DNA of 64,000 nucleotides from the NCBI RefSeq assembly GCF_003675855.1, contig NZ_RCIH01000010.1:1-64000 (forward strand), written 5' to 3'. The first letter of the stretch is position 1, and every line of letters begins with the position of its first letter. The notes under the pieces were generated by a model, which was given only the letters and a program-made list of their open reading frames with translations, was not told the DNA's origin and ran no database searches. A program made the translations under genes and the position numbers. The DNA comes from Halostella salina (lineage in GTDB: Archaea > Halobacteriota > Halobacteria > Halobacteriales > Natronoarchaeaceae). Shown here piece after piece: positions 1 through 64,000 of this stretch.

Positions 1-239
1 ACGACGTTGACGACGCCGTGTTTCTCATCGATGGCTCACTCTCGCTGAAAGACGCCTGTTCACGACACGGCCTCGATTTCCGATACGAAAAACATGGAAA
101 TCGGAACAGTGTCGAACGTGTCTTTCGAGAAGTAAAACGACGAACATCTTCGTTTTCAAACTGTTTTAGCAATGCCGACGCAGACACAGCTGACGACTGG
201 CTCAAATCGTTCAGCTTCGCATGGAATCAGCTAATCTGA
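1..239 (+). mobile_element. IS6-family transposase, C-terminal fragment (cut by window edge)
   Basis: The reading frame is already open at the left edge and ends at TGA 237-239, so only about the last 78 residues are visible. The stretch NSVERVFREVKRR followed by a phenylalanine-rich segment matches the C-terminal part of the DDE catalytic domain of IS6/IS240-type (ISH14-like) transposases. The glutamate in NSVE is the expected third acidic residue, and the IDGS segment ahead of it is also typical. The right end of the element probably lies within a few tens of bases after the stop, around 240-265, but the inverted repeat cannot be confirmed without the left end. The element directly borders the ORB repeats of the first origin. 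Confidence 0.8.
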
Positions 240-297
240 ACACTACCGATGAGTGTAGGGAAGTTTCACAGAGGACCGCTAGCGCTAGCGACACTGC

Positions 298-718
298 TGA
301 ACAGCGGAAGCGGTGGTGTGTCTCCTGTAGCTTGAACTGCGCACCTGCTGTGGATGGAGTATCCTCACGCGTTCGTTCGCCGGAACGGAACCGACGGTGT
401 GAGCTGGCCATCGCCACGTCGATCGTCGCTGAACAGCGGAAGTAGTGGTGTGTCTCTCTCGACTAACAGCGGAGCCTGTGGTATAAAGACCACTAGCCAT
501 GTCGGCTTGTTGCTGAACAGCGGAACCAGTGGTGTGGGGGAGTCATGGGGACAACGGAACCGTCAGTGTGTGGGACCGACCAGAGACAGCGGAAGTGGCG
601 GTGTGTCCGCCGTGCTGAACAGCGGAAGTAGTGGTGTGAGTGGTGGTCGAGCAAAGACAGCGGAACCGGTGGTGTCCGGAATTTATAAATAAAACGGGAC
701 AACGGAATCAGCGGAACC
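298..718. repeat. ORB-like repeat array, set 1 (candidate replication origin)
   Basis: About ten direct copies of a 20-24 bp repeat lie ahead of the orc gene: near 298-320, 381-401, 429-452, 463-484, 513-536, 551-570, 583-605, 614-638, 655-677 and a partial one at 698-718. The best copies read CTGAACAGCGGAAGTAGTGG followed by TGTG. The core is ACAGCGGAA plus a G/T-rich tail. Haloarchaeal origin recognition boxes are known to have such a dyad part plus a G-string, and to sit beside orc1/cdc6 genes. A further copy in opposite orientation lies after the gene at 1942-1962. The AT-rich stretch 680-695 is a possible unwinding site and also the promoter. Confidence 0.85.
680..695 (+). promoter_or_regulatory. 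AT-rich TATA region of the first orc gene
   Basis: ATTTATAAATAAAAC is the only AT-rich stretch between the ORB copies and the orc start. It can act as a haloarchaeal TATA box. It lies between repeats 9 and 10, so initiator binding could control the gene's own transcription. The same bases could serve as duplex-unwinding DNA. Confidence 0.5.
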
Positions 719-753
719 AAAGGTTAAGACCGATGCCTGTCACCCTGTCCAGT

Positions 754-1938
754 ATGGACGACGAATTCACGTTTGATCGGAAGGATTCGATCTTCCGCAA
801 TCGGAACGCGCTGACCGAGCATTGGACGCCGGACGAGCTGGTCGGACGCGACGCGGAACTTCGGGAGTATCACACCGCACTTCAGCCCGTGATTCAAAAC
901 GAGATCCCGAGTAACGTCTTTCTGTACGGGAAAAGCGGTGTCGGGAAAACGGCCGCGACACGGTTTCTCCTCCAACGGCTCGAACGGGACGCAGCCGACA
1001 TCGAAGGATTGGATCTACACACAGTCGAGATCAACTGTGACGGGCTCAATTCCTCGTATCAGGCGGCGGTCCAACTCGTCAACGAACTCCGGGAGCCGGG
1101 CGAGCAAATTTCCGACACCGGGCATCCCCAGGCGGCGGTGTACCGATTTCTGTTCAACGAACTCGATGCGCTCGGCGGGACCGTACTGCTCGTCCTCGAC
1201 GAGGTCGACCACATTGAGGACGACTCCTTGCTGTACAAGCTCCCGCGTGCGCTGTCGAACGGTGACGTGGAGGACGTGCAACTCGGTGTCATCGGGATCA
1301 GCAACGACCTGACGTTTCGGGAGCAACTGTCCTCGAAGGTTCGGTCGTCTCTGTGTGAAAAGGAGGTCTCGTTTTCGGCATACAATGCGACCGAACTCCA
1401 GCAGGTGTTGCGCCAGCGCGAAAAAGTAGCGTTCAAAGAAGGCGTTGTTGACGACGGCGTGATCGAGTTATGTGCCGCTTTCGGTGCGAAAGACTCCGGG
1501 GACGCCCGGCAGGCGCTTGACTTGTTGCTGGAAGCCGGCGACATCGCCCGTTCGGAGAACGCCGAGAACGTGACGGAACGTCACGTCGATCGCGCCCGGA
1601 CGAAACTGGAGACCGATCAGGTTGAACAGGGAATTTCGAACCTCCCCGAACACGGGCAGTACGTTCTCTACGCGCTGACGCTGCTACACGAGGACGGCGA
1701 CACGCCAGCCCGGACGAGGGACATCCACGACGTGTACGGGCTCGTCTGTGAGCGGGAAGGTGTCGAGCCCATATCGATGCGGTCCGTTCGCGAGCATCTC
1801 GCGGAGTTAATCCAACTCGGGATCGCTTCGTCGACGGTCAAAAACCGCGGTCAGGACGGCGGGAAGTTCAAAGAGCATACGCTGGACCAGTCGGTCGCCA
1901 GCGTTCAGGCCGGGCTGACGACGGTCCCCGAAGACTGA
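754..1938 (+). CDS. orc1: Orc1/Cdc6 family replication initiator (first)
   Basis: AAA+ initiator that should bind the flanking ORB repeats and load the replicative helicase. About 394 residues: Walker A GKSGVGKT at 59-66, Walker B LVLDE near 146-150, sensor 1 GISND near 181-185, sensor 2 GDAR near 249-252, then a C-terminal winged helix. The start at 754 (MDDEFTFDRK) fits the family; an in-frame ATG at 733 and upstream codons inside the repeats are less likely. It differs clearly from the second Orc at 7886, and its repeats differ too, so each protein probably recognises its own set. Which haloarchaeal Orc subgroup it belongs to cannot be decided by eye. Confidence 0.93.
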   Translation: MDDEFTFDRKDSIFRNRNALTEHWTPDELVGRDAELREYHTALQPVIQNEIPSNVFLYGKSGVGKTAATRFLLQRLERDAADIEGLDLHTVEINCDGLNSSYQAAVQLVNELREPGEQISDTGHPQAAVYRFLFNELDALGGTVLLVLDEVDHIEDDSLLYKLPRALSNGDVEDVQLGVIGISNDLTFREQLSSKVRSSLCEKEVSFSAYNATELQQVLRQREKVAFKEGVVDDGVIELCAAFGAKDSGDARQALDLLLEAGDIARSENAENVTERHVDRARTKLETDQVEQGISNLPEHGQYVLYALTLLHEDGDTPARTRDIHDVYGLVCEREGVEPISMRSVREHLAELIQLGIASSTVKNRGQDGGKFKEHTLDQSVASVQAGLTTVPED

Positions 1939-1941
1939 TCC

Positions 1942-1962
1942 TCACACCACGGGTTCCGCTGT
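1942..1962 (-). repeat. Inverted ORB copy downstream of first orc gene
   Basis: CACACCACGGGTTCCGCTGT here is the reverse complement of the set-1 repeat. It starts four bases after the orc stop codon. The orc gene is therefore enclosed by ORBs of opposite orientation, as in other archaeal origins where inverted ORBs flank the initiation zone. Confidence 0.8.
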
Positions 1963-2122
1963 TCGACGGATCGGTAATCGCACACGGGATGGATGTATCC
2001 TATTCGATTCTCGTTCTTTTCGACTCCGTATTCTCCTCACGTCCAGTCGAAAAACGTACAGTCACCCCGACTACAGTCGAACCGTCGATACGATTATATC
2101 ACAGGCGCGTCAACTGGAACCG

Positions 2123-2746
2123 ATGGCAAAGCGGCTCTCGACCGGCGTCACCGCCATCGACCGGAACCTCGACGGCGGCGTGCGCGCCGGCAGCGTGGTC
2201 GCGCTGCTGGCTCCGCCCGATAGCCAGAGCGAGCCGCTGCTACACGAGTTCATGGAGGAACGTCCGACCGCCTACATCACGACGCTGCGGACCGAGCCGG
2301 CCGTTCGGGACGACCTGGAGCGCGTGCTCCGGACGGACGACTACTCGATCCAGTACGCCGGCATCGACACGCCGATCGACAACGCCGGCCGCGTCGTCCA
2401 GCAGGTCGACGGGCAGGCAAACGTCGTCGTCGACACGCTGAACCCGCTGGAGGAGACCGGCGAGCGCAACCGCTACGTCAACTTCCTCAACCAGTTCAAG
2501 ACCCACCTCACCAACACGGGGGCGGTCGGCTTGCTCCACTGCACGGCGATGGACCCGCCGCCGCTGCGCGAGACGACGCTCACCATCGCGGACGTGGTGT
2601 GGGAGCTACAGACCGACGTGAAGGGGAACTCGATCGAGAACTTCCTCCAGGTGTCGAAGTTCCGCGGCGGTCGGCCCGCCGACGAGACGATCAAACTGGA
2701 CCTCGGCGAGGAGGTCGCGGTCGACACGAGCCGCGACATCGCGTGA
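2123..2746 (+). CDS. RAD55/KaiC-like protein lacking a P-loop
   Basis: About 207 residues with the RecA/KaiC fold pattern: an opening KRLSTGVTAIDRNLDGGV that matches the RAD55/KaiC entry motif, and a central strand VVVDTLNPL in the Walker B position. Where Walker A GxxxxGKS/T should follow, the sequence is LLAPPDSQSE, without the lysine and glycine, so ATP binding of the usual kind is unlikely. Related haloarchaeal proteins are annotated as RAD55-family ATPases or HTR-like regulators. A TATA-like ATTATATC lies at 2093-2100, about 23 bases ahead of the ATG. It follows the first orc gene in the same direction, but a promoter separates them. The function is unknown; a structural or regulatory role is inferred. 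Confidence 0.75.
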   Translation: MAKRLSTGVTAIDRNLDGGVRAGSVVALLAPPDSQSEPLLHEFMEERPTAYITTLRTEPAVRDDLERVLRTDDYSIQYAGIDTPIDNAGRVVQQVDGQANVVVDTLNPLEETGERNRYVNFLNQFKTHLTNTGAVGLLHCTAMDPPPLRETTLTIADVVWELQTDVKGNSIENFLQVSKFRGGRPADETIKLDLGEEVAVDTSRDIA

Positions 2747-2863
2747 CCGGCGGCCCTCGATCGATCTCCGGCTTCGCTTCGCGGTGATCTCCCCGGGACC
2801 ACCGTGTGTCGACGTGCCCGGGGGAGTACGTTTATTCGTGCCGACAGTGTACCCGGACGTACC

Positions 2864-3061
2864 ATGTCACGACTCAAACGCGCGCTGAGCCGGTCGCGCC
2901 ACGCCGCGATCGGTGCCAGCATCGGGGCCGCCGTCGGCGGCCTGTTCAGCCGGAACGCCGCAAGCACCGGTGCGGCGGTCGGGGGACTCGTGGGAGCGAT
3001 CATCGGCGAGAAGCGGGTGTCGGCCCGCACCCGGGTGGACGAGATGGTCGAGGAGACGTAG
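2864..3061 (+). CDS. Small glycine-zipper membrane protein
   Basis: 65 residues starting [11 protein letters not shown] basic N-terminus is followed by two glycine-zipper segments, [12 protein letters not shown] and [13 protein letters not shown], and then a charged tail. Such proteins usually sit in membranes or oligomerise through helix packing. A TATA-like TTTATTCG near 2830-2837 is a plausible promoter. An upstream in-frame start at 2804 is less likely, because it would add a segment of unlike composition. The function is unknown. Confidence 0.65.
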
Positions 3062-3179
3062 CCGCGACCAGCAGTTCTCCCGCGGTTCCAGTTCGCCGGC
3101 CACTGCTTCCCTCCCGACAGCGACGGCAGTCCTCGCGGAGTGCGGAATCACTATGGCGTCCCGGCTACCCGATCGTACC

Positions 3180-4256
3180 ATGGAACTTGAGGGCTACTCC
3201 GACGAGTTCACGCGGCGCGACTGGGAAGCCGAGACCGACGACGGCCCGATCCGGTTTGCCATGATCGGCGTCGGCTGGTGGACACGGGACATGGCCATCC
3301 CGGCGGTACAGGAGTCGAAGTACTGCGAGACGACGACGCTGGTGAGCAGTTCGACCGAGAAGGCCGAGGACGCGGCCGAACTCGCCGACACGATCGAGCA
3401 CGGGATCACCTACGAGGAGTTCCACGACGGGAAAGCCAGCGACGCGTACGACGCCATCTACGTCGTCACGCCGAACGCGCTCCACCTGCAGTACGTCGAG
3501 ACCGCCGCCGAACTCGGCAAGGCGGTGCTGTGCGAGAAGCCGATGGAGGGCGACGTGGAGCGCGCCGAGCAACTGGTCGCCGCCTGCGACGAGGGCGACG
3601 TGCCGCTGATGATCGGCTACCGGATGCACACCGAGCCGGCGGTCCGCCGGATGAAGGAACTGATCGACGACGGGTTCATCGGCGACCCGGTGCAGGTCCA
3701 CGGTCACATGTCCCAGCAGCTGCTGGAGATGATCCCGGACCCCGACCAGTGGCGGCTGAACGACGACCTCTCGGGCGGCGCGACGGTGATGGACATCGGG
3801 CTCTACCCCCTCAACACGACGCGGTTCGTCCTCGACGCCGACCCGGAGCGCGTGCTGGCGTCGACGATCTCGACCGACGAGGCCTTTGCCGACGTGCCCG
3901 ACCAGTACGCCTCGTTCATCCTGGAGTTCCCGGACGACGTGCAGGCGGCCTGCACCGCCACGCAGAGCGGCTTCGAGACGGGCCACCTGCGCATCGTCGG
4001 CGAGCGCGGCGAACTGCTGCTCGAACCCGCGTTCTTCAACCGCGACGCCGCGTCGCTGACGCTCAAGCGCGGCGAGAGCGAGGCGTCGATCGAGTTCCCC
4101 GACGTGGACCAGATGGAGGAGGAGTTCGACTACTTCGCCAACCGCCTGCTCACCGACGGGGAGATCGAACCGGACGGGGAGCACGGGCTGGTCGACATGC
4201 GCGCGATGGACGCCATCTACGAGGCCGGCGAGACGGGGCGCGCCGTCGACCTGTAG
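3180..4256 (+). CDS. gfo6: D-xylose 1-dehydrogenase-like (Gfo/Idh/MocA family)
   Basis: 358 residues. The N-terminal Rossmann segment [13 protein letters not shown] binds NAD(P). The Gfo/Idh/MocA signature LCEKPMEGD carries the EKP lysine, and [12 protein letters not shown] lies in the substrate domain. The [13 protein letters not shown] segment and overall length match haloarchaeal Gfo6, the NADP-dependent D-xylose 1-dehydrogenase that starts oxidative xylose degradation. No other xylose-pathway gene is nearby, so the exact sugar is inferred from family resemblance. The ATG at 3180 is preferred over longer in-frame starts, which run into non-coding sequence. Confidence 0.8.
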
Positions 4257-4409
4257 CGTTGTGCTCGATCCGGGCGCGAGCTTCGGAACCCCACCACAGT
4301 TGCGAACCGGTTAGAATACACGGTTCCCAGAGATCACATGTTCTCACCGACATCGGTGACCGACTGACAGTGCCACAAACGATATGATAGTTCTTCACAA
4401 GGATGCGGT

Positions 4410-6344
4410 ATGGCTCCGGACCGTTTACGCCGACGCGACCTGCTTGCAGGCGTGACTGGGGCAGTCACTGCGATCTCGGGGTGTTCCAGCACCGACTCCG
4501 ACCAGCCGACGGAGACTGACACTGATTCCGCTCCGTCCACGGGAACTGCCACCGACGCCGACCCCTCCGAGACGACGGCGGAATCGGCCACGATCAGCCT
4601 CGATGCGACGATACAGAACGACAGCGTTCTCGTCGGCGAGACGGTCAGGGTCGGCGTCGTCGTCGAGAATCAGGGGACGGCGGCCAGCCAACGTACCCTC
4701 GTTCTCACGGAGGACGGCCTCGAGGCCGATACGGCGACCGTCACGGTGCAAGGCGGCGGCGAGGAGACGGCAACGCTGACGTTCGTCACACCGTCGGAGC
4801 CGGGCACGGTCTCGCTCGAACTCAACGGGGAACGTATCGGCGAGGTCACGGTCATCCACCGCACACGGCTCCACGTCGCTCCCGACGGTTCCGACGACGC
4901 CGTCGGAACCCCGGACGACCCGGTCAGAACGATCGGGAGGGCGCTCGAACGAGCACGCCCCGGTACCACGGTCCAACTCGCCCCCGGCGAGTACCGCGAA
5001 CTGCTGCGGACCCGACGGGACGGCGAGCCCGACGCCCCGATCACGGTTACCGGTCCGCCGGAGGCGGTCATCCGACCCCCGCTGGGCGTCTACAACGCGG
5101 TCCGGATCGACCACAACCACTTCCACCTCCGCGGCGTCACGATCAACGGGTTAGTCGATCCGGAGCGCAAGTACGAGGACTACCGCGTCTGGATCCCCTG
5201 GTGCGTGTCCATCACGCCCCTGAGACGACGTGACGAGGGCCTCGAATACCTCCGGGACATCGTCGTCGAGCCGTCGAGAATCGGCAACAGTGCCCAGGGA
5301 CTCATACAGGTCGAGCGTGTCCGGAACGCCTCGATCGGGAACTTCGAAGTCATCGGCCCCGCGGGGATGCAGTTCGATCCGCGGGTCGACAACCACGAGG
5401 TCGGCCACATCCGGGAGATCGTCTACGTCGGCAGCCCGGAGGTCCACCGCGGCGAGGACCACTACAAATACGAGACGCTGGACCGCAGCCGGGACATTCG
5501 TATCCACCACATCGACAACAGCGAGGGGTACGCACACAACGAACTCGTCGACGTGAAACTCGGGAGCAGCGACATCACCGTCGAGTACTGCACGGACCGG
5601 AACGCGGGACACAACTCCGAGGGCGTCGTGAACGCGGCTATCGACGTGAAGGGCAACGACTGTACGGTCCGCTGGAACGATATCGGGGAGTGTCCACTCC
5701 CCGTGAGCTTCGGCGCGTGGGCACCCTCGGAGGACGTCGACGGGGGCGACTGGAGTCGGAACAACGCGGTCTACGGGAACCACATTCACGACTTCATCGC
5801 GGGGCCGTTCCGCCTCCGGAACGAGGGTGACATCGGACCGGTCTCGTTCGATGACCAACGCACCCTCTGCGGAAACCGGATCGAACGCGGCGAGCTCGAC
5901 GTCGAACCGTGGATGGCTGACGCAAACGGGTTCGACGGGCTCGTCGACCGACGCGGGACCGACGAAGTGACCGTCGAGGTGGGGACTGGACCCGACGGAC
6001 GCGCACTCGACCCGGCTGCCGTTATCGTCGACCGGGGGACGACCATCACCTGGGACTGGGTCGACGGCAGCGGGAGCCATTACATCGTCGACCGCCTCCG
6101 TGTCGCTTCCGACCCCGAATCCGTCCCCGATCCGAGGCCCGCGCCGTACTCCGAGTCCAAGACGCTCGATCTGGTCGGAATGACGCGGTTTGCGTGCTAC
6201 GCACACCATCAGGAGGGGATGATCGGGGCCGTCGTCGTGGCCGACGACCCGGACCGGTATGCCTTCGCGCAGGCGGCCTGCGACGGGGACGTGCCCGACG
6301 GTGACGGTGTCGGGCACGCCGGTGGCGACGGTCGCTGGTCGTAA
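4410..6344 (+). CDS. Lipoprotein: beta-helix domain fused to halocyanin-like copper domain
   Basis: 644 residues. The N-terminus has a twin-arginine-like RRRDLL and the lipobox ISGC (Cys25), so a Tat-exported, lipid-anchored protein is expected. After a Thr/Ser/Asp-rich linker comes a CARDB-like beta-sandwich (about 50-145). Then a right-handed parallel beta-helix opens with the DUF1565-type motif LHVAPDGSDDAVGTPDDPVR. The last 120 residues resemble a blue-copper halocyanin domain: His557 in GSGSHYIV, then Cys596-x2-His599-x4-Met604, the full type-1 ligand set. The fusion suggests a surface polysaccharide-binding or lyase-like module with an electron-transfer centre. The substrate is unknown. 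Confidence 0.8.
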   Translation: MAPDRLRRRDLLAGVTGAVTAISGCSSTDSDQPTETDTDSAPSTGTATDADPSETTAESATISLDATIQNDSVLVGETVRVGVVVENQGTAASQRTLVLTEDGLEADTATVTVQGGGEETATLTFVTPSEPGTVSLELNGERIGEVTVIHRTRLHVAPDGSDDAVGTPDDPVRTIGRALERARPGTTVQLAPGEYRELLRTRRDGEPDAPITVTGPPEAVIRPPLGVYNAVRIDHNHFHLRGVTINGLVDPERKYEDYRVWIPWCVSITPLRRRDEGLEYLRDIVVEPSRIGNSAQGLIQVERVRNASIGNFEVIGPAGMQFDPRVDNHEVGHIREIVYVGSPEVHRGEDHYKYETLDRSRDIRIHHIDNSEGYAHNELVDVKLGSSDITVEYCTDRNAGHNSEGVVNAAIDVKGNDCTVRWNDIGECPLPVSFGAWAPSEDVDGGDWSRNNAVYGNHIHDFIAGPFRLRNEGDIGPVSFDDQRTLCGNRIERGELDVEPWMADANGFDGLVDRRGTDEVTVEVGTGPDGRALDPAAVIVDRGTTITWDWVDGSGSHYIVDRLRVASDPESVPDPRPAPYSESKTLDLVGMTRFACYAHHQEGMIGAVVVADDPDRYAFAQAACDGDVPDGDGVGHAGGDGRWS

Positions 6345-6476
6345 GCCCGCGCTCCGACACGTGCGAAACCAGGTGGTCCGGCCGAACGTCACCAGTCCTG
6401 CAACGACCGCCGGCAGCCGTCACATCGGGACGGGGCAACCCCTATCATCTTAGCATCGGGCCGCGAAAGGCCGGGT

Positions 6477-7229
6477 ATGCCACGCGACAACCCCCTCGAC
6501 GGCGACGTTGCCATCGTCACCGGCGCGAGTTCCGGCATCGGCGCGGCGACCGCACACGAACTGGCGGCCGACGGCGCGAACGTCGTACTGGCCGCACGGA
6601 GTGCGGACCGCATCACAGAACTCGCCGACTCGATCGAGGCCGACCACGGCGTCCGTGCGGAGGCGGTACCGACCGACGTGACCGACGAGGACGCCGTCGA
6701 CGCGCTCGTGGAGACGACCGTCGAGACGTTCGGCCGCCTCGACGCGGTCGTGGCGAACGCGGGCGTCGGTCGCTCCGGGTCGGTCGAGGGGATGGCGACC
6801 GAGACGTACCGGACGATGCTCGGCGTCAACGTCGACGGCGCGTTCTTCACCGCCCGCGCGGCGCTGCCCCACCTCCGGGAGACCGAGGGAACGCTCGTGT
6901 TCCTCGGCAGTTTCGCGGGGCAGTACCCCCGTCCCGGTAATCCCGTGTACGCCGCGACGAAGTGGTGGGTCCGAGGGTTCGCGCTCAGCCTCGCGGGGAG
7001 CGTCGGCGGCGACGGTGTCGGCGTCAGCGTCGTCAACCCGACCGAGGTGCGAACGGGGTTCCTCTCCGAGGACGAGGACGCCGAGGGGTTCGACGAGCGC
7101 TTCGCCCCCGGCGAGGTGACCGAGCCGTCGGAGGTGGCTGCCGCGATCGCGTTCGCCGTCCGGCAGGAGTCGCCAACTGCGACGACGGAGATCGACCTGT
7201 TCCGGCGGGACAAGTTCGAGCACTTCTGA
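6477..7229 (+). CDS. Short-chain dehydrogenase/reductase
   Basis: 250 residues of a classical SDR. The N-terminal nucleotide motif VTGASSGIGAA is followed by the NAG segment VVANAGVG. The catalytic region reads FLGSFAGQYPRPGNPVYAATKWW, giving Ser, Tyr and Lys in the order expected. The substrate cannot be predicted. It ends just before the second origin region. The start at 6477 gives the standard N-terminus. Confidence 0.9.
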   Translation: MPRDNPLDGDVAIVTGASSGIGAATAHELAADGANVVLAARSADRITELADSIEADHGVRAEAVPTDVTDEDAVDALVETTVETFGRLDAVVANAGVGRSGSVEGMATETYRTMLGVNVDGAFFTARAALPHLRETEGTLVFLGSFAGQYPRPGNPVYAATKWWVRGFALSLAGSVGGDGVGVSVVNPTEVRTGFLSEDEDAEGFDERFAPGEVTEPSEVAAAIAFAVRQESPTATTEIDLFRRDKFEHF

Positions 7230-7320
7230 CTGGGTTACTCAACTTTAACCAATCCAAAACCTCGATCGAACACGTTGTCCTCTCCATTGAGACTGTTGAA
7301 CCGTGGACAGGGCGAACGCC

Positions 7321-7842
7321 CCCACCCCACGTTTCCGCTGTAGATCGGTAAGGGTCTGACCCTCTTCGTGGCCCTTTCAGGTGGAACTCTTGGTGGCAAG
7401 GATGGACGAAGATACGGTGAGCTGGTCGCTCGAAGCTGCGCTTCTCGCTTTCTACTAACACGAAGAAGTGCAGTACGGAAACGTTCATAAGATAGGTATA
7501 AAAAGTTATCTATAGAATCAGGATAAGAACCTTCCATGTCCATCAGTAGCCAGTCGGTATCGTTCATCTACAGCGGAAATACGGGGTGGCCGGGACAGAG
7601 TTACCGATGTAAATAGACTGTACTGAATAATATCGGCATATTTACAGCGGAAACCTGGTCCATCCGGTGACGGTGAACGAGAAACTTGATGCCGATGATC
7701 GGGAAAATCGTTTGGCCGTGGACTTGGATGAGTGGTGTCATCTACAGCGGAAACAAGGTTGTTACATAAGATGTATTTCATTACGGTGGTATGCTCTCAA
7801 ACGACTATTTCGAACCTATTTACAGCGGAAACGTGGGGTGGG
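7321..7842. repeat. ORB-like repeat array, set 2 (second candidate origin)
   Basis: Five copies of a repeat distinct from set 1 lie between the SDR and the second orc gene. An inverted copy sits at 7321-7345, and direct copies at 7568-7589, 7640-7659, 7740-7759 and 7819-7842. The core is TACAGCGGAAACGTGGGGTG. The two outermost copies share an identical 22-bp core in opposite orientation and bracket about 475 bp. Inside is AT-rich DNA, notably 7485-7530 (ATAAGATAGGTATAAAAAGT), a good candidate unwinding element. No convincing gene occupies 7230-7885. The G-string and the neighbouring orc gene match known haloarchaeal origins. Confidence 0.88.
7485..7530. other. Candidate duplex-unwinding element of second origin
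   Basis: The stretch around TAGGTATAAAAAGTTATCT is the most AT-rich part of the second origin and lies between the inverted ORB and the first direct ORB. Archaeal origins typically place such DNA between inverted ORBs. The assignment rests on composition and position only. Confidence 0.5.
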
Positions 7843-7852
7843 TGTGGCCTTC

Positions 7853-7861
7853 ATCTTTATA
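7853..7861 (+). promoter_or_regulatory. TATA box of second orc gene
   Basis: CTTTATATT lies about 25-30 bases ahead of the ATG at 7886, right for a leaderless transcript. It begins only about 10 bases after the last ORB copy (7819-7842). Initiator binding there would be expected to affect the gene's own expression. Confidence 0.6.
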
Positions 7862-7885
7862 TTCCATCGTTCCAATCCTCCGAAT

Positions 7886-9193
7886 ATGGACGATTCGCAG
7901 ATCGACTCGTACGACGACGCCGACGACCAGAAGTCGGCACTAGCCGCGGCTGCTTCGGAGCTGTTTCCGGACGAGCATCCGATCTTTGCCGATAAACAAC
8001 TCCTCCAGATCGGCCACATCCCGGATGGCGACCGGATCGTCGGGCGGGACAGTGAGATACGGTCACTTGCCGATCAACTCGTTGACGCAACCGACGGCAA
8101 CTCTCCGGAGAACGTTATCATCTACGGCAAGCCCGGCACCGGCAAGTCACTCGTCTCGAAGTACGTTACGCAGTTGACCGAGGTCAAAGCTCGGACGAGC
8201 GGGCACGACGTGGCGACTGCCTACATCGAGTGCAACGAGGACAATACCGAAACCCAGGCCGTTGCAACGATCGGTCAGACACTCAATCGCGAGGGGTCAA
8301 GTGTGACCGTACCGGATACCGGGCTGTCGACGAGCCGGTACTACAAGCGCCTGTGGGACCTGCTTGACGCCGAGTACGAGACAGTCATCGTGATCCTTGA
8401 CGAAGTCGACCTACTGGAGGACGACAGTGTCCTCATGGAACTGTCCCGCGCGGAGGAAGCCGAGAAGACGACCTGCAACATCGGGATCATCGCCATCTCG
8501 AATAAGACGAAGTTCGTGGAAAATCTCGGGCAGCGGACGACCTCGAGTTTGCAGGAGACTGAACTGTTCTTCCCCCCGTACGACGCCGAGCAGCTGCAGG
8601 CGATCCTGCGGAACCGAACTGATGCGTTCCGTGAGGGCGTGCTATCTGACGGCGTGGTTGAACTCTGTGCCGCGCTGGCCGCCCGGGAACACGGCGACGC
8701 CCGGAAGGCCCTGGATATACTTCGGAACGCCGGAAAGATCGCCTACGAGGAAGGTGATGATCGTGTAACCGAGGCTCATGTCCGTAACGCCCAGGAACGC
8801 GCCGAAATCGACCGATTTCGAGAGATGATCGCCGACTCGACGGTCCAGAGCCAGGCCGTCATCCTGTCGTTGGCGCTACTAACGCAGCACGGCGATGGTG
8901 ACGTCTTCACGTCCGGCGATATCTATCCAGTATACGAGTTCGTATGTGAGCAATGTGATCTTGACTCCCTAACCGAACGCCGGATCCGGGACCTCCTCAA
9001 GGAACAGGATTTCCTCGATATCATCCAGTCGACGAAGCGCTCGCGGGGCCACGCTCGCGGGATCGGACGCGAGCATCGGCTGATCGACGATGCCACGATC
9101 GTCCGCGAAACGATCCTGTCCGAGCCCCGGTTCAGCGACCTGTTCGAAAGCGTGTCGGAATCGCAGTTCGCGACCGCGATCGCTCGATCCTGA
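7886..9193 (+). CDS. orc1: Orc1/Cdc6 family replication initiator (second)
   Basis: About 435 residues. Walker A GKPGTGKS at 81-88, Walker B VILDE near 169-173, sensor 1 AISNK, sensor 2 HGDARKALD, and a C-terminal winged helix ending in an acidic tail. The N-terminal segment IVGRDSEIRSL is the usual entry to the AAA+ domain. The ATG at 7886 follows the TATA box at leaderless distance; longer frames run back through the ORB repeats and are rejected. Sequence and repeat set differ from the first Orc, so this is a separate initiator rather than a recent duplicate. Confidence 0.93.
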   Translation: MDDSQIDSYDDADDQKSALAAAASELFPDEHPIFADKQLLQIGHIPDGDRIVGRDSEIRSLADQLVDATDGNSPENVIIYGKPGTGKSLVSKYVTQLTEVKARTSGHDVATAYIECNEDNTETQAVATIGQTLNREGSSVTVPDTGLSTSRYYKRLWDLLDAEYETVIVILDEVDLLEDDSVLMELSRAEEAEKTTCNIGIIAISNKTKFVENLGQRTTSSLQETELFFPPYDAEQLQAILRNRTDAFREGVLSDGVVELCAALAAREHGDARKALDILRNAGKIAYEEGDDRVTEAHVRNAQERAEIDRFREMIADSTVQSQAVILSLALLTQHGDGDVFTSGDIYPVYEFVCEQCDLDSLTERRIRDLLKEQDFLDIIQSTKRSRGHARGIGREHRLIDDATIVRETILSEPRFSDLFESVSESQFATAIARS

Positions 9194-9272
9194 CGCTACC
9201 TCCCATGGCATCCGCTGATTAGCCGTGAAGTACCACTTCTGACCGTCCCCGGCCGGTCCCGTCACACCGACC

Positions 9273-10457
9273 TCACGTCCGGGCGCGCAACACCACCAGC
9301 ACCCCGACCAGCGCCGCCGCGAGCGCCGCCTCGGCGTACATCGCCGTCCGCATCGTCGCGGCGGACGCGACCGCGCCGATCGCCGCCGGGAAGACGAAGA
9401 ACCCGGCCTGCCCGGCGGTCATCGCGACGGCGTTGACCGGGCCGCTGTACTCCGGCACCCGGTCGGTCGCCCAGGCGAGCAGGGTGGGGAACATCCCGGA
9501 CACCAGTAGCCCGGCGCAGAACGTCGCCGCGAACAGCGGGACCTCGCCGTCGACGGCGACGACCGCGTACAGCACGGGCACCGACAGCGCCGCGCCGGCG
9601 GTCACGATCCGGAGGTAGCCGAACCGCTCCGCGACCGCCCCGAACCCGAGGCGGCCGGGGACGTACGCTGCGAGGTAGACCGACAGCAGGAGGTTCGCCC
9701 GCGACCGCGGGAGGAAGCCGTTCGCGTAGTACGGGAGCCAGGTGAAGATCCCGCCCTCGATGCCGACGACTAGCATCATCGCGGCGCTCAGGCCGAGCAT
9801 CGACGGTCTGCGCAGAAGTGCCCGCACGTCTGCAAGCGACAGCGACTGCTCGTTCTCGATCCCCTCCGGCGCGGGAAGCCGGGCGATGAAGCCGGCGACG
9901 ACGAGGAAGAGCCCGGCCATGACCGCGTACGCGATCCGCCAGTCGCCCCAGCCGAGGACGAGCGTGGCGAACAGCGGGCCGGCCGTCGCGCCGACGGCCC
10001 ACGCCATCGTCTGGAAGTTGAACACCCGCCCCCGGCTGGCCGGGTAGAGATGGCTGAGCACCGGCCGCCCGAGCGCGCGGAAGCCGCCGGTGGCGAACAT
10101 CCGGACGAACACGAACGCGAGCAGCAGGAGGAACGTCGGCGCGAAGCCGACGCCGACGAGGCAGACGCCCGCGGCGGCCAGCCCGAGCGCGACGAACCGC
10201 TGGACACGGAGGCGGCCGACGACCATCCCGACGCCGAACAGCGTCAGCACGTAGCCCAGCGCCGACACCGGGGCGATCAGCCCCAGCTGGGCCTCGGTGA
10301 GGTCGAACGCCGTCCCGAAGCTCGGCAGCATCGCGCCCCGGACCTGCAGGGAGAGCCCGACGAGCGCGGAGAACGCGAAGATGGCCACGGTCCACCGCCG
10401 TCGCTCCGCGGGTCCCCGCCGTTCGCCCGTGTGCTCCCGTCCCGTCGGCTCCGACAT
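9273..10457 (-). CDS. MFS transporter
   Basis: 394 residues with about twelve hydrophobic segments and short charged loops. The loop between the early helices carries GVGMVVGRLRVQRF, resembling the MFS G-x-x-x-D/G-R-x-G-R/K-R motif. The middle loop near residues 195-215 is hydrophilic, as in 6+6 transporters. The substrate is unknown; the family resembles bacterial permeases of the CynX/YbjJ type. It runs convergent to the second orc gene, 79 bases away, and nothing nearby indicates a pathway. Confidence 0.85.
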   Translation of the reverse strand: MSEPTGREHTGERRGPAERRRWTVAIFAFSALVGLSLQVRGAMLPSFGTAFDLTEAQLGLIAPVSALGYVLTLFGVGMVVGRLRVQRFVALGLAAAGVCLVGVGFAPTFLLLLAFVFVRMFATGGFRALGRPVLSHLYPASRGRVFNFQTMAWAVGATAGPLFATLVLGWGDWRIAYAVMAGLFLVVAGFIARLPAPEGIENEQSLSLADVRALLRRPSMLGLSAAMMLVVGIEGGIFTWLPYYANGFLPRSRANLLLSVYLAAYVPGRLGFGAVAERFGYLRIVTAGAALSVPVLYAVVAVDGEVPLFAATFCAGLLVSGMFPTLLAWATDRVPEYSGPVNAVAMTAGQAGFFVFPAAIGAVASAATMRTAMYAEAALAAALVGVLVVLRART

Positions 10458-10569
10458 GCCCCCGAGTTTCAGACCGGCGACCTAACCCGTGTCGATCACG
10501 TCCCGGGTCCCCGCGTCGCGGTCGGCGCGGTCGACGCCAGTCGGCAGCTCCGGGCCGACGCGACCGCGC

Positions 10570-11589
10570 TCACTCCCGGTGGCCCCAGCGCCGCCCCTCC
10601 TCGTCGTACCGGGCCTCGGCGATCCGGTCGTGCTGGTCGGCGGAGAGCGAGACCGTCGTCGCGCCGGCGTTCTCGTCCAGTTGCTCGGTCGTGCGCGCGC
10701 CGACGATGGGGACGCAGGTGAACTTCTCCTGCTCGATAAGCCAGCGCAGCGCGACCTGTGCTGGCGTGGCGTCGAGTTCGTCCGCGACGGCGCGGATCTC
10801 GTCCAGCACCTCCCACCCGCGGGCCGACACGTAGTACTCGTCGAACTGCGGGTCGATGGCTCCCCGGGAGTCCTCGGGGGCCTCGACGCCGTCGTCGGTG
10901 CGCTCGTACTTGCCGGTGAGGAAGCCGCCGGCCAGCGGCGAGTACGGGCAGACCGCCAGGTCCTGGTCGGCGCACACGTCGAGGTAGTCGACCACGTCGT
11001 CGCGGTAGGCGGCGTGGAACAGCGGTTGCGTCACCTTGAACCGCTCCAAGCCCTCCACGTCGCTCGTCCAGAGCGCCTTCGTCAGCTGCCAGGCGGCCAT
11101 CGTGCTCGCGCCGAGGTGGTGAACCTTCCCCTCGCGGACGAGGTCGTTCAGCGTCCGCAGCGTCTCCTCGATCGGCGCGTCGTCGTCCCAGCGGTGGATG
11201 TAGTACAGGTCGAGGTAGTCCGTTCCGAGGCGGTCGAGCGTCCCCTCGATCTGGCGGCGGATGTGCTTGCGGCCGAGGCCGGAGTCGTTCGGGCCGGGCT
11301 CGCCCCAGCCGTCGAACGGGAAGTACACCTTCGAGGCGAGCACGAAGTCGTCGCGGTCGTGGTCCTCCAGCCACTCGCCGATGAAGCGCTCGCTCTTGCC
11401 GTTGGGCGTGCCGTACACGTTGGCGGTGTCGATGAAGTTGATCCCGCGGTCCCACGCCGCGTCGAGCAGTTCGTGGGCCTCCTCGCGGTCGGTCTCGACC
11501 ACGCCGTTCGTCTCGCGGCCGAACCGCCACGTGCCGAAGCACAGTTCCGACACCGTCGTCCCGGTCGATCCGAGCGTCGTGTACTCCAT
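10570..11589 (-). CDS. Aldo/keto reductase
   Basis: 339 residues of an NADPH-dependent TIM-barrel oxidoreductase. It starts METTLG-like (MEYTTLGSTGTTVSEL) and holds FIDTANVYG (Asp and Tyr), a Lys in LASKVYF and His in YIHRWD, giving the D-Y-K-H tetrad. The C-terminal IVGARTTEQLDEN is the cofactor-phosphate-binding motif. The substrate is unpredictable. It is divergent from the gene at 11921, with a 331-bp gap between them. Confidence 0.92.
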   Translation of the reverse strand: MEYTTLGSTGTTVSELCFGTWRFGRETNGVVETDREEAHELLDAAWDRGINFIDTANVYGTPNGKSERFIGEWLEDHDRDDFVLASKVYFPFDGWGEPGPNDSGLGRKHIRRQIEGTLDRLGTDYLDLYYIHRWDDDAPIEETLRTLNDLVREGKVHHLGASTMAAWQLTKALWTSDVEGLERFKVTQPLFHAAYRDDVVDYLDVCADQDLAVCPYSPLAGGFLTGKYERTDDGVEAPEDSRGAIDPQFDEYYVSARGWEVLDEIRAVADELDATPAQVALRWLIEQEKFTCVPIVGARTTEQLDENAGATTVSLSADQHDRIAEARYDEEGRRWGHRE

Positions 11590-11920
11590 GCTCCCATCTG
11601 CTCCGGGGAGGCGAATAAGGGTTGAGGCAGCGGAAAGCGACTGGCGGGTCGCGCGGCGGCGGCGCTCGCGCGGTTCCGCCGTCGGCTCGTTCGACTCGCG
11701 CCGTCGCGGCCGAACCGCTCGGATCTCTCTATATTTCTCCGGATCCCGGAGTTATCGGCTTAGAACTAGTTATAAAGTATTATCGGTTCTCTGCAACAGT
11801 CGTAAAACGTCACTCGTCTCGACATATCCGGCTAAAATCGTCCGAAATCGTCCGAAGCCTCGGCCCGTTATATGACCGTGTAGCCACAAGGGTGGAGTAG
11901 ACTCACCGAGGTGTCAACCA
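11590..11920. other. Intergenic gap with AT-rich promoter zone
   Basis: No gene is supported here. The left half is GC-rich. The part around 11730-11790 (TCTATATTTCTCC, GTTATAAAGTATTATCGG) is AT-rich and can hold divergent promoters for the aldo/keto reductase and the small membrane protein. A purine-rich GAGGTG lies at 11908-11913. Confidence 0.5.
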
Positions 11921-12184
11921 ATGTCTGCCCCCTCCGCACACAACGACGACATCGCCGACGGCGCGACCAGCGCCGCCTCGTCGATTCGAGCACAGCTCGA
12001 CGACCACGCGCTCACGACGCCGTTCCAGATGGCCGGGTTCTGGATGGCCGTCGTCCTGCCGTTCCTGCACGTCCCGCTGCTGGCGACCGGCCTGTCGACC
12101 CCCTCTGAGACGATGACGTTCCTCGCGCTGCTCGCCCTGAACCTCGTGGGCCTGGTTGTCGGCCACACGTACAATCGCAACTGA
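11921..12184 (+). CDS. Small two-helix membrane protein
   Basis: 87 residues: a hydrophilic N-terminal 35 residues, then two hydrophobic helices (about 37-57 and 65-82) joined by a short loop, ending HTYNRN. A Shine-Dalgarno-like GAGGTG lies eight bases ahead of the ATG, which is unusual among the mostly leaderless genes here and supports the start. The function is unknown; it resembles the many short haloarchaeal membrane proteins of unassigned role. Confidence 0.7.
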   Translation: MSAPSAHNDDIADGATSAASSIRAQLDDHALTTPFQMAGFWMAVVLPFLHVPLLATGLSTPSETMTFLALLALNLVGLVVGHTYNRN

Positions 12185-12302
12185 CCACGACACCCGGCGT
12201 ACTGACGCGTCGCACGACCTTCCCGCCGTGTGGTGCGTCACGGTCCCCGCCGTGTGACACCCACCCCCGCCCCGCCTGCTCCCCGCTACACCGTCCTTCT
12301 CG

Positions 12303-12557
12303 CTACGCCGCCTCGATCATTTCCCGCAGCGCGTTCTCGTCCACCTCGAACTTGAACTTCGGCGCTCCGTCGACCAGCACGTACGGCACCCGGTCTCCGT
12401 AGCGCTCGCGCAGGTCAGGGTCCTCGTCCACGTCGACCACGTCCACGTCGACGGGCCGCGCCGCCGCGTCGCTCGCCCGGCGCACCGCCGCGATCGCGTC
12501 GTCACAGAGGTGACAGTCCTCGCGCGTGTACACCGTGACCGTCGTGGCCTCGCTCAT
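12303..12557 (-). CDS. Glutaredoxin-like thioredoxin-fold protein
   Basis: 84 residues. The redox motif CHLC lies at about residues 15-18 in TREDCHLCDDA, then a central acidic strand, and RVPYVLVDG supplies the cis-proline of the thioredoxin fold. Such small proteins of the glutaredoxin/DUF836 group carry out thiol-disulfide exchange in the cytosol. The partner is unknown. It stands alone between a small membrane gene and the divergent acidic gene at 12675. Confidence 0.88.
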   Translation of the reverse strand: MSEATTVTVYTREDCHLCDDAIAAVRRASDAAARPVDVDVVDVDEDPDLRERYGDRVPYVLVDGAPKFKFEVDENALREMIEAA

Positions 12558-12674
12558 GGGTCGTCGTTCGGCCCCGCCGCCCTTACCGCCGTCGGGTCGT
12601 CGGCGCGGCCGCGCGGCGCGGAACCTCGCCGCGCTCGGATAGTTTCATTACGGCCGAGCGTATCCACGGCGACC

Positions 12675-13160
12675 ATGGAGAGCATCGACGTCACCGACGA
12701 GCAGTACGAGCGACTCGACGACATCCGGGAGTCGCTGGCCGAGGACGTGTCCTACGGCCACGTCCGCGCACGGGACGCCGTCCAGTACCTCCTCGACGAA
12801 TACGACGGCGACGGGCCGGACGTCTCGGCCGATTCGACCGCCGTTGACGGGACGGACGACGATGATTCGGACGACGAACCGGAGGCGGACGAGAGCGGGA
12901 ACGGCGACGGCGGCGATGACGACGGCGAAGACGACGACAGCGAAGACGACGCGGATGGTGACGATGCTGACGACGGTGACGATGCCGACGGTGACGACGA
13001 CCGCCTCTCGGCGATGATGAACCTGCTCGACACGCACGACGACAAGTGGGAGCAGGCCGACTCCGAGGAGACCCGCTACGTGGTCGACCTGCCCGACGGC
13101 GGGACCGAGGAGGTCCAGACGAAAGACGACGTGAAGGCGATCCTGTTCAAGAACTACTGA
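12675..13160 (+). CDS. Highly acidic protein with CopG-like N-terminus
   Basis: 161 residues. Residues 1-40 (VTDEQYERLDDIRESLAEDV) resemble a ribbon-helix-helix or antitoxin-like helix pair. Residues about 42-115 are a very low-complexity Asp/Gly/Glu linker. Residues 120-161 form a compact C-terminus (VDLPDGGTEEVQTKDD). The extreme Asp run is probably disordered. It overlaps the next gene by one base (TGATG), so the two are likely translated together. The function is unknown; DNA binding is only suggested by the N-terminus. Confidence 0.7.
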   Translation: MESIDVTDEQYERLDDIRESLAEDVSYGHVRARDAVQYLLDEYDGDGPDVSADSTAVDGTDDDDSDDEPEADESGNGDGGDDDGEDDDSEDDADGDDADDGDDADGDDDRLSAMMNLLDTHDDKWEQADSEETRYVVDLPDGGTEEVQTKDDVKAILFKNY

Positions 13161-13513
13161 TGGGACTGCTCGCACGGGTCGCCGCCGCGGTTCGCTCGGT
13201 CTTCGGCGGATCGGCGGACGACGGCGACGCGAACGCCGACGACGGGGGCGCTGATGCGGACGCTGCTGGCCCCCACCCGGACGATCCGGACGCCCGATCG
13301 GCGGAGACAACCGACACGCCGTCCGGACCGGCGACGACCGACTGTTCCGTCTGTGGCACGACGTTCGAGGCTGACGACGACGCGTGTCCGCTCTGTGGCA
13401 CCGCGCCGGGGGCCGACGATGGGGCCGACGCCCCCGGCCCCGAGACGACAGCGACGGACGGGACGGCGACCGACGACGCCGCGGACCGCCTCAGTGACCT
13501 CCGCGACGAGTAG
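13160..13513 (+). CDS. Small zinc-ribbon protein
   Basis: 117 residues, with its ATG overlapping the stop of the preceding gene. A short N-terminal helix (LLARVAAAVRSVFGG) leads into an acidic linker. Then comes a four-cysteine zinc ribbon, CSVCGTTF-(x5)-ACPLCGT at about 61-81, and a second acidic tail. Zinc binding is a safe inference; the role is not known. The coupling suggests it works with the acidic protein at 12675. Confidence 0.75.
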   Translation: MGLLARVAAAVRSVFGGSADDGDANADDGGADADAAGPHPDDPDARSAETTDTPSGPATTDCSVCGTTFEADDDACPLCGTAPGADDGADAPGPETTATDGTATDDAADRLSDLRDE

Positions 13514-13560
13514 CCGTGGTGTGAGTTAACACTTTGAGGCCGGCGGTCGAACGACCCGGT

Positions 13561-14076
13561 ATGGACAGCAGACGCTACGGGTTCGAGGGGTCGACGCCGG
13601 CGATCCACGACGACGCGAGCGTCAGCCGGGAGGCGACGCTGGTCGGGGACGTCGAGGTCGGAGCCGACGCGAGCGTCTGGCCCGGGGTCGTTCTCCGGGG
13701 CGACGTCGCTCCGGTCCGGGTCGGGCGGCAGGCACACATCGGGGACACAGCCGTGCTCCACGCGAGCACGGCGGGGGAGCGCGCGATGGTCGGGCACGGG
13801 GCGGTGCTGAACGACGCGGTCGTCGAGGACGGCGCGCTCGTCGGGTTCAACGCGACGATAAACTCCGAGGTGCGGGTCGGGGAGGCGAGCATCGTCGCCT
13901 CGGGGACGACGGTGCCGGAGGGGTACGATATCCCGCCGGAGTCGTTCGTCCGGGGCGTGCCGGCGACCGTGACGGCGCTCTCGGAGACGACGATCGACCC
14001 GGCGGAGATATTCGACGCGCACTCCTCCGGGGCGTACACGGATCTGGCGGCGCGCCACGACGACCTCTTTCGGTAG
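13561..14076 (+). CDS. Gamma-carbonic-anhydrase-like left-handed beta-helix protein
   Basis: 171 residues of hexapeptide repeats typical of the gamma-class carbonic anhydrase/PaaY family. Three histidines in the expected arrangement (AHIGDTAVLH and VGHGAV) can bind the metal at trimer interfaces. The C-terminal helix (AARHDDLFR) is normal for the family. It probably hydrates CO2 or serves a CoA-related acyl function; the reaction cannot be settled by sequence. The ATG at 13561 gives the usual N-terminus. Confidence 0.88.
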   Translation: MDSRRYGFEGSTPAIHDDASVSREATLVGDVEVGADASVWPGVVLRGDVAPVRVGRQAHIGDTAVLHASTAGERAMVGHGAVLNDAVVEDGALVGFNATINSEVRVGEASIVASGTTVPEGYDIPPESFVRGVPATVTALSETTIDPAEIFDAHSSGAYTDLAARHDDLFR

Positions 14077-14150
14077 ATCGGACGGTCTCAACGCCCGGCT
14101 ACCGGGTTCGAACCCCGGGAATCTTGGTCCCCCGCTGCGAACGATGGCGC

Positions 14151-14930
14151 ATGTCTGGTTCGAAGGTCGGCGACGACGGACGCGGCTGGCTTCGGCGGGC
14201 GTTCGTCACAGGGACCGCGATCACCGTTCCGACGATCATCACCCTCATTCTGCTCGGCGCGGTGCTTGACTTCGTTTCGAACACGATCTCCCCTGCGGTG
14301 GCGGCTCTCGGACTGGTCCCGGGGACCGACAGCCTCCCCGAACCGGCGCTCGAACTCCTCACGGTCGGCGTCCTGCTCACGGTCGTGTTCGTCGTCGGGT
14401 TCGTGGCCGAGCGCAGCGGCGGGGGACCAAGCAACGATAGCACCGGCGGCTACACCCGCGAGTTCGACGAGTTCGTCGCCGCCATCCCCGGCGTCGGCAC
14501 CGTCTACTCCAGCGTTCGCAAGATGAGCGACGTGTTGCTCGAGAGCGACACCGAGAGCTTTCAGGAGGTCAAACTCGTCGAGTTCCCCCATGACGAGACG
14601 TACATGCTCTGCTTTCTGACCTCCCATCCGCCGGACGCGATCCGGGAGACCGTCGGCGAGTCGGAGATGGAGACGCTGTTCCTCCCGCTCGCGCCGAACC
14701 CGGTGATGGGCGGGTTCCTCATCAACGTGCCCACGGAACGGGTCCACGACGTGGACCTGACCGTCGAGGAGGGCGTCAGGGCGATCGTCACCAGCGGCGT
14801 GGCCACGGGCGAGGAGGTCGACGACATCTCGCCGGACGGGTTCGACGACATCTCCCCGACGCAGTTCGGCGAGGCGATCGTCGACAAAGTCGCCGGCGCG
14901 GGTCCGGGCGACGACGACGCCAAGAAGTAG
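14151..14930 (+). CDS. DUF502 family membrane protein
   Basis: 259 residues. Two hydrophobic helices lie near 20-42 and 65-87. Then come the conserved stretches IPGVGTVYSSVRKMSDVLL, FLTSHPPDAI and the NPVMGGFLINVP motif typical of DUF502 proteins. The C-terminus is an acidic tail. The family is widespread in archaea and bacteria, of unknown biochemical role, and is usually placed in the cytoplasmic membrane. It ends against a convergent thioesterase with no gap. Confidence 0.85.
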   Translation: MSGSKVGDDGRGWLRRAFVTGTAITVPTIITLILLGAVLDFVSNTISPAVAALGLVPGTDSLPEPALELLTVGVLLTVVFVVGFVAERSGGGPSNDSTGGYTREFDEFVAAIPGVGTVYSSVRKMSDVLLESDTESFQEVKLVEFPHDETYMLCFLTSHPPDAIRETVGESEMETLFLPLAPNPVMGGFLINVPTERVHDVDLTVEEGVRAIVTSGVATGEEVDDISPDGFDDISPTQFGEAIVDKVAGAGPGDDDAKK

Positions 14931-15335
14931 CTACTTCAGCCCCTCGTGGGCCGCGATGTCCGCCCGAACCCGGTCGGCGATGGGGCGGGTCTCCTTCGTC
15001 TTCGGGTCGACCGTCACCTGTACGGTCTCGGCCGTCGCGGCCACGTCGCCGTCGACCCGGATCTCGTACTCCATCGGCAGGCTCGACTCGCCGATCTCCG
15101 GCACGCCGAGCGCGACCGTGGGGTCGTGGTCGATCGTGATCGGCGTTCGGTAGTCGATCTCGACGTGCGCGAGCACGGAGTCGATGTCCGACAGCGGCAC
15201 GTCGAGCACGTCCGAGAAGTAGTCGACCCGGGCCTCCTCCAGATACGTGGCGTACACCGCGTTGTTCACGTGCCCCATGAAATCGATGTCGTTGACTCGC
15301 ACGTCCAGCGTCGTGGTGTAGGAGAACTCGTCCAT
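14931..15335 (-). CDS. Hotdog-fold acyl-CoA thioesterase
   Basis: 134 residues of a 4HBT-type hotdog protein. The N-terminal VRVNDIDFMGHVNNAVYATY contains the catalytic Asp and the GHVNN motif, followed by the long central helix (YLEEARVDYF). It hydrolyses a thioester, probably an acyl-CoA, in the cytosol; the natural substrate is unknown. Its stop is immediately next to the stop of the convergent DUF502 gene. Confidence 0.9.
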   Translation of the reverse strand: MDEFSYTTTLDVRVNDIDFMGHVNNAVYATYLEEARVDYFSDVLDVPLSDIDSVLAHVEIDYRTPITIDHDPTVALGVPEIGESSLPMEYEIRVDGDVAATAETVQVTVDPKTKETRPIADRVRADIAAHEGLK

Positions 15336-15376
15336 CAGCGGTCCCTACCGGCCCGGCGTAGTTCGGTCTGTCGGAA

Positions 15377-15571
15377 CTACCCGGCCCACTCGCCGCCGAT
15401 GTCGCTGCTGACTCGGTCACGCCACAGCTCGAAGCTGGTCTCGCAGGCCTCGCTCGTCTGCAGGTGGTCGATAAAACCGGCTCCCGGGTCGGCGAGGTCG
15501 CCGTCGCAGAACGGACAGGTGTTCGGGTCGCTCCAGGTCGGGGCGCTCGGGGAGTGGTCACTCGGTACCAT
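15377..15571 (-). CDS. Small haloarchaeal zinc-finger protein
   Basis: 64 residues from MVPSDHSP. CPFCDGDL provides a CxxC pair and FIDHL...EAC supplies His and Cys, giving a likely single zinc site. The tail WRDRVSSDIGGEWAG is characteristic of a short haloarchaeal family. An upstream ATG at 15589 is also possible. A TATA-like stretch (ATATAATAGA on this strand) around 15611-15622 fits a leaderless message starting near 15585, so the longer form cannot be excluded. The role is unknown. Confidence 0.7.
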   Translation of the reverse strand: MVPSDHSPSAPTWSDPNTCPFCDGDLADPGAGFIDHLQTSEACETSFELWRDRVSSDIGGEWAG

Positions 15572-15776
15572 CGTGTCCGGTCGGACCACGGCCTCGGTGA
15601 TAAAGGTGAGTCTATTATATATTGCTCGAATATAATGTGGTTAACCACCACTTCGACACGACCCTGGACGGACGGAAGTTTTCCCCGACTCGAACCGATC
15701 GCACGTTCATCCGGATCCCGGACGCGGTCCGCCACGGATCGAAAGCGCCTATCCGTCCCCGTCCGAAGAGGGAGAC

Positions 15777-16364
15777 ATGTCAACGGTGAACCCCCGGCAA
15801 CGGGCCAGGGAACGGCCGCTCGCGGCGACCGTACTGCTCTCGGCGATCGGGTACGCCCTCGTCGTCGCTGCCTTCTCGGGCGCTGTCCCCATCTTCCCGG
15901 ACATCGGTCGGGAGACGGTCGACCTGATCTCCCACGCCATCGCGGTCGTCAACACCCTCGCCACGATATCGCTCGCGCTCGGCTGGTACTGGATCCGGCA
16001 GGGCGAGGTGCGCAAACACCGGGCGGCGATGCTGACGGCGTTCGCCCTCATCCTCGTCTTCCTGCTCATGTACCTGCCGAAGGTCGGCGGCGGCGGCGAG
16101 AAGCATTTCGTCGGTCCCGAACTCGTCCGGATCGGCTACCTGATCATGCTCGCGATCCACATCGTACTGTCGGTCGTGGCCGTCCCCGTCGTGCTGTACG
16201 CCGTCGTGCTCGGCCTGACGCACACCCCCAGCGAACTCCGGAACACCGCCCACGCCCGGGTCGGTCGAATCGCAGCAGGGACGTGGATCCTCAGTCTCAC
16301 GCTCGGCGTCGTCACGTACGTGATGCTCAACCACCTCTACGACTCGACGTTCGTTCCGGCCTGA
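15777..16364 (+). CDS. DUF420 family membrane protein
   Basis: 195 residues with five or six hydrophobic segments. The histidines in DLISHAIAVVN, RKHRAAM, AIHIVLSV and LNHLYDS are spaced as in DUF420 proteins, which are found near haem-copper oxidase and assembly genes in other organisms. A role in respiratory or haem metabolism is known only by association. No oxidase gene is visible in this window. The ATG at 15777 directly follows a GGGAGAC stretch. Confidence 0.82.
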   Translation: MSTVNPRQRARERPLAATVLLSAIGYALVVAAFSGAVPIFPDIGRETVDLISHAIAVVNTLATISLALGWYWIRQGEVRKHRAAMLTAFALILVFLLMYLPKVGGGGEKHFVGPELVRIGYLIMLAIHIVLSVVAVPVVLYAVVLGLTHTPSELRNTAHARVGRIAAGTWILSLTLGVVTYVMLNHLYDSTFVPA

Positions 16365-16507
16365 GACGGGTCGCTGGTACTGGTTCCGTACGACCGTACG
16401 ACACCGTACGGTCGGCTCGGACCCCACCCCAGCGACTCGGAACGGTCGTGTGCGCTCGCGGCACGTCCGCGGTAGTCGTTTGACCCGTCCGCACCTGTCT
16501 TCCCACA

Positions 16508-16729
16508 ATGGCTCCTTCCGAACCGGTCGCCGACCTCGCGCCGAGCGCCAAACTCGTGTACAAGGTGCTGGAACACAACGGCCAGCTGACACAGCAACAG
16601 ATCGCCGAGGAGTCCCTCCTCCCCGCCCGGACGGTCCGCCACGCGCTCTCGGAACTGGAGTCCGTCGACGCAATCGAGGAGCGGATCCACTTCCAGGACG
16701 CCCGGCAGCGACTGTACGACCTGCAGTAG
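16508..16729 (+). CDS. Small winged-helix transcriptional regulator
   Basis: 73 residues, essentially one winged-helix domain: helix LVYKVLEHNG, recognition region LTQQQIAEESLLPARTVRHALSEL, and wing VDAIEERIHFQDARQRLYDL. This is the MarR/helix-turn-helix type of short haloarchaeal regulator. The target is unknown. The gene is separate from its neighbours and convergent to the next one. Confidence 0.85.
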   Translation: MAPSEPVADLAPSAKLVYKVLEHNGQLTQQQIAEESLLPARTVRHALSELESVDAIEERIHFQDARQRLYDLQ

Positions 16730-16757
16730 TCCCGGCCCGGCGGTCCCACCGCCCCCC

Positions 16758-17183
16758 TCACCCGAGCGCCTTCACCGTCACGTCCCGACTCCCTTCCTCC
16801 CCCGGCAGTTCGACGCTGTCGACCAGCGACGAGCGCACCGTCGCCCGCCAGTCCTCGACCGCTTCGACGTGGCGCTCGCGGTGCCGGTCGGTGGTGTACT
16901 CCGCGTCCGCGGCGGCCCGGATCTCGTCCTCGGTCGTCGCCGGGTCCGGGTACGGTGGAACGGACTCGATCAGGTCGGCGGGGTCCAGATGGACCGGGTC
17001 GCCCTCGCCGACGAACTCGCCGGTCCCCATCTCGTGGAGGCGGGCGCGCATCCGACCGCTGAACGGGGGTGTCACTCTGAGCACGGTCCGGCCGTCGCTC
17101 CGCAGGTTCGACTCCAGCGCCGTCACCACGTCCTCCCGGGTCACCGCGACCGACCGGATCGCCGACGGGTCGTCCGACGCCAT
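16758..17183 (-). CDS. Haloarchaeal hypothetical protein beside partition array
   Basis: 141 residues, alpha/beta in character, with SGRMRARLHEMG and VEAVEDWRATVRSSLV. I do not recognise a family with a known function. The start at 17183 (MASDDPSAI) is preferred. A longer frame to 17333 would translate the repeat array into Cys-rich sequence (MCRMCRQCRV), clearly an artefact. Its promoter must lie in or beside the 9-bp-period TCTACA array at 17298-17339, so it may be affected by whatever binds there. Confidence 0.65.
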   Translation of the reverse strand: MASDDPSAIRSVAVTREDVVTALESNLRSDGRTVLRVTPPFSGRMRARLHEMGTGEFVGEGDPVHLDPADLIESVPPYPDPATTEDEIRAAADAEYTTDRHRERHVEAVEDWRATVRSSLVDSVELPGEEGSRDVTVKALG

Positions 17184-17297
17184 GCGATCCGATCCGGACC
17201 GCGGGGTGTTCAGCGTCACGGTCGGGTGGGAGTCGCTCGCTTGACCGGACCCTTCGCATGGCCCGTAGTGTCCACACACGACGCGTATCGAACACTT

Positions 17298-17339
17298 TCT
17301 ACAAACTCTACACTGTCTACACATTCTACACATTGTAGA
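17298..17339. repeat. TCTACA array A, 9-bp period (candidate centromere)
   Basis: TCTACA occurs at 17298, 17307, 17316 and 17325, and its reverse complement TGTAGA at 17334: five hexamers at an exact 9-bp spacing. The same motif and spacing recur ahead of parA (array B). Regularly spaced short repeats beside parA genes are the usual layout of partition centromeres and of operators bound by the DNA-binding partner. The array lies between divergent starts at 17183 and 17396. Confidence 0.75.
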
Positions 17340-17395
17340 TACCCGCGCTGGCGAATATCACGGGTTACTTGAGCGTTCACCGCGCACGGACGGGT

Positions 17396-18706
17396 ATGCT
17401 ACTTCGCGGAACCGTCGTCGCGGACGCGTCGACGGTGTACGAGGACGGCGCGGTCGTGGTCGACGGCTCCCGGATCGCGGCGGTCGGCGACGCGGCCGAC
17501 CTGCTCGACCGGTACCCCGACCACGAGCGGCGCACGTACGACGTGTTGCTCCCGGGCCTCGTCGGTGCACACGTTCACTCCGTCCAGAGCCTCGGCCGTG
17601 GGATCGCCGACGACACGGCGCTGCTGGACTGGCTGTTCGACCACGTCCTCCCGATGGAGGCGTCGCTGACCGCCGACGAGATGGAGGTCGCGGCGAAGCT
17701 GGGCTATCTGGAATGCATCGAGAGCGGCACGACGACGGTCGTCGACCACCTCTCGGTCGCCCACGCCGACCGCGCCTTCGAGGCCGCCGGCGAGATGGGG
17801 ATCCGCGGGATCCTCGGCAAGGTGCTGATGGACAAGGACTCGCCGCCGGGGCTGCTGGAGGACACCGACGCCGCCCTCGCCGAGACGGAGGACCTGATCG
17901 AGCGGTACCACGGCGCGTTCGACGACCGGATCCGGTACGCGGTCACCCCGCGCTTCGCCGTCAGCTGCACCGAGGAGTGTCTCCGCGGTGCACGCCGGAT
18001 CGCGGACCGCCACGACGGCGTCCGGATCCACACCCACGCCAGCGAGAACCGCGACGAGATCGCACAGGTGGAGGAGGACACCGGCATGCGCAACGTCGAG
18101 TGGCTCCACGAGGTCGGCCTCACCGGCGAGGACGTGGTGCTCGCCCACTGCGTCTGGACGGACGACGCGGAGCGGGAACTGCTCGCCGAGACCGGCACCC
18201 ACGTCACGCACTGCCCGTCCTCGAACATGAAACTCGCCAGCGGCGTCGCCCCGGTCGTCGACTACCTCGACCGCGGGATCAACGTCGCGCTCGGCAACGA
18301 CGGGCCGCCCTGCAACAACACGCTCGACCCGTTCACGGAGATGCGGCAGGCCAGCCTGCTCCAGAAAGTCGAGGAGTTGGACCCCGAACTCGCCCCGGCC
18401 CGCGCCGTCTTCGAGATGGCGACGCGCAACGGCGCGAGGGCGGCCGGCTTCGACGACGTGGGGAAGATCCGCGAGGGGTGGCGCGCCGACGTGATCGGTC
18501 TCTCGACGGACCTCACCCGGGCGACGCCGCTGTACGACGTGCTCTCCCATCTCGTGTTCGCCGCCCGCGGCGACGACGTCGAGTTCACGATGGTCGACGG
18601 CGAGGTGCTGCAGGACGACGGCGAGGTGACCGTCGCCGACGCCGACGCCATCCGGACGCGCGCCGGCGAGATAGCGCGCGACCTGGACCTCGGCGCGGAA
18701 GCGTAG
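17396..18706 (+). CDS. Amidohydrolase, 5'-deoxyadenosine/S-adenosylhomocysteine deaminase-like
   Basis: 436 residues of the cytosine-deaminase-like amidohydrolase superfamily. The metal motif appears as GAHVHS, then RGIADDTALLDWL and HTHASE, then LAHCVW and CPSSNMKL, and the catalytic aspartate in LGNDGPPCNN. This combination is typical of DadD/MtaD-type deaminases acting on 5'-deoxyadenosine, methylthioadenosine or S-adenosylhomocysteine. The exact purine substrate is not fixed by the sequence. The gene lies between the two TCTACA arrays but looks unrelated to partition. Confidence 0.85.
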   Translation: MLLRGTVVADASTVYEDGAVVVDGSRIAAVGDAADLLDRYPDHERRTYDVLLPGLVGAHVHSVQSLGRGIADDTALLDWLFDHVLPMEASLTADEMEVAAKLGYLECIESGTTTVVDHLSVAHADRAFEAAGEMGIRGILGKVLMDKDSPPGLLEDTDAALAETEDLIERYHGAFDDRIRYAVTPRFAVSCTEECLRGARRIADRHDGVRIHTHASENRDEIAQVEEDTGMRNVEWLHEVGLTGEDVVLAHCVWTDDAERELLAETGTHVTHCPSSNMKLASGVAPVVDYLDRGINVALGNDGPPCNNTLDPFTEMRQASLLQKVEELDPELAPARAVFEMATRNGARAAGFDDVGKIREGWRADVIGLSTDLTRATPLYDVLSHLVFAARGDDVEFTMVDGEVLQDDGEVTVADADAIRTRAGEIARDLDLGAEA

Positions 18707-18773
18707 CGGTCTCTCTCCCCGAGCGGTTTTCAAACCGTTCACATGTTTCGAACCGTGAGCAGTGTTGGCACCG

Positions 18774-18851
18774 TGTAGAATGTCTACACATTCTACAAAT
18801 TCTACGGCCACTTGGGATCTGGAGATTAAAAGACATTCTACACATTGTACG
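18774..18851. repeat. TCTACA array B, 9-bp period, upstream of parA
   Basis: TGTAGA at 18774 is followed by TCTACA at 18783 and 18792 and TCTACG at 18801, all 9 bp apart. A second pair, TCTACA 18837 and TGTACG 18846, has the same spacing. Further copies lie at 18920 (TCTACA) with TTTACA 18929, and TGTAGA at 19029. Together with array A this is the same element on both sides of the deaminase gene. It occupies most of the 397-bp gap 18707-19103 ahead of parA. Confidence 0.78.
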
Positions 18852-18945
18852 ATGTGTGTACTTTTAGCCTTGATACGGGCGATATACAGCACCATCTGGA
18901 TAGGTTGACTCCAAGAAATTCTACAATGTTTACAATGTTTAAAAC

Positions 18946-18971
18946 TTTCAAACACTCTCGGCAGTTTGAAA
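18946..18971. promoter_or_regulatory. Inverted repeat in parA leader (possible operator)
   Basis: TTTCAAAC and GTTTGAAA form an 8-bp inverted repeat with a 10-base spacer. They follow AT-rich DNA (ACAATGTTTAAAAC) that could be a promoter. It lies directly after the last TCTACA-like copies at 18920-18934. Autoregulation of par operons by their own products is common; binding here is inferred. Confidence 0.4.
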
Positions 18972-19103
18972 TACCTGGACTGTGAGGAAACGGCGTGTGA
19001 GCGTGCACAGTTCGAACTCTTCACACATTGTAGACATTGCAAGCATTCCGGGGAGTGTGGAACAGCCACACCGTTCGAACTGCTCGCGCGACGGAGGACA
19101 CCC

Positions 19104-19928
19104 ATGGTAGACACCAACGCAGTGAGCGTCGCCCTCCAGAAGGGCGGCGTCGGGAAGACGACGATAGCGATCAACCTGGCCGAACGGCTCGCGAACCGCG
19201 GCCACGAGGTGTTGCTGGTCGATCTGGACCAGCAGGGCAACGCGACGGAGGGTGTGGGACTGGCCGACGCCTACGAGGCCGAGACCCATCTCGGACACCT
19301 GCTGGACGACGACGACCCGACGACGCTCGCCGACGTGGTGCGCCCGGCCGGCCCGTTCGACCTCGTCCCGGCGAACGCGGACCTGGACGAGGTGGAGAAC
19401 ACGATCCGGAGCAACACGTTCGGCGCGCTGTGGATCCGCAACGAGGTGGTCGAACCGGCCGTCGGCGGCGACTACGACTACGTCGTCGTCGACTCCCCGC
19501 CGGATATGGGGCCGCTGTCGGACGCGTCGCTGATCGCCACCCAGAACGTCGTCGTCCCGATGCGGATGAGCGAACAGAGCGCCAGCGGCTTCGAGCGGAT
19601 GTTCACCCAGCAGGTCGGCCCGATCCGCGAGGAGATGGACGTGGACGTGCTCGCGGTCGTGCCGAACGCGCTGGAGGGTGACAACGAGGAAAAGCGGATC
19701 ATCGCGGACCTCGAAGCCTCCCGGTTCGGCGAGTTTCTGCCCGATTTCGCTGGCTCGGACCACTTCGACGACCCGGACTCGCCGGGTCCGGGGATCCGCA
19801 AGCGCGTGGCGCTGAAACGGGCGTGGCGCGACGGTCAGCCGCTCGCGGAGTACGACCCGGACAGCGACATGCTGGCCCGACTGGACGAACTCGCCGACAT
19901 CGTCGAGGAGGGGACGACCGATGCCTGA
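19104..19928 (+). CDS. parA: ParA/Soj-type partition ATPase
   Basis: 274 residues. The deviant Walker A QKGGVGKTT (Lys13, Lys18), switch region LLVDLDQQGN, Walker B VVVDSPPD and VVVPMRMSEQSASG follow the ParA/MinD order. It lacks an N-terminal helix-turn-helix, so it is a small ParA that must rely on a partner for DNA binding. The start is fixed by GGAGG at 19093-19097 before the ATG. It overlaps the next gene by eight bases, a coupled pair. It should move or position DNA by ATP-dependent binding to the nucleoid. Confidence 0.93.
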   Translation: MVDTNAVSVALQKGGVGKTTIAINLAERLANRGHEVLLVDLDQQGNATEGVGLADAYEAETHLGHLLDDDDPTTLADVVRPAGPFDLVPANADLDEVENTIRSNTFGALWIRNEVVEPAVGGDYDYVVVDSPPDMGPLSDASLIATQNVVVPMRMSEQSASGFERMFTQQVGPIREEMDVDVLAVVPNALEGDNEEKRIIADLEASRFGEFLPDFAGSDHFDDPDSPGPGIRKRVALKRAWRDGQPLAEYDPDSDMLARLDELADIVEEGTTDA

Positions 19929-20313
19929 CGAGAACCGGTTTGCCGGTATCGGGGAGGCCGTCGAGGGCGACGGCGAGCCGTCGTCCGACGCGGATCCGGC
20001 GGACGAGACCCCCGCGGACGAGGACTCGACGAACGCCGACGAATCCGTTGACGAGGAGTCGGCGAACGACGCGACCGACTCGCCGGCCGAGGCGGCGTTC
20101 CCGTTCGACGACACCGTCCAGAAGTCGGTGTACGTCCGCCCGGAGACGTTCGAGGCGCTGGAGGACGCCGAGGCGCTGGTCGACGCCCGCCTGCGGACCG
20201 ACCACGACCTGCGGGACCTCACCCGTCGGGAGTTCTTCGACGCCGTCTTCCGGGAGGCGGCCGCGGACACCGACCAGCTGGTCGAGCGCATCCGACGGAT
20301 GCGCGAGGAGTAG
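19921..20313 (+). CDS. ParA partner protein: acidic linker plus small C-terminal domain
   Basis: 130 residues. Residues 1-60 are an acidic, Glu/Asp/Ala-rich, probably disordered region. Residues 61-130 form a compact domain: DDTVQKSVYVRPETFEAL looks like the beta strand and first helix of a ribbon-helix-helix protein, followed by a long basic helix (VERIRRMREE). No ParB/Spo0J motif is present. Overlap with parA argues that it is the centromere-binding partner, and the TCTACA arrays are its likely target. This role is inferred from context. Confidence 0.75.
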   Translation: MPDENRFAGIGEAVEGDGEPSSDADPADETPADEDSTNADESVDEESANDATDSPAEAAFPFDDTVQKSVYVRPETFEALEDAEALVDARLRTDHDLRDLTRREFFDAVFREAAADTDQLVERIRRMREE

Positions 20314-21153
20314 CTACTCGGCGAGCCGGCGATACTGCTCGTCAGTCAGGTCGATCGCCGACGCGGCGACGTTCCCCTCCAGGTGATCGACGCTCGACGT
20401 ACCGGGGATCGGGAGGATCACCGGTGAGTGGTTGAGCAGCCATGCCAGCGCGATCTGCTGGGGCGTGGCGTCGTGCGCGTCCGCGACCGACGCGACGGTC
20501 TCCGCCTTCTCCCCGAGGTCGCCCGCGCCCAGCGGGAACCACGGGATGAAGCCGATCCCGTACTCCTCGCAGGCCTCCAGCACGGCCTCGTCCTCGCGGT
20601 TGCCGACGTTGTACTCGTTCTGTACCGTGGCGACGTCGACGATCTCGCGGGCCGTATCGAGCTGTTCGACGCTGACGTTGCTGAGCCCGACGTGGCGAAC
20701 CAGCCCGTCGTCCTGCAGTTCCGCGAGTGCGGTCACCGAGTCCTCGAACGGCGTGTCGGGGTCCGGCCGGTGGAGCTGGTAGAGGTCGATGGCGTCCGTC
20801 CGGAGTCGGTCGAGACTACAGAGCACCGCGTTCCGGAGGTAGTCCGGGTCGCCGTGTGGGAGCCAGTCCCCGTCTGCGTTCCGGAGCAGGCCCCCTTTCG
20901 TCGCGACCAGTACGTCGTCCGTGTCGCCCAGCGTCTCCCCGATCAGCCGCTCGCTGACGCCCGGGCCGTAGGAGTCGGCCGTGTCGATCAGGTCCACGCC
21001 GAGATCGATGGCCCGCTCCAGCAGGTCGCGGGCAGCTGCCTCGTCCGCGGGCGGGCCGACGATGTCGTCCCCCGTCAGCCGCATCGCGCCGTAGCCGAGC
21101 CGGTGGACCGTGTCCTCGCCGCCGAGTTCGAACGTGTCGCTCTCGTTGTGCAC
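20314..21153 (-). CDS. Aldo/keto reductase (AKR, YeaE/Tas-like)
   Basis: 279 residues of a TIM-barrel oxidoreductase with LIDTADSYG (Asp, Tyr), VATKGGLL (Lys) and YQLHRPD (His), giving the catalytic tetrad. The C-terminal IPGTSSVDHLEGN is the cofactor-binding segment. It differs from the AKR at 10570 and is a different subgroup. It is convergent with the parA operon, its stop directly touching that of the partner gene. The substrate is unknown. Confidence 0.9.
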   Translation of the reverse strand: MHNESDTFELGGEDTVHRLGYGAMRLTGDDIVGPPADEAAARDLLERAIDLGVDLIDTADSYGPGVSERLIGETLGDTDDVLVATKGGLLRNADGDWLPHGDPDYLRNAVLCSLDRLRTDAIDLYQLHRPDPDTPFEDSVTALAELQDDGLVRHVGLSNVSVEQLDTAREIVDVATVQNEYNVGNREDEAVLEACEEYGIGFIPWFPLGAGDLGEKAETVASVADAHDATPQQIALAWLLNHSPVILPIPGTSSVDHLEGNVAASAIDLTDEQYRRLAE

Positions 21154-21449
21154 GTAGGGGAGAGGGCCCGGACGGCAAAAGGGCTAGGAGTAGCGGATCC
21201 CCCCGGTCGCAGTTTACTCGTGCTTACTGAGATAAGCACAAGTATCGCTTGCCACCGAGAACTGGGTTCTTTGGCGCTGAAACGCTCCATACCGGCGGAA
21301 ACGGTATCGATATATCGAATATCGATATATAAATTTCGAAGGTCGTTCCGACGACGGTTCGGTCGGAGCGCCCTCCGCCCCCGTCCGCGCTGGCCGCGGC
21401 GGTCACAGTAGGCGGTCCATTCTTATTGGACAGATCGGGCAACTCCCTG
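21154..21449. promoter_or_regulatory. AT-rich divergent promoter region
   Basis: Between the aldo/keto reductase and the beta-helix lipoprotein. It contains the palindromic AT-rich run around 21303-21338 (TATCGATATATCGAATATCG, then ATATATAAATTTCG). This can serve as TATA elements on either strand; the repeated ATCGATAT forms a dyad. No gene is supported here. Confidence 0.5.
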
Positions 21450-23123
21450 GTGAGTGTGAATCGAAGGACGTATCTCGGGCTACTGGGGGGAGCGGTCGCA
21501 ACCCTCGGCGGCTGTACCCATCGGGATACGAACGCACGGGGGAGCACCGTTCGCTCGACCACCGGGGACCGGAACCGAACGACCGACACGTCGACGGAGC
21601 GGACGGAGACGCCGGGCGACGACGCGGAACCCGACCCGCCGGCGCTCTCGTTCGACGAGCGCGTGAACGTCGTCGAGGCGTTCGACTGCGACCCGACGGG
21701 CGAGACTCCGTGTGACGAGCAGCTCCGGCAGGCAACCGCGGAAGGGCGGCTGCTGGTGTTTCCCGAGGGGGCGTACCGGCTCGACGAGCCGCTGACGATC
21801 ACCGGCTACGACCGCGTCGGACTGCAGGGGGTCGGGGACGTCCGGCTCGTCCCCCCGTCGGGGTACAACGACGTCATCGTCGACGTCGATGTCGCCGAGT
21901 TCCTGCTCCAGAACGTCGATATCGACATCCGGGCGTCGAACACCAGCGCCGGGATCCAGGCGCTGACCGACACGACCCTGCACGTCGAGCGCGTCGAGTA
22001 CCGCGGTCGCGGCCTGCACACCGGCTCGGCCGGCGTCCACGGGCTGGTACCGGTCGTCCGCGACCCGGACGGCGTGGCGACGATCAAAGAGTACGTCGCC
22101 GAGCGCGGCGCGGCGTGGGGCCACTACGGCTGGGGCAACGGCCGCGCCGGCATCTACGTCGGCCAGCTGAACCGGGGGACGGTCCGCATCGTCGACGCGC
22201 ACCTGGAGGAGTTCGGCGGCTCCGGGATCTACGCGACGTCGACGCCGGGGGACGTCCACGTCCACGGCGGGACCTTCCGGAACAACAACGTCGCGTCGAT
22301 CCGCATCGGCGGCGCGGGGAGTTTCGTCGAGGGCGCGACGGTCGAAGCGAGCCTGTCGGCGTACGAGGGACCCCGAACGCAGGAGGAGGGCGCGTTCCGT
22401 CTGCGTGGGATCGTGATCAACCAGAAGTCGGCGTACGTCGACAAGCCGCCGGGGGCCCGCGTGGCGGACTGCGACATCAGCATCGACGGCGACGTGCCGA
22501 GCCCCGGCCCCGGGATCACGATCCAGGGACCGGCGAAGACGGCAACGGTTCGGAACACCGCGATCCGCGTCGACGCGGACGACACGCCGGCGGTGTCCCG
22601 CGTCGGGAAGACGGCGTTCGGGAACCACCCGCCGTCGAGCGGCCCGCGCTGGGTGGAACTCGACGGCGTGCGGATCACCGGCAGCGGGTCGGGCGCGGCC
22701 GCAGTCGTGATCGAGGACGCGCCCGGGTCGACGCTCCGCGACGCGACCGTTCGGCTCACCGGACGGCGTCGCGACGGCGTCCGACTCGTTCGGTCGCCCG
22801 ACGCCACCGTCGACGGCGGTTCGGTGGTTTCAAAGGGGTATCCGCTCGTCGTCGATGTCTCCGACGCCGGCGACGCCGGCGACGTGCTCGTGACCGTCGA
22901 CGACCGCCCGATACTGCGACGGGTTCCGTGTGGACCCAGGGCCGAACTGCCCGAGGACGCGGCCGCCGGGACGATCCGGTCGTCGTTCCGGCCGTCGGGG
23001 AGCGCCGACGGCGACGCCGCTATCGTGCTCCCGGAGTCGGACGCCGACGACTTTCGCATCCTCGTCTCGGACCTGACCGCCGACCGGCTGACGGGCCGTA
23101 TCGTCCGGGAGGGCGCGTCATGA
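21450..23123 (+). CDS. Tat lipoprotein with parallel beta-helix domain
   Basis: About 557 residues from GTG 21450; GTG 21456 or TTG 21426 are also possible. The N-terminus NRRTYLGLLGG is a twin-arginine signal and TLGGC is the lipobox. After a Thr/Arg-rich linker comes a pectate-lyase-like right-handed beta-helix with repeated segments such as HVHGGTFRNNNVASIRIGG. It resembles the proteins at 48258 and 51337 (shared GGTFRNN motif), so these are paralogues. It is likely a surface enzyme or binder for a polysaccharide. Its stop overlaps a tiny ORF leading into the flippase. Confidence 0.82.
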   Translation: MSVNRRTYLGLLGGAVATLGGCTHRDTNARGSTVRSTTGDRNRTTDTSTERTETPGDDAEPDPPALSFDERVNVVEAFDCDPTGETPCDEQLRQATAEGRLLVFPEGAYRLDEPLTITGYDRVGLQGVGDVRLVPPSGYNDVIVDVDVAEFLLQNVDIDIRASNTSAGIQALTDTTLHVERVEYRGRGLHTGSAGVHGLVPVVRDPDGVATIKEYVAERGAAWGHYGWGNGRAGIYVGQLNRGTVRIVDAHLEEFGGSGIYATSTPGDVHVHGGTFRNNNVASIRIGGAGSFVEGATVEASLSAYEGPRTQEEGAFRLRGIVINQKSAYVDKPPGARVADCDISIDGDVPSPGPGITIQGPAKTATVRNTAIRVDADDTPAVSRVGKTAFGNHPPSSGPRWVELDGVRITGSGSGAAAVVIEDAPGSTLRDATVRLTGRRRDGVRLVRSPDATVDGGSVVSKGYPLVVDVSDAGDAGDVLVTVDDRPILRRVPCGPRAELPEDAAAGTIRSSFRPSGSADGDAAIVLPESDADDFRILVSDLTADRLTGRIVREGAS

Positions 23124-23191
23124 CGGCGATCCGGTGGCGAGCGACGGTGAGCCGTCGCCCGGTCGGCACGACCCGGGAGGTGAGCCGATGA
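23120..23191 (+). CDS. Possible minicistron linking beta-helix gene and flippase
   Basis: A 23-codon frame (MTAIRWRATVSRRPVGTTRE...) starts in an ATGA overlap with the preceding stop and ends in an ATGA overlap with the flippase start. It can pass ribosomes from one gene to the next. The peptide is basic, unlike haloarchaeal proteins, so its product may not matter. Confidence 0.3.
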   Translation: MTAIRWRATVSRRPVGTTREVSR

Positions 23192-24657
23192 GCGTCGGCA
23201 AGCGGATCGCGAAGGGCGCGTCCGCGCTCATGCTCGGGCAGGTCGCTCGCATGGCCGCACAGGGGGCGATCGTCTACCTGCTCGCCGGGCGATTTCTCAC
23301 GGCCGACGAGTACGGCACGCTGTTCTACGCCGTCTCGATCCTCGGCATCGGCGTGCTCGTCGCGAGCATGGGCTTTGCGAAGTCGGCCGCCCGGTACGTC
23401 GCCGAGTACCGCGAGCTGGATCCGGCACAGATCCCGCATATCATGCGGTCCGCGCTGACCTACAACGTCGTCGGCGTCGTCGTGGTCGCGGCGGTGCTGG
23501 CGGCGTTTCACGACCGCCTCGCGGCCCTCCTCGGGCAGCCCGGGATCGGAACACTGCTGCTCGTGGGGGCGGCCTACGTCGCCGCGCGCTCGCTGCAGAA
23601 GGCGTCGACCCTCCTCCTGCAGGGGTTCAACCGGGTCGACCTGAGCGCGGTCGTCAGCGTCGTCGGGAACGTGAGCCTGCTGGCGTTCATCGTCGTCTTC
23701 CTCCTGCTCGGCTGGGGGCTTCCCGGCGCGATGCTCGGCTACACGGTCGGCTACGCGCTCGCCGCGCTGGTCGGTTTTGCCGTGCTGTACGTCCGGTTCT
23801 ACCGCCCCCACGTCCAGGGGGAGCCGGCGGAGGAAGGGCTGTACCGGCGGGTGCTGGAGTACAGCGTTCCGCTGGCGGTGACGCGGGGGTCGAACGTCCT
23901 CGACAACCGGGTCGACACCATCCTCGTCGGCTACCTGCTGAACCCGGCGGCCGTGGCGTACTACACGCTGGGCAAGCAGATCAGCGAGTTCGTGATCGCC
24001 CCGGCCAGCTCGCTCGGCGTCGCCGTGTCGCCCACCTACGGCGAGCAGAACGCGAGCGATAGCCTCGACCGGGCCGCCCGCCTCTACGAGACGACGTTCG
24101 AGTACACGCTCGCGATGTACCTCCCGGCGACCGTCGGCGTGCTCCTCGTCGCCGACCCGGCGATCCGCGTCGTGTTCGGGCAGGAGTACCTCGGCGCGAT
24201 CCCCGTCCTCGAAGTGCTGAGCGTGTTCGTCCTGGTCAAGGCGCTCGACAAGATCACCAGCGACGGCCTCGACTACCTGGGGCGGGCCAGGGCGCGGGCG
24301 CTCGCGAAAAGCGGCGCGTCGATCGGGAACTTCGTCCTCAATCTGCTGCTTATCCCCGCGATCGGCGTCGTCGGGGCCGCGCTGGCGACGGTCGTCACCC
24401 ACTCGCTGATGCTCGCCGTGGAACTGGTCATCGTCTACCGCCAGCTCGGCCTCTCGCTGCCCCGTCTGCTCCGGGCGACCGGCGTCGTCCTCGCCATCAC
24501 CGCCGGGATGGGGGTCGCGGTCGCGCCGCTCGTCGGCTACGTCACCGGGATCCCGTCGCTCGTCGCCGTCGTCGGCGCAGGCGTCGTCGTCTGGGCGGCG
24601 CTCGCGGTCACCACCGGGATCGTCGAGGTCGACCGCATCCGGGCGGTACTCACGTAG
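23188..24657 (+). CDS. Oligosaccharide flippase (Wzx/MATE-like)
   Basis: 489 residues with about fourteen hydrophobic helices of the polysaccharide-flippase/MurJ-MATE type. The first helices read IAKGASALMLGQVARMAAQG, a usual opening of Wzx proteins. RGSNVLDNRVDTILVGYLL is a characteristic later stretch. It would flip a lipid-linked glycan across the membrane. The start at 23188 is preceded by a strong Shine-Dalgarno GGGAGGTGA at 23175-23183. It lies between two genes of surface-glycan character. Confidence 0.88.
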   Translation: MSVGKRIAKGASALMLGQVARMAAQGAIVYLLAGRFLTADEYGTLFYAVSILGIGVLVASMGFAKSAARYVAEYRELDPAQIPHIMRSALTYNVVGVVVVAAVLAAFHDRLAALLGQPGIGTLLLVGAAYVAARSLQKASTLLLQGFNRVDLSAVVSVVGNVSLLAFIVVFLLLGWGLPGAMLGYTVGYALAALVGFAVLYVRFYRPHVQGEPAEEGLYRRVLEYSVPLAVTRGSNVLDNRVDTILVGYLLNPAAVAYYTLGKQISEFVIAPASSLGVAVSPTYGEQNASDSLDRAARLYETTFEYTLAMYLPATVGVLLVADPAIRVVFGQEYLGAIPVLEVLSVFVLVKALDKITSDGLDYLGRARARALAKSGASIGNFVLNLLLIPAIGVVGAALATVVTHSLMLAVELVIVYRQLGLSLPRLLRATGVVLAITAGMGVAVAPLVGYVTGIPSLVAVVGAGVVVWAALAVTTGIVEVDRIRAVLT

Positions 24658-24686
24658 AAAACGGGACGGAGCGTCGCGCTCCGGTC

Positions 24687-24768
24687 ATAGTGTTTGCTCT
24701 CACTGTTTATCGGTGGTCGACCACACCGTTACCGTCGACCACCGGCAATTGGCGAGAGCAAACACTAT
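24687..24768. repeat. Long imperfect hairpin at convergent junction (copy 1)
   Basis: Arms of 35 bases at 24687-24721 and 24734-24768 pair through ATAGTGTTTGCTCTC / GAGAGCAAACACTAT and GGTGGTCGAC / GTCGACCACC, with mismatches between. The 12-base loop leaves a strong stem. It lies between the flippase and the convergent asparagine-synthase-like gene, whose stop codon it touches. A related element occupies another convergent junction at 42489-42565, sharing CTCACTGTTTAyCGGTGsTC. It could be a two-way terminator or a mobile palindrome. Confidence 0.75.
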
Positions 24769-26588
24769 CAGTCCAGCGTCGCCCGCGCCGACGGCTCCGG
24801 CTTCGTCGTCCGGTCGTCGACGTGCCGCCGGAACCAGGATTCGAGCGTCGTCACCGGCGCGATCACGTCGATGTGGTTCCCCTCGCCGAGGTGGTGGGCG
24901 GCCTGTAGCTCCCGGAGGCGGTCGCCGTCGAACAGCTCCCGGTCGCACGCCGAGTCGATCAGGTCGTCGATCTTCGCGCGGAGCGCGTCGTTCTCCCGGT
25001 ACCACTCGTCGATGAGCCCCCGTCCGCCGTACGTCGCCCGCGCCCGGAGCCGCGCGAGCGCCGTCGATCCGAGGAAGCCGGCCACCTGAACCGGCCACGG
25101 GTACTTCGGGGGCAGTCCGGTCCGCTCGTACCGGATCTCGGCGAGCTCCGGGTGGAGTTCCTGCAGGAGCCAGAACTTCGGCTTCGTCGTCCCGTACGGG
25201 ATGCTGTTGTCGGTAAACGGGACCGTCCCCATCCGGTACTGCAGGGGGAGCTTCGCCGCGTGTTCGAGGAGGTCACCGTCCGCGTACGTGACGCGCGTCC
25301 CGACGCGCGCCCGGGGCACCTGGTTGCTCGCGTGGGCCATCCGAGAGAAGTAGTTCTGGAAGTGCGCGTCGAGGATCTTCCCGGCCTTGGTCGTCTCGTC
25401 GGTGAACGCGGTCTCCGCACGGAACGAGTCGAGGGGGTCGACGCTCGCAGTCAACACCTCCCTCACGGTGCCCACGTCGTTGACGGCCTCGCTCCGGTAC
25501 ATCGACTCCACGGGGGATGCGCAGTCGGTGAAGTGGTGGCGGCCGAGGTGGTGGCCGACCAGGGTCCCCTCTAACCCCTCCATGATGACCCCGGGCGGGT
25601 CCGCGACGTTGAACACCGCCGCGAGGTTCTTCGTCGTGTTCCAGCGGACCATCCCGTCCGTGAGGTCGATCACCTCCTCGAACCGGGGGGCGAACGTCTC
25701 GGCGGACAGTTCGACGAGTTCGTTCGGCACGCCGAGGGTCGCCGCCACGTCGCGGGCGGGTTCGACGTTCTCCCCCGGCGGGTTCGCGTCGTAGGTGTAC
25801 GTTCGCAGGTCGAACGAGTCGTCCCGGACGGCGTTGCGCTGCAGTTCGGCCGCGGTCATGCGGCTGTCGAGGCCGCCGGAGAGCCAGAGTCCGGCCTCGC
25901 CGTCCAGCGTGGTGCTCACCCGGTCCATGGAGCGCTGGAAGCGCCGCTTCAGCTCCCGGAGGTAGGGCAGTCCGGGCTCGGCCGCCTCGTAGTCGGGCTT
26001 CCAGTAGCGTCGAACCGACGCCTCGCCGTCGGCGTACTCCAGGTAGGAGGCGGGGCGGAGCGCGCTCACCCGCTCGACCAGGGTCCGGTCGCCCCACATG
26101 TGTCCCATGAGCAGCATGTCGCTGACGCCCTGTCGGTCGATCCGGACCTCGTCGAGTTCGTCGAGCAGGGCGCTCACCTCGGAGCCGAACACGAGGCCGT
26201 CGTCGGTCGCGTAGTAGCACTGTCGGGTGCCGATCTTGTCCTGTGCCAGCACGACCCGGCGCTCGGCGGCGTCGACGGCGGCGATGGCGAACGACCCCTC
26301 CAGTTCGGGGAGGACCTCGTCGGGTCTGTCGAGGACGCCCTCGATCAGCTCGCGGTCGGAGAGCGACAGTTCGTCCCGGTTCGACACCGCGCCGTTGACG
26401 ACGCCGAACCGGCTCCCGCCGTCCCACGACGTGTGGCCCGCGGGGTCCCGGTCGCCGTGGTGGTGGAAGCCAAGTCCAAACGGTCCGTGCGCGAACCGCT
26501 CCGTCTCGAACCACTCCTCGTGATGCAACTGCCCGAGCAGGCGCGGGAGCGCGTTGCCGTCGACGGTCCCGCCGATGATACCGGACAT
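24768..26588 (-). CDS. Asparagine-synthase-like protein lacking Cys2
   Basis: 606 residues. The N-terminal Ntn-hydrolase-like glutaminase domain begins MSGIIGG, where active glutamine-dependent enzymes begin MCG, so the nucleophile is replaced by Ser. The C-terminal domain has the ATP pyrophosphatase loop LSGGLDSRMTAAE near residue 235. It could amidate or amide-link a sugar acid or other substrate using ATP and a different nitrogen source, as in beta-lactam-synthetase-like relatives. The longer frame to 26732 is rejected because MSGIIGG aligns with family starts. The glycan context suggests surface-polymer modification. Confidence 0.8.
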   Translation of the reverse strand: MSGIIGGTVDGNALPRLLGQLHHEEWFETERFAHGPFGLGFHHHGDRDPAGHTSWDGGSRFGVVNGAVSNRDELSLSDRELIEGVLDRPDEVLPELEGSFAIAAVDAAERRVVLAQDKIGTRQCYYATDDGLVFGSEVSALLDELDEVRIDRQGVSDMLLMGHMWGDRTLVERVSALRPASYLEYADGEASVRRYWKPDYEAAEPGLPYLRELKRRFQRSMDRVSTTLDGEAGLWLSGGLDSRMTAAELQRNAVRDDSFDLRTYTYDANPPGENVEPARDVAATLGVPNELVELSAETFAPRFEEVIDLTDGMVRWNTTKNLAAVFNVADPPGVIMEGLEGTLVGHHLGRHHFTDCASPVESMYRSEAVNDVGTVREVLTASVDPLDSFRAETAFTDETTKAGKILDAHFQNYFSRMAHASNQVPRARVGTRVTYADGDLLEHAAKLPLQYRMGTVPFTDNSIPYGTTKPKFWLLQELHPELAEIRYERTGLPPKYPWPVQVAGFLGSTALARLRARATYGGRGLIDEWYRENDALRAKIDDLIDSACDRELFDGDRLRELQAAHHLGEGNHIDVIAPVTTLESWFRRHVDDRTTKPEPSARATLD

Positions 26589-26967
26589 ACTATGCCGGGG
26601 AGGACAGGACAGACGGTTATCAGTATGTGCTGGCTTACAGGTACCGGAACCGACCCGTCCGATCCCGGAGGGAGACGCTGCGACCGGCGTGTCGCGTCGC
26701 CGACCTGTCCGCGGTCCGTGGGCGCGCTCCAAGCGCCGAGTCCGGCGGTAAGATGGCCTTACTGGCGCGTCGCTGGCCGTTTTCGGCCGCCGATCGGGGC
26801 GGTGAACGGCGGTCCGAGGGTGTGGCCGGCGCTACCAAGCGGACGTTTTACAGTAGCAACCGAATACGGTGGTCGTAACGGTAGCGTAAAGATCTGGTAA
26901 GTAAGTGCCCACGAAAATTAACCAAGCGTGAAACACGCTTTTGAGGGTAAGGTTCACCTACCCGAGC
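26589..26967. other. Intergenic leader with stem-loops
   Basis: The 379-bp gap separates divergent genes at 26588 and 26968. No gene is supported. The 5' side must hold the asparagine-synthase-like promoter. Near the right end AAGCGTGAAACACGCTT (26924-26940) forms a perfect 7-bp hairpin. It is followed by GGGTAAGGTTCACCTACCC (26945-26963), an imperfect second hairpin ending five bases before the ATG. These could shape the leader of the beta-helix mRNA. Confidence 0.5.
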
Positions 26968-29277
26968 ATGGGAAACGACAAGCGATCCGAGAATACCGAC
27001 ACCGATGACTTTCCCGAGCGGGATCACGAGAAAGTGGATCTTACCGGAGACGAATCGGCCGGCAACGGGAGCGCGGCGGACAGCGTCGACCGGCGTTCGT
27101 TCCTGAAGGTCGCGGGGACGGCGACGGCCGCCGCTATCGGATTCTCCGGAAGCGCGGCCGCGGCGACGACGGTCGAGGGGATCGAGTTCGACCGCGTCGT
27201 GAACGGCGTCGAGGACCTCGGGATGGACCCCGAGGGGAACGACTACGTTCACACCGAGATCGAGGAGGCGCTTTCCCAGTCGGGGACGCTCCTCGAACTG
27301 CCGCCGGGGACGTACAGGGTGCCCGGCAACGGCCACACGCCGAGCGTCACCGTCTCGTCGAACCGCGTCGGTATTCGCGGCACCGGCGACGCGCGCGGCG
27401 ACGTGCGGTTCGTCACCGACCAGGGGCAGTACGCGCGGTGGCTGAACTGGTCCGGCAGCGACTTCCTGCTGTCGAACCTCGTGTTCGACCAGTACGACTC
27501 GTTCGACACGATGCTCGGGGCGCTGCTCTCGCCGAACGGCGGGGCCTGCAAGATCGTCGGCTGCGGCCTCGAAGGGTCGGAACCGTCCCAGCGCTCGGTC
27601 GGCGGGTTCAGTCAGAACCGCGACCCGATGCTGTTCCAGTTCGTCAACAGCGGCGGTCACATCGTCGTGCAGGACTGGGTAGACCTGACGCCGGTGCAGT
27701 ACGACGACTACCCGAACAACCGCGCGATGTTCTGGGGCGCGGCGGGAGCGACCGGGAGCGCCGAGTTCCGCGACATGTGGGTCCGGGGCGGCTCCGGCTC
27801 CGTGATCTACTTCGGGAAGGACCGGATGGCCCCTATCGAGGTGGCGAACTGCCACTTCCGGCACGTCCACGACAAGGCCGTCCGGGTGACCGGCAGCGAG
27901 ACGACGATCCGCAACTGCACCTGGTGGTACGACGACACCCAGTGGCACCCCGACTCGCACGTCCGCGGCGGCGGCACGCCGTCGCAGGCGTCGACCCGCT
28001 CGCTCTGGGCGCAGACGAACTCGTCGTACGCCCGTGCCGGCCCGACGGTCGAGAACTGTCACGTGAAGGTCGACAACCTCCAGTGGGGGGACGGCGGCAT
28101 GCACTGGAACCGGTACACAAGCGGCGGGACGGTCCGCAACAGTCGGTTCGAACTCAACGCCGGCGGGGCCGCGGTGCGTGCCGGCAGCGGGTCCAGCACC
28201 GTCACCGTGGAGAACTCCGCGTTCACCGGCAGCTCCGGGACCGTCGCCAGCGGCGGGGGCGTCGAGGTCCGCCGGGTCTGCAACTCGCTCGACGGCTCGG
28301 GGTCGGGCTGTGCCGCCCCGGAGATCCCCGAGGAGTTTCCGGGCGAGTCGGTGAGCAGCCCTGACTCCGGGTCCGGTTCCGAGGACGGATCAGGGAGCGA
28401 CACCCTCGACCGGACGCTGACCGTCGAGAGCACGGGGGAGGCCCGCGCGTCCTACGAGTTCAGCGTCACCGAGGCGCTCGAAGCCGGGTCGAACGCCAAC
28501 ACGTCGAACGCCGAGTATCTCGACGCGGTCGACGGCACGACCGGCTCCGGCTCGGTCGCGCTGTACGGCACCGACGACTACCGGTTCGCCGGCGAACTGG
28601 AATCCGCCGTCGTCGACGGCCCGGCGAACGTGTTCGTCGACGGCGAGCAGGTCGAGACCGAAGCCCCGGAGCCGGAGCCGACGCCGAAGACGCTCGAACT
28701 GACGAGCACGGGCGAGGCCCGTGCCACCTACGAGGTCGCCGTGACCGGCGGGATCGAGGCGGGCGACCGCGCCAACACGTCGAACGCCGAGTATCTCGAC
28801 GAGGTCGGCGATTCCACCGCGTCCGGCTCGGTCGCCGTGTTCGGCACCGACGACTACGAGTTCACCGGCGAACTGGAGTCCGTCGTCGTCGACGGGCCCG
28901 CGGCGGCGTACGTCGACGGCGAGCAGGTGGAGACGCAGGCACCGTCGGAGGAAACCGACGGCAGCGATGGTGACGGCGAGGAGTCGAACGACGACGGCCA
29001 AACGGCCGAGCCGACGAAGACGCTCGAGGTGTCGAGCACCGGTTCTGCCCGCGCCACCTACGAGTTCACCGTCACGGGCGAGATCGAGGCGGGCGACCGC
29101 GCCAACACGTCGAACGCCGACTTCCTCGACGAGATCAGCGGCTCCACCGCGTCCGGCTCGGTCGCGCTGTACGGCACCGACGACTACGAGTTCACCGGCG
29201 AACTCGACAGCATCGACGTCGACGGTCCCGCCGAGGTGTACGTCGACGGAACCATCACCGACACCGGGGGCGAGTAG
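26968..29277 (+). CDS. Tat-exported beta-helix protein with three C-terminal repeats
   Basis: 769 residues. A long acidic N-terminus precedes the twin-arginine signal DRRSFLKVAGTATAAAIGF and the cleavage region GSAAAA near 60. A pectate-lyase-like right-handed beta-helix occupies about 65-470. Then three copies of a roughly 77-residue domain begin near 483, 575 and 685, each opening TLxVxSTGxARAxYEFxVT and closing VDGPAxVFVDGEQV, joined by acidic linkers. The same domain occurs four times in the protein at 48258-50945. An extracellular, surface or glycan-acting role is inferred; the domain has no name that I recognise. Confidence 0.85.
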   Translation: MGNDKRSENTDTDDFPERDHEKVDLTGDESAGNGSAADSVDRRSFLKVAGTATAAAIGFSGSAAAATTVEGIEFDRVVNGVEDLGMDPEGNDYVHTEIEEALSQSGTLLELPPGTYRVPGNGHTPSVTVSSNRVGIRGTGDARGDVRFVTDQGQYARWLNWSGSDFLLSNLVFDQYDSFDTMLGALLSPNGGACKIVGCGLEGSEPSQRSVGGFSQNRDPMLFQFVNSGGHIVVQDWVDLTPVQYDDYPNNRAMFWGAAGATGSAEFRDMWVRGGSGSVIYFGKDRMAPIEVANCHFRHVHDKAVRVTGSETTIRNCTWWYDDTQWHPDSHVRGGGTPSQASTRSLWAQTNSSYARAGPTVENCHVKVDNLQWGDGGMHWNRYTSGGTVRNSRFELNAGGAAVRAGSGSSTVTVENSAFTGSSGTVASGGGVEVRRVCNSLDGSGSGCAAPEIPEEFPGESVSSPDSGSGSEDGSGSDTLDRTLTVESTGEARASYEFSVTEALEAGSNANTSNAEYLDAVDGTTGSGSVALYGTDDYRFAGELESAVVDGPANVFVDGEQVETEAPEPEPTPKTLELTSTGEARATYEVAVTGGIEAGDRANTSNAEYLDEVGDSTASGSVAVFGTDDYEFTGELESVVVDGPAAAYVDGEQVETQAPSEETDGSDGDGEESNDDGQTAEPTKTLEVSSTGSARATYEFTVTGEIEAGDRANTSNADFLDEISGSTASGSVALYGTDDYEFTGELDSIDVDGPAEVYVDGTITDTGGE

Positions 29278-29431
29278 CCCGCAAGCGCCGGCCGGCGGCG
29301 TCGGTCAGCAGTTGTCGGCGTGGCGTCGGCCGCCGCTGAAGCGGTCGCGGCGAACCGCCAGTCGGTGACGCGCTGACGGAGCCGTCGCTGGTCGGGGTGG
29401 GATCCTTCGAACCGTATCGAGCCCGCCTCGA

Positions 29432-29737
29432 TCACTCCCCCGGAACGGGGGGTGCGGACGGCTCCGTGCCGGTGTCCGGAGCCTCACTGACGACCACGCG
29501 CCGGTCGTCGTACACGACGACGTCGCAGCCGGCGACCGAGAAGCCGATCCGGCCCTCGAAACTGTCCGAATCGAGGATGCGCTCCAGCGCGTCGGGGTCG
29601 ATACTGTCGTACAGCGGAACGTCGATGTCGAGCGGGTCTACGTCTTTGGCTTCGGCGACCGCCCAGACGATCGCTTCGGTGATCGGTTCGTCCCGTGCGG
29701 TTCGTTCGACGGGGGATGTAGGGTACGCGCTCATCAC
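29432..29737 (-). CDS. HalOD1 domain protein
   Basis: 101 residues, almost wholly a HalOD1 (halobacterial output domain 1) module. It has ITEAIVWAVAEAKDVDPL, the DPDAL helix start, then beta strands GFSVAGCDVVVYDDRRVVV. HalOD1 occurs alone or at the end of haloarchaeal signalling proteins and is thought to be a response or regulatory output domain. A second solo copy lies at 34567. The start could be the first or second Met. Confidence 0.85.
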   Translation of the reverse strand: MMSAYPTSPVERTARDEPITEAIVWAVAEAKDVDPLDIDVPLYDSIDPDALERILDSDSFEGRIGFSVAGCDVVVYDDRRVVVSEAPDTGTEPSAPPVPGE

Positions 29738-29894
29738 TGTCTCCCCGTTACGCGCCCGGGGGTTTGTGTCGCGTGGCTACAGTCATACAGGGCGCCCGCT
29801 AGCGGGGGCTATATGTATACATACGCGTTCCGACGACCGACCTTCAACAGTCGGCTCGTCGGGAGGGCCGTGACCCGCGTCCGCTGGAACCCGG

Positions 29895-30026
29895 TCAGAC
29901 GCTGGCGATCGGTGACTCCCCGCAGGCGATACAGACGTACTCGTCGCCCGTCGTCTCGACGACGGGGGCGTTACACTCGACACACTTCATGCGCGCGCTC
30001 CGCGCCGCGCGTGGATAGCGTCCCAT
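29895..30026 (-). CDS. Small CxxC zinc-finger protein
   Basis: About 43 residues from MGRYPRAARSARMKCVECNA, carrying CVEC and CIAC, a four-cysteine zinc knuckle typical of short haloarchaeal proteins. The start at 30026 fits a TATA-like TTTTACG on this strand near 30050-30058 and a leaderless message. The inner Met (29990) would leave only 31 residues. The role is unknown. Confidence 0.65.
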   Translation of the reverse strand: MGRYPRAARSARMKCVECNAPVVETTGDEYVCIACGESPIASV

Positions 30027-30247
30027 GGTTCGACTGTCACTCCCCGGAGGCGTAAAACGGCCCGACCGTTGACGGCGGTTCACGGCCGTTGCTCGGCGTA
30101 ACCCTCACCTTCCGGCCGGCGCGTCGAAGACGCTAGCCGGCCCCGTGACCAGGCCGCGCTTACCCCATCCGGAAGCGGTTCCTAACGGGTATCGGTGTTT
30201 GACAGGTAGCACAACACGTTAGCACGCCGGCGACGTGGCGGACGACG

Positions 30248-31063
30248 ATGAGCACCCCGACCGTCACCGACGACGACATCGCCGTCCTGCGGGCGCTGTC
30301 TGACGGCCTCGCGGACCCGGACACCGTCACCGAGAGGGCGGGGGTCGACGACGCGCCGATCCGCCTCGACGCGCTGGCCGAGGCGGGACTCGTCCGGCCG
30401 ACGGCCGACGGCTACGCGCTCACCGACAGCGGGGAACGGTTGCTCGCGTCGCCCGACGACCCGCCGGCCGACTCGCACCTCGACGCCCCGCCCGATGTGA
30501 CAGCGGCCCTCGACCGGCTGGGGCTGCGACCGGACCACGAGGACGCGGTGCTGGCCGTGTACGCCTTCCTCAGTCACTGGGGCGAGGCGACCCGCGCCGA
30601 GGCCGTCGACGCCGTGTTCAGCGAACACCCGCTCGGCTACGTCGACGGCGACGACTGGTGGGACGAGACGATACGCGACGCGCTCGCGGCGCTCCCGGGG
30701 ATCGAGCACGACGGCGACCGCTGGCGGCACGCCGGCGGCGGGATCGTCGACGAGACGGGGGACGGCCGCCGGCCGTTCGGCTCCGCCGACCGCGAGCGGT
30801 TCGGGAGCGTCAAGCACGCGCTGGAGTCGCTCGACGTCGACAGCCGGCAGCGGACGGCAGTGGTCGCGGCGTTCGAACTGCTCCGGTCCCCCGGCGGCGC
30901 GACGACGGCGGAACTGCGGGAGCGCGCCCACGACGCGGTGTCCGTCGAGGCGTCGGCCGGCACCTGGTGGCGTGACGGCGTCGAACCGGTGTTCGAACGG
31001 CTCCCCGGCGTCGAGCGTGGCGGGGACAGACGCTGGCGGTACGTCGGCGACCGGAGCGACTGA
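30248..31063 (+). CDS. Winged-helix-containing haloarchaeal protein
   Basis: 271 residues. The first 60 form a winged helix (DDDIAVLRALSDGLADPDTV ... LVRPTADGYALTDSG). Two similar repeats follow (about 80-165 and 180-271), each with a helix, a Trp-rich WWDE/WWRDG motif, and a GIEHDGDRWRHAG or GVERGGDRRWRYVG close. The internal repeat suggests tandem wing or dimer modules. DNA binding is likely; the target is unknown. Confidence 0.65.
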   Translation: MSTPTVTDDDIAVLRALSDGLADPDTVTERAGVDDAPIRLDALAEAGLVRPTADGYALTDSGERLLASPDDPPADSHLDAPPDVTAALDRLGLRPDHEDAVLAVYAFLSHWGEATRAEAVDAVFSEHPLGYVDGDDWWDETIRDALAALPGIEHDGDRWRHAGGGIVDETGDGRRPFGSADRERFGSVKHALESLDVDSRQRTAVVAAFELLRSPGGATTAELRERAHDAVSVEASAGTWWRDGVEPVFERLPGVERGGDRRWRYVGDRSD

Positions 31064-31070
31064 CCGACGG

Positions 31071-31445
31071 TCACTCCGGCGGCCGCCCCGACGCCTCCTC
31101 GTCGTCCAGATCCGACAGCGCGCGCTCGTCGTTGTACTCCTCGGAGCCCGCCGCCTCCCCGGTCAGTTCGTTGAAGATCGCTTCCCGCGCCTCGTCGGCG
31201 GAGCCGAAGCGCTCGTCGACCAGCCGGTCCAGGGCGTCGCCGACGGACTCGGTCTCGTTGGCGAGGGCGATCTCACGGTCGCCGTACTCCGCGGCGAGTT
31301 CCTCGCTCGTCGCGGGATACTTGTGCTCGTCGAGGAAGGCCGCGCCCGCGTCGGCCGACATCCGCTCGACGCTCTCGGCCCGCTCCCGGCGGCGCTCCCC
31401 CGCGCGTTCGCTCACGTCCTCGGCGTCCGGCTGGTCCCGTGTCAT
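31071..31445 (-). CDS. DUF5789 family protein
   Basis: 124 residues, acidic. The central EHKYPATSEELAAEYGDREI and the later RFGSADEAREAIFNELTGEA match the DUF5789 pattern of short haloarchaeal proteins. The function is unknown. The ATG at 31445 (MTRDQPDAED) is preferred to a longer start whose N-terminus looks non-coding. It is convergent with the winged-helix gene at 30248. Confidence 0.8.
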   Translation of the reverse strand: MTRDQPDAEDVSERAGERRRERAESVERMSADAGAAFLDEHKYPATSEELAAEYGDREIALANETESVGDALDRLVDERFGSADEAREAIFNELTGEAAGSEEYNDERALSDLDDEEASGRPPE

Positions 31446-31686
31446 GGTCGGCCGTACCGTCGTGACGCGGAAAAGGCTGGGTCCCGGTTGGTTGCCAGCT
31501 GGTGACGTCGACCGGTGCCGACCGGTGCCACGGGGGTGAACTCCATCCATGCGCCGTACCGGCCGTCGTCACAGTACCCCGGGAGGGCGTGGTACGTACT
31601 TCCGAGAACGATCTGGTACAGCGGCGAAAAGAAGCGGACACGGTCCAGGTGTCCGAGTATCCAGCCGGTCGTGCCGACAGGCTACG

Positions 31687-32394
31687 TTACCACTGCTGAG
31701 GCTGCTGCATGCCGCCCTGCTGTGGCTGCTGGGACTGCTGTTCCCGTGGCTGGTGTGACTGCTGACCGCCCTGCGGTTGCTGGTGTTGCTGCATCCCGCC
31801 CTGCTGCCCCTGCTGGCTCATCTGCCCGCCCTGACGGTCACCCTGAACTGCCGGGGCGGGCTGCTTGGTCCCCTGGAACTGCGCCTGTGCCTGCTGGAGT
31901 CCCTGCTGCACCTGTTGGATGAGCTGTGGCTCGCCGAAGGATTCCAGAAGCCGGTAGGTGCTGTCGATCGCCCGGTTCACCGCCGCCGCCGTCTCCTGAC
32001 AGTGGGGGTTCCCGTGGCGCTGTATCTCCTCCAGACCGTCCTCGGCGACGGAGGCGAACAGCATCGCCGCCTCCAGCCCGTAGACGGAGTCGCGGGCGAT
32101 CAGCCGGGCGTTCAGGTCCGCCAGTTCGCCGATGTCCTGGCAGACGCGGATGCAGGTCGCCATCCCCGGCCCCTGCTCGATCATCTGGTCCACGCACCAC
32201 TCCGTGATGTCCGTGACCGTCTCGAAGTCCTCCAGCGCGGTGCGGAGTTCGCCCGTCAGGTCGCTCTCGAAGTCCCGGCCACGCTGCCGGAGCAGGTCGG
32301 CCTGCTGTCCGTGCTGGCTCATCTGCGTCGGCTGTCCGCCCTGTTGCATTCCTGTTCCCTGTGCGCCCGTCCCTGGCAGCTGTTGTTGTGACAT
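31687..32394 (-). CDS. Csp-like four-helix protein with few cysteines and Gln-rich tails
   Basis: 235 residues. Residues about 35-152 have the helical pattern and conserved landmarks of copper-storage (Csp/DUF326) four-helix bundles: CIRVCQDIGELAD, NARLIARDS, EIQRHGNPHC and a final helix. Only four cysteines remain (67, 81, 85, 132), where metal-storing members have ten or more lining the core. The two ends are low-complexity Gln/Gly/Met/Pro tails, the C-terminal one about 80 residues. It may bind little copper or have changed role. The family resemblance is by eye. Confidence 0.7.
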   Translation of the reverse strand: MSQQQLPGTGAQGTGMQQGGQPTQMSQHGQQADLLRQRGRDFESDLTGELRTALEDFETVTDITEWCVDQMIEQGPGMATCIRVCQDIGELADLNARLIARDSVYGLEAAMLFASVAEDGLEEIQRHGNPHCQETAAAVNRAIDSTYRLLESFGEPQLIQQVQQGLQQAQAQFQGTKQPAPAVQGDRQGGQMSQQGQQGGMQQHQQPQGGQQSHQPREQQSQQPQQGGMQQPQQW

Positions 32395-32598
32395 TGGAAT
32401 CACTCCTTGGTCGTTCGTCGCGGGCACCGGTCCCGCGAGGCGAACCGGGCTACATCGGTTCCGAGGATAAACCGGCCCGGTCGTTTCTCACGGTTCCCCC
32501 GGTAACGGGCCGTTTCCGCCGGAGCCGGCCGGGCACAGCCGACCCGACGGCGTCGTTTCAACCGGGCCAAAGCACGGCTTACTCGGGTCACCCGGCGG

Positions 32599-32858
32599 TC
32601 ATCCGTCCCGGTTCCCGAGCGCTCTGCGGAGGTCGGCCGTGATCGCCGCCACCTTGCTCCGGTCGTACAGCGCCGCAGCGGGATGGAACGTCGGCCGGAC
32701 GGTTCGCCCTGTGCGACCTCGTCACAGCCGGGAGCCTCGCCGACGAGCACCGCGTCGGCGTCGGACGAGCCGACATCGGGGACGAACCGCTCGCGGTCGA
32801 ACTGCTCGTCCGGCACGGCCGCGAGTTCGCCGGCGAAGGCCCCGGGAAAGCCGTCACG
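32599..32858 (-). pseudogene. Decayed uracil-DNA glycosylase (internal deletion)
   Basis: Read on the minus strand, DGFPGAFAGELAAVPDEQFD continues to ADAVLVGEAPGCDEVAQGEP, the N-terminal motif of family-4/5 uracil-DNA glycosylases. The frame then breaks near 32697. A different frame gives VRPTFHPAAALYDRSKVAAI followed by TADLRRALGNRDG and a stop at 32599, the usual C-terminal HP motif. Over 100 residues between the two ends, including the catalytic core, are missing. This is a remnant made by internal deletion, with its 5' end running into the YHS gene. Confidence 0.7.
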
Positions 32859-33027
32859 CGTACTCCTCGGGCGACGCCTCGAACCGTCGCTTGCAGTCCT
32901 CGCTGCAGAACCGGTACGTCTCGCCGTCGTACTCGGCTTCGGCCGGCGCGAACGCCTCGTCCTCGTAGTCGGTCTCCGTCGGGTTCCGGGCCTCGATCCC
33001 CTGGCCGCAGACTGGACAGGTCTCCAT
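32854..33027 (-). CDS. Small YHS/TRASH-type metal-binding protein
   Basis: 57 residues. METCPVCGQGIE gives a CxxC pair and YRFCSEDCKRRFEASPEEY is the YHS/TRASH signature with FCSxxC. Such short proteins bind a metal ion, often in copper or heavy-metal handling. It lies near the Csp-like gene at 31687, which makes a copper link possible but unproven. The start at 33027 avoids an arginine-rich extension. Confidence 0.85.
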   Translation of the reverse strand: METCPVCGQGIEARNPTETDYEDEAFAPAEAEYDGETYRFCSEDCKRRFEASPEEYA

Positions 33028-33189
33028 AGACACGGTTCGACGGCGGCGAAGTAGAGTGTTGGTCTCTGCGATTCGACACACCGGGGGATCGCCGGCTCAG
33101 GGGAACCCCGGTTTTGAAGCCGATTTCCACCGTACTGATGATGGTGTACGACGCCCCGCGTTTATTGAACTCGGCGTCGTCGGTCGGCC

Positions 33190-33732
33190 ATGGTCGAACG
33201 CAGCGATCGCGTCCTCGACGCCTTCGGGCACCGCGGCGACGCGCTGCTCGCCGACGAGTTCCTCTCGCTCATCGAACGCCACCACCCGACCGACGGCCCG
33301 GGCGTCGACTGGGCGGTGGTCGAGGCGTACGCGGAGACGCTCGACGAACGGGGCATGAGCCAGCTCGACGGCGACGTGGTGCTCGAACGGATCGACTCGA
33401 AGCGCACGGCCAGCGAGACGTGGGTGGACGACGGGGCCATCTACGACCTCGGCGACGGGCGCGTGAGCAAGTACCCCGCCGAGTGGCACGACCGACTCGG
33501 CGGCTCGACGGACCTCGTCGCGGTCGTCGAGTTCCTCGCCGACGCCGAGGCGTCGATCGGGCAGGGCGGGGCCGGGAGCGGCGTGCCCGAGGAGTTCCTG
33601 CTCGACACCGTCGCCGTCGTTGGCGGCCTCGACCGCGAGGACGCGAAGGCGCGGCTGGAGGAGCTACGGCGGTCCGGCCCGCTCGCCGAGGACGCCGACC
33701 AGCACCCGAACCCGCGGGTGCGGCTGGAGTGA
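33190..33732 (+). CDS. Haloarchaeal hypothetical protein
   Basis: 180 residues, acidic, mostly helical with a short beta section (GAIYDLGDGRVSKYPAEW). I do not recognise a functional family. Conserved-looking features are the N-terminal RSDRVLDAFGHRGDALLADE and the C-terminal helix VVGGLDREDAKARLEELRRS. It lies 38 bases ahead of rdfA in the same direction, but a TATA-like TTTAAG at 33750-33755 suggests rdfA has its own promoter. Confidence 0.7.
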   Translation: MVERSDRVLDAFGHRGDALLADEFLSLIERHHPTDGPGVDWAVVEAYAETLDERGMSQLDGDVVLERIDSKRTASETWVDDGAIYDLGDGRVSKYPAEWHDRLGGSTDLVAVVEFLADAEASIGQGGAGSGVPEEFLLDTVAVVGGLDREDAKARLEELRRSGPLAEDADQHPNPRVRLE

Positions 33733-33770
33733 TCCCGAACGAGGAAGGTTTAAGCGACTGAGAACCCATC

Positions 33771-34388
33771 ATGAACACGATGAGTCGGACCGAGACGGTG
33801 ACCGTCGACTGCAACTGCAAGGTCGGCCGCGTCGTCGACCGGTACGGAGTGCCGGATCTACACGAGGAACTCGCCGAACGCTGGGGGGAGGAGAGCCTCC
33901 GCGAACTGGAGCGCTACGTCAACGAGCGACTGCTCGGCGCGGCGATGCGCGACGCCGGGATGGAACTGCTCGACGGCGAGGTGGAGAACTTCTACGACCT
34001 GCTGGTCGACGACGACACGAGCGAGGGCGTCCGGGTCGAGGTCCGGAAACGGCTTGAGCGCGCCGACGTGGACGTCGAGGCGGTCAGGGACGACTTCGTC
34101 TCCCACCAGTCCGTCCACAGCCACCTCCGCGACTGCCTCGACACGACCTACGAGGACCAGCGCGACGACGAGGACCGGATCGAGTCGGCGGAGAACACCG
34201 TGTTCGCGCTCCAGAACCGGACGGCGGCGGTCACCGAGGGGACGCTCTCGCAGCTCCGGGACGCGGACGCCGTCGCGCTCGGGGAGTTCGACGTGTTCGT
34301 CGACGTGAACGTGACCTGCCGCGAGTGTGGCCGCCATCTCGACATCGGAACCCTGCTGGAGCGAGGCGGCTGCGAATGTCAGCAGTAG
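33771..34388 (+). CDS. rdfA: Rod-determining factor RdfA
   Basis: 205 residues. The protein matches the haloarchaeal RdfA family: N-terminal CKVGRVVDRYG, the stretch RYVNERLLGAAMRDAGM, the LDGEVENFYDLL motif, a central FVSHQSVHSHLRDCL, and a C-terminal zinc-like knuckle CRECG ... CEC. RdfA is needed for the rod cell shape of Haloferax volcanii. The start at 33771 gives the common N-terminus; an in-frame ATG at 33780 is possible. Family assignment rests on motif resemblance. Confidence 0.85.
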   Translation: MNTMSRTETVTVDCNCKVGRVVDRYGVPDLHEELAERWGEESLRELERYVNERLLGAAMRDAGMELLDGEVENFYDLLVDDDTSEGVRVEVRKRLERADVDVEAVRDDFVSHQSVHSHLRDCLDTTYEDQRDDEDRIESAENTVFALQNRTAAVTEGTLSQLRDADAVALGEFDVFVDVNVTCRECGRHLDIGTLLERGGCECQQ

Positions 34389-34566
34389 ATTACACACATA
34401 GGAGTGTAAGTTATGCGGGATGCCAGCCCCGACGGCGCGAGAACTGAAAATAAATTGAACATTTAAAACGAGTGAAAGTCGTTCGAGAAAACCGGGCGGA
34501 GCCAGCGTCGAGCGTTCGAACTGCCGACCGAACTCGGATCGGTAAATCCGTGACCCATTTCTCCGC

Positions 34567-34881
34567 TCACGGGCGGACGACGATCTCCCCGTCGGGGTAG
34601 ACGGTGACGCGGTAGCCGGCAACCGCGAGTTCGAGACGGCCGACGTTCGCGCGCCGGATCCCGGGGTGCGGTCGGAACAGGTCGTCGAGCGCGTCCGGGT
34701 CGACGTACGAGTCGAGCGGGTCCATGTCCGTCGGGTCGCTGTCGGAGACTTCGGCGAGCGCCGCGACGAGCGTGACGCTCAGCGACGCGTTCCGATCCCA
34801 GTCGTGTTCGGCGTAGTAGGCGTCGGCTTCGGGGTCGTACGTGACCGTATCGTCGGGTTGAGAAATCCCCGACCGGGTCAT
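34567..34881 (-). CDS. HalOD1 domain protein (second)
   Basis: 104 residues. After a short acidic leader comes a HalOD1 module (SVTLVAALAEVSDSDP, YVDPDALDDLF, LAVAGYRVTVYPDGEIVV). It is a solo output domain like the one at 29432 and similar in length and order, though only moderately alike. Its partner sensor is not in the window. Confidence 0.85.
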   Translation of the reverse strand: MTRSGISQPDDTVTYDPEADAYYAEHDWDRNASLSVTLVAALAEVSDSDPTDMDPLDSYVDPDALDDLFRPHPGIRRANVGRLELAVAGYRVTVYPDGEIVVRP

Positions 34882-35008
34882 CGTCCCCCTCCCGAAGCGC
34901 TCGACCCGTTCCCCCGTACACGATGTGTACTTACAGACATCAGTAATCGGACGTGTGCGGGACCACTAAAAGGATCAGGAACGGGACGGTACTTTCCGGT
35001 AGCAGCGG

Positions 35009-35383
35009 TCAACGCTCCAGTTCCGCGGCGCGGGTGAGAAACCGGTCGACGACCGGGTCCCCGACGTACGAGACGCTGCTGTCGGCGCGGTCGTAGTCCA
35101 CGACGTCGGCGTCGGCGAGTTTCGGGAGGTGGACCTGTCCGAGCGAGATGACGACCCGCTCGCGGTGGCGCTCCGGATCGGCCGGCGACGTGCTCCCCCG
35201 GTCGATGACCGCGTCCGCGAGGTCGGACACCGACACCGACCCGTCGCGTCCACGGAGGCAGTACAGCGCGTGACGCCGCCGTTCCACCGACAGAAGGTCG
35301 AACGCCGTATCGATCGCACCCGGTGTGACGTGGTCGTCGTCGGCCACCGTGCGACCGTCGCCGGGCGTCCAGTCCTCGTCCAT
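35009..35383 (-). CDS. DUF7344-type winged-helix protein
   Basis: 124 residues. The stretch AIDTAFDLLSVERRRHALYC followed by VSVSDLADAV and the wing VVISLGQVHLPKLADADVVD is the DUF7344 winged-helix pattern of haloarchaeal regulators. It should bind DNA. A second member with added membrane helices lies at 38022. It is divergent from the membrane gene at 35580, so a shared promoter zone is likely. Confidence 0.82.
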   Translation of the reverse strand: MDEDWTPGDGRTVADDDHVTPGAIDTAFDLLSVERRRHALYCLRGRDGSVSVSDLADAVIDRGSTSPADPERHRERVVISLGQVHLPKLADADVVDYDRADSSVSYVGDPVVDRFLTRAAELER

Positions 35384-35579
35384 CGAGAACGAAAGGGACA
35401 GCCGTTCGGATAAGTATAGTCTCGTTACGGACCGGTACGCATCGTTTACGCGTGACAGGGGCAGGGGGTTGGGCCGTCAGCCGTCGGGTGCTGTGCGTAA
35501 CCACCAATCCGACGGTAGACGGGGTGAAACCGGAGTATCGGACGGCTACTTAACTCCGCCGTCGTGGTAGCCGGACCGG

Positions 35580-36029
35580 ATGAACGGGACGACGGGCGAC
35601 GGACCGGACGCCGACGTCCGGCGGTTCGGGCCGGCGTACACGGCGGCGCTCGCCGGCTGTCTCGTCAGCTCGGTGCTGACGTTCGCCTACGTCGGCGGGC
35701 CGGCGCGCGAACTCAACCCGGTGTTGCGGGCAGTCATCGACGTGATCGGGCTCGAACTGATGGTGCCGCTCCGGGTCGCCGTGGCCGCGGTCGGCTACTG
35801 GGCGTACTTCGTCGTCGCCCAGGTCTCGGACACGGGGCGGGCGGCGGTGGCGCTCGGCTGGCTGACGGCGCTCGTGTACGTCGGGGACGGCCTCCACGAC
35901 CTGCGGGTCGCGGCCGCGGCGGGGCCGCCCGACCCGGGCGTGGCCGCCGTCGGTGGACTGTTGCTCGTGGTCGCGGCGGCGCTCGGCGTCGCTCTCCGCC
36001 CGCCGACCGTCGTCCGCGGTAGCGCCTGA
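35580..36029 (+). CDS. Membrane protein with ExNP motif
   Basis: 149 residues with four hydrophobic helices. The segment GGPARELNPVLRAVIDVIG contains the E-x-N-P motif seen in DUF5658-like membrane proteins. A C-terminal Ala/Val/Leu-rich helix follows. The function is unknown. The start at 35580 immediately follows a GGACCGG stretch and gives a short acidic N-terminus. Confidence 0.75.
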   Translation: MNGTTGDGPDADVRRFGPAYTAALAGCLVSSVLTFAYVGGPARELNPVLRAVIDVIGLELMVPLRVAVAAVGYWAYFVVAQVSDTGRAAVALGWLTALVYVGDGLHDLRVAAAAGPPDPGVAAVGGLLLVVAAALGVALRPPTVVRGSA

Positions 36030-36217
36030 ACGTCGTTGACCGTCGGGCCTCCGGAAACGACGCGACCGGTGTGAAACCGTTGCAGGCGCTACTATAGGTG
36101 GGGTATTACAAAGCGTTCGACTGCCGTCCGATAGGGAACACCGGACAGCCGTATGCAACGTACGCAACCACCAACCATTGCCCGCCCGCACCGACCCGCG
36201 CGGCGCGCTCCGTGACG

Positions 36218-37351
36218 ATGGCCACCGTCATCGCGAACGCGCGGATAGTGACCCCGACCGCCGTCGAGCGCGGCAGCGTCGTCGTCGAGGGCGACCGGAT
36301 CACCGCCGTCGCTCCGTCGGACCCCCCCGAGCACCCGGAGCGCCGGATCGACGCCGACGGAAACTACCTGCTACCCGGTCTCATCGACCTCCACGGCGAC
36401 GACGTGGAGCGGCACGTCTTCCCGCGCCCCGAGGCGCGGGTGCCGACCGACGAGGCGCTCGCCGCGTGCGACAGGGCGACGGTCGCCGCCGGCATCACGA
36501 CGAAGTTCCACGCCGTGGCGTTCGAGGAGACGCCCGACGAGAACCGGTCGCTGCATCTGGCCCGGGAGCTTCGGGACCGGATCGCCGACGCCGACGGGCA
36601 GCTCGCGCGCCACCGCTGCCACGCGCGCTGCGAGGTGAGCGACGCGGACTGCGTCGAGACCGTCCTGCGGGCCGTCGACGGCGGGGACGTGTCGCTCGTG
36701 TCGCTGATGAACCACGCCCCGGGCGGGGCGCAGTTCGACGACGTGGACTCGTTCGAGCGGCGGTACGCCGACGGCAGCGGGACGGCCGACTGGGACGTCG
36801 ACGCGTTCGCCGAGCGGCGCGACTGCGACGAGTCGGTCCGCCGCGAGCGGACGAAGCGCGTGGTCGAACGCGCGCGGGCGGCGGGGATCCCGGTGGCGTC
36901 CCACGACGACGAGACCGCCGAGGACGTGGAGCGCGTCCACCGACACGGCGTGGCGATAAGCGAGTTCCCCACCACGGCCGCCGCGGCCGAACGGGCGTCG
37001 GACCTCGGAATGACGACCGCGATGGGCGCGCCGAACCTCGTGCGGGGCGGGAGCCTCTGGGACAACCTGGACGCGAGGACGGCGGCGGCGGCGGACGCTC
37101 TCGACGTGCTCTGTAGCGACTACCGGCCCGAGTCGCTGGTGAGCGCGGCGTTCGTCGACACGGGCGAACCGCTACCGGAGCGCGTCGCCCGGGTGACGGC
37201 CGCCCCGGCGGACGCCGTCGGACTCGACGACAGGGGACGTGTCGAACCGGGGACGCTGGCCGACCTCGTGCTGGTCGACCCGACGCCGCGGCCCACCGTC
37301 CGGCGCGTGTTCGTCGGCGGACGGGAGGTGTATCGCATCGGGAGTCGGTGA
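36218..37351 (+). CDS. phnM: PhnM-like amidohydrolase
   Basis: 377 residues. GLIDLHGDDVERHVFPRPEA is the PhnM signature, with the metal His and Asp. KFHAVAFEETPDENRS and SHDDETAEDVERVH follow in the family order, ending with an amidohydrolase-like VEPGTLADLVLVD. PhnM removes pyrophosphate from ribose methylphosphonate triphosphate in the C-P lyase pathway. No other phn gene is in the window, so a lone enzyme with a related substrate is possible. Confidence 0.82.
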   Translation: MATVIANARIVTPTAVERGSVVVEGDRITAVAPSDPPEHPERRIDADGNYLLPGLIDLHGDDVERHVFPRPEARVPTDEALAACDRATVAAGITTKFHAVAFEETPDENRSLHLARELRDRIADADGQLARHRCHARCEVSDADCVETVLRAVDGGDVSLVSLMNHAPGGAQFDDVDSFERRYADGSGTADWDVDAFAERRDCDESVRRERTKRVVERARAAGIPVASHDDETAEDVERVHRHGVAISEFPTTAAAAERASDLGMTTAMGAPNLVRGGSLWDNLDARTAAAADALDVLCSDYRPESLVSAAFVDTGEPLPERVARVTAAPADAVGLDDRGRVEPGTLADLVLVDPTPRPTVRRVFVGGREVYRIGSR

Positions 37352-37932
37352 TCCGGACGAAAGCGTCCCTTACCCGGACGTTACGACATGAAACCCGCCC
37401 GAACAGTAACGCCGTTTTATTCCTATTTCGTCCGATGGATCGCTCGCTGGTGGCGGCTCGCGACGGCGGCGGGGACCGCGGCGACCGACCCGTGGACGCG
37501 GCGTGCGACGGCCCCGCCGTGCCGGCTGGGGACCGGCGTGGCAGCCACACACCGGCCGCGACCGGGGGACGCGGCCGGCGGGACCCCGCCACCAGCCCGG
37601 GGCAGCGTGCCGATGGACGGATGTCCATATAAAGGTCGATACCTGATCGACGGGCGGCGTGGACATCTGACGGACCGGATCGAGAGCACCGTCTTTTATC
37701 CGTAGTTTGTCTCGGGAAAATAGCACGACTGGTCCGCGGACGACCGCAAGCCGATCCTACTCCGATCACAGGTTCCGCCTGTCGAACATATATCCTCAGG
37801 TACATGTATAATTATATATTAGTTAACTTTATACAATGCGGTGTCATCTATTGCGTTGAATCGACACGAAGAACCGTACGGGCCCCGGAAGGGTGGGGGA
37901 CCGACTCATGACCGCCGCAACACCGCACACGC
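37352..37932. other. Intergenic gap, AT-rich on the right
   Basis: No gene is firmly supported. A 65-codon frame 37435-37632 (MDRSLVAARDGG...) follows a TATA-like TTTTATT at 37414-37420 at leaderless distance but has no family resemblance. The region 37795-37845 (TATAATTATATATTAGTTAA) is the most AT-rich DNA in the right half of the window and could hold the promoter for 37933/38022. Confidence 0.4.
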
Positions 37933-38025
37933 ATGTCACGAACTGGGGAACACGATAGCCGGGGAGGATCGTCGACGAACGAGCAGTCCGGGGAGAGCGA
38001 ACCGACGGAGGTGACGCGACCGTGA
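37933..38025 (+). CDS. Possible small acidic peptide coupled to the next gene
   Basis: 30 residues from ATG 37933 (MSRTGEHDSRGGSSTNEQSG ...), ending in a GTGA overlap with the GTG start at 38022. Hydrophilic composition and the overlap favour a real coupled cistron, but there is no known family. Confidence 0.35.
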   Translation: MSRTGEHDSRGGSSTNEQSGESEPTEVTRP

Positions 38026-38606
38026 GCGTCTCGCAACCGGTCGGCGAGGGGGAGCAGGTAGAGGAGGTGTCACAGGAGTCGACCCCCGACGAGCAGGAGC
38101 AGACGGAGTCGGAGACCGAACTGTCGCTGGACGTGATGTTCGAGATCCTCAAAAACGAGCGGCGGCGGTTCGTCCTGCAGTACTTCGAGGACCGCGAGGG
38201 CCCGGTCGCGCTGGGGGACCTGGCCGAGCACGTCGCGGCCAGGGAAAACGACAAGCCCGAGCGCGAACTCACGTCCGGGGAGCGAAAGCGCGTGTACGTC
38301 GGGCTGTACCAGTGCCACCTGCCCAAGATGAACGACGCCGGCATCGTCGACTTCAACCGGGACCGGGGGCGGATCGAACTGGGTGAGAACGCCGACCTGC
38401 TGACGGAGTACCTCGACACGGACGAGACGACCGAACGGCCCTGGCCGCAGTACTACCTCGGCATCGCCGCCGCCGGCGGGACGCTGTTCGGGCTGGGCCA
38501 GTTCGGCCTGTACCCGGTCCCCTGGCTGACGACGGTGGTGGCCGCCGTCGTCATCGTCGCCTTCGCCGCCTGCGCGCTGGTCCACGACCGGGCGGTGGCC
38601 GAGTAA
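38022..38606 (+). CDS. DUF7344-type winged-helix protein with two membrane helices
   Basis: 194 residues from a GTG start. It is preceded by the strong Shine-Dalgarno GGAGGTGA at 38007-38014. A Glu-rich leader (1-35) precedes a DUF7344 winged helix (VMFEILKNERRRFVLQYF, then VYVGLYQCHLPKMNDAGIVD). Two hydrophobic segments follow near 146-165 and 168-188, with HDRAVAE at the end. This is a membrane-anchored regulator of a kind common in haloarchaea. The target is unknown. Confidence 0.82.
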   Translation: MSVSQPVGEGEQVEEVSQESTPDEQEQTESETELSLDVMFEILKNERRRFVLQYFEDREGPVALGDLAEHVAARENDKPERELTSGERKRVYVGLYQCHLPKMNDAGIVDFNRDRGRIELGENADLLTEYLDTDETTERPWPQYYLGIAAAGGTLFGLGQFGLYPVPWLTTVVAAVVIVAFAACALVHDRAVAE

Positions 38607-38677
38607 CGTCGCCGCCGAAGTGCCCTCCTACCGGAACTAAGTTCGTTCTGCTACCGCGCCAACAACTCAATAACAAA

Positions 38678-38733
38678 GGGTTGCCCCGGGCAACCCCGTG
38701 TTACTACGTGACACTTCGGCCCCCGAGGCCGAA
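38678..38733 (+). promoter_or_regulatory. Two tandem stem-loops in the glmS leader
   Basis: GGGTTGCCC / GGGCAACCC (38678-38696, one-base loop) and TTCGGCC / GGCCGAA (38715-38733) form two strong hairpins about 95-150 bases ahead of glmS. They may be a terminator for the previous gene, a structured leader, or an operator. No match to the bacterial glmS ribozyme is visible. Confidence 0.45.
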
Positions 38734-38828
38734 CGGACAGCACGGGTAACCGACATGAAAGACGCAACTGACATCGGGGGAGCGAGTCGCGGGTGGACCG
38801 CGACCGCGCCCCGCGAACCTGACCAGCT

Positions 38829-40682
38829 ATGTGTGGAATAACCGCTCACGTCGGCAGCGACGAGGCCGTCGAGGACCTGCTCACCGGACTGGAGAACCTG
38901 GAGTACCGCGGCTACGACTCCGCGGGGGTCGCGGTGAAAAACGGCGTCGGCATCGACGTGTGCAAACGCCAGGGCGAGATCTCGAAGCTCAAGGAGCGCA
39001 TCCGGGGCGAGGTCGACGGCGGCGGCAACGTCGGGATCGGCCACACGCGGTGGAGCACTCACGGGCCGCCGACCGACGAGAACGCCCATCCCCACACGGA
39101 CTGCACCGGCGACGTGGCCGTCGTCCACAACGGGATCATCGAGAACTACGAGGGGCTCAAGCGCGAACTGGAGCGGGACGGCCACGAGTTCGACAGCGAC
39201 ACCGACACGGAGGTCGTCCCCCATCTCGTCGAGGCGTACCGCGATGAGGGGCTGTCGCCGGAGGCGGCGTTCCGGCGCACGGTCGGCCGGTTGGAGGGCA
39301 GCTACGCGGTCGCCATGGTCGTCGAGGGCGTCGACGGCGTGTACGCCACGCGGAACGGCTCCCCGCTCGTGCTGGGCGTGGCCGACGACCGGCGGTATCT
39401 GGCCAGCGACGCGCCGGCGTTCCTGAAGTTCACCGACCGCGTCGTCTACCTCGAAGACGGGGACGTGGTCGCGCTCGAACCCGGTGACCACCGGATCACC
39501 GACCTCGACGGCAACCCGGTGGAGCGCCCGCCCGAAACCGTCGACTGGGTCGCCGAGGACGCGGAGAAGGGCGGCTACGACCACTACATGCTGAAGGAGA
39601 TCCACGAGCAGCCGACCGCCCTCGCCCAGACGCTCCAGGGACGGATCGGCGGCGGACAGGGTGCCGACGGCGCGTCACCCCCCGCGGGGAACGACGCGGT
39701 CGAACTCGAGGAGTTCCCGCCGGGGGCGTTCGGCGGCGTCGAGTCGGTCCAGTTCGTCGCCTGTGGCACCTCCTACCACGCCGCGCTGTACGCCACGCGC
39801 GTCCTCGCCAGCCGCGGGGTCGAGGCGTCGGCGTACCGCGCCGGCGAGTACGCCACCAGCCCGGCACCCATCGGTGACGGGACGCTCGTCGTCGCCGTCA
39901 CGCAGAGCGGGGAGACGGCCGACACGCTCGAATCGCTCCGCGTGGCGAACGAGCAGGGTGCCCGGACGCTCGCCGTGACAAACGTCGTCGGGAGCACGGC
40001 CGCCCGCGAGAGCGACGACGCGCTGTTCATCCGGGCCGGTCCGGAGATCGGCGTCGCGGCGACGAAGACGTTCTCCTCGCAGGTGGCGACCCTGACGCTG
40101 CTCGGCGAGCGGATCGTCCGCGACCTGACGGGGCTGGCCAGCGAGGGCGTCGGCGACCTGCTCGACTCGCTGGCCGCGCTCGGCGGGAACGTCCAGCGCG
40201 TCGTCGACGAGAGCCGGGCACAGGCGGTCGCGGAGACGTACGCCGACCGGCCGTCGTACTTCTTCATCGGCCGGGACGTGGGCTACCCCGTCGCGCTGGA
40301 GGGCGCGCTGAAGTTCAAGGAGATCACCTACGAGCACGCCGAGGGGTTCGCCGCGGGCGAACTCAAGCACGGCCCGCTGGCGCTCGTGACCGAGGAGACG
40401 CCGGTGTTCGCCGTGTTCACCGGCCGCCACGACGGGAAGACGCTGAGCAACGTCGAGCAGGTACAGGCCCGCGGCGCGCCGGTCATCGCCGTCGCGAGCG
40501 AGGACCACGACGCCGCGCTCGACGTCGCCGACGAGACGCTGACCTACCCCGAGGCGGCCCCGGAGGCGGCGGCGGTCCTCGCGAACGTCCAGCTCCAGCT
40601 GGTCTCCTACCACGTCGCGAAGGGGTTAGACAGGGCGATCGACAAGCCGCGGAACCTCGCAAAGAGCGTGACCGTCGAGTGA
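38829..40682 (+). CDS. glmS: Glutamine--fructose-6-phosphate transaminase (isomerizing)
   Basis: 617 residues. The nucleophile Cys2 (MCGITAHVG) opens the glutaminase domain, with GIGHTRWSTHG and HNGIIENY. The C-terminal half carries two SIS isomerase domains (VACGTSYHAALYATRV, then SQSGETADTLE-like TQSGETADTLES). It makes glucosamine-6-phosphate, the first step to UDP-GlcNAc and so to the amino sugars needed by WecB in this region. Full length and motifs are intact. A short overlapping leader ORF (38755-38841) and two hairpins precede it. Confidence 0.97.
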   Translation: MCGITAHVGSDEAVEDLLTGLENLEYRGYDSAGVAVKNGVGIDVCKRQGEISKLKERIRGEVDGGGNVGIGHTRWSTHGPPTDENAHPHTDCTGDVAVVHNGIIENYEGLKRELERDGHEFDSDTDTEVVPHLVEAYRDEGLSPEAAFRRTVGRLEGSYAVAMVVEGVDGVYATRNGSPLVLGVADDRRYLASDAPAFLKFTDRVVYLEDGDVVALEPGDHRITDLDGNPVERPPETVDWVAEDAEKGGYDHYMLKEIHEQPTALAQTLQGRIGGGQGADGASPPAGNDAVELEEFPPGAFGGVESVQFVACGTSYHAALYATRVLASRGVEASAYRAGEYATSPAPIGDGTLVVAVTQSGETADTLESLRVANEQGARTLAVTNVVGSTAARESDDALFIRAGPEIGVAATKTFSSQVATLTLLGERIVRDLTGLASEGVGDLLDSLAALGGNVQRVVDESRAQAVAETYADRPSYFFIGRDVGYPVALEGALKFKEITYEHAEGFAAGELKHGPLALVTEETPVFAVFTGRHDGKTLSNVEQVQARGAPVIAVASEDHDAALDVADETLTYPEAAPEAAAVLANVQLQLVSYHVAKGLDRAIDKPRNLAKSVTVE

Positions 40683-40695
40683 TGGTGGTGTGACG

Positions 40696-40983
40696 ATGTC
40701 GAACCGCACCGACGACGGGCCGGACGAGCCGAACGAGGTACGCGTCGACTGGTACAGCGGCGGCTCCGAGGACCGGATCGCGGTCGGGATCGACGCCGGG
40801 GACGTGCGGCTGGCGGTCACGTTCCCGGTGACGGCGTCGCGTGCGGAGCTGGAGAGCGTGTTCGCGGAGCGCGACCGGGAGCTGGACCACTACTTCGAGT
40901 CGCTGGCACGGGTCCGCAGCGAGTCCCGGCAGCGAACGGTCGAGGTCGACGGCGGGGACACCACGACCGTCGAGGAGCGATGA
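40696..40983 (+). CDS. Hypothetical protein downstream of glmS
   Basis: 95 residues, acidic, with beta strands NEVRVDWYSGGSEDRIAVGI and VRLAVTFPVTASR followed by a long helix. It begins 13 bases after glmS and is probably transcribed with it. No family is recognised. ATG 40696 is preferred over the GTG at 40690 (MTMSNR), since the two differ by only two residues. Confidence 0.6.
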   Translation: MSNRTDDGPDEPNEVRVDWYSGGSEDRIAVGIDAGDVRLAVTFPVTASRAELESVFAERDRELDHYFESLARVRSESRQRTVEVDGGDTTTVEER

Positions 40984-41074
40984 TCCGCGGTTCCAGCCGA
41001 TTCGGAGCAAGCGCCCGGCGGCCGGCGGCGTAGGCCGGGCATTACTAACCCCCGATACGGCGACGGGCAACGGG

Positions 41075-42487
41075 ATGGCAGACCGGCCGAACATCATCTG
41101 GCTCACGATAGAGAGTACGCGAGCCGACCACACGTCGCTCCACGGGTACGAGCGGGATACCACCCCGGAGCTTCGTCGGATCGCAAGCGGCCCGGACGGG
41201 CGGGCGTTCGGGGAGTGTTTCGCGCACGGCGTCTGGACGCTCGCGTCCAGCGCCTCGATCCTGTCGGGGACGTACCCGTCGCGACACGACACCGGGATGG
41301 AGAGCGACGCGTTTCCCGAGGAACTGGACACCGCCCCCGAGCGCCTCCGGGACGCAGGCTACCACACCGCCTGCCTCTCGCCGAACTCCCACCTGAGTTC
41401 GGCGACGGACCTGGACCGCGGGTTCGAGCAGTTCGAGTGGCTGAGCAAGTCGTCGCTGTACGACGTGGCCGGCCCGCGGACGCTGGCGAAGTACGCCGCG
41501 AACCTGTGGCGGCACAGCGCCGGGCTGACGACCGACACGGCGAAACACAGCACCGGCTACGTGATCACCGACGTGGTCAAGCGCTGGCTGCGCTCGTTTG
41601 CGGGCGACGACGAGCCCTTCTTTCTCTACGCCCACTACGGCGACCCGCACCACGCTTACTACCCGCCGCTGCCGTACCACGACGCCTTCACCGACGACAT
41701 CGAGTTCAGTTCCGGCGAGGCCGCCGAACTGGCGCTCGACCACCACGACGACCTGAACGAACTGATCGCCCGTGGCTGTCCCTTCTCGGACGACGAGTGG
41801 GAAGCGCTGCTGGCGATGTACGACGCGGAGATCGCCTACACCGACCGGCTGATCGGCCACGTGTTCGACTACGCGACCGACCGGCTGGACCTGGACGACA
41901 CGGTGTTCGTGATCACCGCGGACCACGGCGAGCTGTTCGGCGAGGGAGGGATGCTCGCGCACAAGGTCGTCGTCGACGACGCCGTCACGCACGTCCCCGC
42001 CGTCGTCCACGGGATGGACGCGCTGACCGACCACGACGGCGAGCTGTTGCAGCACGCGGACCTGATGGAGACGATCCTCCGCGAGGTGGGAGCCGACACG
42101 GACGGGATGCAGGGGATCGACATGCGGTCGGAGACCCGCGACCACGCCGTCCTCCAGCGCGGGTGGAAGCGAGCGAAAAAAAACGTCGAGACGTTCCGCG
42201 AGTTCGACCCCGAGTTCGACGCCGACCGGTACCACACCGGGCAACTGCACGCGCTCCGCACGGCCCGGTTCAAGTACCAGCGCGGCGACGACGGCGGGGA
42301 GCTGCTCCGGCTCCCGGACGAGGAGCGGGACGTGACCGCCGAGCATCCCGAGGTCGCCGCCGAGATGGAGGCGACGCTCTCGGAGTGGCTGGAGACGGTC
42401 GGCCAGCCGGTCTCGGACGAGCAGCGCGAAGGGTCGTTCTCCGACGAGATGCGCGACCAGCTCGCCGACCTGGGCTACATCGAGTGA
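41075..42487 (+). CDS. Sulfatase/alkaline-phosphatase-superfamily enzyme
   Basis: 470 residues. The N-terminal NIIWLTIESTRADHTSLHG is the sulfatase entry motif with Glu replacing the usual first Asp. WTLASSASILSGTYPSRHD occupies the active-site loop. The typical Cys/Ser-x-Pro-x-Arg is not complete, so the nucleophile would be a serine or threonine without the classical formylglycine motif. FVITADHGELFGE supplies the distal metal ligands. It may be a phospho- or sulfo-transferase acting on glycans. Two relatives follow at 45633 and 46578. Confidence 0.85.
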   Translation: MADRPNIIWLTIESTRADHTSLHGYERDTTPELRRIASGPDGRAFGECFAHGVWTLASSASILSGTYPSRHDTGMESDAFPEELDTAPERLRDAGYHTACLSPNSHLSSATDLDRGFEQFEWLSKSSLYDVAGPRTLAKYAANLWRHSAGLTTDTAKHSTGYVITDVVKRWLRSFAGDDEPFFLYAHYGDPHHAYYPPLPYHDAFTDDIEFSSGEAAELALDHHDDLNELIARGCPFSDDEWEALLAMYDAEIAYTDRLIGHVFDYATDRLDLDDTVFVITADHGELFGEGGMLAHKVVVDDAVTHVPAVVHGMDALTDHDGELLQHADLMETILREVGADTDGMQGIDMRSETRDHAVLQRGWKRAKKNVETFREFDPEFDADRYHTGQLHALRTARFKYQRGDDGGELLRLPDEERDVTAEHPEVAAEMEATLSEWLETVGQPVSDEQREGSFSDEMRDQLADLGYIE

Positions 42488-42488
42488 G

Positions 42489-42565
42489 AGTGTGTATTCT
42501 CACTGTTTACCGGTGCTCGCCGGGACCATACGGGCGAGCACCGGTAAACAGTGAGAATACACACT
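42489..42565. repeat. Perfect 33-bp hairpin at convergent junction (copy 2)
   Basis: Two 33-base arms (42489-42521 and 42533-42565) pair perfectly with an 11-base loop. The arms contain CTCACTGTTTACCGGTGCTC. It begins directly after the sulfatase stop and ends 22 bases before the stop of the convergent membrane gene. The central part matches copy 1 at 24687-24768, so this is a repeated element at convergent ends, probably a bidirectional terminator or a palindromic mobile unit. Confidence 0.85.
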
Positions 42566-42587
42566 ATGACCGGCCGCGCCGGGCGCG

Positions 42588-44381
42588 TCAGCTGTCGCCG
42601 ATGTAGTACAGGTCGACCTCGCCGTTCGAGCGGACGCGGTGGACGCCGTCGTACGCCTCGAACCGGGCCAGGTCGCGCTCGCTGTACTGGATGCCGCGGT
42701 ACGCGACCGTCTCGCGCTGCCGGTCGTACTCGGTCAGCACGACGTGGCGGCCGTCGCCGTAGTGGGTCGTGAGGTTGGTCCGGAGGACGGGCTGTGAGAC
42801 GGTCGCGCCGCTCCAGTTCACGCCCGTCGGGCCGTAGACGGCGTGGCGGTACCGCCACGTGTCGTAGCCGACGCCGAGCACGTCGGCGTCCGACTCGACG
42901 GTCTCGAACGTCGCCTCGTACCCCTCCATCTGCATCGCCGTCTTCTGCTCGCTGGGCTGGTAGATGAAGGGCGAGGCGAACAGCGTCGCGCCGGACAGCG
43001 CGAGCAGGACCAGTATCGCGAGCCCGACGGCCGCGAACCGGCGGCCGGAGAGCACCTCCCGTCGCCCGCTCAGTCGGGTGATCTGGACCGCCCCGAGCAC
43101 CGAGGCGGCGACCATGATCATCGCGAAGTACCGGAAGAACAGCGACGAGAGGTTGCCGACGAAATGCAACCCGCCGAACACGCCGAGCGTGAGCAGCCCC
43201 GCGAACAGGTACCGCACCGCGCGGTCGACGGACGGGCGGTCGATCCGTCCAGCGAGCATCGCGAGGAAGAGCAGACCGGCCAGCGCCGACACCACCGCGC
43301 TGACGAAGAACAGCTTGACGAAGATCTCGCCGATCCCCGACCCGACCGAGGTGAGCGACGCCCCGCGGTCGCCGACGACGGCCCCGACGGACTGGTCGCT
43401 CGTGCCGAGGAGGAACCCGCCGATCCGGGTGGCGATCGACCGCATCTGTCTGGTGATCGCGCCGTGGAACGGGAGCCACACGGCAAACGCCGTCGCGGCG
43501 ACCATCGTCTGCCCGAGCAGCGGCCGCCCGGGGTCGGCGTCGCGGTACCGGCCCCGGACGAACTGCAGGGCGGCGACCGTCGCGAAAAAGAGCACGACGA
43601 CCGCGGACTGCTGTGGGTGGTACAGGACGACGCCGACGGAGGTGAGCGCGAGCAGCGCGCCGACGCCGGCGAACGTGCCCCGGTCGGCGCTGCCGAGCGC
43701 GTACTTCGCAAGCAGGAACAGGACGAGCGCGAAGAACATGCTCGCCTGCGTTATCGGGTGGGGGTTCAGCCCCGTGACGATGTGGTTGATCGGGAGCAGG
43801 AAGAACGCCGTGAAGCCGCCGAGGACGGCACCGACGGTCGTGTCGGTGAGCAGTCTGACGGTGAGCGTGACGAAGACGAGATACAGCAGGGCGAAGACGA
43901 GCACGACGAGCATCAGCGAGTGCGTGACCTCGAAGCCAGCCACCTCCGTCAGGAGCACGCCGAACGTGTGGATCCCGGGGTAGATGATCTCCAGCGGGCT
44001 CAGGTCGCCGGCCAGGACTTCGCGGGTCCAGCCGAGGTGGGTCAGCGAGTCCGCCCCGCCGTAGAAATGGTAGCCGCGCACGACCGGCAGCCCCGCAAGC
44101 AGCGTCGTCGTGCCGACGCCGAGCGCGATCGCCGCACCCCGCAACCGCCCTGCGCCGGCGAGGAGCGCGACGACCAGGGCGACCGCGAACGCCACCTCGA
44201 TCCCGATCCAGACGGCGGTCGGTGTCCCCGCGTAGACGGACTGCTCGTACCCGGTCGCCGGGGTCCGGTGCGCGACCAGCGCGGCGGCCGCGAGCGCGAG
44301 AAACCCGACCGCGAGCGCCGACTTCAGGAGGATCCGGTCGTCCCCCCGACGAGCGTCCGCGGCCCGTGCGGCCGCCGTCAT
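42588..44381 (-). CDS. Polytopic membrane glycosyltransferase or polymerase-like protein
   Basis: 597 residues with about twelve to fourteen hydrophobic helices, then a C-terminal soluble domain of about 120 residues (YEATFETVESDADVLGVGYD). The loop GADSLTHLGWTREVLAGDL resembles the first periplasmic loop of GT-C enzymes and Wzy-like polymerases, where the acidic residue is catalytic. It starts in an ATGA overlap with the GT4 gene, a coupled pair. A role in transferring or polymerising a lipid-linked glycan is inferred. Confidence 0.75.
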   Translation of the reverse strand: MTAAARAADARRGDDRILLKSALAVGFLALAAAALVAHRTPATGYEQSVYAGTPTAVWIGIEVAFAVALVVALLAGAGRLRGAAIALGVGTTTLLAGLPVVRGYHFYGGADSLTHLGWTREVLAGDLSPLEIIYPGIHTFGVLLTEVAGFEVTHSLMLVVLVFALLYLVFVTLTVRLLTDTTVGAVLGGFTAFFLLPINHIVTGLNPHPITQASMFFALVLFLLAKYALGSADRGTFAGVGALLALTSVGVVLYHPQQSAVVVLFFATVAALQFVRGRYRDADPGRPLLGQTMVAATAFAVWLPFHGAITRQMRSIATRIGGFLLGTSDQSVGAVVGDRGASLTSVGSGIGEIFVKLFFVSAVVSALAGLLFLAMLAGRIDRPSVDRAVRYLFAGLLTLGVFGGLHFVGNLSSLFFRYFAMIMVAASVLGAVQITRLSGRREVLSGRRFAAVGLAILVLLALSGATLFASPFIYQPSEQKTAMQMEGYEATFETVESDADVLGVGYDTWRYRHAVYGPTGVNWSGATVSQPVLRTNLTTHYGDGRHVVLTEYDRQRETVAYRGIQYSERDLARFEAYDGVHRVRSNGEVDLYYIGDS

Positions 44382-45469
44382 CCGTCGCCCTCCCCGGGGA
44401 TCGCCGCCCGGTACGTCTCGGTCAGCCGGTCGACCGCGGCGGGCCAGGAGTACCGCTCCCGGACGGCCTCGCGGTTCGTCCGGCCCATCGCCGCCGCCCT
44501 CTCGGGGTTCGCGACGAGCTCCCCGATCGCGTCGGCGAGGTCGTCGCTGTCGCCGGGGTCGACCAGCAGGCCGTTCGTCTCGCCGACGACCTCCGGGATG
44601 CTCCCGACGCCGGTCGTCACGACCGCGTTGCCGCCCGCCATCCCCTCCAGCAGGGCGATCGGCAGCCCCTCGCCGTGCGTCGGGAGGGCGTATATCGACG
44701 CCGAGTCGATGAGCTCGCGCTTCTCGGTCTCGGAGACGTAGCCGAGGTAGTCGACGCCGTCGTGGCGCGCCGCCAGGTCCTCGGCCCGGTCGGAGAGCGG
44801 GCCGTCCCCGGCGATGCTCACGCGGAACTCGGGCGCGCCGTCCCGTTTCAGGTCGTCGACCGCGTCGGCGAGTTCGCCGATCCCCTTGCGTTCGACGTGG
44901 TTCGAGACGAAGACGACGTGCGGGTCGGCGTCGAACTCGGGGCGGTACTCGTCGGCGTCGACCGCGTTCGGGACGACGACGAGCTTCTCCGGCGACGCCC
45001 GGTGTGCGAGCACGTCGCGCCAGTACGCCGAAAGGACGATGATCCGGTCGCAGGCGTCGAACACGGCCGACTGGAGCAGGCGGACGGGGAGCGAGGCGTC
45101 GACGACGAAGTCGTCGAACGAGGAGCCGTGGATGTGGAGAACCACGGGGCGTTGCCAGACCAGCGCGGCGAACAGCACGTAGAACGACGCCCGATAGAAG
45201 GCAAAGCCGTGTGAGGAGTGAACGTGTACCGCGTCCGGGCGGGAGCGGAACGGGAACAGCACCGCTGCCCGCAGGGAGACCAGCAGGGCGGCGAGGAACC
45301 ACCGCAGCCCCTCGCCCCGCGGCGTTCCGACGTCGTACACCCGGGGGTCGACATCGTCCGGGAGTCGCGCCCGCTGTTCGGTGACGTACCGGGCGACCCC
45401 ACCGGTCGCGCGGCTCTCCGGCCCGACGACGAGCAGGTCGATCGTGTCGGCGTTCGCTTCGGCATCCAT
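44378..45469 (-). CDS. GT4-family glycosyltransferase
   Basis: 363 residues of a GT-B retaining glycosyltransferase. The N-terminal VVGPESRATGGVARYVTEQ is the glycine-rich acceptor loop. VVFVSNHVERKGIGELADAV and ALPTHGEGLPIALLEGMAGG hold the EGxP-like donor site. It transfers a sugar from a nucleotide donor to a growing glycan on the cytoplasmic side. Translation continues into the membrane gene by an ATGA overlap. The sugar is not predictable. Confidence 0.92.
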   Translation of the reverse strand: MDAEANADTIDLLVVGPESRATGGVARYVTEQRARLPDDVDPRVYDVGTPRGEGLRWFLAALLVSLRAAVLFPFRSRPDAVHVHSSHGFAFYRASFYVLFAALVWQRPVVLHIHGSSFDDFVVDASLPVRLLQSAVFDACDRIIVLSAYWRDVLAHRASPEKLVVVPNAVDADEYRPEFDADPHVVFVSNHVERKGIGELADAVDDLKRDGAPEFRVSIAGDGPLSDRAEDLAARHDGVDYLGYVSETEKRELIDSASIYALPTHGEGLPIALLEGMAGGNAVVTTGVGSIPEVVGETNGLLVDPGDSDDLADAIGELVANPERAAAMGRTNREAVRERYSWPAAVDRLTETYRAAIPGEGDG

Positions 45470-45632
45470 GCGTTGTGCCCCGTTGGCCGGGGGTGGACTT
45501 ATTAAAAAACAGCCTACTCCGGCCCCCGACAGGTCAGGTCGTCCCGGCCGCGGCTCCGGCGGGCGCGACCACGCCCCGGGTCGGCGTTAACTACACATTT
45601 ACAATGACGACGGTGCCCCAACGGGACCACTG

Positions 45633-46574
45633 ATGTACTCGCTCTCGCAGGTGCGGCGAGGGGTTCGACGCGGGCTCTCGAACCCGTCGTTTTTCGGACG
45701 GGAACTGAACCGGCTGTACCATCGTCGACTGTATCAACGCCCGTACAACACCGACGGCGTCGACGTCGTCGCCGAGGACTGGGACACGCTGCTCGTGCTC
45801 GACGCCTGTCGGTACGACATGTTCGAGCGGCTCCACGACCTGCCCGGCCGGCTGGAGCGCCGGGAGTCGCGGGGGTCACACACCTCGGAGTTCCTCATCG
45901 CCAACTTCGGCGGGCGGACGCTCCGGGACACCGTCTACGTCACCGCGAGCCCGCAGCTGTACAACTGGCGCGACGAGATGGACGCCGAGTTCCACGCGGT
46001 CGTCGACGTCTGGCGCGAGGCGGGCTGGGACGACGAACACGGGACGGTGACGCCGGAGACGATGGCCGACCACGTCCGCCGCGCCGTCGAGGAGTACCCG
46101 GAAAAGCGGATCGTCGGCCACTTCCTCCAGCCACACTACCCCTTCATCGACGGCGACGACCGGCTCAACGCCCGCACGTTCGACGGCGACGACGAAACGG
46201 AGTCGCCCGACGTGTGGGCCCAGCTGATGCGCGGCCGGCTCGACGCCTCGACGGACGCCGTGTGGCGTGCGTACCTCCGGAACCTGAACGCCGTCCTGCC
46301 GGAGATAGCGGCGCTGCTCGACGAACTCGGCGGCCGAACCGTCGTCACGTCGGACCACGGGAACATGGTCGGGGAGCGGGCCGCGCCGGTGCCGATCCGC
46401 GAGTGGGGCCACCCGCCGGGGATGTACACGGACCAGCTCGTCACCGTGCCGTGGCTCGTACACGAGAACGGTCCGAGACGGAAGATAACCGAGGGGGAGC
46501 CGGACGCCGCCCCCGACGCCGTCGCCGACGACGTGGTCGAGGACCGCCTGCGGCAGCTGGGGTACGCCGACTGA
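45633..46574 (+). CDS. Alkaline-phosphatase-superfamily protein
   Basis: 313 residues. VVAEDWDTLLVLDACRYDMF is the N-terminal metal motif and VVTSDHGNMVGERA the distal one. HFLQPHYPFI contains a conserved His/Pro segment. It is shorter than ordinary sulfatases and typical of glycan-cluster members in haloarchaea. The ATG at 45633 follows AT-rich ACATTTACAATG. It ends three bases before the next enzyme, so the two are an operon. Confidence 0.82.
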   Translation: MYSLSQVRRGVRRGLSNPSFFGRELNRLYHRRLYQRPYNTDGVDVVAEDWDTLLVLDACRYDMFERLHDLPGRLERRESRGSHTSEFLIANFGGRTLRDTVYVTASPQLYNWRDEMDAEFHAVVDVWREAGWDDEHGTVTPETMADHVRRAVEEYPEKRIVGHFLQPHYPFIDGDDRLNARTFDGDDETESPDVWAQLMRGRLDASTDAVWRAYLRNLNAVLPEIAALLDELGGRTVVTSDHGNMVGERAAPVPIREWGHPPGMYTDQLVTVPWLVHENGPRRKITEGEPDAAPDAVADDVVEDRLRQLGYAD

Positions 46575-46577
46575 CCG

Positions 46578-47921
46578 ATGCCCCGAAACACCGACGCACC
46601 CACGGCCGGCGGGACCGACCGGGCCGCGACGAGCGCCAGCGGGACCGCGACCGACGACGCGCGGGACGTGGTACTGGTCACGATCGACTGCTGGCGGCAC
46701 GACGCGCCGGCGCGGATGCCGGCGCTCGACGCGCTGACCGACGGGTACGAGCGCCGGGACGCGGTCTGTCAGGCACCGGCGACGCGGGGGGCGTTCCCGG
46801 CGCTGCTCGCGAGCAAGTACTACCCGCAGGCGTACACCGGGTTCGACGCGGTGGACGACGACGTGCGCTCGCTCCCCGCCGTGCTGTCGGACGCGGGCTA
46901 CGCGACCTGCGGGATCGTCGGGTCGAACCCGTTCCTGAGCACCTGGGCCGACGACTTCGACCGCTTCTGGAACGACGGGATGGACGCCGAGTCCGACGGG
47001 TCGGAGCTCCGGGAGTCGGTCCGCGCCGGGGCGTCGACGCTCCGGCACGCGCTGAACTACGTTCGGCTCCGGAGTCGCGTGCCGGCGTCCGAGGTAGCCT
47101 CGCGCGCGAGAGAGTGGTACGAGCGCGAGTCCGGCCCGCGGTTCCTCTGGATGCACCTGATGGACGTACACGTCCCCTTCTTCCCGGGGCTGCGGAAGGG
47201 GGTCGACGAGGGGCTGCTCGACGGCTACCGCTCGCACCTGCGGTTCATGCGGGACCCCGAGTCGCTCTCCCCCGCGGAGTACGAGACGCTGGAACGCTTC
47301 TACTGGCGCTCGGTCGAGCGGCTGGACGAGCAGCTTTCGGACGTGCTCGGCTTCCTCGACGACGACGCGCTGGTCGTGCTCACCGGCGACCACGGCGAGG
47401 AGTTCGACCACGGCGAGTTCGGCCACGCGCGCCCGTACGACGAGTGCGTCCGGGTGCCGTTGCTCTCCAGCCCCGGACTGTCGGCCTCGTTCGGCGACCA
47501 CGGGGTGCTCCGCCACCTCGACGTGCCCGCCTCGATCCTCGACGCCGTCGGCTGTTCGGTGCCGGCGGGGTGGGAGGGGTCGCCCGGCCGCGAGGCGGAG
47601 CCGTTCCCGGCGTTCACGCTGAACCACTCCCCGCAGTTCGGGCGCACGTACGGCAGCATCCGGACGGAGCGGCACAAGCTGTTCAAGGCGTTCGACGAGG
47701 ACACCGACGCCGTCGTCGCCACGGAGGCGTACGACCTCGAATCGGACCCGGGGGAGACGCGGAACCTGTACGACGGGGACCCGCCGACGAGAGTCCGGAC
47801 GCTCGAACGCCAGCTCGACGAGTTCCTGTCGCGCGACGACATCCGGGGCGGCGTCCACGAGGACCCGCGGGACGCGCCCGAGGTGGTCGAGGACAGACTG
47901 CAGGCGCTCGGGTACAAGTAG
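46578..47921 (+). CDS. Sulfatase-like enzyme
   Basis: 447 residues. An acidic Thr/Ala-rich leader (1-28) precedes VVLVTIDCWRHDAPARMPAL, the sulfatase-type first metal site. CQAPATRGAFPALLASKYYP occupies the nucleophile loop (Thr-Arg in place of CxPxR). LVVLTGDHGEEFDHGEFGHA closes the second metal site. Sulfate or phosphate ester hydrolysis or transfer on surface glycans is likely. It is the third such enzyme within 7 kb. Confidence 0.85.
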   Translation: MPRNTDAPTAGGTDRAATSASGTATDDARDVVLVTIDCWRHDAPARMPALDALTDGYERRDAVCQAPATRGAFPALLASKYYPQAYTGFDAVDDDVRSLPAVLSDAGYATCGIVGSNPFLSTWADDFDRFWNDGMDAESDGSELRESVRAGASTLRHALNYVRLRSRVPASEVASRAREWYERESGPRFLWMHLMDVHVPFFPGLRKGVDEGLLDGYRSHLRFMRDPESLSPAEYETLERFYWRSVERLDEQLSDVLGFLDDDALVVLTGDHGEEFDHGEFGHARPYDECVRVPLLSSPGLSASFGDHGVLRHLDVPASILDAVGCSVPAGWEGSPGREAEPFPAFTLNHSPQFGRTYGSIRTERHKLFKAFDEDTDAVVATEAYDLESDPGETRNLYDGDPPTRVRTLERQLDEFLSRDDIRGGVHEDPRDAPEVVEDRLQALGYK

Positions 47922-47982
47922 CGCGGCGGGGTACGGAAAAGCGAAACGTGGAGGGAGAAGCGTCAGCGGGGCGGTCGCGCCG

Positions 47983-48255
47983 TCAGCACCAGTCGCTCAC
48001 GTCACACACCGTCTCGGCGTCCGCGACGACGAAGGCGTCCTCCTTCAGCAGGTCCTCGTCCGCCGGCAGGAGAAGCACGTCGCCGGAGCCGTTGTTCGTG
48101 CGGACCACGTCGAGTTCGATCAGTTCGTAGCCGAGGTCGGCGTCCAGGTCGGGGTCGGCGTCGAGGGACTTCAGCTCCGACGCCGAGGGGTCCGGAGCCG
48201 TCTCCCGGCCCCGGACGTTCGTCGACCGGTTTCGTTCGTCGCCGTTCTCCGACAT
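47983..48255 (-). CDS. Small orphan protein, paralogue of 55229 gene
   Basis: 90 residues. After a charged leader comes a compact segment from residue 32 (DADPDLDADLGYELIELDVV) to LLPADEDLLKEDAFVVADAE. The same pattern is present in the 79-residue protein at 55229. It begins three bases after the stop of the large beta-helix gene on the same strand, so both should be co-translated. The role is unknown; association with the exported beta-helix protein is inferred. Confidence 0.7.
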   Translation of the reverse strand: MSENGDERNRSTNVRGRETAPDPSASELKSLDADPDLDADLGYELIELDVVRTNNGSGDVLLLPADEDLLKEDAFVVADAETVCDVSDWC

Positions 48256-48257
48256 GG

Positions 48258-50945
48258 CTACTCCCCGTTCTCGAAGTCGACGGCCGCGGTTCCGGAGAGC
48301 AGGAACGACGTGATGTCGCCGGAGAACCGGTAGGCGTCGACGCCGCCGACCACCTGCCCGGTCGCGGAGCGGTCCGAGACCACGTCGTCGGATTCGACCG
48401 AGCCGGTGTCGGGCGCTTTCTCCAGGTCGCCGCTGACCGTGAAGGAGTACTCGGTCGTCGCGTCCGCGCCCTCGCCGTCGATGACCAGCAGGTTCGGGTA
48501 CGTGGCGTCGCCCGAACCGCCGGTGTCGTCGAACTGGGCGGGGTCGACCTGCTCGCCGTCGACGAACACGTCGGCCGGCCCGTCGACGGTGAACGCGGTG
48601 ATCTCGCCGGCGAACCGGTAGTCGTCGCTCCCGTACACCGCGACCGAGCCGGACGCAGTCGTCCCCTCGACCGCGTCGGGGTACTCCGCGCCGGAGAGGT
48701 TGGCGCTGTCGCCGGGTTCGACGACGTCGGTGACGGCGAACTCGTAGTTCGCGCGGTCCTCGCCCGTGCTCTCGACGGTGACAGTCCGGGACGGCTCGGG
48801 CGACCCGTCGTCGGGTTCGGACACGTAGTCGGCGGGGTCGACCTGCTCGCCGTCGACGAACACGTCGGCCGGGCCGTCGACCGCGAGCGCGGTGACCTCG
48901 CCCGCGAAGGCGTAGGTGTCCGCCCCGTAGAGCGCGACGGAGCCGGAGCCGTCGGTCCCGTCGACCGCGTCCGGGTAGTCGGCGCCGGAGAGGTTCGCGC
49001 GGTCGCCCGGCTCCAGCGCCTCGCTGACGCTGAACTCGTAGCTCGCGCGGTCCTCGCCCGTGCTCTCGATCCGGAGCATCCGCGAGGGATCGGGCGACTC
49101 GGAGCCGTCACTCGTCGAGTCGTCACCGGAGCCGTCCCCGCTGGAACCGTCGCCGCCGGAGCCGTCGTCCGAACCGCCGTCGGACCCGGAGTCGAACTGC
49201 GCGAGGTCTATCGCCTCGCCGTTGACCAGCACGTCGGCCGGGCCGTCGACGGCGAAGTCGGTGATCTCGCCGGCGAACCGGTAGTTGTCGCTCCCGTACT
49301 GGGCGACGGAGCCGGTACCGGTCGTCCCCTCGACCGCGTCGGGGTACTCCGCGCCCGAGAGGTTGGCGTCCAGGCCGGCCTCTAGCGTCTCGCTGACGCT
49401 GAACTCGTAGCTCGCGCGCTCGGTGCCCGTGCTTTCCACCGTGACGGTGTTGTCGAGGTCCGACCCCCAGGACCCCTCATTCGGATTTCCCGAACCACCG
49501 TCCAGGGACGGTGCCGGGCAGGAGTCGCCGTTCGTGATGTTCGCCGTCTCGACGCCGCTGCTGCTCACGTCGACCGCCTCCCCGGAGACGTTGATGTTGC
49601 AGTCGCGGACCGTGCTGCCGTCGGAGCCGCTCAGGACGACGCCGCTGCGGTTGGAGCCGGACTGCTCGATACAGCAGTTCCGGACGACGGAGTCCGGGGA
49701 GTTGGAGGCGTTGACCGCCGCGCCGCCGCTGGCGTTGCCGGTGATGCTGACGCCCTCCAGCTCGATCGGGTGGCCGTTCGGTTCGCTCCGGACGGCCGCC
49801 ATGCTGTCGAGGTCGTGCTGGATCCGCGTGTTGCGGACGGCGAGCGAGGTGGAGTTGTCGGACACCCGGATCGCGCTGTTCGGGGCGGGGTGGTCGCGCA
49901 CGACGATGTCGCAGTCGCGGACCTCAGCGCCCGGCTGCTTGTCGAACTTCCGGCCGTTGATCCAGACGGCGCGCATGCCGAACGCGTTGCGCTCGTGGCT
50001 GTCCTCGCGCGGGCCGTCGTACTTCTCGGGGTCGATCTCGATGGTCGCGCCCTCGACGTAGTTGCCCTGGCCGCTGATGCGGACGCTGGCGACGTTGTTG
50101 TTCCGGAACGTGCCGCCCTCGATCTGGACCTTGCCGCTGTGCCGGGAGGCGTACATCCCGTTGTTCCCGAACTCCTCTAGCTGGCAGTCGATGACTTTCA
50201 GCGTCCCCGAGTGGGGCTGGAACACGCCGATACCGATGCGGCCGTCGCCGCTCTTGTACCGGGCCCAGCTGGACCCCTGCGTGGCGACGACGTTCCTGAC
50301 GACGCCGGTGGCGTCGGCGTTGCTGATCGTGACGGTCAGCGCGTTGGCCACGCTCCCGCTGGAGTGCGTGCCGCGGCCGACGTACTCGACGTCCTCGACG
50401 TGGACGCCGTTCTGCGTGTTGAACCGCAGGCCGGTGACCGTGTTGTCCGGGCGGATGTCGAAGTCGATGCCCTTGAACAGCACCTGGTTCGCCGGGCTGC
50501 CGACGCCGCTGGCGAACATGCTGAAGTTCGACCCCTGAGGCGGGGCGAACACGACCTCGCCCTCGCCGACGAAGCCGATGTTCGCGCCGCTCGGCAGCCG
50601 GTGGCTGTTCGCGATCTTGTACGTCCCCTCCGGGAACCGGATGAGGGTCCCGCCGCTCATCGCCTCGTTCAGTTCCCCGTCGATGGCCTGGCTGCCGGAG
50701 TTGTCCGCGCCCAGGTCCTCGACGATGTCGACGGTCCGGTCGAAGGAGATGCCGTCGACGGAAGTCTGTGCACCCGCGCTGCCCGCGGCCGCTGCCGTAC
50801 CGAGCGCCGCCGCGGCGGCGCTGCCGGTAAGCTTGAGATACGAGCGTCGGTCGAGCGTGCCGCGACCGGTAACGCTCCCTTTCTCGGCGTCGGTCCCGGT
50901 AACGTCGTCTTTCGCTCCACGGTCGGCGTCGTTGTCTGGTGCCAT
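48258..50945 (-). CDS. Tat-exported beta-helix protein with four C-terminal repeats
   Basis: 895 residues. An acidic leader is followed by the twin-arginine signal DRRSYLKLTGSAAAAALG and a cleavage region GSAGAQ. A pectate-lyase-like right-handed beta-helix follows (about 60-480), with GGTFRNNNVASVRISG shared with the lipoproteins at 21450 and 51337. Four copies of the domain found in the protein at 26968 begin near 498, 620, 718 and 816. The fourth is divergent and lacks the STG opening. Linkers are Ser/Gly/Asp-rich. A surface role on glycan is likely. Confidence 0.87.
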   Translation of the reverse strand: MAPDNDADRGAKDDVTGTDAEKGSVTGRGTLDRRSYLKLTGSAAAAALGTAAAAGSAGAQTSVDGISFDRTVDIVEDLGADNSGSQAIDGELNEAMSGGTLIRFPEGTYKIANSHRLPSGANIGFVGEGEVVFAPPQGSNFSMFASGVGSPANQVLFKGIDFDIRPDNTVTGLRFNTQNGVHVEDVEYVGRGTHSSGSVANALTVTISNADATGVVRNVVATQGSSWARYKSGDGRIGIGVFQPHSGTLKVIDCQLEEFGNNGMYASRHSGKVQIEGGTFRNNNVASVRISGQGNYVEGATIEIDPEKYDGPREDSHERNAFGMRAVWINGRKFDKQPGAEVRDCDIVVRDHPAPNSAIRVSDNSTSLAVRNTRIQHDLDSMAAVRSEPNGHPIELEGVSITGNASGGAAVNASNSPDSVVRNCCIEQSGSNRSGVVLSGSDGSTVRDCNINVSGEAVDVSSSGVETANITNGDSCPAPSLDGGSGNPNEGSWGSDLDNTVTVESTGTERASYEFSVSETLEAGLDANLSGAEYPDAVEGTTGTGSVAQYGSDNYRFAGEITDFAVDGPADVLVNGEAIDLAQFDSGSDGGSDDGSGGDGSSGDGSGDDSTSDGSESPDPSRMLRIESTGEDRASYEFSVSEALEPGDRANLSGADYPDAVDGTDGSGSVALYGADTYAFAGEVTALAVDGPADVFVDGEQVDPADYVSEPDDGSPEPSRTVTVESTGEDRANYEFAVTDVVEPGDSANLSGAEYPDAVEGTTASGSVAVYGSDDYRFAGEITAFTVDGPADVFVDGEQVDPAQFDDTGGSGDATYPNLLVIDGEGADATTEYSFTVSGDLEKAPDTGSVESDDVVSDRSATGQVVGGVDAYRFSGDITSFLLSGTAAVDFENGE

Positions 50946-51336
50946 CGACGGGTAAGCGGCAGGTAACCTGATTAAGGGTTCCGACCGATTGTACTCCAGT
51001 CGACTCCACTAGCGTTGCGATGCTCCCCCCGTTGCTACCGGTTACTTGCCATCGGCGGCAACACTGTCCTACTCTGCGGTAATACACCCTTACCGAGAGC
51101 GAGCACGCAAACGGAGCATGTGTCAGAGTCCCACACCCTCCGGTTCGCGCGGTCGATCCAGCCGGGACGGGAAGTAAGGCCTGCTTACGCGGCGGATAGC
51201 GGACAGTGAGAGAACACCGGTGCGGATAACGGCGGCCTACCGAGTTGGCCGCGTCACCACAGCGTAGCGATCGCTCGGGAGTTCGTGCTGGTCGTACCGC
51301 GAGCGTGCGCCCCGGGTGAGAAGCGGTCCCGGGGGG
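50946..51336. other. Intergenic gap between two beta-helix genes
   Basis: Both flanking genes read on the minus strand, so the left end should hold the promoter of the 48258-50945 gene. An AT-rich CTGATTAAGG at 50968-50977 is a candidate TATA on that strand. The rest is GC-rich; I see no gene, repeat or RNA in it. Confidence 0.4.
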
Positions 51337-52998
51337 TTACGAGTCGAGCGAGCGGCGCGAGATGACCTCCTTCAGCACGTCGCCGCCGCGGATGTCGGTC
51401 AGCGCGATGACGGGGTCGGTCACCCCGCCCATGTCCGCGTAGTCGGGGTCGACACACAGCGTGCGGGAGCCGCCGAGGTCGACCGGGAGCCGCCGGAGGA
51501 GGTCCTCGATGTCACCCGTCGTGCCGAGGAACTCCGTGGTGTCGAGTCTGACCAGACAGTCGCCGGTCGGCTCCTCGGTCGGCTGGAGCAAGACCGGATA
51601 CCGGCCGGTCAGGAGCGAGCAGTCGCTGACCGTGCAGTTCGGGGACCGCGACAGGTACAGGCCGTCGCGGCGCTCGCCCGCCTGGTCGACCCGGAGGTTC
51701 TCGAACGTGGTGTCGCCCCGTCCGATGACCCAGACCGCGTGGCCGGTCGCGGACTCGCCGAGGATCCGGACGTCGGTGATGGTGCCGCTGTGTGGCTTCG
51801 GCGGCGGGTCGTAATGCTGGCCCCCGGTCGGGGCCTTCGCGAGGATCCCCGTGCTTCCGTCGGCGTCGACGCGGACCCGCGTGGATTCGATCGTGAAGTC
51901 GCCGCCGTTGGTCCCGACGGCGATCCCCGGCGATGCGGGCGCGGCGAACATCCTGACGTCGGCGTCCCGGACCGTGACCCCGCCGGGCGAGCGCCCCGCG
52001 TTGGATCCGGCCCGGCCACTCTCGATCCGTATGCCCCGGGGGTTGAGGTAGTCGGCCGGAGCGTTCGGCCCGCCCACGTCCTCGATGTCGACCTCGACGG
52101 TCGTCCCCTCCACCACGCTGCCCTCGCTCCCGAGCCGGACCTGGGAGATGTCGTTGTTCCGGAACGTGCCGCCCTCGACGTGGACGACGCCGGTGGTCCG
52201 GCTCGCGTAGACGCCGTTGTTCGGGAACTCCGCGACGTGGCAGTCGACGAGGCGGAGCGTCCCGGCGTGGCTCGGCCCGACGTAGATACCGACGCGCCCG
52301 TCGCCGTGGTTGTACGTCCCGATCCGGCCGCCCTCCTGTGCGACGAACCGCCTGACGACGCCCTCGCCGTCCGGCGACCGGACGATGGGGAGCAGCGCGT
52401 TCCCGACGGGGACGTTCCCCCCTTCGCCCTCGGGCGCGCTCCCGTCGCGGGTGCCGCGGCCGACGACCCGCACGTCCCGGACGTCCAGCCCGTCCTCGAC
52501 GCCGAGCTGGAGCGTCGGCGCGCAGTTGTCGGCCGACGCGTCGACCGTCACGTTCCGGAACAGCAGGTCCCGGCCGCCGTCGATCACGATCCACTTGTCG
52601 TTGTGGCCGGCCGGTGCCTCGAACGTCACGTCGCCGTCGCCGACGACGCCCAGGTTCGTCAGCCCGGAGAGGCGGTTCGTCCGCTCGAACCGGTAGGTTC
52701 CGGCGGGGAACCGGAGCAGCGTGTCGGCGGCGGCGGCGTCGCGGAAGGCGGCGTCGCACGGCTCGTCGCCGTCCGGGTCACAGCCCGCGTCCGCGACCAT
52801 GTCGACGACGGTCCCGTACTCGTCGGCGAGTTCCTCGGTATCCGGGTCCTCCGGAGGAGGTGGCGTCTCGGGCGGCCGGCGGGTTGGGGCGTCCGTCGTC
52901 CTGCGGGGGCCGTCGCCGTCCGGACCGTCCCAGCAGCCGGCGAGGGCCGCGAGCGCGCCGGTTCCGGCGAGCGACTGCAGATACCTGCGACGGTTCAT
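51337..52998 (-). CDS. Tat lipoprotein with parallel beta-helix domain (second)
   Basis: 553 residues. MNRRRYLQSLAGTGALAALAGC gives a twin-arginine signal and lipobox Cys22. A Thr/Pro-rich linker leads into the right-handed beta-helix, with VVHVEGGTFRNNDISQVRLG shared with the other beta-helix proteins. DEPCDAAFRDAAAADTLLRF, the N-terminal entry, matches the lipoprotein at 21450. It is a paralogue, probably acting at the cell surface. No catalytic residues can be named with confidence. Confidence 0.84.
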   Translation of the reverse strand: MNRRRYLQSLAGTGALAALAGCWDGPDGDGPRRTTDAPTRRPPETPPPPEDPDTEELADEYGTVVDMVADAGCDPDGDEPCDAAFRDAAAADTLLRFPAGTYRFERTNRLSGLTNLGVVGDGDVTFEAPAGHNDKWIVIDGGRDLLFRNVTVDASADNCAPTLQLGVEDGLDVRDVRVVGRGTRDGSAPEGEGGNVPVGNALLPIVRSPDGEGVVRRFVAQEGGRIGTYNHGDGRVGIYVGPSHAGTLRLVDCHVAEFPNNGVYASRTTGVVHVEGGTFRNNDISQVRLGSEGSVVEGTTVEVDIEDVGGPNAPADYLNPRGIRIESGRAGSNAGRSPGGVTVRDADVRMFAAPASPGIAVGTNGGDFTIESTRVRVDADGSTGILAKAPTGGQHYDPPPKPHSGTITDVRILGESATGHAVWVIGRGDTTFENLRVDQAGERRDGLYLSRSPNCTVSDCSLLTGRYPVLLQPTEEPTGDCLVRLDTTEFLGTTGDIEDLLRRLPVDLGGSRTLCVDPDYADMGGVTDPVIALTDIRGGDVLKEVISRRSLDS

Positions 52999-53088
52999 CT
53001 GTGGCTATACGACAACTAATCGGCTTGCGCGTCATTGTTATGTTGGGTGTTCCCCGGGTAACGCAACACTTCCCCGGGCCGTCCGGCG

Positions 53089-53631
53089 CTATCGCCGAAC
53101 GCCCGGAACGCCGTCGGCGACCCACAGCGCGAGCGCCAGCGCGAGGACGGCGGCCTCGACCAGCAGGTAGAGCCGGCCGACCGGCGTCCCGAGGAACAGC
53201 CGGAACGACCCCCACAGCTCCGCGACGCGGGCGAGCAGCGCCGTCCCGCCGTCGCTCGCCCGGGAGACCGCCGGCCAGAAGAGGAACCCGACCCGGAGCG
53301 TCCCGCCGAGCGAGTTGAAGATCACGTCGCCGAGGAGATGCGAGAGGTAGCCGACGCCGAACGCGACGCCGACCCCGGGGACGCCGGCACGGCTCGTGAG
53401 CGCCAGGGCCGCGGCGACCGCGGGGACGGCGAAAAACACCGAGTGGCCGAGCGAGAGCCCGCTCGGGAGCACGCCCAGCCACCAGGCCAGCGGCTTGTCG
53501 ATCAGGTCGGGGAGCTGCGTCGCGACGGCGAGCACCGCGGCCTCGACGCCGGTCGGCGTCCGGGCCGCGGACAGCCGGACGGTCGGGGAGAACAGCAGGT
53601 AGCCGACGGCGAGGTGTTCCCAGGGCCACAC
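53089..53631 (-). CDS. YdjM/DUF457-like membrane-bound metal-dependent hydrolase
   Basis: 180 residues with four hydrophobic helices. Conserved polar residues appear as WPWEHLAVGYL, ATQLPDLIDKP, LGHSVFFAV and YLSHLLGDVIFN, the H/D pattern of the LexA-binding, membrane-bound metal-dependent hydrolase family. The reaction is unknown. It lies three bases after the DUF1616 gene on the same strand, so an operon is likely. Confidence 0.85.
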   Translation of the reverse strand: MWPWEHLAVGYLLFSPTVRLSAARTPTGVEAAVLAVATQLPDLIDKPLAWWLGVLPSGLSLGHSVFFAVPAVAAALALTSRAGVPGVGVAFGVGYLSHLLGDVIFNSLGGTLRVGFLFWPAVSRASDGGTALLARVAELWGSFRLFLGTPVGRLYLLVEAAVLALALALWVADGVPGVRR

Positions 53632-53634
53632 GCG

Positions 53635-54651
53635 TCACGCCCCCCTGTTCACGTCGACCGAGAGGTACGCGCTCCGGTAGGCGGTGTCGGCGTTCACCGC
53701 CTCGGGAACGTCGCCGCGGTAGAGGTAGTAGTGGAGGCGAATGCGGTCCCCGACCAGGTCCGGCACTGCCGCGTGGGTCCGCCGCCACGTCTCCCCGGGT
53801 CCGACGGCCGCCTCGAACCGGTCGAGTTCCCGCTGTTCGAGCACTCTGACCCCGTCGGCGGCCGGTTCGACCCGCTGGACGACGGCGACAACGGTGTAGT
53901 TCGTCTCGGCGCCCTCGTTGTTCTCCACGCTGACGACCAGTTCGGCGGGGTCGCCGGCCGTGAGGTTGGTCGGGTAGTCGGTCGCCTCGAGTTCGCCGGA
54001 CTCGTTCTCCGTGAGGAGGGCGATGGAGCTGTACGACTCGCCGTCCTGTGGCACCGCGAGCGCGTACCCCATCGTCGCCGTCGCGAGGAGCACGCTGACG
54101 ACCAGTGCGGCGTTGACGAGCCCGGCGTACCGCCGGTCGGTGCCGAACAGGCCGGCACGGAGGTCTGCGACCCAGCGCCCAACCGGCACGCGATATCGGC
54201 GGTGTCGGGCGAGCCGTGCCCGGCGCACCGCCGCGGTCACCGCGCCGACGCAGATCAGGCCCACGAAGGCGGCGACGACTACGGGACGGGAGAGCGGGAA
54301 CGGCGACGCGGCGACGGCGACCGCCACCACCGGCAACAGCGCCACGCTCATCCCGAAGGAGAGCGCCGCGCGCTCGACGCCGTCGACGGTCGCCGCCGGG
54401 TCGTCCGGCGACGGGTCGAACGGCTGGTCGGACGCGGCCGTGTCGGCCGACCCGGGGAACGCCACCGCGACGACGACGTACCCCGGCAGGAACAGGAGAA
54501 GCGGCACGCCGACCGCCGCGCGGAGCAGCGAACCGTCCCAGATGAACAGCACGACGGTCCCCGCGAGCGCGAAGGCAACCGCGGCGGCGAGGTCGAACGG
54601 GAAGAACGCGAGCCGGCTCCGCCGGGAGCCGTTTGACTGCTCGTACTTCAT
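53635..54651 (-). CDS. DUF1616 family membrane protein
   Basis: 338 residues. Four or five hydrophobic helices lie in the N-terminal two-thirds (PFDLAAAVAFALAGTVVLF, LLFLPGYVVVAVAFP, and so on). A soluble C-terminal beta-rich domain follows, with LVVSVENNEGAETNYTVVAV. LLLFLPGYVVVAVAFP is the DUF1616 hallmark. The family is common in archaeal N-glycosylation and surface-polymer gene regions; its role is unknown. Confidence 0.85.
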   Translation of the reverse strand: MKYEQSNGSRRSRLAFFPFDLAAAVAFALAGTVVLFIWDGSLLRAAVGVPLLLFLPGYVVVAVAFPGSADTAASDQPFDPSPDDPAATVDGVERAALSFGMSVALLPVVAVAVAASPFPLSRPVVVAAFVGLICVGAVTAAVRRARLARHRRYRVPVGRWVADLRAGLFGTDRRYAGLVNAALVVSVLLATATMGYALAVPQDGESYSSIALLTENESGELEATDYPTNLTAGDPAELVVSVENNEGAETNYTVVAVVQRVEPAADGVRVLEQRELDRFEAAVGPGETWRRTHAAVPDLVGDRIRLHYYLYRGDVPEAVNADTAYRSAYLSVDVNRGA

Positions 54652-55228
54652 CCGGCCCCGGTCGTCGACAGCGAGCGGTAGCGGAGCTGTACGGGCGCTT
54701 CGGCGACGTGTCCCGGCATACTGTACTCGTGTCCGCTTGCGCCGTCGTTCCCTTTGTTATACTGACCCTACACTCGCCCGACAACTGCGCCAGTCTCGAT
54801 CCCGGGCGGGCGCGCAGCGGGGTCGGCCGACCCGGCAACGGCCGCGACCGTGCCACGGCAGTCCGGGGCCGCTCCGTCGGTAGGACGGCGTTACCGGCGA
54901 CCGTCGGTCCGACCGCAGGCTACAACGTCGCCTTACTGCCGGCCCGTCGGGGGTGTGCCGCGAAGCGATAGGGACGGAACGAGTAAGCCGATCTTAGCGA
55001 ATGTTGGTAACTACTCGAAACGTATTCGCAGGTATCCGGCTATGAACTGGCTATGATGCCGACCGTCGTGGATGGTACTCGGTCGCAAACGTTATTCAGG
55101 TAAGGTGCCCCTGCCGTAGACGTGATGGGAACGCTCGGGCGCGACGGACCGGGGAACGAGGGTCCGACCGAACGGTACAATGAGCTTACTGACCGCGGCG
55201 CAGCCGGACGAACCGGGGTGGCGCGCTG
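54652..55228. other. Intergenic gap of 577 bp
   Basis: It separates the divergent DUF1616 gene and the small gene at 55229. Short frames here have no haloarchaeal composition and are not supported. The right end, 54980-55110, is less GC-rich and includes AACGTTATTCAGG, a plausible promoter for the small protein. I see no repeat or RNA. Confidence 0.4.
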
Positions 55229-55468
55229 ATGTCGAAGCGCGCCGCGGGCGAGGAGGAATCGGTGCGGGTCGAGTGGGCACAGCAGGACGCCGACCCCGAC
55301 CTGACGGGGGACCTCGACTACCGGCTGGACGACTGGGAGGTCGTCGACGCGCGCTCGGCGGGCAACGAGCAGCTGATGTTTCTGCCGAACGACGAGGACC
55401 TGATCAAGGAGGAGGCGTTCATCGTCGCCGAGCCGGACGCGGTCCGGAACCTCGGCGACAGCGTGTGA
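55229..55468 (+). CDS. Small orphan protein, paralogue of 47983 gene
   Basis: 79 residues, very acidic. From residue 20 the segment DADPDLTGDLDYRLDDWEVV and then FLPNDEDLIKEEAFIVAEPD parallels the protein at 47983-48255 over about 55 residues. It is convergent to the toroid-like gene at 55505. The function is unknown. The ATG at 55229 gives the length closest to its paralogue. Confidence 0.7.
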   Translation: MSKRAAGEEESVRVEWAQQDADPDLTGDLDYRLDDWEVVDARSAGNEQLMFLPNDEDLIKEEAFIVAEPDAVRNLGDSV

Positions 55469-55504
55469 TCGGGTCGCGGGACCCGGCCGACAGTGCGCCG
55501 CGGC

Positions 55505-56770
55505 CTACAGCTCCGACACCGGCGCGCCGGAGAGCCGCTGGGCGGTGAGATACTCCGACATCGCGTAGGCCATCCACGCCTGACACCAGCGCATGAGCGT
55601 GATCCGCTTCGTGTAGAACCGCCCCTTCCGGAAGTAGAACCGGCCGTCGCCGGCGTAGAGGTTGTCCAGCGTCCACCGGAGGATCCGCTCGGCGACGTCC
55701 AGGTCGCCCGAGTAGGTGAACACGAGGATCCCCTGGGCGGCGGCGTGGATGTCCCGGGGGTAGGCGTTCGCCTCGTCGAAGCGCGGCGCGCCGTCGGACT
55801 CGAACAGCCCGCGATAGAACGACAGCGCGCGGTCGAGCGTGTCGCCGTAGCGCGCCGAGCCGACCAGCGAGTGGTACTGCTGGAACGCCTCGACGACGAA
55901 CCCGTTGTGGTGGCTGTCCATCGAGAGATGGGAGGCGTCCGCCGGGTCGCGGTAGTGCCAGCCCCCGAGGTCGGTCTGCAGGCGCGCGATGTGGTCCAGT
56001 ATCTTCGTCGCGCGGTCCAGCAACACCTGCTCGCCGAAGAAGTCGTACAGTTCGACGAGGATGCGAGCGCCGAGCGCGCCGGCGTTGATCGTGTAGTAGT
56101 CGTCCGAGTGGTTCATGTGGTAGTCGATGACCGCGCCGTCGCCGCCGTCGACCTCGCGGTAGTCGAGGTCCTCGGTCACGAACGCCGCGGCGGTGCGGGC
56201 CATCTCCGGGTAGCGGGAGTCGAGATCCGCGCCGGCGAGCAGGGCCTTGACCGCGTAGGAGGTCGACACCACGTCCGGGTCGTTCGGCACGCCGCGGCCG
56301 TCGAGGTGCTGGATCTCGTGGTTGTGGCCGCCGCAGAAGCCGCTGTACCCGGTCGACCGCTCCTCGACGAGCCAGTCGAGCAGGTCGCGCGCCTCCGACA
56401 GGTAGTCGGTCCCGTCCTCGGGGTCGTAGTCGATGTCGGTCGTGAGGCGGTGGAAGTTCAGGTTCGTCATGGCGAACAGCGCCGTCCCCTTGTAGTTGCG
56501 GCGCTGCTCGACGAGGAACAGCGGGCGGACGTTGACCGGGGCGCGCTTGATCGTCTCCTGGAAGGCGATGTTCACCCACTTGTTGTCGAACGGGAGCGCC
56601 CGCCGGATCCGGCTCGACATCCCGTCGCCGTAGTCCCAGCCGGTGTAGTCGCGCCGACGCGCGTACGTCAGCGTGTCCCGGAGGACGCGGAGGACGGTCG
56701 GCCCGTTCTCCAGCGGCCGGTCGGCCGCGCGATGCTGGTCTGCCGTGGCGTTGGGGGATTGCAGAGTCAT
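55505..56770 (-). CDS. Alpha/alpha-toroid-like protein of glycan clusters
   Basis: 421 residues, almost entirely helical with repeated motifs ending in W/H-rich loops: STGYSGFCGGHNHEIQHL, LGGWHYRDPADASHLSMDSH and DGRFYFRKGRFYTKRI. The helical repeats resemble six-hairpin (alpha/alpha) toroids of glycan epimerases, hydrolases and lyases. No catalytic residue can be assigned. Similar proteins occur in haloarchaeal exopolysaccharide clusters. ATG 56770 (MTLQSPNATADQ) is preferred over a longer, low-complexity frame. Confidence 0.7.
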   Translation of the reverse strand: MTLQSPNATADQHRAADRPLENGPTVLRVLRDTLTYARRRDYTGWDYGDGMSSRIRRALPFDNKWVNIAFQETIKRAPVNVRPLFLVEQRRNYKGTALFAMTNLNFHRLTTDIDYDPEDGTDYLSEARDLLDWLVEERSTGYSGFCGGHNHEIQHLDGRGVPNDPDVVSTSYAVKALLAGADLDSRYPEMARTAAAFVTEDLDYREVDGGDGAVIDYHMNHSDDYYTINAGALGARILVELYDFFGEQVLLDRATKILDHIARLQTDLGGWHYRDPADASHLSMDSHHNGFVVEAFQQYHSLVGSARYGDTLDRALSFYRGLFESDGAPRFDEANAYPRDIHAAAQGILVFTYSGDLDVAERILRWTLDNLYAGDGRFYFRKGRFYTKRITLMRWCQAWMAYAMSEYLTAQRLSGAPVSEL

Positions 56771-57050
56771 ATACGGTGGAGGGTGTGGCCGTTCAGGGGA
56801 CCGTCCGTCCGAAATCCGGGTCTCATGACGGTTCCCTACGGCAGCAACCGGGTTTGTAATGGACCTCTTAGCTGCCGCGACGCGCTCCAGCGCCGAACGC
56901 GACCGGGACGGCGGCGCGCCGGCCCCGGCGGGAGGCGGCACCGACGGCTCGGACCCGCCGTCTGTTTCGGGCGTTATCCGGTCCGAACCGGTGCGGGGCA
57001 GCGGCACAAGTTCCGGCTAACAAAGGGTCGAGACGGCGGACGTACCACCG

Positions 57051-58172
57051 ATGAAACAGCTGTTTTTTACGAACACCCCGGCGCACGTCCACCTGTACAA
57101 ACACGCCGTCCGGCGGCTCCGCGAGGCGGGCCACGACGCGCGGATCCTCGCGCGGGACTACGGCTGTACGATCCCGCTGCTGGAGTGGTACGACCTGCCC
57201 TACGAGACGTACGGCTACTGCGGGACGAGCAAGTTCTCGCTCCTGCGCAACGTCGTCGACCACTACCGGAACATCCTCTCCTCCGCCGTCCGGTTCGACC
57301 CCGACCTCGTGTTCGGGATGGGCGCGTACGCGGCCCACGCCGGGGCGGTGACGCGGACGCCGGTCGTCCTCCTGCTCGACTCCGAACCGACGACGCTCGA
57401 CCACCGGATCTCCGCGCCCTTTGCCGACGCCATGCTGACCCCCTCGGCCTTCCGGAAGGACCTGGGAGAGAAGCACTACGAGTTCCCCGGCTTCAAGGAG
57501 TCGGCGTACCTCCACCCCGACGCCTACGAGCCGGCCGGCGACGTGCGGGCGCGCCTCGGCCTCGCCGACGACGAGCGGTTCGTCCTCCTGCGGTTCAACG
57601 CCTTCGGGTCCCACCACGACGTGGGGAAAGGTGGGTTCAGCCCGGCACAGCGCCGGGAACTGGTCAAGACGCTGGCCGCGGAGGCGACGGTGCTGCTCTC
57701 CGACGAGGGCGACGCGGTCGACGTGGCGACGCTCCCGGCCCGCGAGTTCGACTGCCACCCGGCGCTGCTCCACGACGCGCTGGCCGAGGCCGACCTGCTG
57801 GTCGCGGACACCCAGACGATGGTGACGGAGGCGGCGCTGCTCGGCACGCCCGCGATCCGGTCGAACTCGTGGGTCGGCGAGGACGACATGGGGAACTTCC
57901 TCGAACTCGAACGGCGCGGCCTCGTCCGCAACCTGCGGTCGTTCGACGACGTGCTCGACGCGGCAACTGAACTGCTGGCCGACGAGGACGCGCCAGCGCG
58001 CTGGGCCGAGCGCCGCGAGCGGTTCATGGCCGAGACGGTGAACCTCACCGACGTGATCGTCGACGTGGCGACCGACCCCGAATCGATCGACGCCGTCCCC
58101 GGACTGTCGCGCCGGCTGTCGACCGACCGGACGGAACTCGCCGACGCCGAGGCGGGCGCGACGCGGCCGTGA
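57051..58172 (+). CDS. DUF354 family GT-B-like protein
   Basis: 373 residues of the DUF354 type: N-terminal LFFTNTPAHVHLYKHAVRRL, LARDYGCTIPLLEWYDLPYE, VFGMGAYAAHAGAV, and the late segment LLVADTQTMVTEAALLGTPA. DUF354 proteins resemble WecB-like and MurG-like glycosyltransferases in fold, and are found in haloarchaeal surface-glycan clusters. The sugar is unknown. It is divergent from the toroid gene, with about 280 bases between. Confidence 0.85.
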   Translation: MKQLFFTNTPAHVHLYKHAVRRLREAGHDARILARDYGCTIPLLEWYDLPYETYGYCGTSKFSLLRNVVDHYRNILSSAVRFDPDLVFGMGAYAAHAGAVTRTPVVLLLDSEPTTLDHRISAPFADAMLTPSAFRKDLGEKHYEFPGFKESAYLHPDAYEPAGDVRARLGLADDERFVLLRFNAFGSHHDVGKGGFSPAQRRELVKTLAAEATVLLSDEGDAVDVATLPAREFDCHPALLHDALAEADLLVADTQTMVTEAALLGTPAIRSNSWVGEDDMGNFLELERRGLVRNLRSFDDVLDAATELLADEDAPARWAERRERFMAETVNLTDVIVDVATDPESIDAVPGLSRRLSTDRTELADAEAGATRP

Positions 58173-58197
58173 GTACGGCCCGGACGCGGCGGCCAGT

Positions 58198-59199
58198 TTA
58201 GCTGACGAGGTTGTACGCGCTCTTGGCGAGGCGCATCCCGGTCCCGCCCGACTCGACGACGTAGTAGGGCCGCAGGTCCGCGCCGAACTTCGCCTTGTAG
58301 CGACAGAGCCGCTCGGTGTTCGCGCCGACCAGGTCGTACTGGTGGACCGAGTCGAGCGCCGGGTCCTCGACGATGTCCCGGATGATCCCCCAGTGAAGCA
58401 GCCCGTTGACGCCGGTGCCGTCGTACTCGGCGCGCGTGCCGCCCTGCCAGAAGTAGGCCGAGTCGTTCGAGTAGAGCGCGACGATGCCGCTCAGGAACTC
58501 CCCGTCGGGGGCGCGGGCGACGTACACGCGACAGCGGTCGCCGAGCCGGTCGACGAGGTCGCGCACGAACGGCCACGAGACGGGGAGCGACGAGTCGGTG
58601 TCGTCGTAGCGCTCGGCGGTGCGCTCGAACACGCGTTTGGCCGCCGTCCGCCCCTCGACGGCGAGTTCGGCGTCGGACGCCTGCGCGTCGCGGATCTCCC
58701 GCCGGAGGCTGCTGCTGAAGGAGCCGAGCACGTCGTCGAGCGAGCGGCCGTCGAGCGGGAGCCGGTACGTGAAGGAGGGGTCGACCGAGAGGTCCGACCA
58801 GTCGAACGGCCGCGGGTCGTCGTAGTCGGGGGTCGTGACCGTCCGGAACAGGGTGTTCGAGGCGGTCGCGTCCAGTTCGTCGACGACCCCCTCGGCGAAG
58901 CGCCGGTTCAGCTTCTCCCGCTTGCGTCGCTTGGGCGAGTTCGGCATCAGGATCGGCCCCATGTGAGGGACGCTCATCGACGGCGGCGGGGAGGTGACGA
59001 CGCGGCCGATGGAGCCGTCGCGGACGAACGCGGGGAACAGCGCGACCGCCTGCTGGCCCTTGAACCCGCCGAGCAGCCGGAGGTCCGCGACGGTGTGGTC
59101 GTCGAGCGCGCGAAGCGCCTCCGGCGTGTGAAACACGTCGAACCCGGCGGACGGCAGTGCGTCCCCCCAGTCGTCGAGGGAGAGGTGTTCGATGTTCAT
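58198..59199 (-). CDS. GNAT/FemAB-like transferase
   Basis: 333 residues. LGSFSSSLRREIRDAQASDA and the later VYVARAPDGEFLSGIVALYS and LLHWGIIRDIVEDP follow the FemAB/BioF2-like GNAT arrangement of proteins in exopolysaccharide and PEP-CTERM clusters. They transfer an acyl or aminoacyl group to a glycan. The substrate is not known. It begins ten bases after the end of the deacetylase gene on the same strand, so it belongs to the operon. Confidence 0.82.
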   Translation of the reverse strand: MNIEHLSLDDWGDALPSAGFDVFHTPEALRALDDHTVADLRLLGGFKGQQAVALFPAFVRDGSIGRVVTSPPPSMSVPHMGPILMPNSPKRRKREKLNRRFAEGVVDELDATASNTLFRTVTTPDYDDPRPFDWSDLSVDPSFTYRLPLDGRSLDDVLGSFSSSLRREIRDAQASDAELAVEGRTAAKRVFERTAERYDDTDSSLPVSWPFVRDLVDRLGDRCRVYVARAPDGEFLSGIVALYSNDSAYFWQGGTRAEYDGTGVNGLLHWGIIRDIVEDPALDSVHQYDLVGANTERLCRYKAKFGADLRPYYVVESGGTGMRLAKSAYNLVS

Positions 59200-59209
59200 T
59201 CGGTGTCCG

Positions 59210-60181
59210 TCACTCGTCGGACCGGGGCTTTGTTATCCGCCGTATACCCTCGTCGGGGGGCGCGGCGTCGCCGTCCGCCGGAGCGAGGGTTCGGTACAGC
59301 TGGCCGGGCGGACCGACCCACCCGGACAGCTCCTGCGCTCGCTCTATCAGCCGGCGGTACAGCCGACAGTAGCCGGGGAACTCGTCCTCGTTGAAAAACC
59401 GGGGGTGCCAGAGGACGGTCATGACCGCGTCGTTGGCCGCCGCCTCGAACAGCAGGTCCTCGCAGGCGTCGAACGCGCGGTCGAACGACCGGCCGGGGTC
59501 CGGGAGCGCGACCTCCATCGCGGTCAGCGGGAAGACGACGAACTCGTCGTCGAACGGCCGGACCGGGTCGTAGCCGTGCCGGAAGCCGTACTCGCTGGCC
59601 GACCCGAGGCTGGCGTCGTACCGGAGTCCGGCCTCGGTGTGGTGCCGCCAGGTGTCGGGGACGTCGAGGTTGAGGTAGTGCTGTCGCCCGCCGACGACGG
59701 GGTGACCGAGCACGTCCTCCAGCACCGCCTTCTCGTGGCGGAGCCGTTCCGGGTCGCGGTACGACCCGTAGGAGCCGTGCAGGCCGACCTCCCAGCCGTC
59801 CCCGTCAAGCCCTCTGATCGCGTCGGCGATCGCCGGCGACTCGATATCGTACCGCCCGAGGTGCTGGATCCACCGCTCCGGCCGGAGCCACTCGCGGGGC
59901 GGCTGGTCGCGGAACAGGTGTGGCTCGTTCAGGAAGTAAAACGCCGACCGCACCCCCAGATCCGACTCCAGGTCCCGGATCTCGTCGAACTGCCAGTACG
60001 GGTTCCGACCGGGGAGCGCGGTCCGCAGGTGGTAGCCCGGGCGCTCCTGGAGCGCGTAGTAGATCGACTGGTACGTCTTGTACGGCCGGTCCACGTCGTG
60101 GGTGAGACAGAGCGCGAACTCGTGGCCGTCGGGGACCGCGTCGCCGTCTCCGCCGTCCGGCCCGGCGTTCCCGTCAGGCAC
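59210..60181 (-). CDS. Polysaccharide deacetylase-like protein
   Basis: 323 residues from a GTG start, overlapping the wecB end by eight bases. The NodB-type opening FALCLTHDVDRPYKTYQSIY has the Asp-Asp-like TxDxD site as THDVD. WEVGLHGSYGSYRD supplies the metal His, and TVLWHPRFFNE the late His. It should remove acetyl groups from amino sugars of the glycan. The fold is longer than bacterial NodB and of a type common in archaeal EPS clusters. Confidence 0.85.
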   Translation of the reverse strand: MPDGNAGPDGGDGDAVPDGHEFALCLTHDVDRPYKTYQSIYYALQERPGYHLRTALPGRNPYWQFDEIRDLESDLGVRSAFYFLNEPHLFRDQPPREWLRPERWIQHLGRYDIESPAIADAIRGLDGDGWEVGLHGSYGSYRDPERLRHEKAVLEDVLGHPVVGGRQHYLNLDVPDTWRHHTEAGLRYDASLGSASEYGFRHGYDPVRPFDDEFVVFPLTAMEVALPDPGRSFDRAFDACEDLLFEAAANDAVMTVLWHPRFFNEDEFPGYCRLYRRLIERAQELSGWVGPPGQLYRTLAPADGDAAPPDEGIRRITKPRSDE

Positions 60182-61235
60182 CGTCCAGCACCTCCCGGAC
60201 CGTCTCGGCCGCGGTCCCGTCGCCGTACAGCGGCGGCCGGTCGGGCGGGGCGAAGTCCGCGGCGAGCGCCTCCCGGATCGCCGACTCGGCCGCCCCGACG
60301 AGCACGTTCCAGCCGCAGTCGACCGTCTCGGTCCACTCCGTCTCGTCCCGGAGCGTCACGCAGGGCGTGTCGAGGTAGAACGCCTCCTTCTGGACGCCGC
60401 CGGAGTCCGTGGCGACGCGCTCGGCCCCGTCGAGCAGGCGGACGAAATCGAGGTAGCCGACCGGCTCGATCAGCCGGACCTCGTCGGCGTACGTCTCCCA
60501 GAGGCCGTGCTCCTCCAGTGCGCCGACGGTCCGGGGGTGGACCGGGAACACGACCGGCCGCGGCGCGGCGGCCAGCCCGGACATGATCGCGTCGAGGCGG
60601 TCGGGGTCGTCGGTGTTCCCGGCGCGGTGGACCGTCGCGAGGACGTAGCCGCCGTCGTCGACGCCGAGCTCGTCGAGAATAGACGACTCCGCGGCGGCTC
60701 GCTCCCGGGCGTGGAGGATCGCGTCCTGCATCACGTCGCCGGTGACGGTGACCCCGTCGGTGAGCCCCTCCGCGCGGAGGTTCGCCGCCGCGTCCTCGCT
60801 GGGCGCGAACAGCAGGTCGGCGGCGTGGTCGGTGAGCACGCGGTTGACCTCCTCCGGCATCGCCCAGTTGCCGCTCCGGAGACCGGCCTCGACGTGGGCG
60901 ACGGTCGCGTCCTCCTTCGCCGCGACGACCGCCCCGGCCAGCGTGGAGTTGGTGTCGCCGTAGAGCAACACGGCGTCGGGCTCCTCGGCGTCGACCAGCC
61001 GCTCGATCCCGGTCATCATCTCGGCGGTCTGGGTGGCGTGGGAAGCCGAGCCGACGCCGAGGTGGTGGTCCGGCTCCGGGATGTCGAGTTCCTCGAAGAA
61101 CACGTCCGAGAGGCCCTCGTCGTAGTGCTGACCGGTGTGGACGAGCACCTCGTCGTGGCCGTCCCGGAGCGCACGCGAGACGGGGAACGCCTTCACGAAC
61201 TGGGGGCGCGCGCCGACGACGGTGAGCACCTTCAT
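60174..61235 (-). CDS. wecB: UDP-N-acetylglucosamine 2-epimerase (non-hydrolyzing)
   Basis: 353 residues. The N-terminal VVGARPQFVKAFPVSRAL, HTGQHYDEGLSDVFF, LYGDTNSTLAGAV, VEAGLRSGNWAMPEEVNR and TDSGGVQKEAFYL are the WecB motifs, with the catalytic Asp, Glu and His. It converts UDP-GlcNAc to UDP-ManNAc. The start overlaps the GT2 stop (ATGA). With wecC in the same operon, ManNAcA synthesis is the likely purpose. Confidence 0.96.
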   Translation of the reverse strand: MKVLTVVGARPQFVKAFPVSRALRDGHDEVLVHTGQHYDEGLSDVFFEELDIPEPDHHLGVGSASHATQTAEMMTGIERLVDAEEPDAVLLYGDTNSTLAGAVVAAKEDATVAHVEAGLRSGNWAMPEEVNRVLTDHAADLLFAPSEDAAANLRAEGLTDGVTVTGDVMQDAILHARERAAAESSILDELGVDDGGYVLATVHRAGNTDDPDRLDAIMSGLAAAPRPVVFPVHPRTVGALEEHGLWETYADEVRLIEPVGYLDFVRLLDGAERVATDSGGVQKEAFYLDTPCVTLRDETEWTETVDCGWNVLVGAAESAIREALAADFAPPDRPPLYGDGTAAETVREVLDGA

Positions 61236-62236
61236 CGCCCGTCACCCCACGCGCCGCGTTCGAGGCTCTCGTTGTGTCGTTTGTCGAAGATCATCGCCAG
61301 CGTGCAGAGCGTCCCGCCGAGCAGCAGGAACAGCAGCCCGACCGCGCCGCCGACGAGTCCCGCGCCGGCGGTCACCGCGGCCCCCGCGAGCGCGAGCCCC
61401 GAGACCCCCCCGAACACGCCGAGCGCGTACAGGAACACGAGGGGGTGGAAGTCGTACACGAGGTATCTGGTCTTGAGCCGCCAGAGGAACCCGGAGAGCA
61501 GCAGCGCCGACAGCCGGGGCACGAACTCGGTGTACCGGATGCCGCTCTGCTCGTCGCCGTACACAGCCTCCATCGGCACGTCCGCGACGCGCAGCCCCCG
61601 CGTGTTGAGCTTCACGAGGATGTCGTTGCAGAAGCCGTACCGGTCGTAGAGGTTGTCGAAGTCGAGCCGCTCCAGCGCCCGCAGGGAAACCGCCGTGTAG
61701 CCGTTCTGCGGGTCGACCATCCGCCAGTAGCCGCTCGCCACCTTCGTGAGGAAGGTGAGCACCGAGTTGCCGAACAGCCGCCAGCGGCTCATCCCGTCCC
61801 AGTGCTCCGGCGAGATGAGCCGGTTCCCCTTCGCGTAGTCGGCCTCGCCCGAGACCACCGGCTCGATGATCCGGTGGAGGATGTCCGGGTCCATCTGCCC
61901 GTCGCCGTTCATCACGGCGGTCACGTCGAGCCCGTCCTCCCGGGCGCGCTCGTAGCCGGTCTTTATCGCCGCGCCGACGCCGCGGTTCTCCTCGTGGCGG
62001 ATCGGCACCACCCGCGGAGTGAAGGCGACGCCGCCGTCCGCGACCGGCGGGTCCGCCGGCCGGGCGTTCGCCGTCGCGGCGTGTCGCCGGATCTCCGCCC
62101 ACGTGTCGTCCGTCGAACGGTCGTCGACGACGTACGCGCGGTCGACGAAGGCCGGGAGCGTGTCGATCACCTCGCCGACGAACCCCGCCTCGTTGTACGC
62201 CGGCACGACGACGCCGACAGTTTTGCCCCGGTACAT
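61232..62236 (-). CDS. GT2-family glycosyltransferase (DPM/DPG synthase-like)
   Basis: 334 residues. VVVPAYNEAGFVGEVIDTLP and VVDDRSTDDTWAEI are the GT-A entry, then VMNGDGQMDPDILHRII with the DxD-like site. Two hydrophobic helices at the C-terminus (FLYALGVFGGVSGLALAG ... GLLFLLLGGTLCTLAMI) anchor it to the membrane. It resembles dolichyl-phosphate sugar synthases, which load a lipid carrier. It lies two bases after wecC and overlaps wecB. Confidence 0.9.
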   Translation of the reverse strand: MYRGKTVGVVVPAYNEAGFVGEVIDTLPAFVDRAYVVDDRSTDDTWAEIRRHAATANARPADPPVADGGVAFTPRVVPIRHEENRGVGAAIKTGYERAREDGLDVTAVMNGDGQMDPDILHRIIEPVVSGEADYAKGNRLISPEHWDGMSRWRLFGNSVLTFLTKVASGYWRMVDPQNGYTAVSLRALERLDFDNLYDRYGFCNDILVKLNTRGLRVADVPMEAVYGDEQSGIRYTEFVPRLSALLLSGFLWRLKTRYLVYDFHPLVFLYALGVFGGVSGLALAGAAVTAGAGLVGGAVGLLFLLLGGTLCTLAMIFDKRHNESLERGAWGDGR

Positions 62237-62238
62237 CG

Positions 62239-63603
62239 TTATCCGCTCCCGACGGTGTAGACGTGGTGGTCGGTGTCCTCAAGGTCGAGCGCGTCGCGGC
62301 CGTCGACCACGACGAGGTCGTCGTCGAACGCCGTCCAGTCGATCCCCTCGAACTCCTCGTGGTCGGTGACCAGGACGGCGGCGTCGAGGTCGAGTTCGGT
62401 GAGCGAGTCGACCGACGCGCCGTAGGCGTCGAACTCCGAGAAGTCCTCGATCATCGGGTCGGCCGCGACGACCGTCGCGCCGAACTGGTTCAGCTTCTCG
62501 GCGATCGGCCTGGCGGGCGTCTTCCGCGTCTCCTTGACGCCCGGGCGGTAGGTGACGCCGAGGACCAGCACCGCCGCGTCCTCGACGTGCGTGCCGACGC
62601 GCTGCAGCCCCTCGACGAGCTTGCGGACGGCGAAGGTCGGCATCCCGTCGTTGACCTCGCGGGCCGTCCGGAGCAGCGGCGCGTCGCTCGCCAGCTCCCG
62701 GATCAGGAAGTACGGGTAGTAGGGGATGCAGTGGCCGCCGACGCCGACGCCGGGGTCGTGGATCTCGCAGAACGGCTGCGTGTTCGCCACCTCGATGGCC
62801 TCGTTGACGTCGATCCCCAGTTCGTCCGTGAACGTCGCCAGCTCGTTGGCCAGCGCGATGTTGACGTCGCGGTAGACCCCCTCGAACACCTTCACGCACT
62901 CGGCGGTCGTCGCGTCGCTCACCGGCACCACGTCGTTGACCGTGAGTTCGCCGTAGACGGTTTCGGCGACCGCGGTGCTCTCGGCGTCGGTCCCGCCGAC
63001 CACCTTCGGGTACGCGCCGCGGATGTCCTTCAGCGCGCGGCCGCTGGAGGTCCGCTCCGGGCAGAACGCCAGCCCGAACTGGTCGGCCGCGAGGCCGCTC
63101 TCCTCGACCAGCACCGGTTCGACCACGTCCTCGCAGGTGCCCGGCGGCACGGTCGATTCGACGAACACGGCGTCGCCCGCCTCCAGCCCGCTGGCGATGT
63201 CGCGCACGGCGGTCCGGAGGTTCGAGAGGTCCGGATGCTGGTCCTCGCGGAGCGTCGTCGGCACGATGACGACGTGGACGCTGGCCTCGCTCGCGGCCGC
63301 CGGAGGGTCGGCCGAGGCGCGGAACGCCCCGGCGTTGACCGCCGCGGAGGTGAGTTCGGGCAGCCGGGGTTCGCCCTCGACGTGGCAGTCGCCGTCGTTG
63401 ATCCGCGCGACGACCTCCTCGTCCACGTCGACGCCGACCACGTTGCTCGTGACGCCCGCGTACACGACCGCCAGCGGCAGGCCCATCTTGCCCAGCCCGT
63501 ACACCGCGACCGGCACGTCGCCGTCGACAAAGGCGTCGCGGCGCTCCGCGAGCGACGAGCCGACGCCGTACAGCTTCGCCGCCCCGTCCTCCCTGAGCTT
63601 CAC
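62239..63603 (-). CDS. wecC: Nucleotide-sugar dehydrogenase, UDP-ManNAc dehydrogenase-like
   Basis: 454 residues from a GTG start in a GTGA overlap with the upstream oxidoreductase. VAVYGLGKMGLPLAVVYAGV is the NAD-binding motif. VESTVPPGTCEDVV, FCPERTSSGRAL, GVGVGGHCIPYYPYF (catalytic Cys) and LGVTYRPGVKETRKTP follow in UDP-sugar dehydrogenase order. It oxidises the C6 alcohol to an acid in two steps. WecB nearby favours UDP-ManNAc as substrate; UDP-GlcNAc or UDP-Glc cannot be excluded. Confidence 0.9.
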   Translation of the reverse strand: MKLREDGAAKLYGVGSSLAERRDAFVDGDVPVAVYGLGKMGLPLAVVYAGVTSNVVGVDVDEEVVARINDGDCHVEGEPRLPELTSAAVNAGAFRASADPPAAASEASVHVVIVPTTLREDQHPDLSNLRTAVRDIASGLEAGDAVFVESTVPPGTCEDVVEPVLVEESGLAADQFGLAFCPERTSSGRALKDIRGAYPKVVGGTDAESTAVAETVYGELTVNDVVPVSDATTAECVKVFEGVYRDVNIALANELATFTDELGIDVNEAIEVANTQPFCEIHDPGVGVGGHCIPYYPYFLIRELASDAPLLRTAREVNDGMPTFAVRKLVEGLQRVGTHVEDAAVLVLGVTYRPGVKETRKTPARPIAEKLNQFGATVVAADPMIEDFSEFDAYGASVDSLTELDLDAAVLVTDHEEFEGIDWTAFDDDLVVVDGRDALDLEDTDHHVYTVGSG

Positions 63604-64000
63604 GCCTGACGCACCTCCTGTTGCCGCTCGACCCGGTCAGCGGCGGTCCCGTCGATGCGGTTGGCGATAGACAGCGCCCGGAGCCCGTCCTCGCCGGTGA
63701 CGACCGGCTCCCCGCCCGTCTCGACCGACTCGGCGAACGCCGCCAGCTCCTTCTTCAGCGGCTCGCCGTTGTCGACGGTCGGGCGCTCGATGACCGTCTC
63801 GTTGCGGTAGCGCACGTCGCCGTCGCGTTCGACGTACTCGGGGAGCGAGTGGCGGTGGATGCCGACGGTCTGTTTCATGTAGTCGACGTTCACCTGACAC
63901 TCCCGGGCGGTGATCGAGAGCTGTCGGACCCGCTCCTGCGTGACGCGGCTGGCCGTCAGCGTGCCGACGACGCCGCCGTCGAACTGGAGCGAGGCGGTCA
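63600..64000 (-). CDS. Gfo/Idh/MocA oxidoreductase, C-terminal part (cut by window edge)
   Basis: The reading frame is open to the right edge, giving about 133 residues. FDGGVVGTLTASRVTQERVR, GEPLKKELAAFAESVETGGE and TGEDGLRALSIANRIDG are the C-terminal beta-sheet and final helix of sugar oxidoreductases of the Gfo/Idh/MocA family (as in WlbA/WbpB). It is probably the first visible gene of the operon leading to wecC. The N-terminal NAD domain is outside the window. Confidence 0.85.
   Translation of the reverse strand, partial: TASLQFDGGVVGTLTASRVTQERVRQLSITARECQVNVDYMKQTVGIHRHSLPEYVERDGDVRYRNETVIERPTVDNGEPLKKELAAFAESVETGGEPVVTGEDGLRALSIANRIDGTAADRVERQQEVRQA

Follow-up and report, generated by a model that had tools for sequence, protein, structure and literature searches.

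At archaeal origins of replication, Orc binds inverted ORBs, AT-rich DNA opens and MCM is loaded, and origin capture is the accepted explanation of how archaeal replicons acquired several origins. In haloarchaea, origins adjacent to orc/cdc6 genes have been defined, families of Orc have been delimited by a threshold of 80% identity, and the translocation of such origins has been argued for; two of the seven origins predicted in H. hispanica did not support autonomous replication (Wu et al., 2012; PMC3528665). Dormant haloarchaeal origins are also documented in a second report (PMC4595724), and the gain, loss and IS disruption of origins have been described in variable regions of Haloarcula (PMC4441112). 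The module described here lies in a window of 64,000 nucleotides from Halostella salina and is built around a gene that we call orc2. Its layout is ordinary and of a kind already known; less ordinary is its insertion, which is unusually clean. Judged from its sequence, the orc2 module is most probably a real Orc-dependent origin that was acquired recently as a cassette.

The window covers the beginning of contig C10 (113,342 bp), the first and last 2,482 bp of which are identical, and C10 is therefore read as a circular Halostella plasmid of 110,860 bp with a G+C content of 68.6%. Two related plasmids are available for comparison: G002:C5 is colinear with most of C10 at about 75-93% identity, and G001:C6 with large parts of it. 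C10 carries three intact orc genes in three orc/origin modules of three kinds. The third gene, orc3, lies beyond the window at 88178-89380; it shows 93% identity to the sole orc on G002:C5 and has its own inverted set of TTTTCACTCGG...GGGGTGTGTG boxes (TTTTCACTCGGTCTCTGGGGTGTGTG) around AT-rich DNA (C10:87400-89380), and its module (~87.4-88.2 kb) is the probable resident origin in this family of plasmids. An apparent stop codon inside orc3 was dismissed as the gene's own terminal stop. Neither orc1 (754-1938) nor orc2 has a close match on G001:C6 or G002:C5, and the only orthologue of orc1 is found in a third genome, G003 (79% identity). GC skew over C10 is weak (p about 0.02), reaches its extremes near 18 and 78 kb and does not turn at 7-8 kb, and cassette-free G002 shares this weak skew; skew was therefore discarded as a pointer to the active origin, being uninformative on the orc2 module.

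Several observations concern the remainder of this plasmid. Origin 1 is interrupted by an IS (697 bp) that runs from G000:C10:110403-110860 into window positions 1-255, with an 8-bp target duplication, GATGAGTG, at both ends (110403-110410 and 248-255) and a transposase that is IS6-like by eye. The IS lies between the inverted ORB of origin 1 (110276-110295) and its + strand ORBs (301 onward), beside the AT-rich part, and the counterpart of this origin in G003 is unbroken. In the intergenic region between a response regulator gene and a KaiC-like gene, where C10 carries origin 1, G003 has an AT-rich palindrome enclosed by two set-1-like ORBs of opposite orientation and no orc (G003:C4:91715-91848), and the G003 orthologue of orc1 is found about 5.5 kb from this pair. 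A tandem array of 27-bp direct repeats of the ACAGCGGAAACGGTGGCGTGTGGGGAG type, three exact and one variant, is located at G000:C10:95115-95207 between two convergent genes; it has the register of the set-1 ORBs, has no orc nearby, is missing from G002 and could be a titration site or the seed of an origin. The first 20 kb of C10 (0-20 kb) form a variable region, and window positions 4256-6460, which hold a NosD-like/halocyanin-domain gene (4410-6344), have no counterpart in those parts of G001 and G002 that align.

Five TACAGCGGAAA boxes lie within 7321-7842, upstream of orc2 (7886-9193), as the initial annotation had noticed. ORB 1, on the - strand at 7321-7342, is inverted and full-length with its G-string (TACAGCGGAAACGTGGGGTGGG; 20-bp box at 7323-7342), and ORB 5, on the + strand at 7821-7842 (20-bp box at 7821-7840), is identical to it over 22 bp. 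Between them on the + strand are ORB 2 at 7569-7590 (TACAGCGGAAATACGGGGTGGC; 20-bp box at 7569-7588) and two partial boxes without the G-string, ORB 3 at 7643-7662 (TACAGCGGAAACCTGG) and ORB 4 at 7743-7762 (TACAGCGGAAACAAGG). GGGGTGG is present in three of the five boxes, and the G-rich 3' half is missing from the two at 7643 and 7743. A stretch of 60 bp between ORB 1 and the + strand boxes (7474-7533) is 70% A+T on a plasmid of 69% G+C, in keeping with the AT-rich DNA first reported there, and is probably the unwinding element. The outer boxes form the perfect inverted 22-bp pair that had been described, at an inner distance of 478 bp rather than the 475 bp first given. When the region was shuffled 1,000 times (first order), exact inverted pairs reached 14 bp at most, and 5 copies of the decamer ACAGCGGAAA are present where 0.0004 would be expected; the five boxes and the inverted pair are far beyond chance. 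Over the 3.7-Mb genome the exact 20-mer is found at the ORB 1 and ORB 5 sites and nowhere else, and matches with up to three mismatches are limited to the box at 7569, one site upstream of the contig 3 Orc and one beside an Orc of contig 2. The boxes had also been said to differ in sequence from set 1, which is correct in part: set 1 boxes have one extra base ahead of GGTGTG and no GGGGTGGG tail, but ACAGCGGAA is common to both. The proposed layout of an archaeal origin, with inverted, G-string-bearing ORBs flanking an AT-rich core beside an intact orc1/cdc6 gene, is supported, although this predicted origin belongs to one of three modules on a circular plasmid and is not the second of two.

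The gene orc2 (7886-9193, + strand) is intact and encodes an Orc1/Cdc6 initiator of 435 aa (TIGR02928, E = 8e-128). The protein combines the length (>300 aa) and the AAA+ and winged-helix domains by which an Orc is recognized; its Walker A (GKPGTGKS) and Walker B (ILDEVD) motifs and its winged helix are all preserved, and its sequence aligns with 2qby_A over residues 33-420 and with 2v1u_A. ORB 5 ends 43 bp before the start codon, and just downstream of it inspection of the sequence revealed a TATA-like box on the + strand (7855-7862, TTTATATT), about 25-30 bp before the ATG. This box would set the start of orc2 transcription near the ATG, as in leaderless haloarchaeal mRNA, and because ORB 5 adjoins it on the upstream side, the arrangement suggests that orc2 may regulate itself.

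The origin and orc2 occupy a unit with sharp borders between two convergent genes, an intact SDR oxidoreductase gene (6477-7229, + strand) and an MFS transporter gene (9273-10457, - strand). In G002:C5 these two genes are direct neighbours, with no orc2 module between them, and the 10-bp sequence CACTTCTGAC is present once (G002:C5:48638-48647). In the window the same sequence stands, on the + strand, on both sides of 7231-9233: the left copy (7221-7230) comprises the last SDR codons plus one base, and the right copy is at 9234-9243. The chance that two junctions taken at random would have a run of at least 10 bases in common is 8.5e-5. The insert (7231-9243; 2,013 bp including origin 2, orc2 and the right-hand repeat) is foreign in composition, with a G+C content of 55.8% compared with 68.6% for the plasmid, and the GC3 of orc2 is 0.75, similar to orc1 (0.74), with 0.91 in orc3 and 0.90-0.96 in the SDR, MFS, Gfo6 and AKR genes. 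The insert contains one plausible gene, orc2; compared with a transposon or IS, it has the target-site duplication at a clean empty site (CACTTCTGAC, single in G002) and lacks both a transposase or integrase and terminal inverted repeats, its end-to-end inverted-repeat score being like that of shuffles (p = 0.33). Elsewhere in the genome, only ORB-sized matches to the cassette or its ends were found, and single-protein scans of viral contigs and of phage records returned no viral or phage source for its Orc.

Taken together, 7231-9243 can be read as a complete initiator-replicator cassette inserted as one unit, to which we assign a probability of about 0.78. The Orc1/Cdc6 encoded at 7886-9193 would bind the five ORBs at 7321-7842, most tightly at the two full-length inverted boxes, and this binding would bend and open the AT-rich core at about 7474-7533. 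The opened core would then allow MCM loading and the departure of forks in both directions, and the ORB near the TATA-like box would probably let Orc control its own transcription. The 2,013-bp unit would have been inserted in one step, with duplication of 10 bp of target, into a plasmid already replicating from the ~87.4-88.2 kb origin.

The resident origin also opens another reading, in which replication proceeds from ~88 kb and the orc2 module is a dormant or defunct origin whose boxes are still bound but serve mainly as operators for orc2 or titrate its product. Support for it comes from the orc3-type Orc, whose counterpart on a sister plasmid with a single orc is 93% identical, from the unchanged skew at 7-8 kb, from the one full ORB at the orc2 promoter and from precedents in PMC3528665 and PMC4595724. 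We consider dormancy unlikely but a serious competitor: the Orc is intact, two perfect full-length inverted ORBs enclose an AT-rich core, and nothing is visibly broken, unlike the IS-split origin 1. It is highly improbable that the Orc from 7886 acts mainly at another locus, with the adjacent boxes as bystanders. Its nearest relatives in the Orc phylogeny do use other 5' half-sites (AGCATCGG, ACGACGG), but the exact full-length box is absent from the rest of the genome and the linkage of ORBs to orc was acquired as one unit.

The direction of the event can also be reversed, with an ancestral cassette lost in G001 and G002, in G002 through recombination between the 10-bp repeats. A deletion by way of short direct repeats would likewise leave a single copy, and both borders are defined by G002 alone, which is the only plasmid to keep the SDR-MFS pair close enough; in G001:C6, other genes (an ABC-transporter-like cluster) come after the SDR gene, and the cassette is missing there too. 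This history is nonetheless improbable. It requires two losses in place of one gain, as G001 is also without the cassette at the SDR 3' end; orc2 has a GC3 of 0.75 against 0.90-0.96 in its neighbours; and no orthologue above 58% identity was found in genus members or in 394 genomes of the class. Because of the empty site, the low G+C of the insert and the low GC3 of orc2, gain of the orc2 module in this lineage is preferred over loss in its sisters. A more general proposal, that haloarchaeal ori-orc pairs move as minimal precise cassettes, like the present one of 2,013 bp with no mobility gene, into the 3' ends of genes with short target duplication, is speculative and unlikely; if true, a replicon could acquire a whole additional origin at once, with no larger plasmid having to integrate. 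For the study of origin capture, cleanly matched states before and after the event, resolved to the base, are useful, and here an occupied and an empty site and resident, acquired and IS-split origins are all found within one 111-kb plasmid family. Therefore, origin takeover and dormancy can be tested by deletion in one organism.

Among 394 Halobacteria genomes, the box occurs with at most one mismatch in 22 (1 match for the reversed-pattern control), and most of the loci fetched hold several boxes and an orc gene. The comparison with haloarchaeal origins that the initial annotation had called for thus places similar boxes beside orc genes of other genera, and this ORB class is widespread. The orc2 Orc itself occurs in one species only and is at most 58% identical to anything found in genus members or the 394 genomes; its best relatives are chromosomal Halostella Orcs (56-58%), followed by plasmid Orc4 proteins (55%), and in the tree it is sister to the clades of both (100/98). 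Across about 50 loci the ORB consists of a common 3' half (GGAAACGTGGGGT or GGTGT) joined to a 5' half that differs by family, in one of the states TTCACC, AGCATC, ACGAC/ACGTC or TACAGC. The orc2 boxes carry the TACAGC half, yet orc2 falls outside the TACAGC clade; membership in the TACAGCGG clade, which would explain the shared ORB, was rejected by an AU test (p = 0.00013). By parsimony (4 states, 3 changes), convergence and the retention of an ancestral ACAGCGG box are equally simple. In loci L002-L134 a residue of the wing tracks the 5' half, with K/R for TACAGC, E for TTCACC and G for AGCATC/ACGAC; the motifs are G[KR][GA][KR]G in TACAGC and TAGAGC Orcs, GSAEG in TTCACC Orcs, G[LS]AGG in AGCATC/ACGAC Orcs and GHARG in orc2. 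This residue is a possible ORB specificity code, as a suggestive correlation in a small sample from which the more distant set-1 Orc departs.

Like the origins of PMC3528665, the orc2 module has an orc-adjacent intergenic region with inverted G-string ORBs and an AT-rich core, and here as there origins are found on a plasmid, with several different modules in one genome. Unlike the families defined there at 80% identity, the orc2 Orc is at most 58% identical to any found. It stands apart from the oriC1 family, the ancestral type of archaeal origin, being 34.5% identical to, and in another clade than, L008 (C2:240626-242014), which is likely this genome's oriC1-type Orc. Orc4 of Halobacterium salinarum and its plasmid relatives are among the closest named initiators (55%, in a sister clade, 100/98), and their ORBs have the same 3' half (GGAAACGTGGGGT) and register as the orc2 boxes; the identity and the 5' half, ACGACGG/ACGTCGG versus TACAGCGG, set orc2 outside the Orc4-type plasmid origins. 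The closest sequence is the chromosomal Halostella Orc (G000:C3:202106) with its genus orthologues (56-58%), which share the ORB 3' half, and their loci (L002, L020, L021) have a similar layout with one distant inverted ORB. Their ORB 5' half, however, is AGCATCGG, and this Orc is conserved genus-wide, whereas orc2 is found in one species only. The TACAGCGG-ORB origins of Natrialbaceae, Haloferacaceae and Haladaptatus (L049-L064, L070, L109-L123) match the orc2 module in ORB 5' half, register and architecture. Their Orcs have a basic residue at the corresponding position of the winged-helix wing (G[KR]G[KR]G, versus GHARG in orc2), but are only about 46-49% identical to orc2 over their length and form a clade of their own, an AU test having rejected a joint one (p = 0.00013). 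In Haloarcula, species-specific ori-orc modules lie in hypervariable regions and some are broken by transposases (PMC4441112), as an IS splits origin 1 here; unlike those cases, the minimal 2-kb orc2 module has borders known to the single base, a 10-bp direct repeat and an empty counterpart site.
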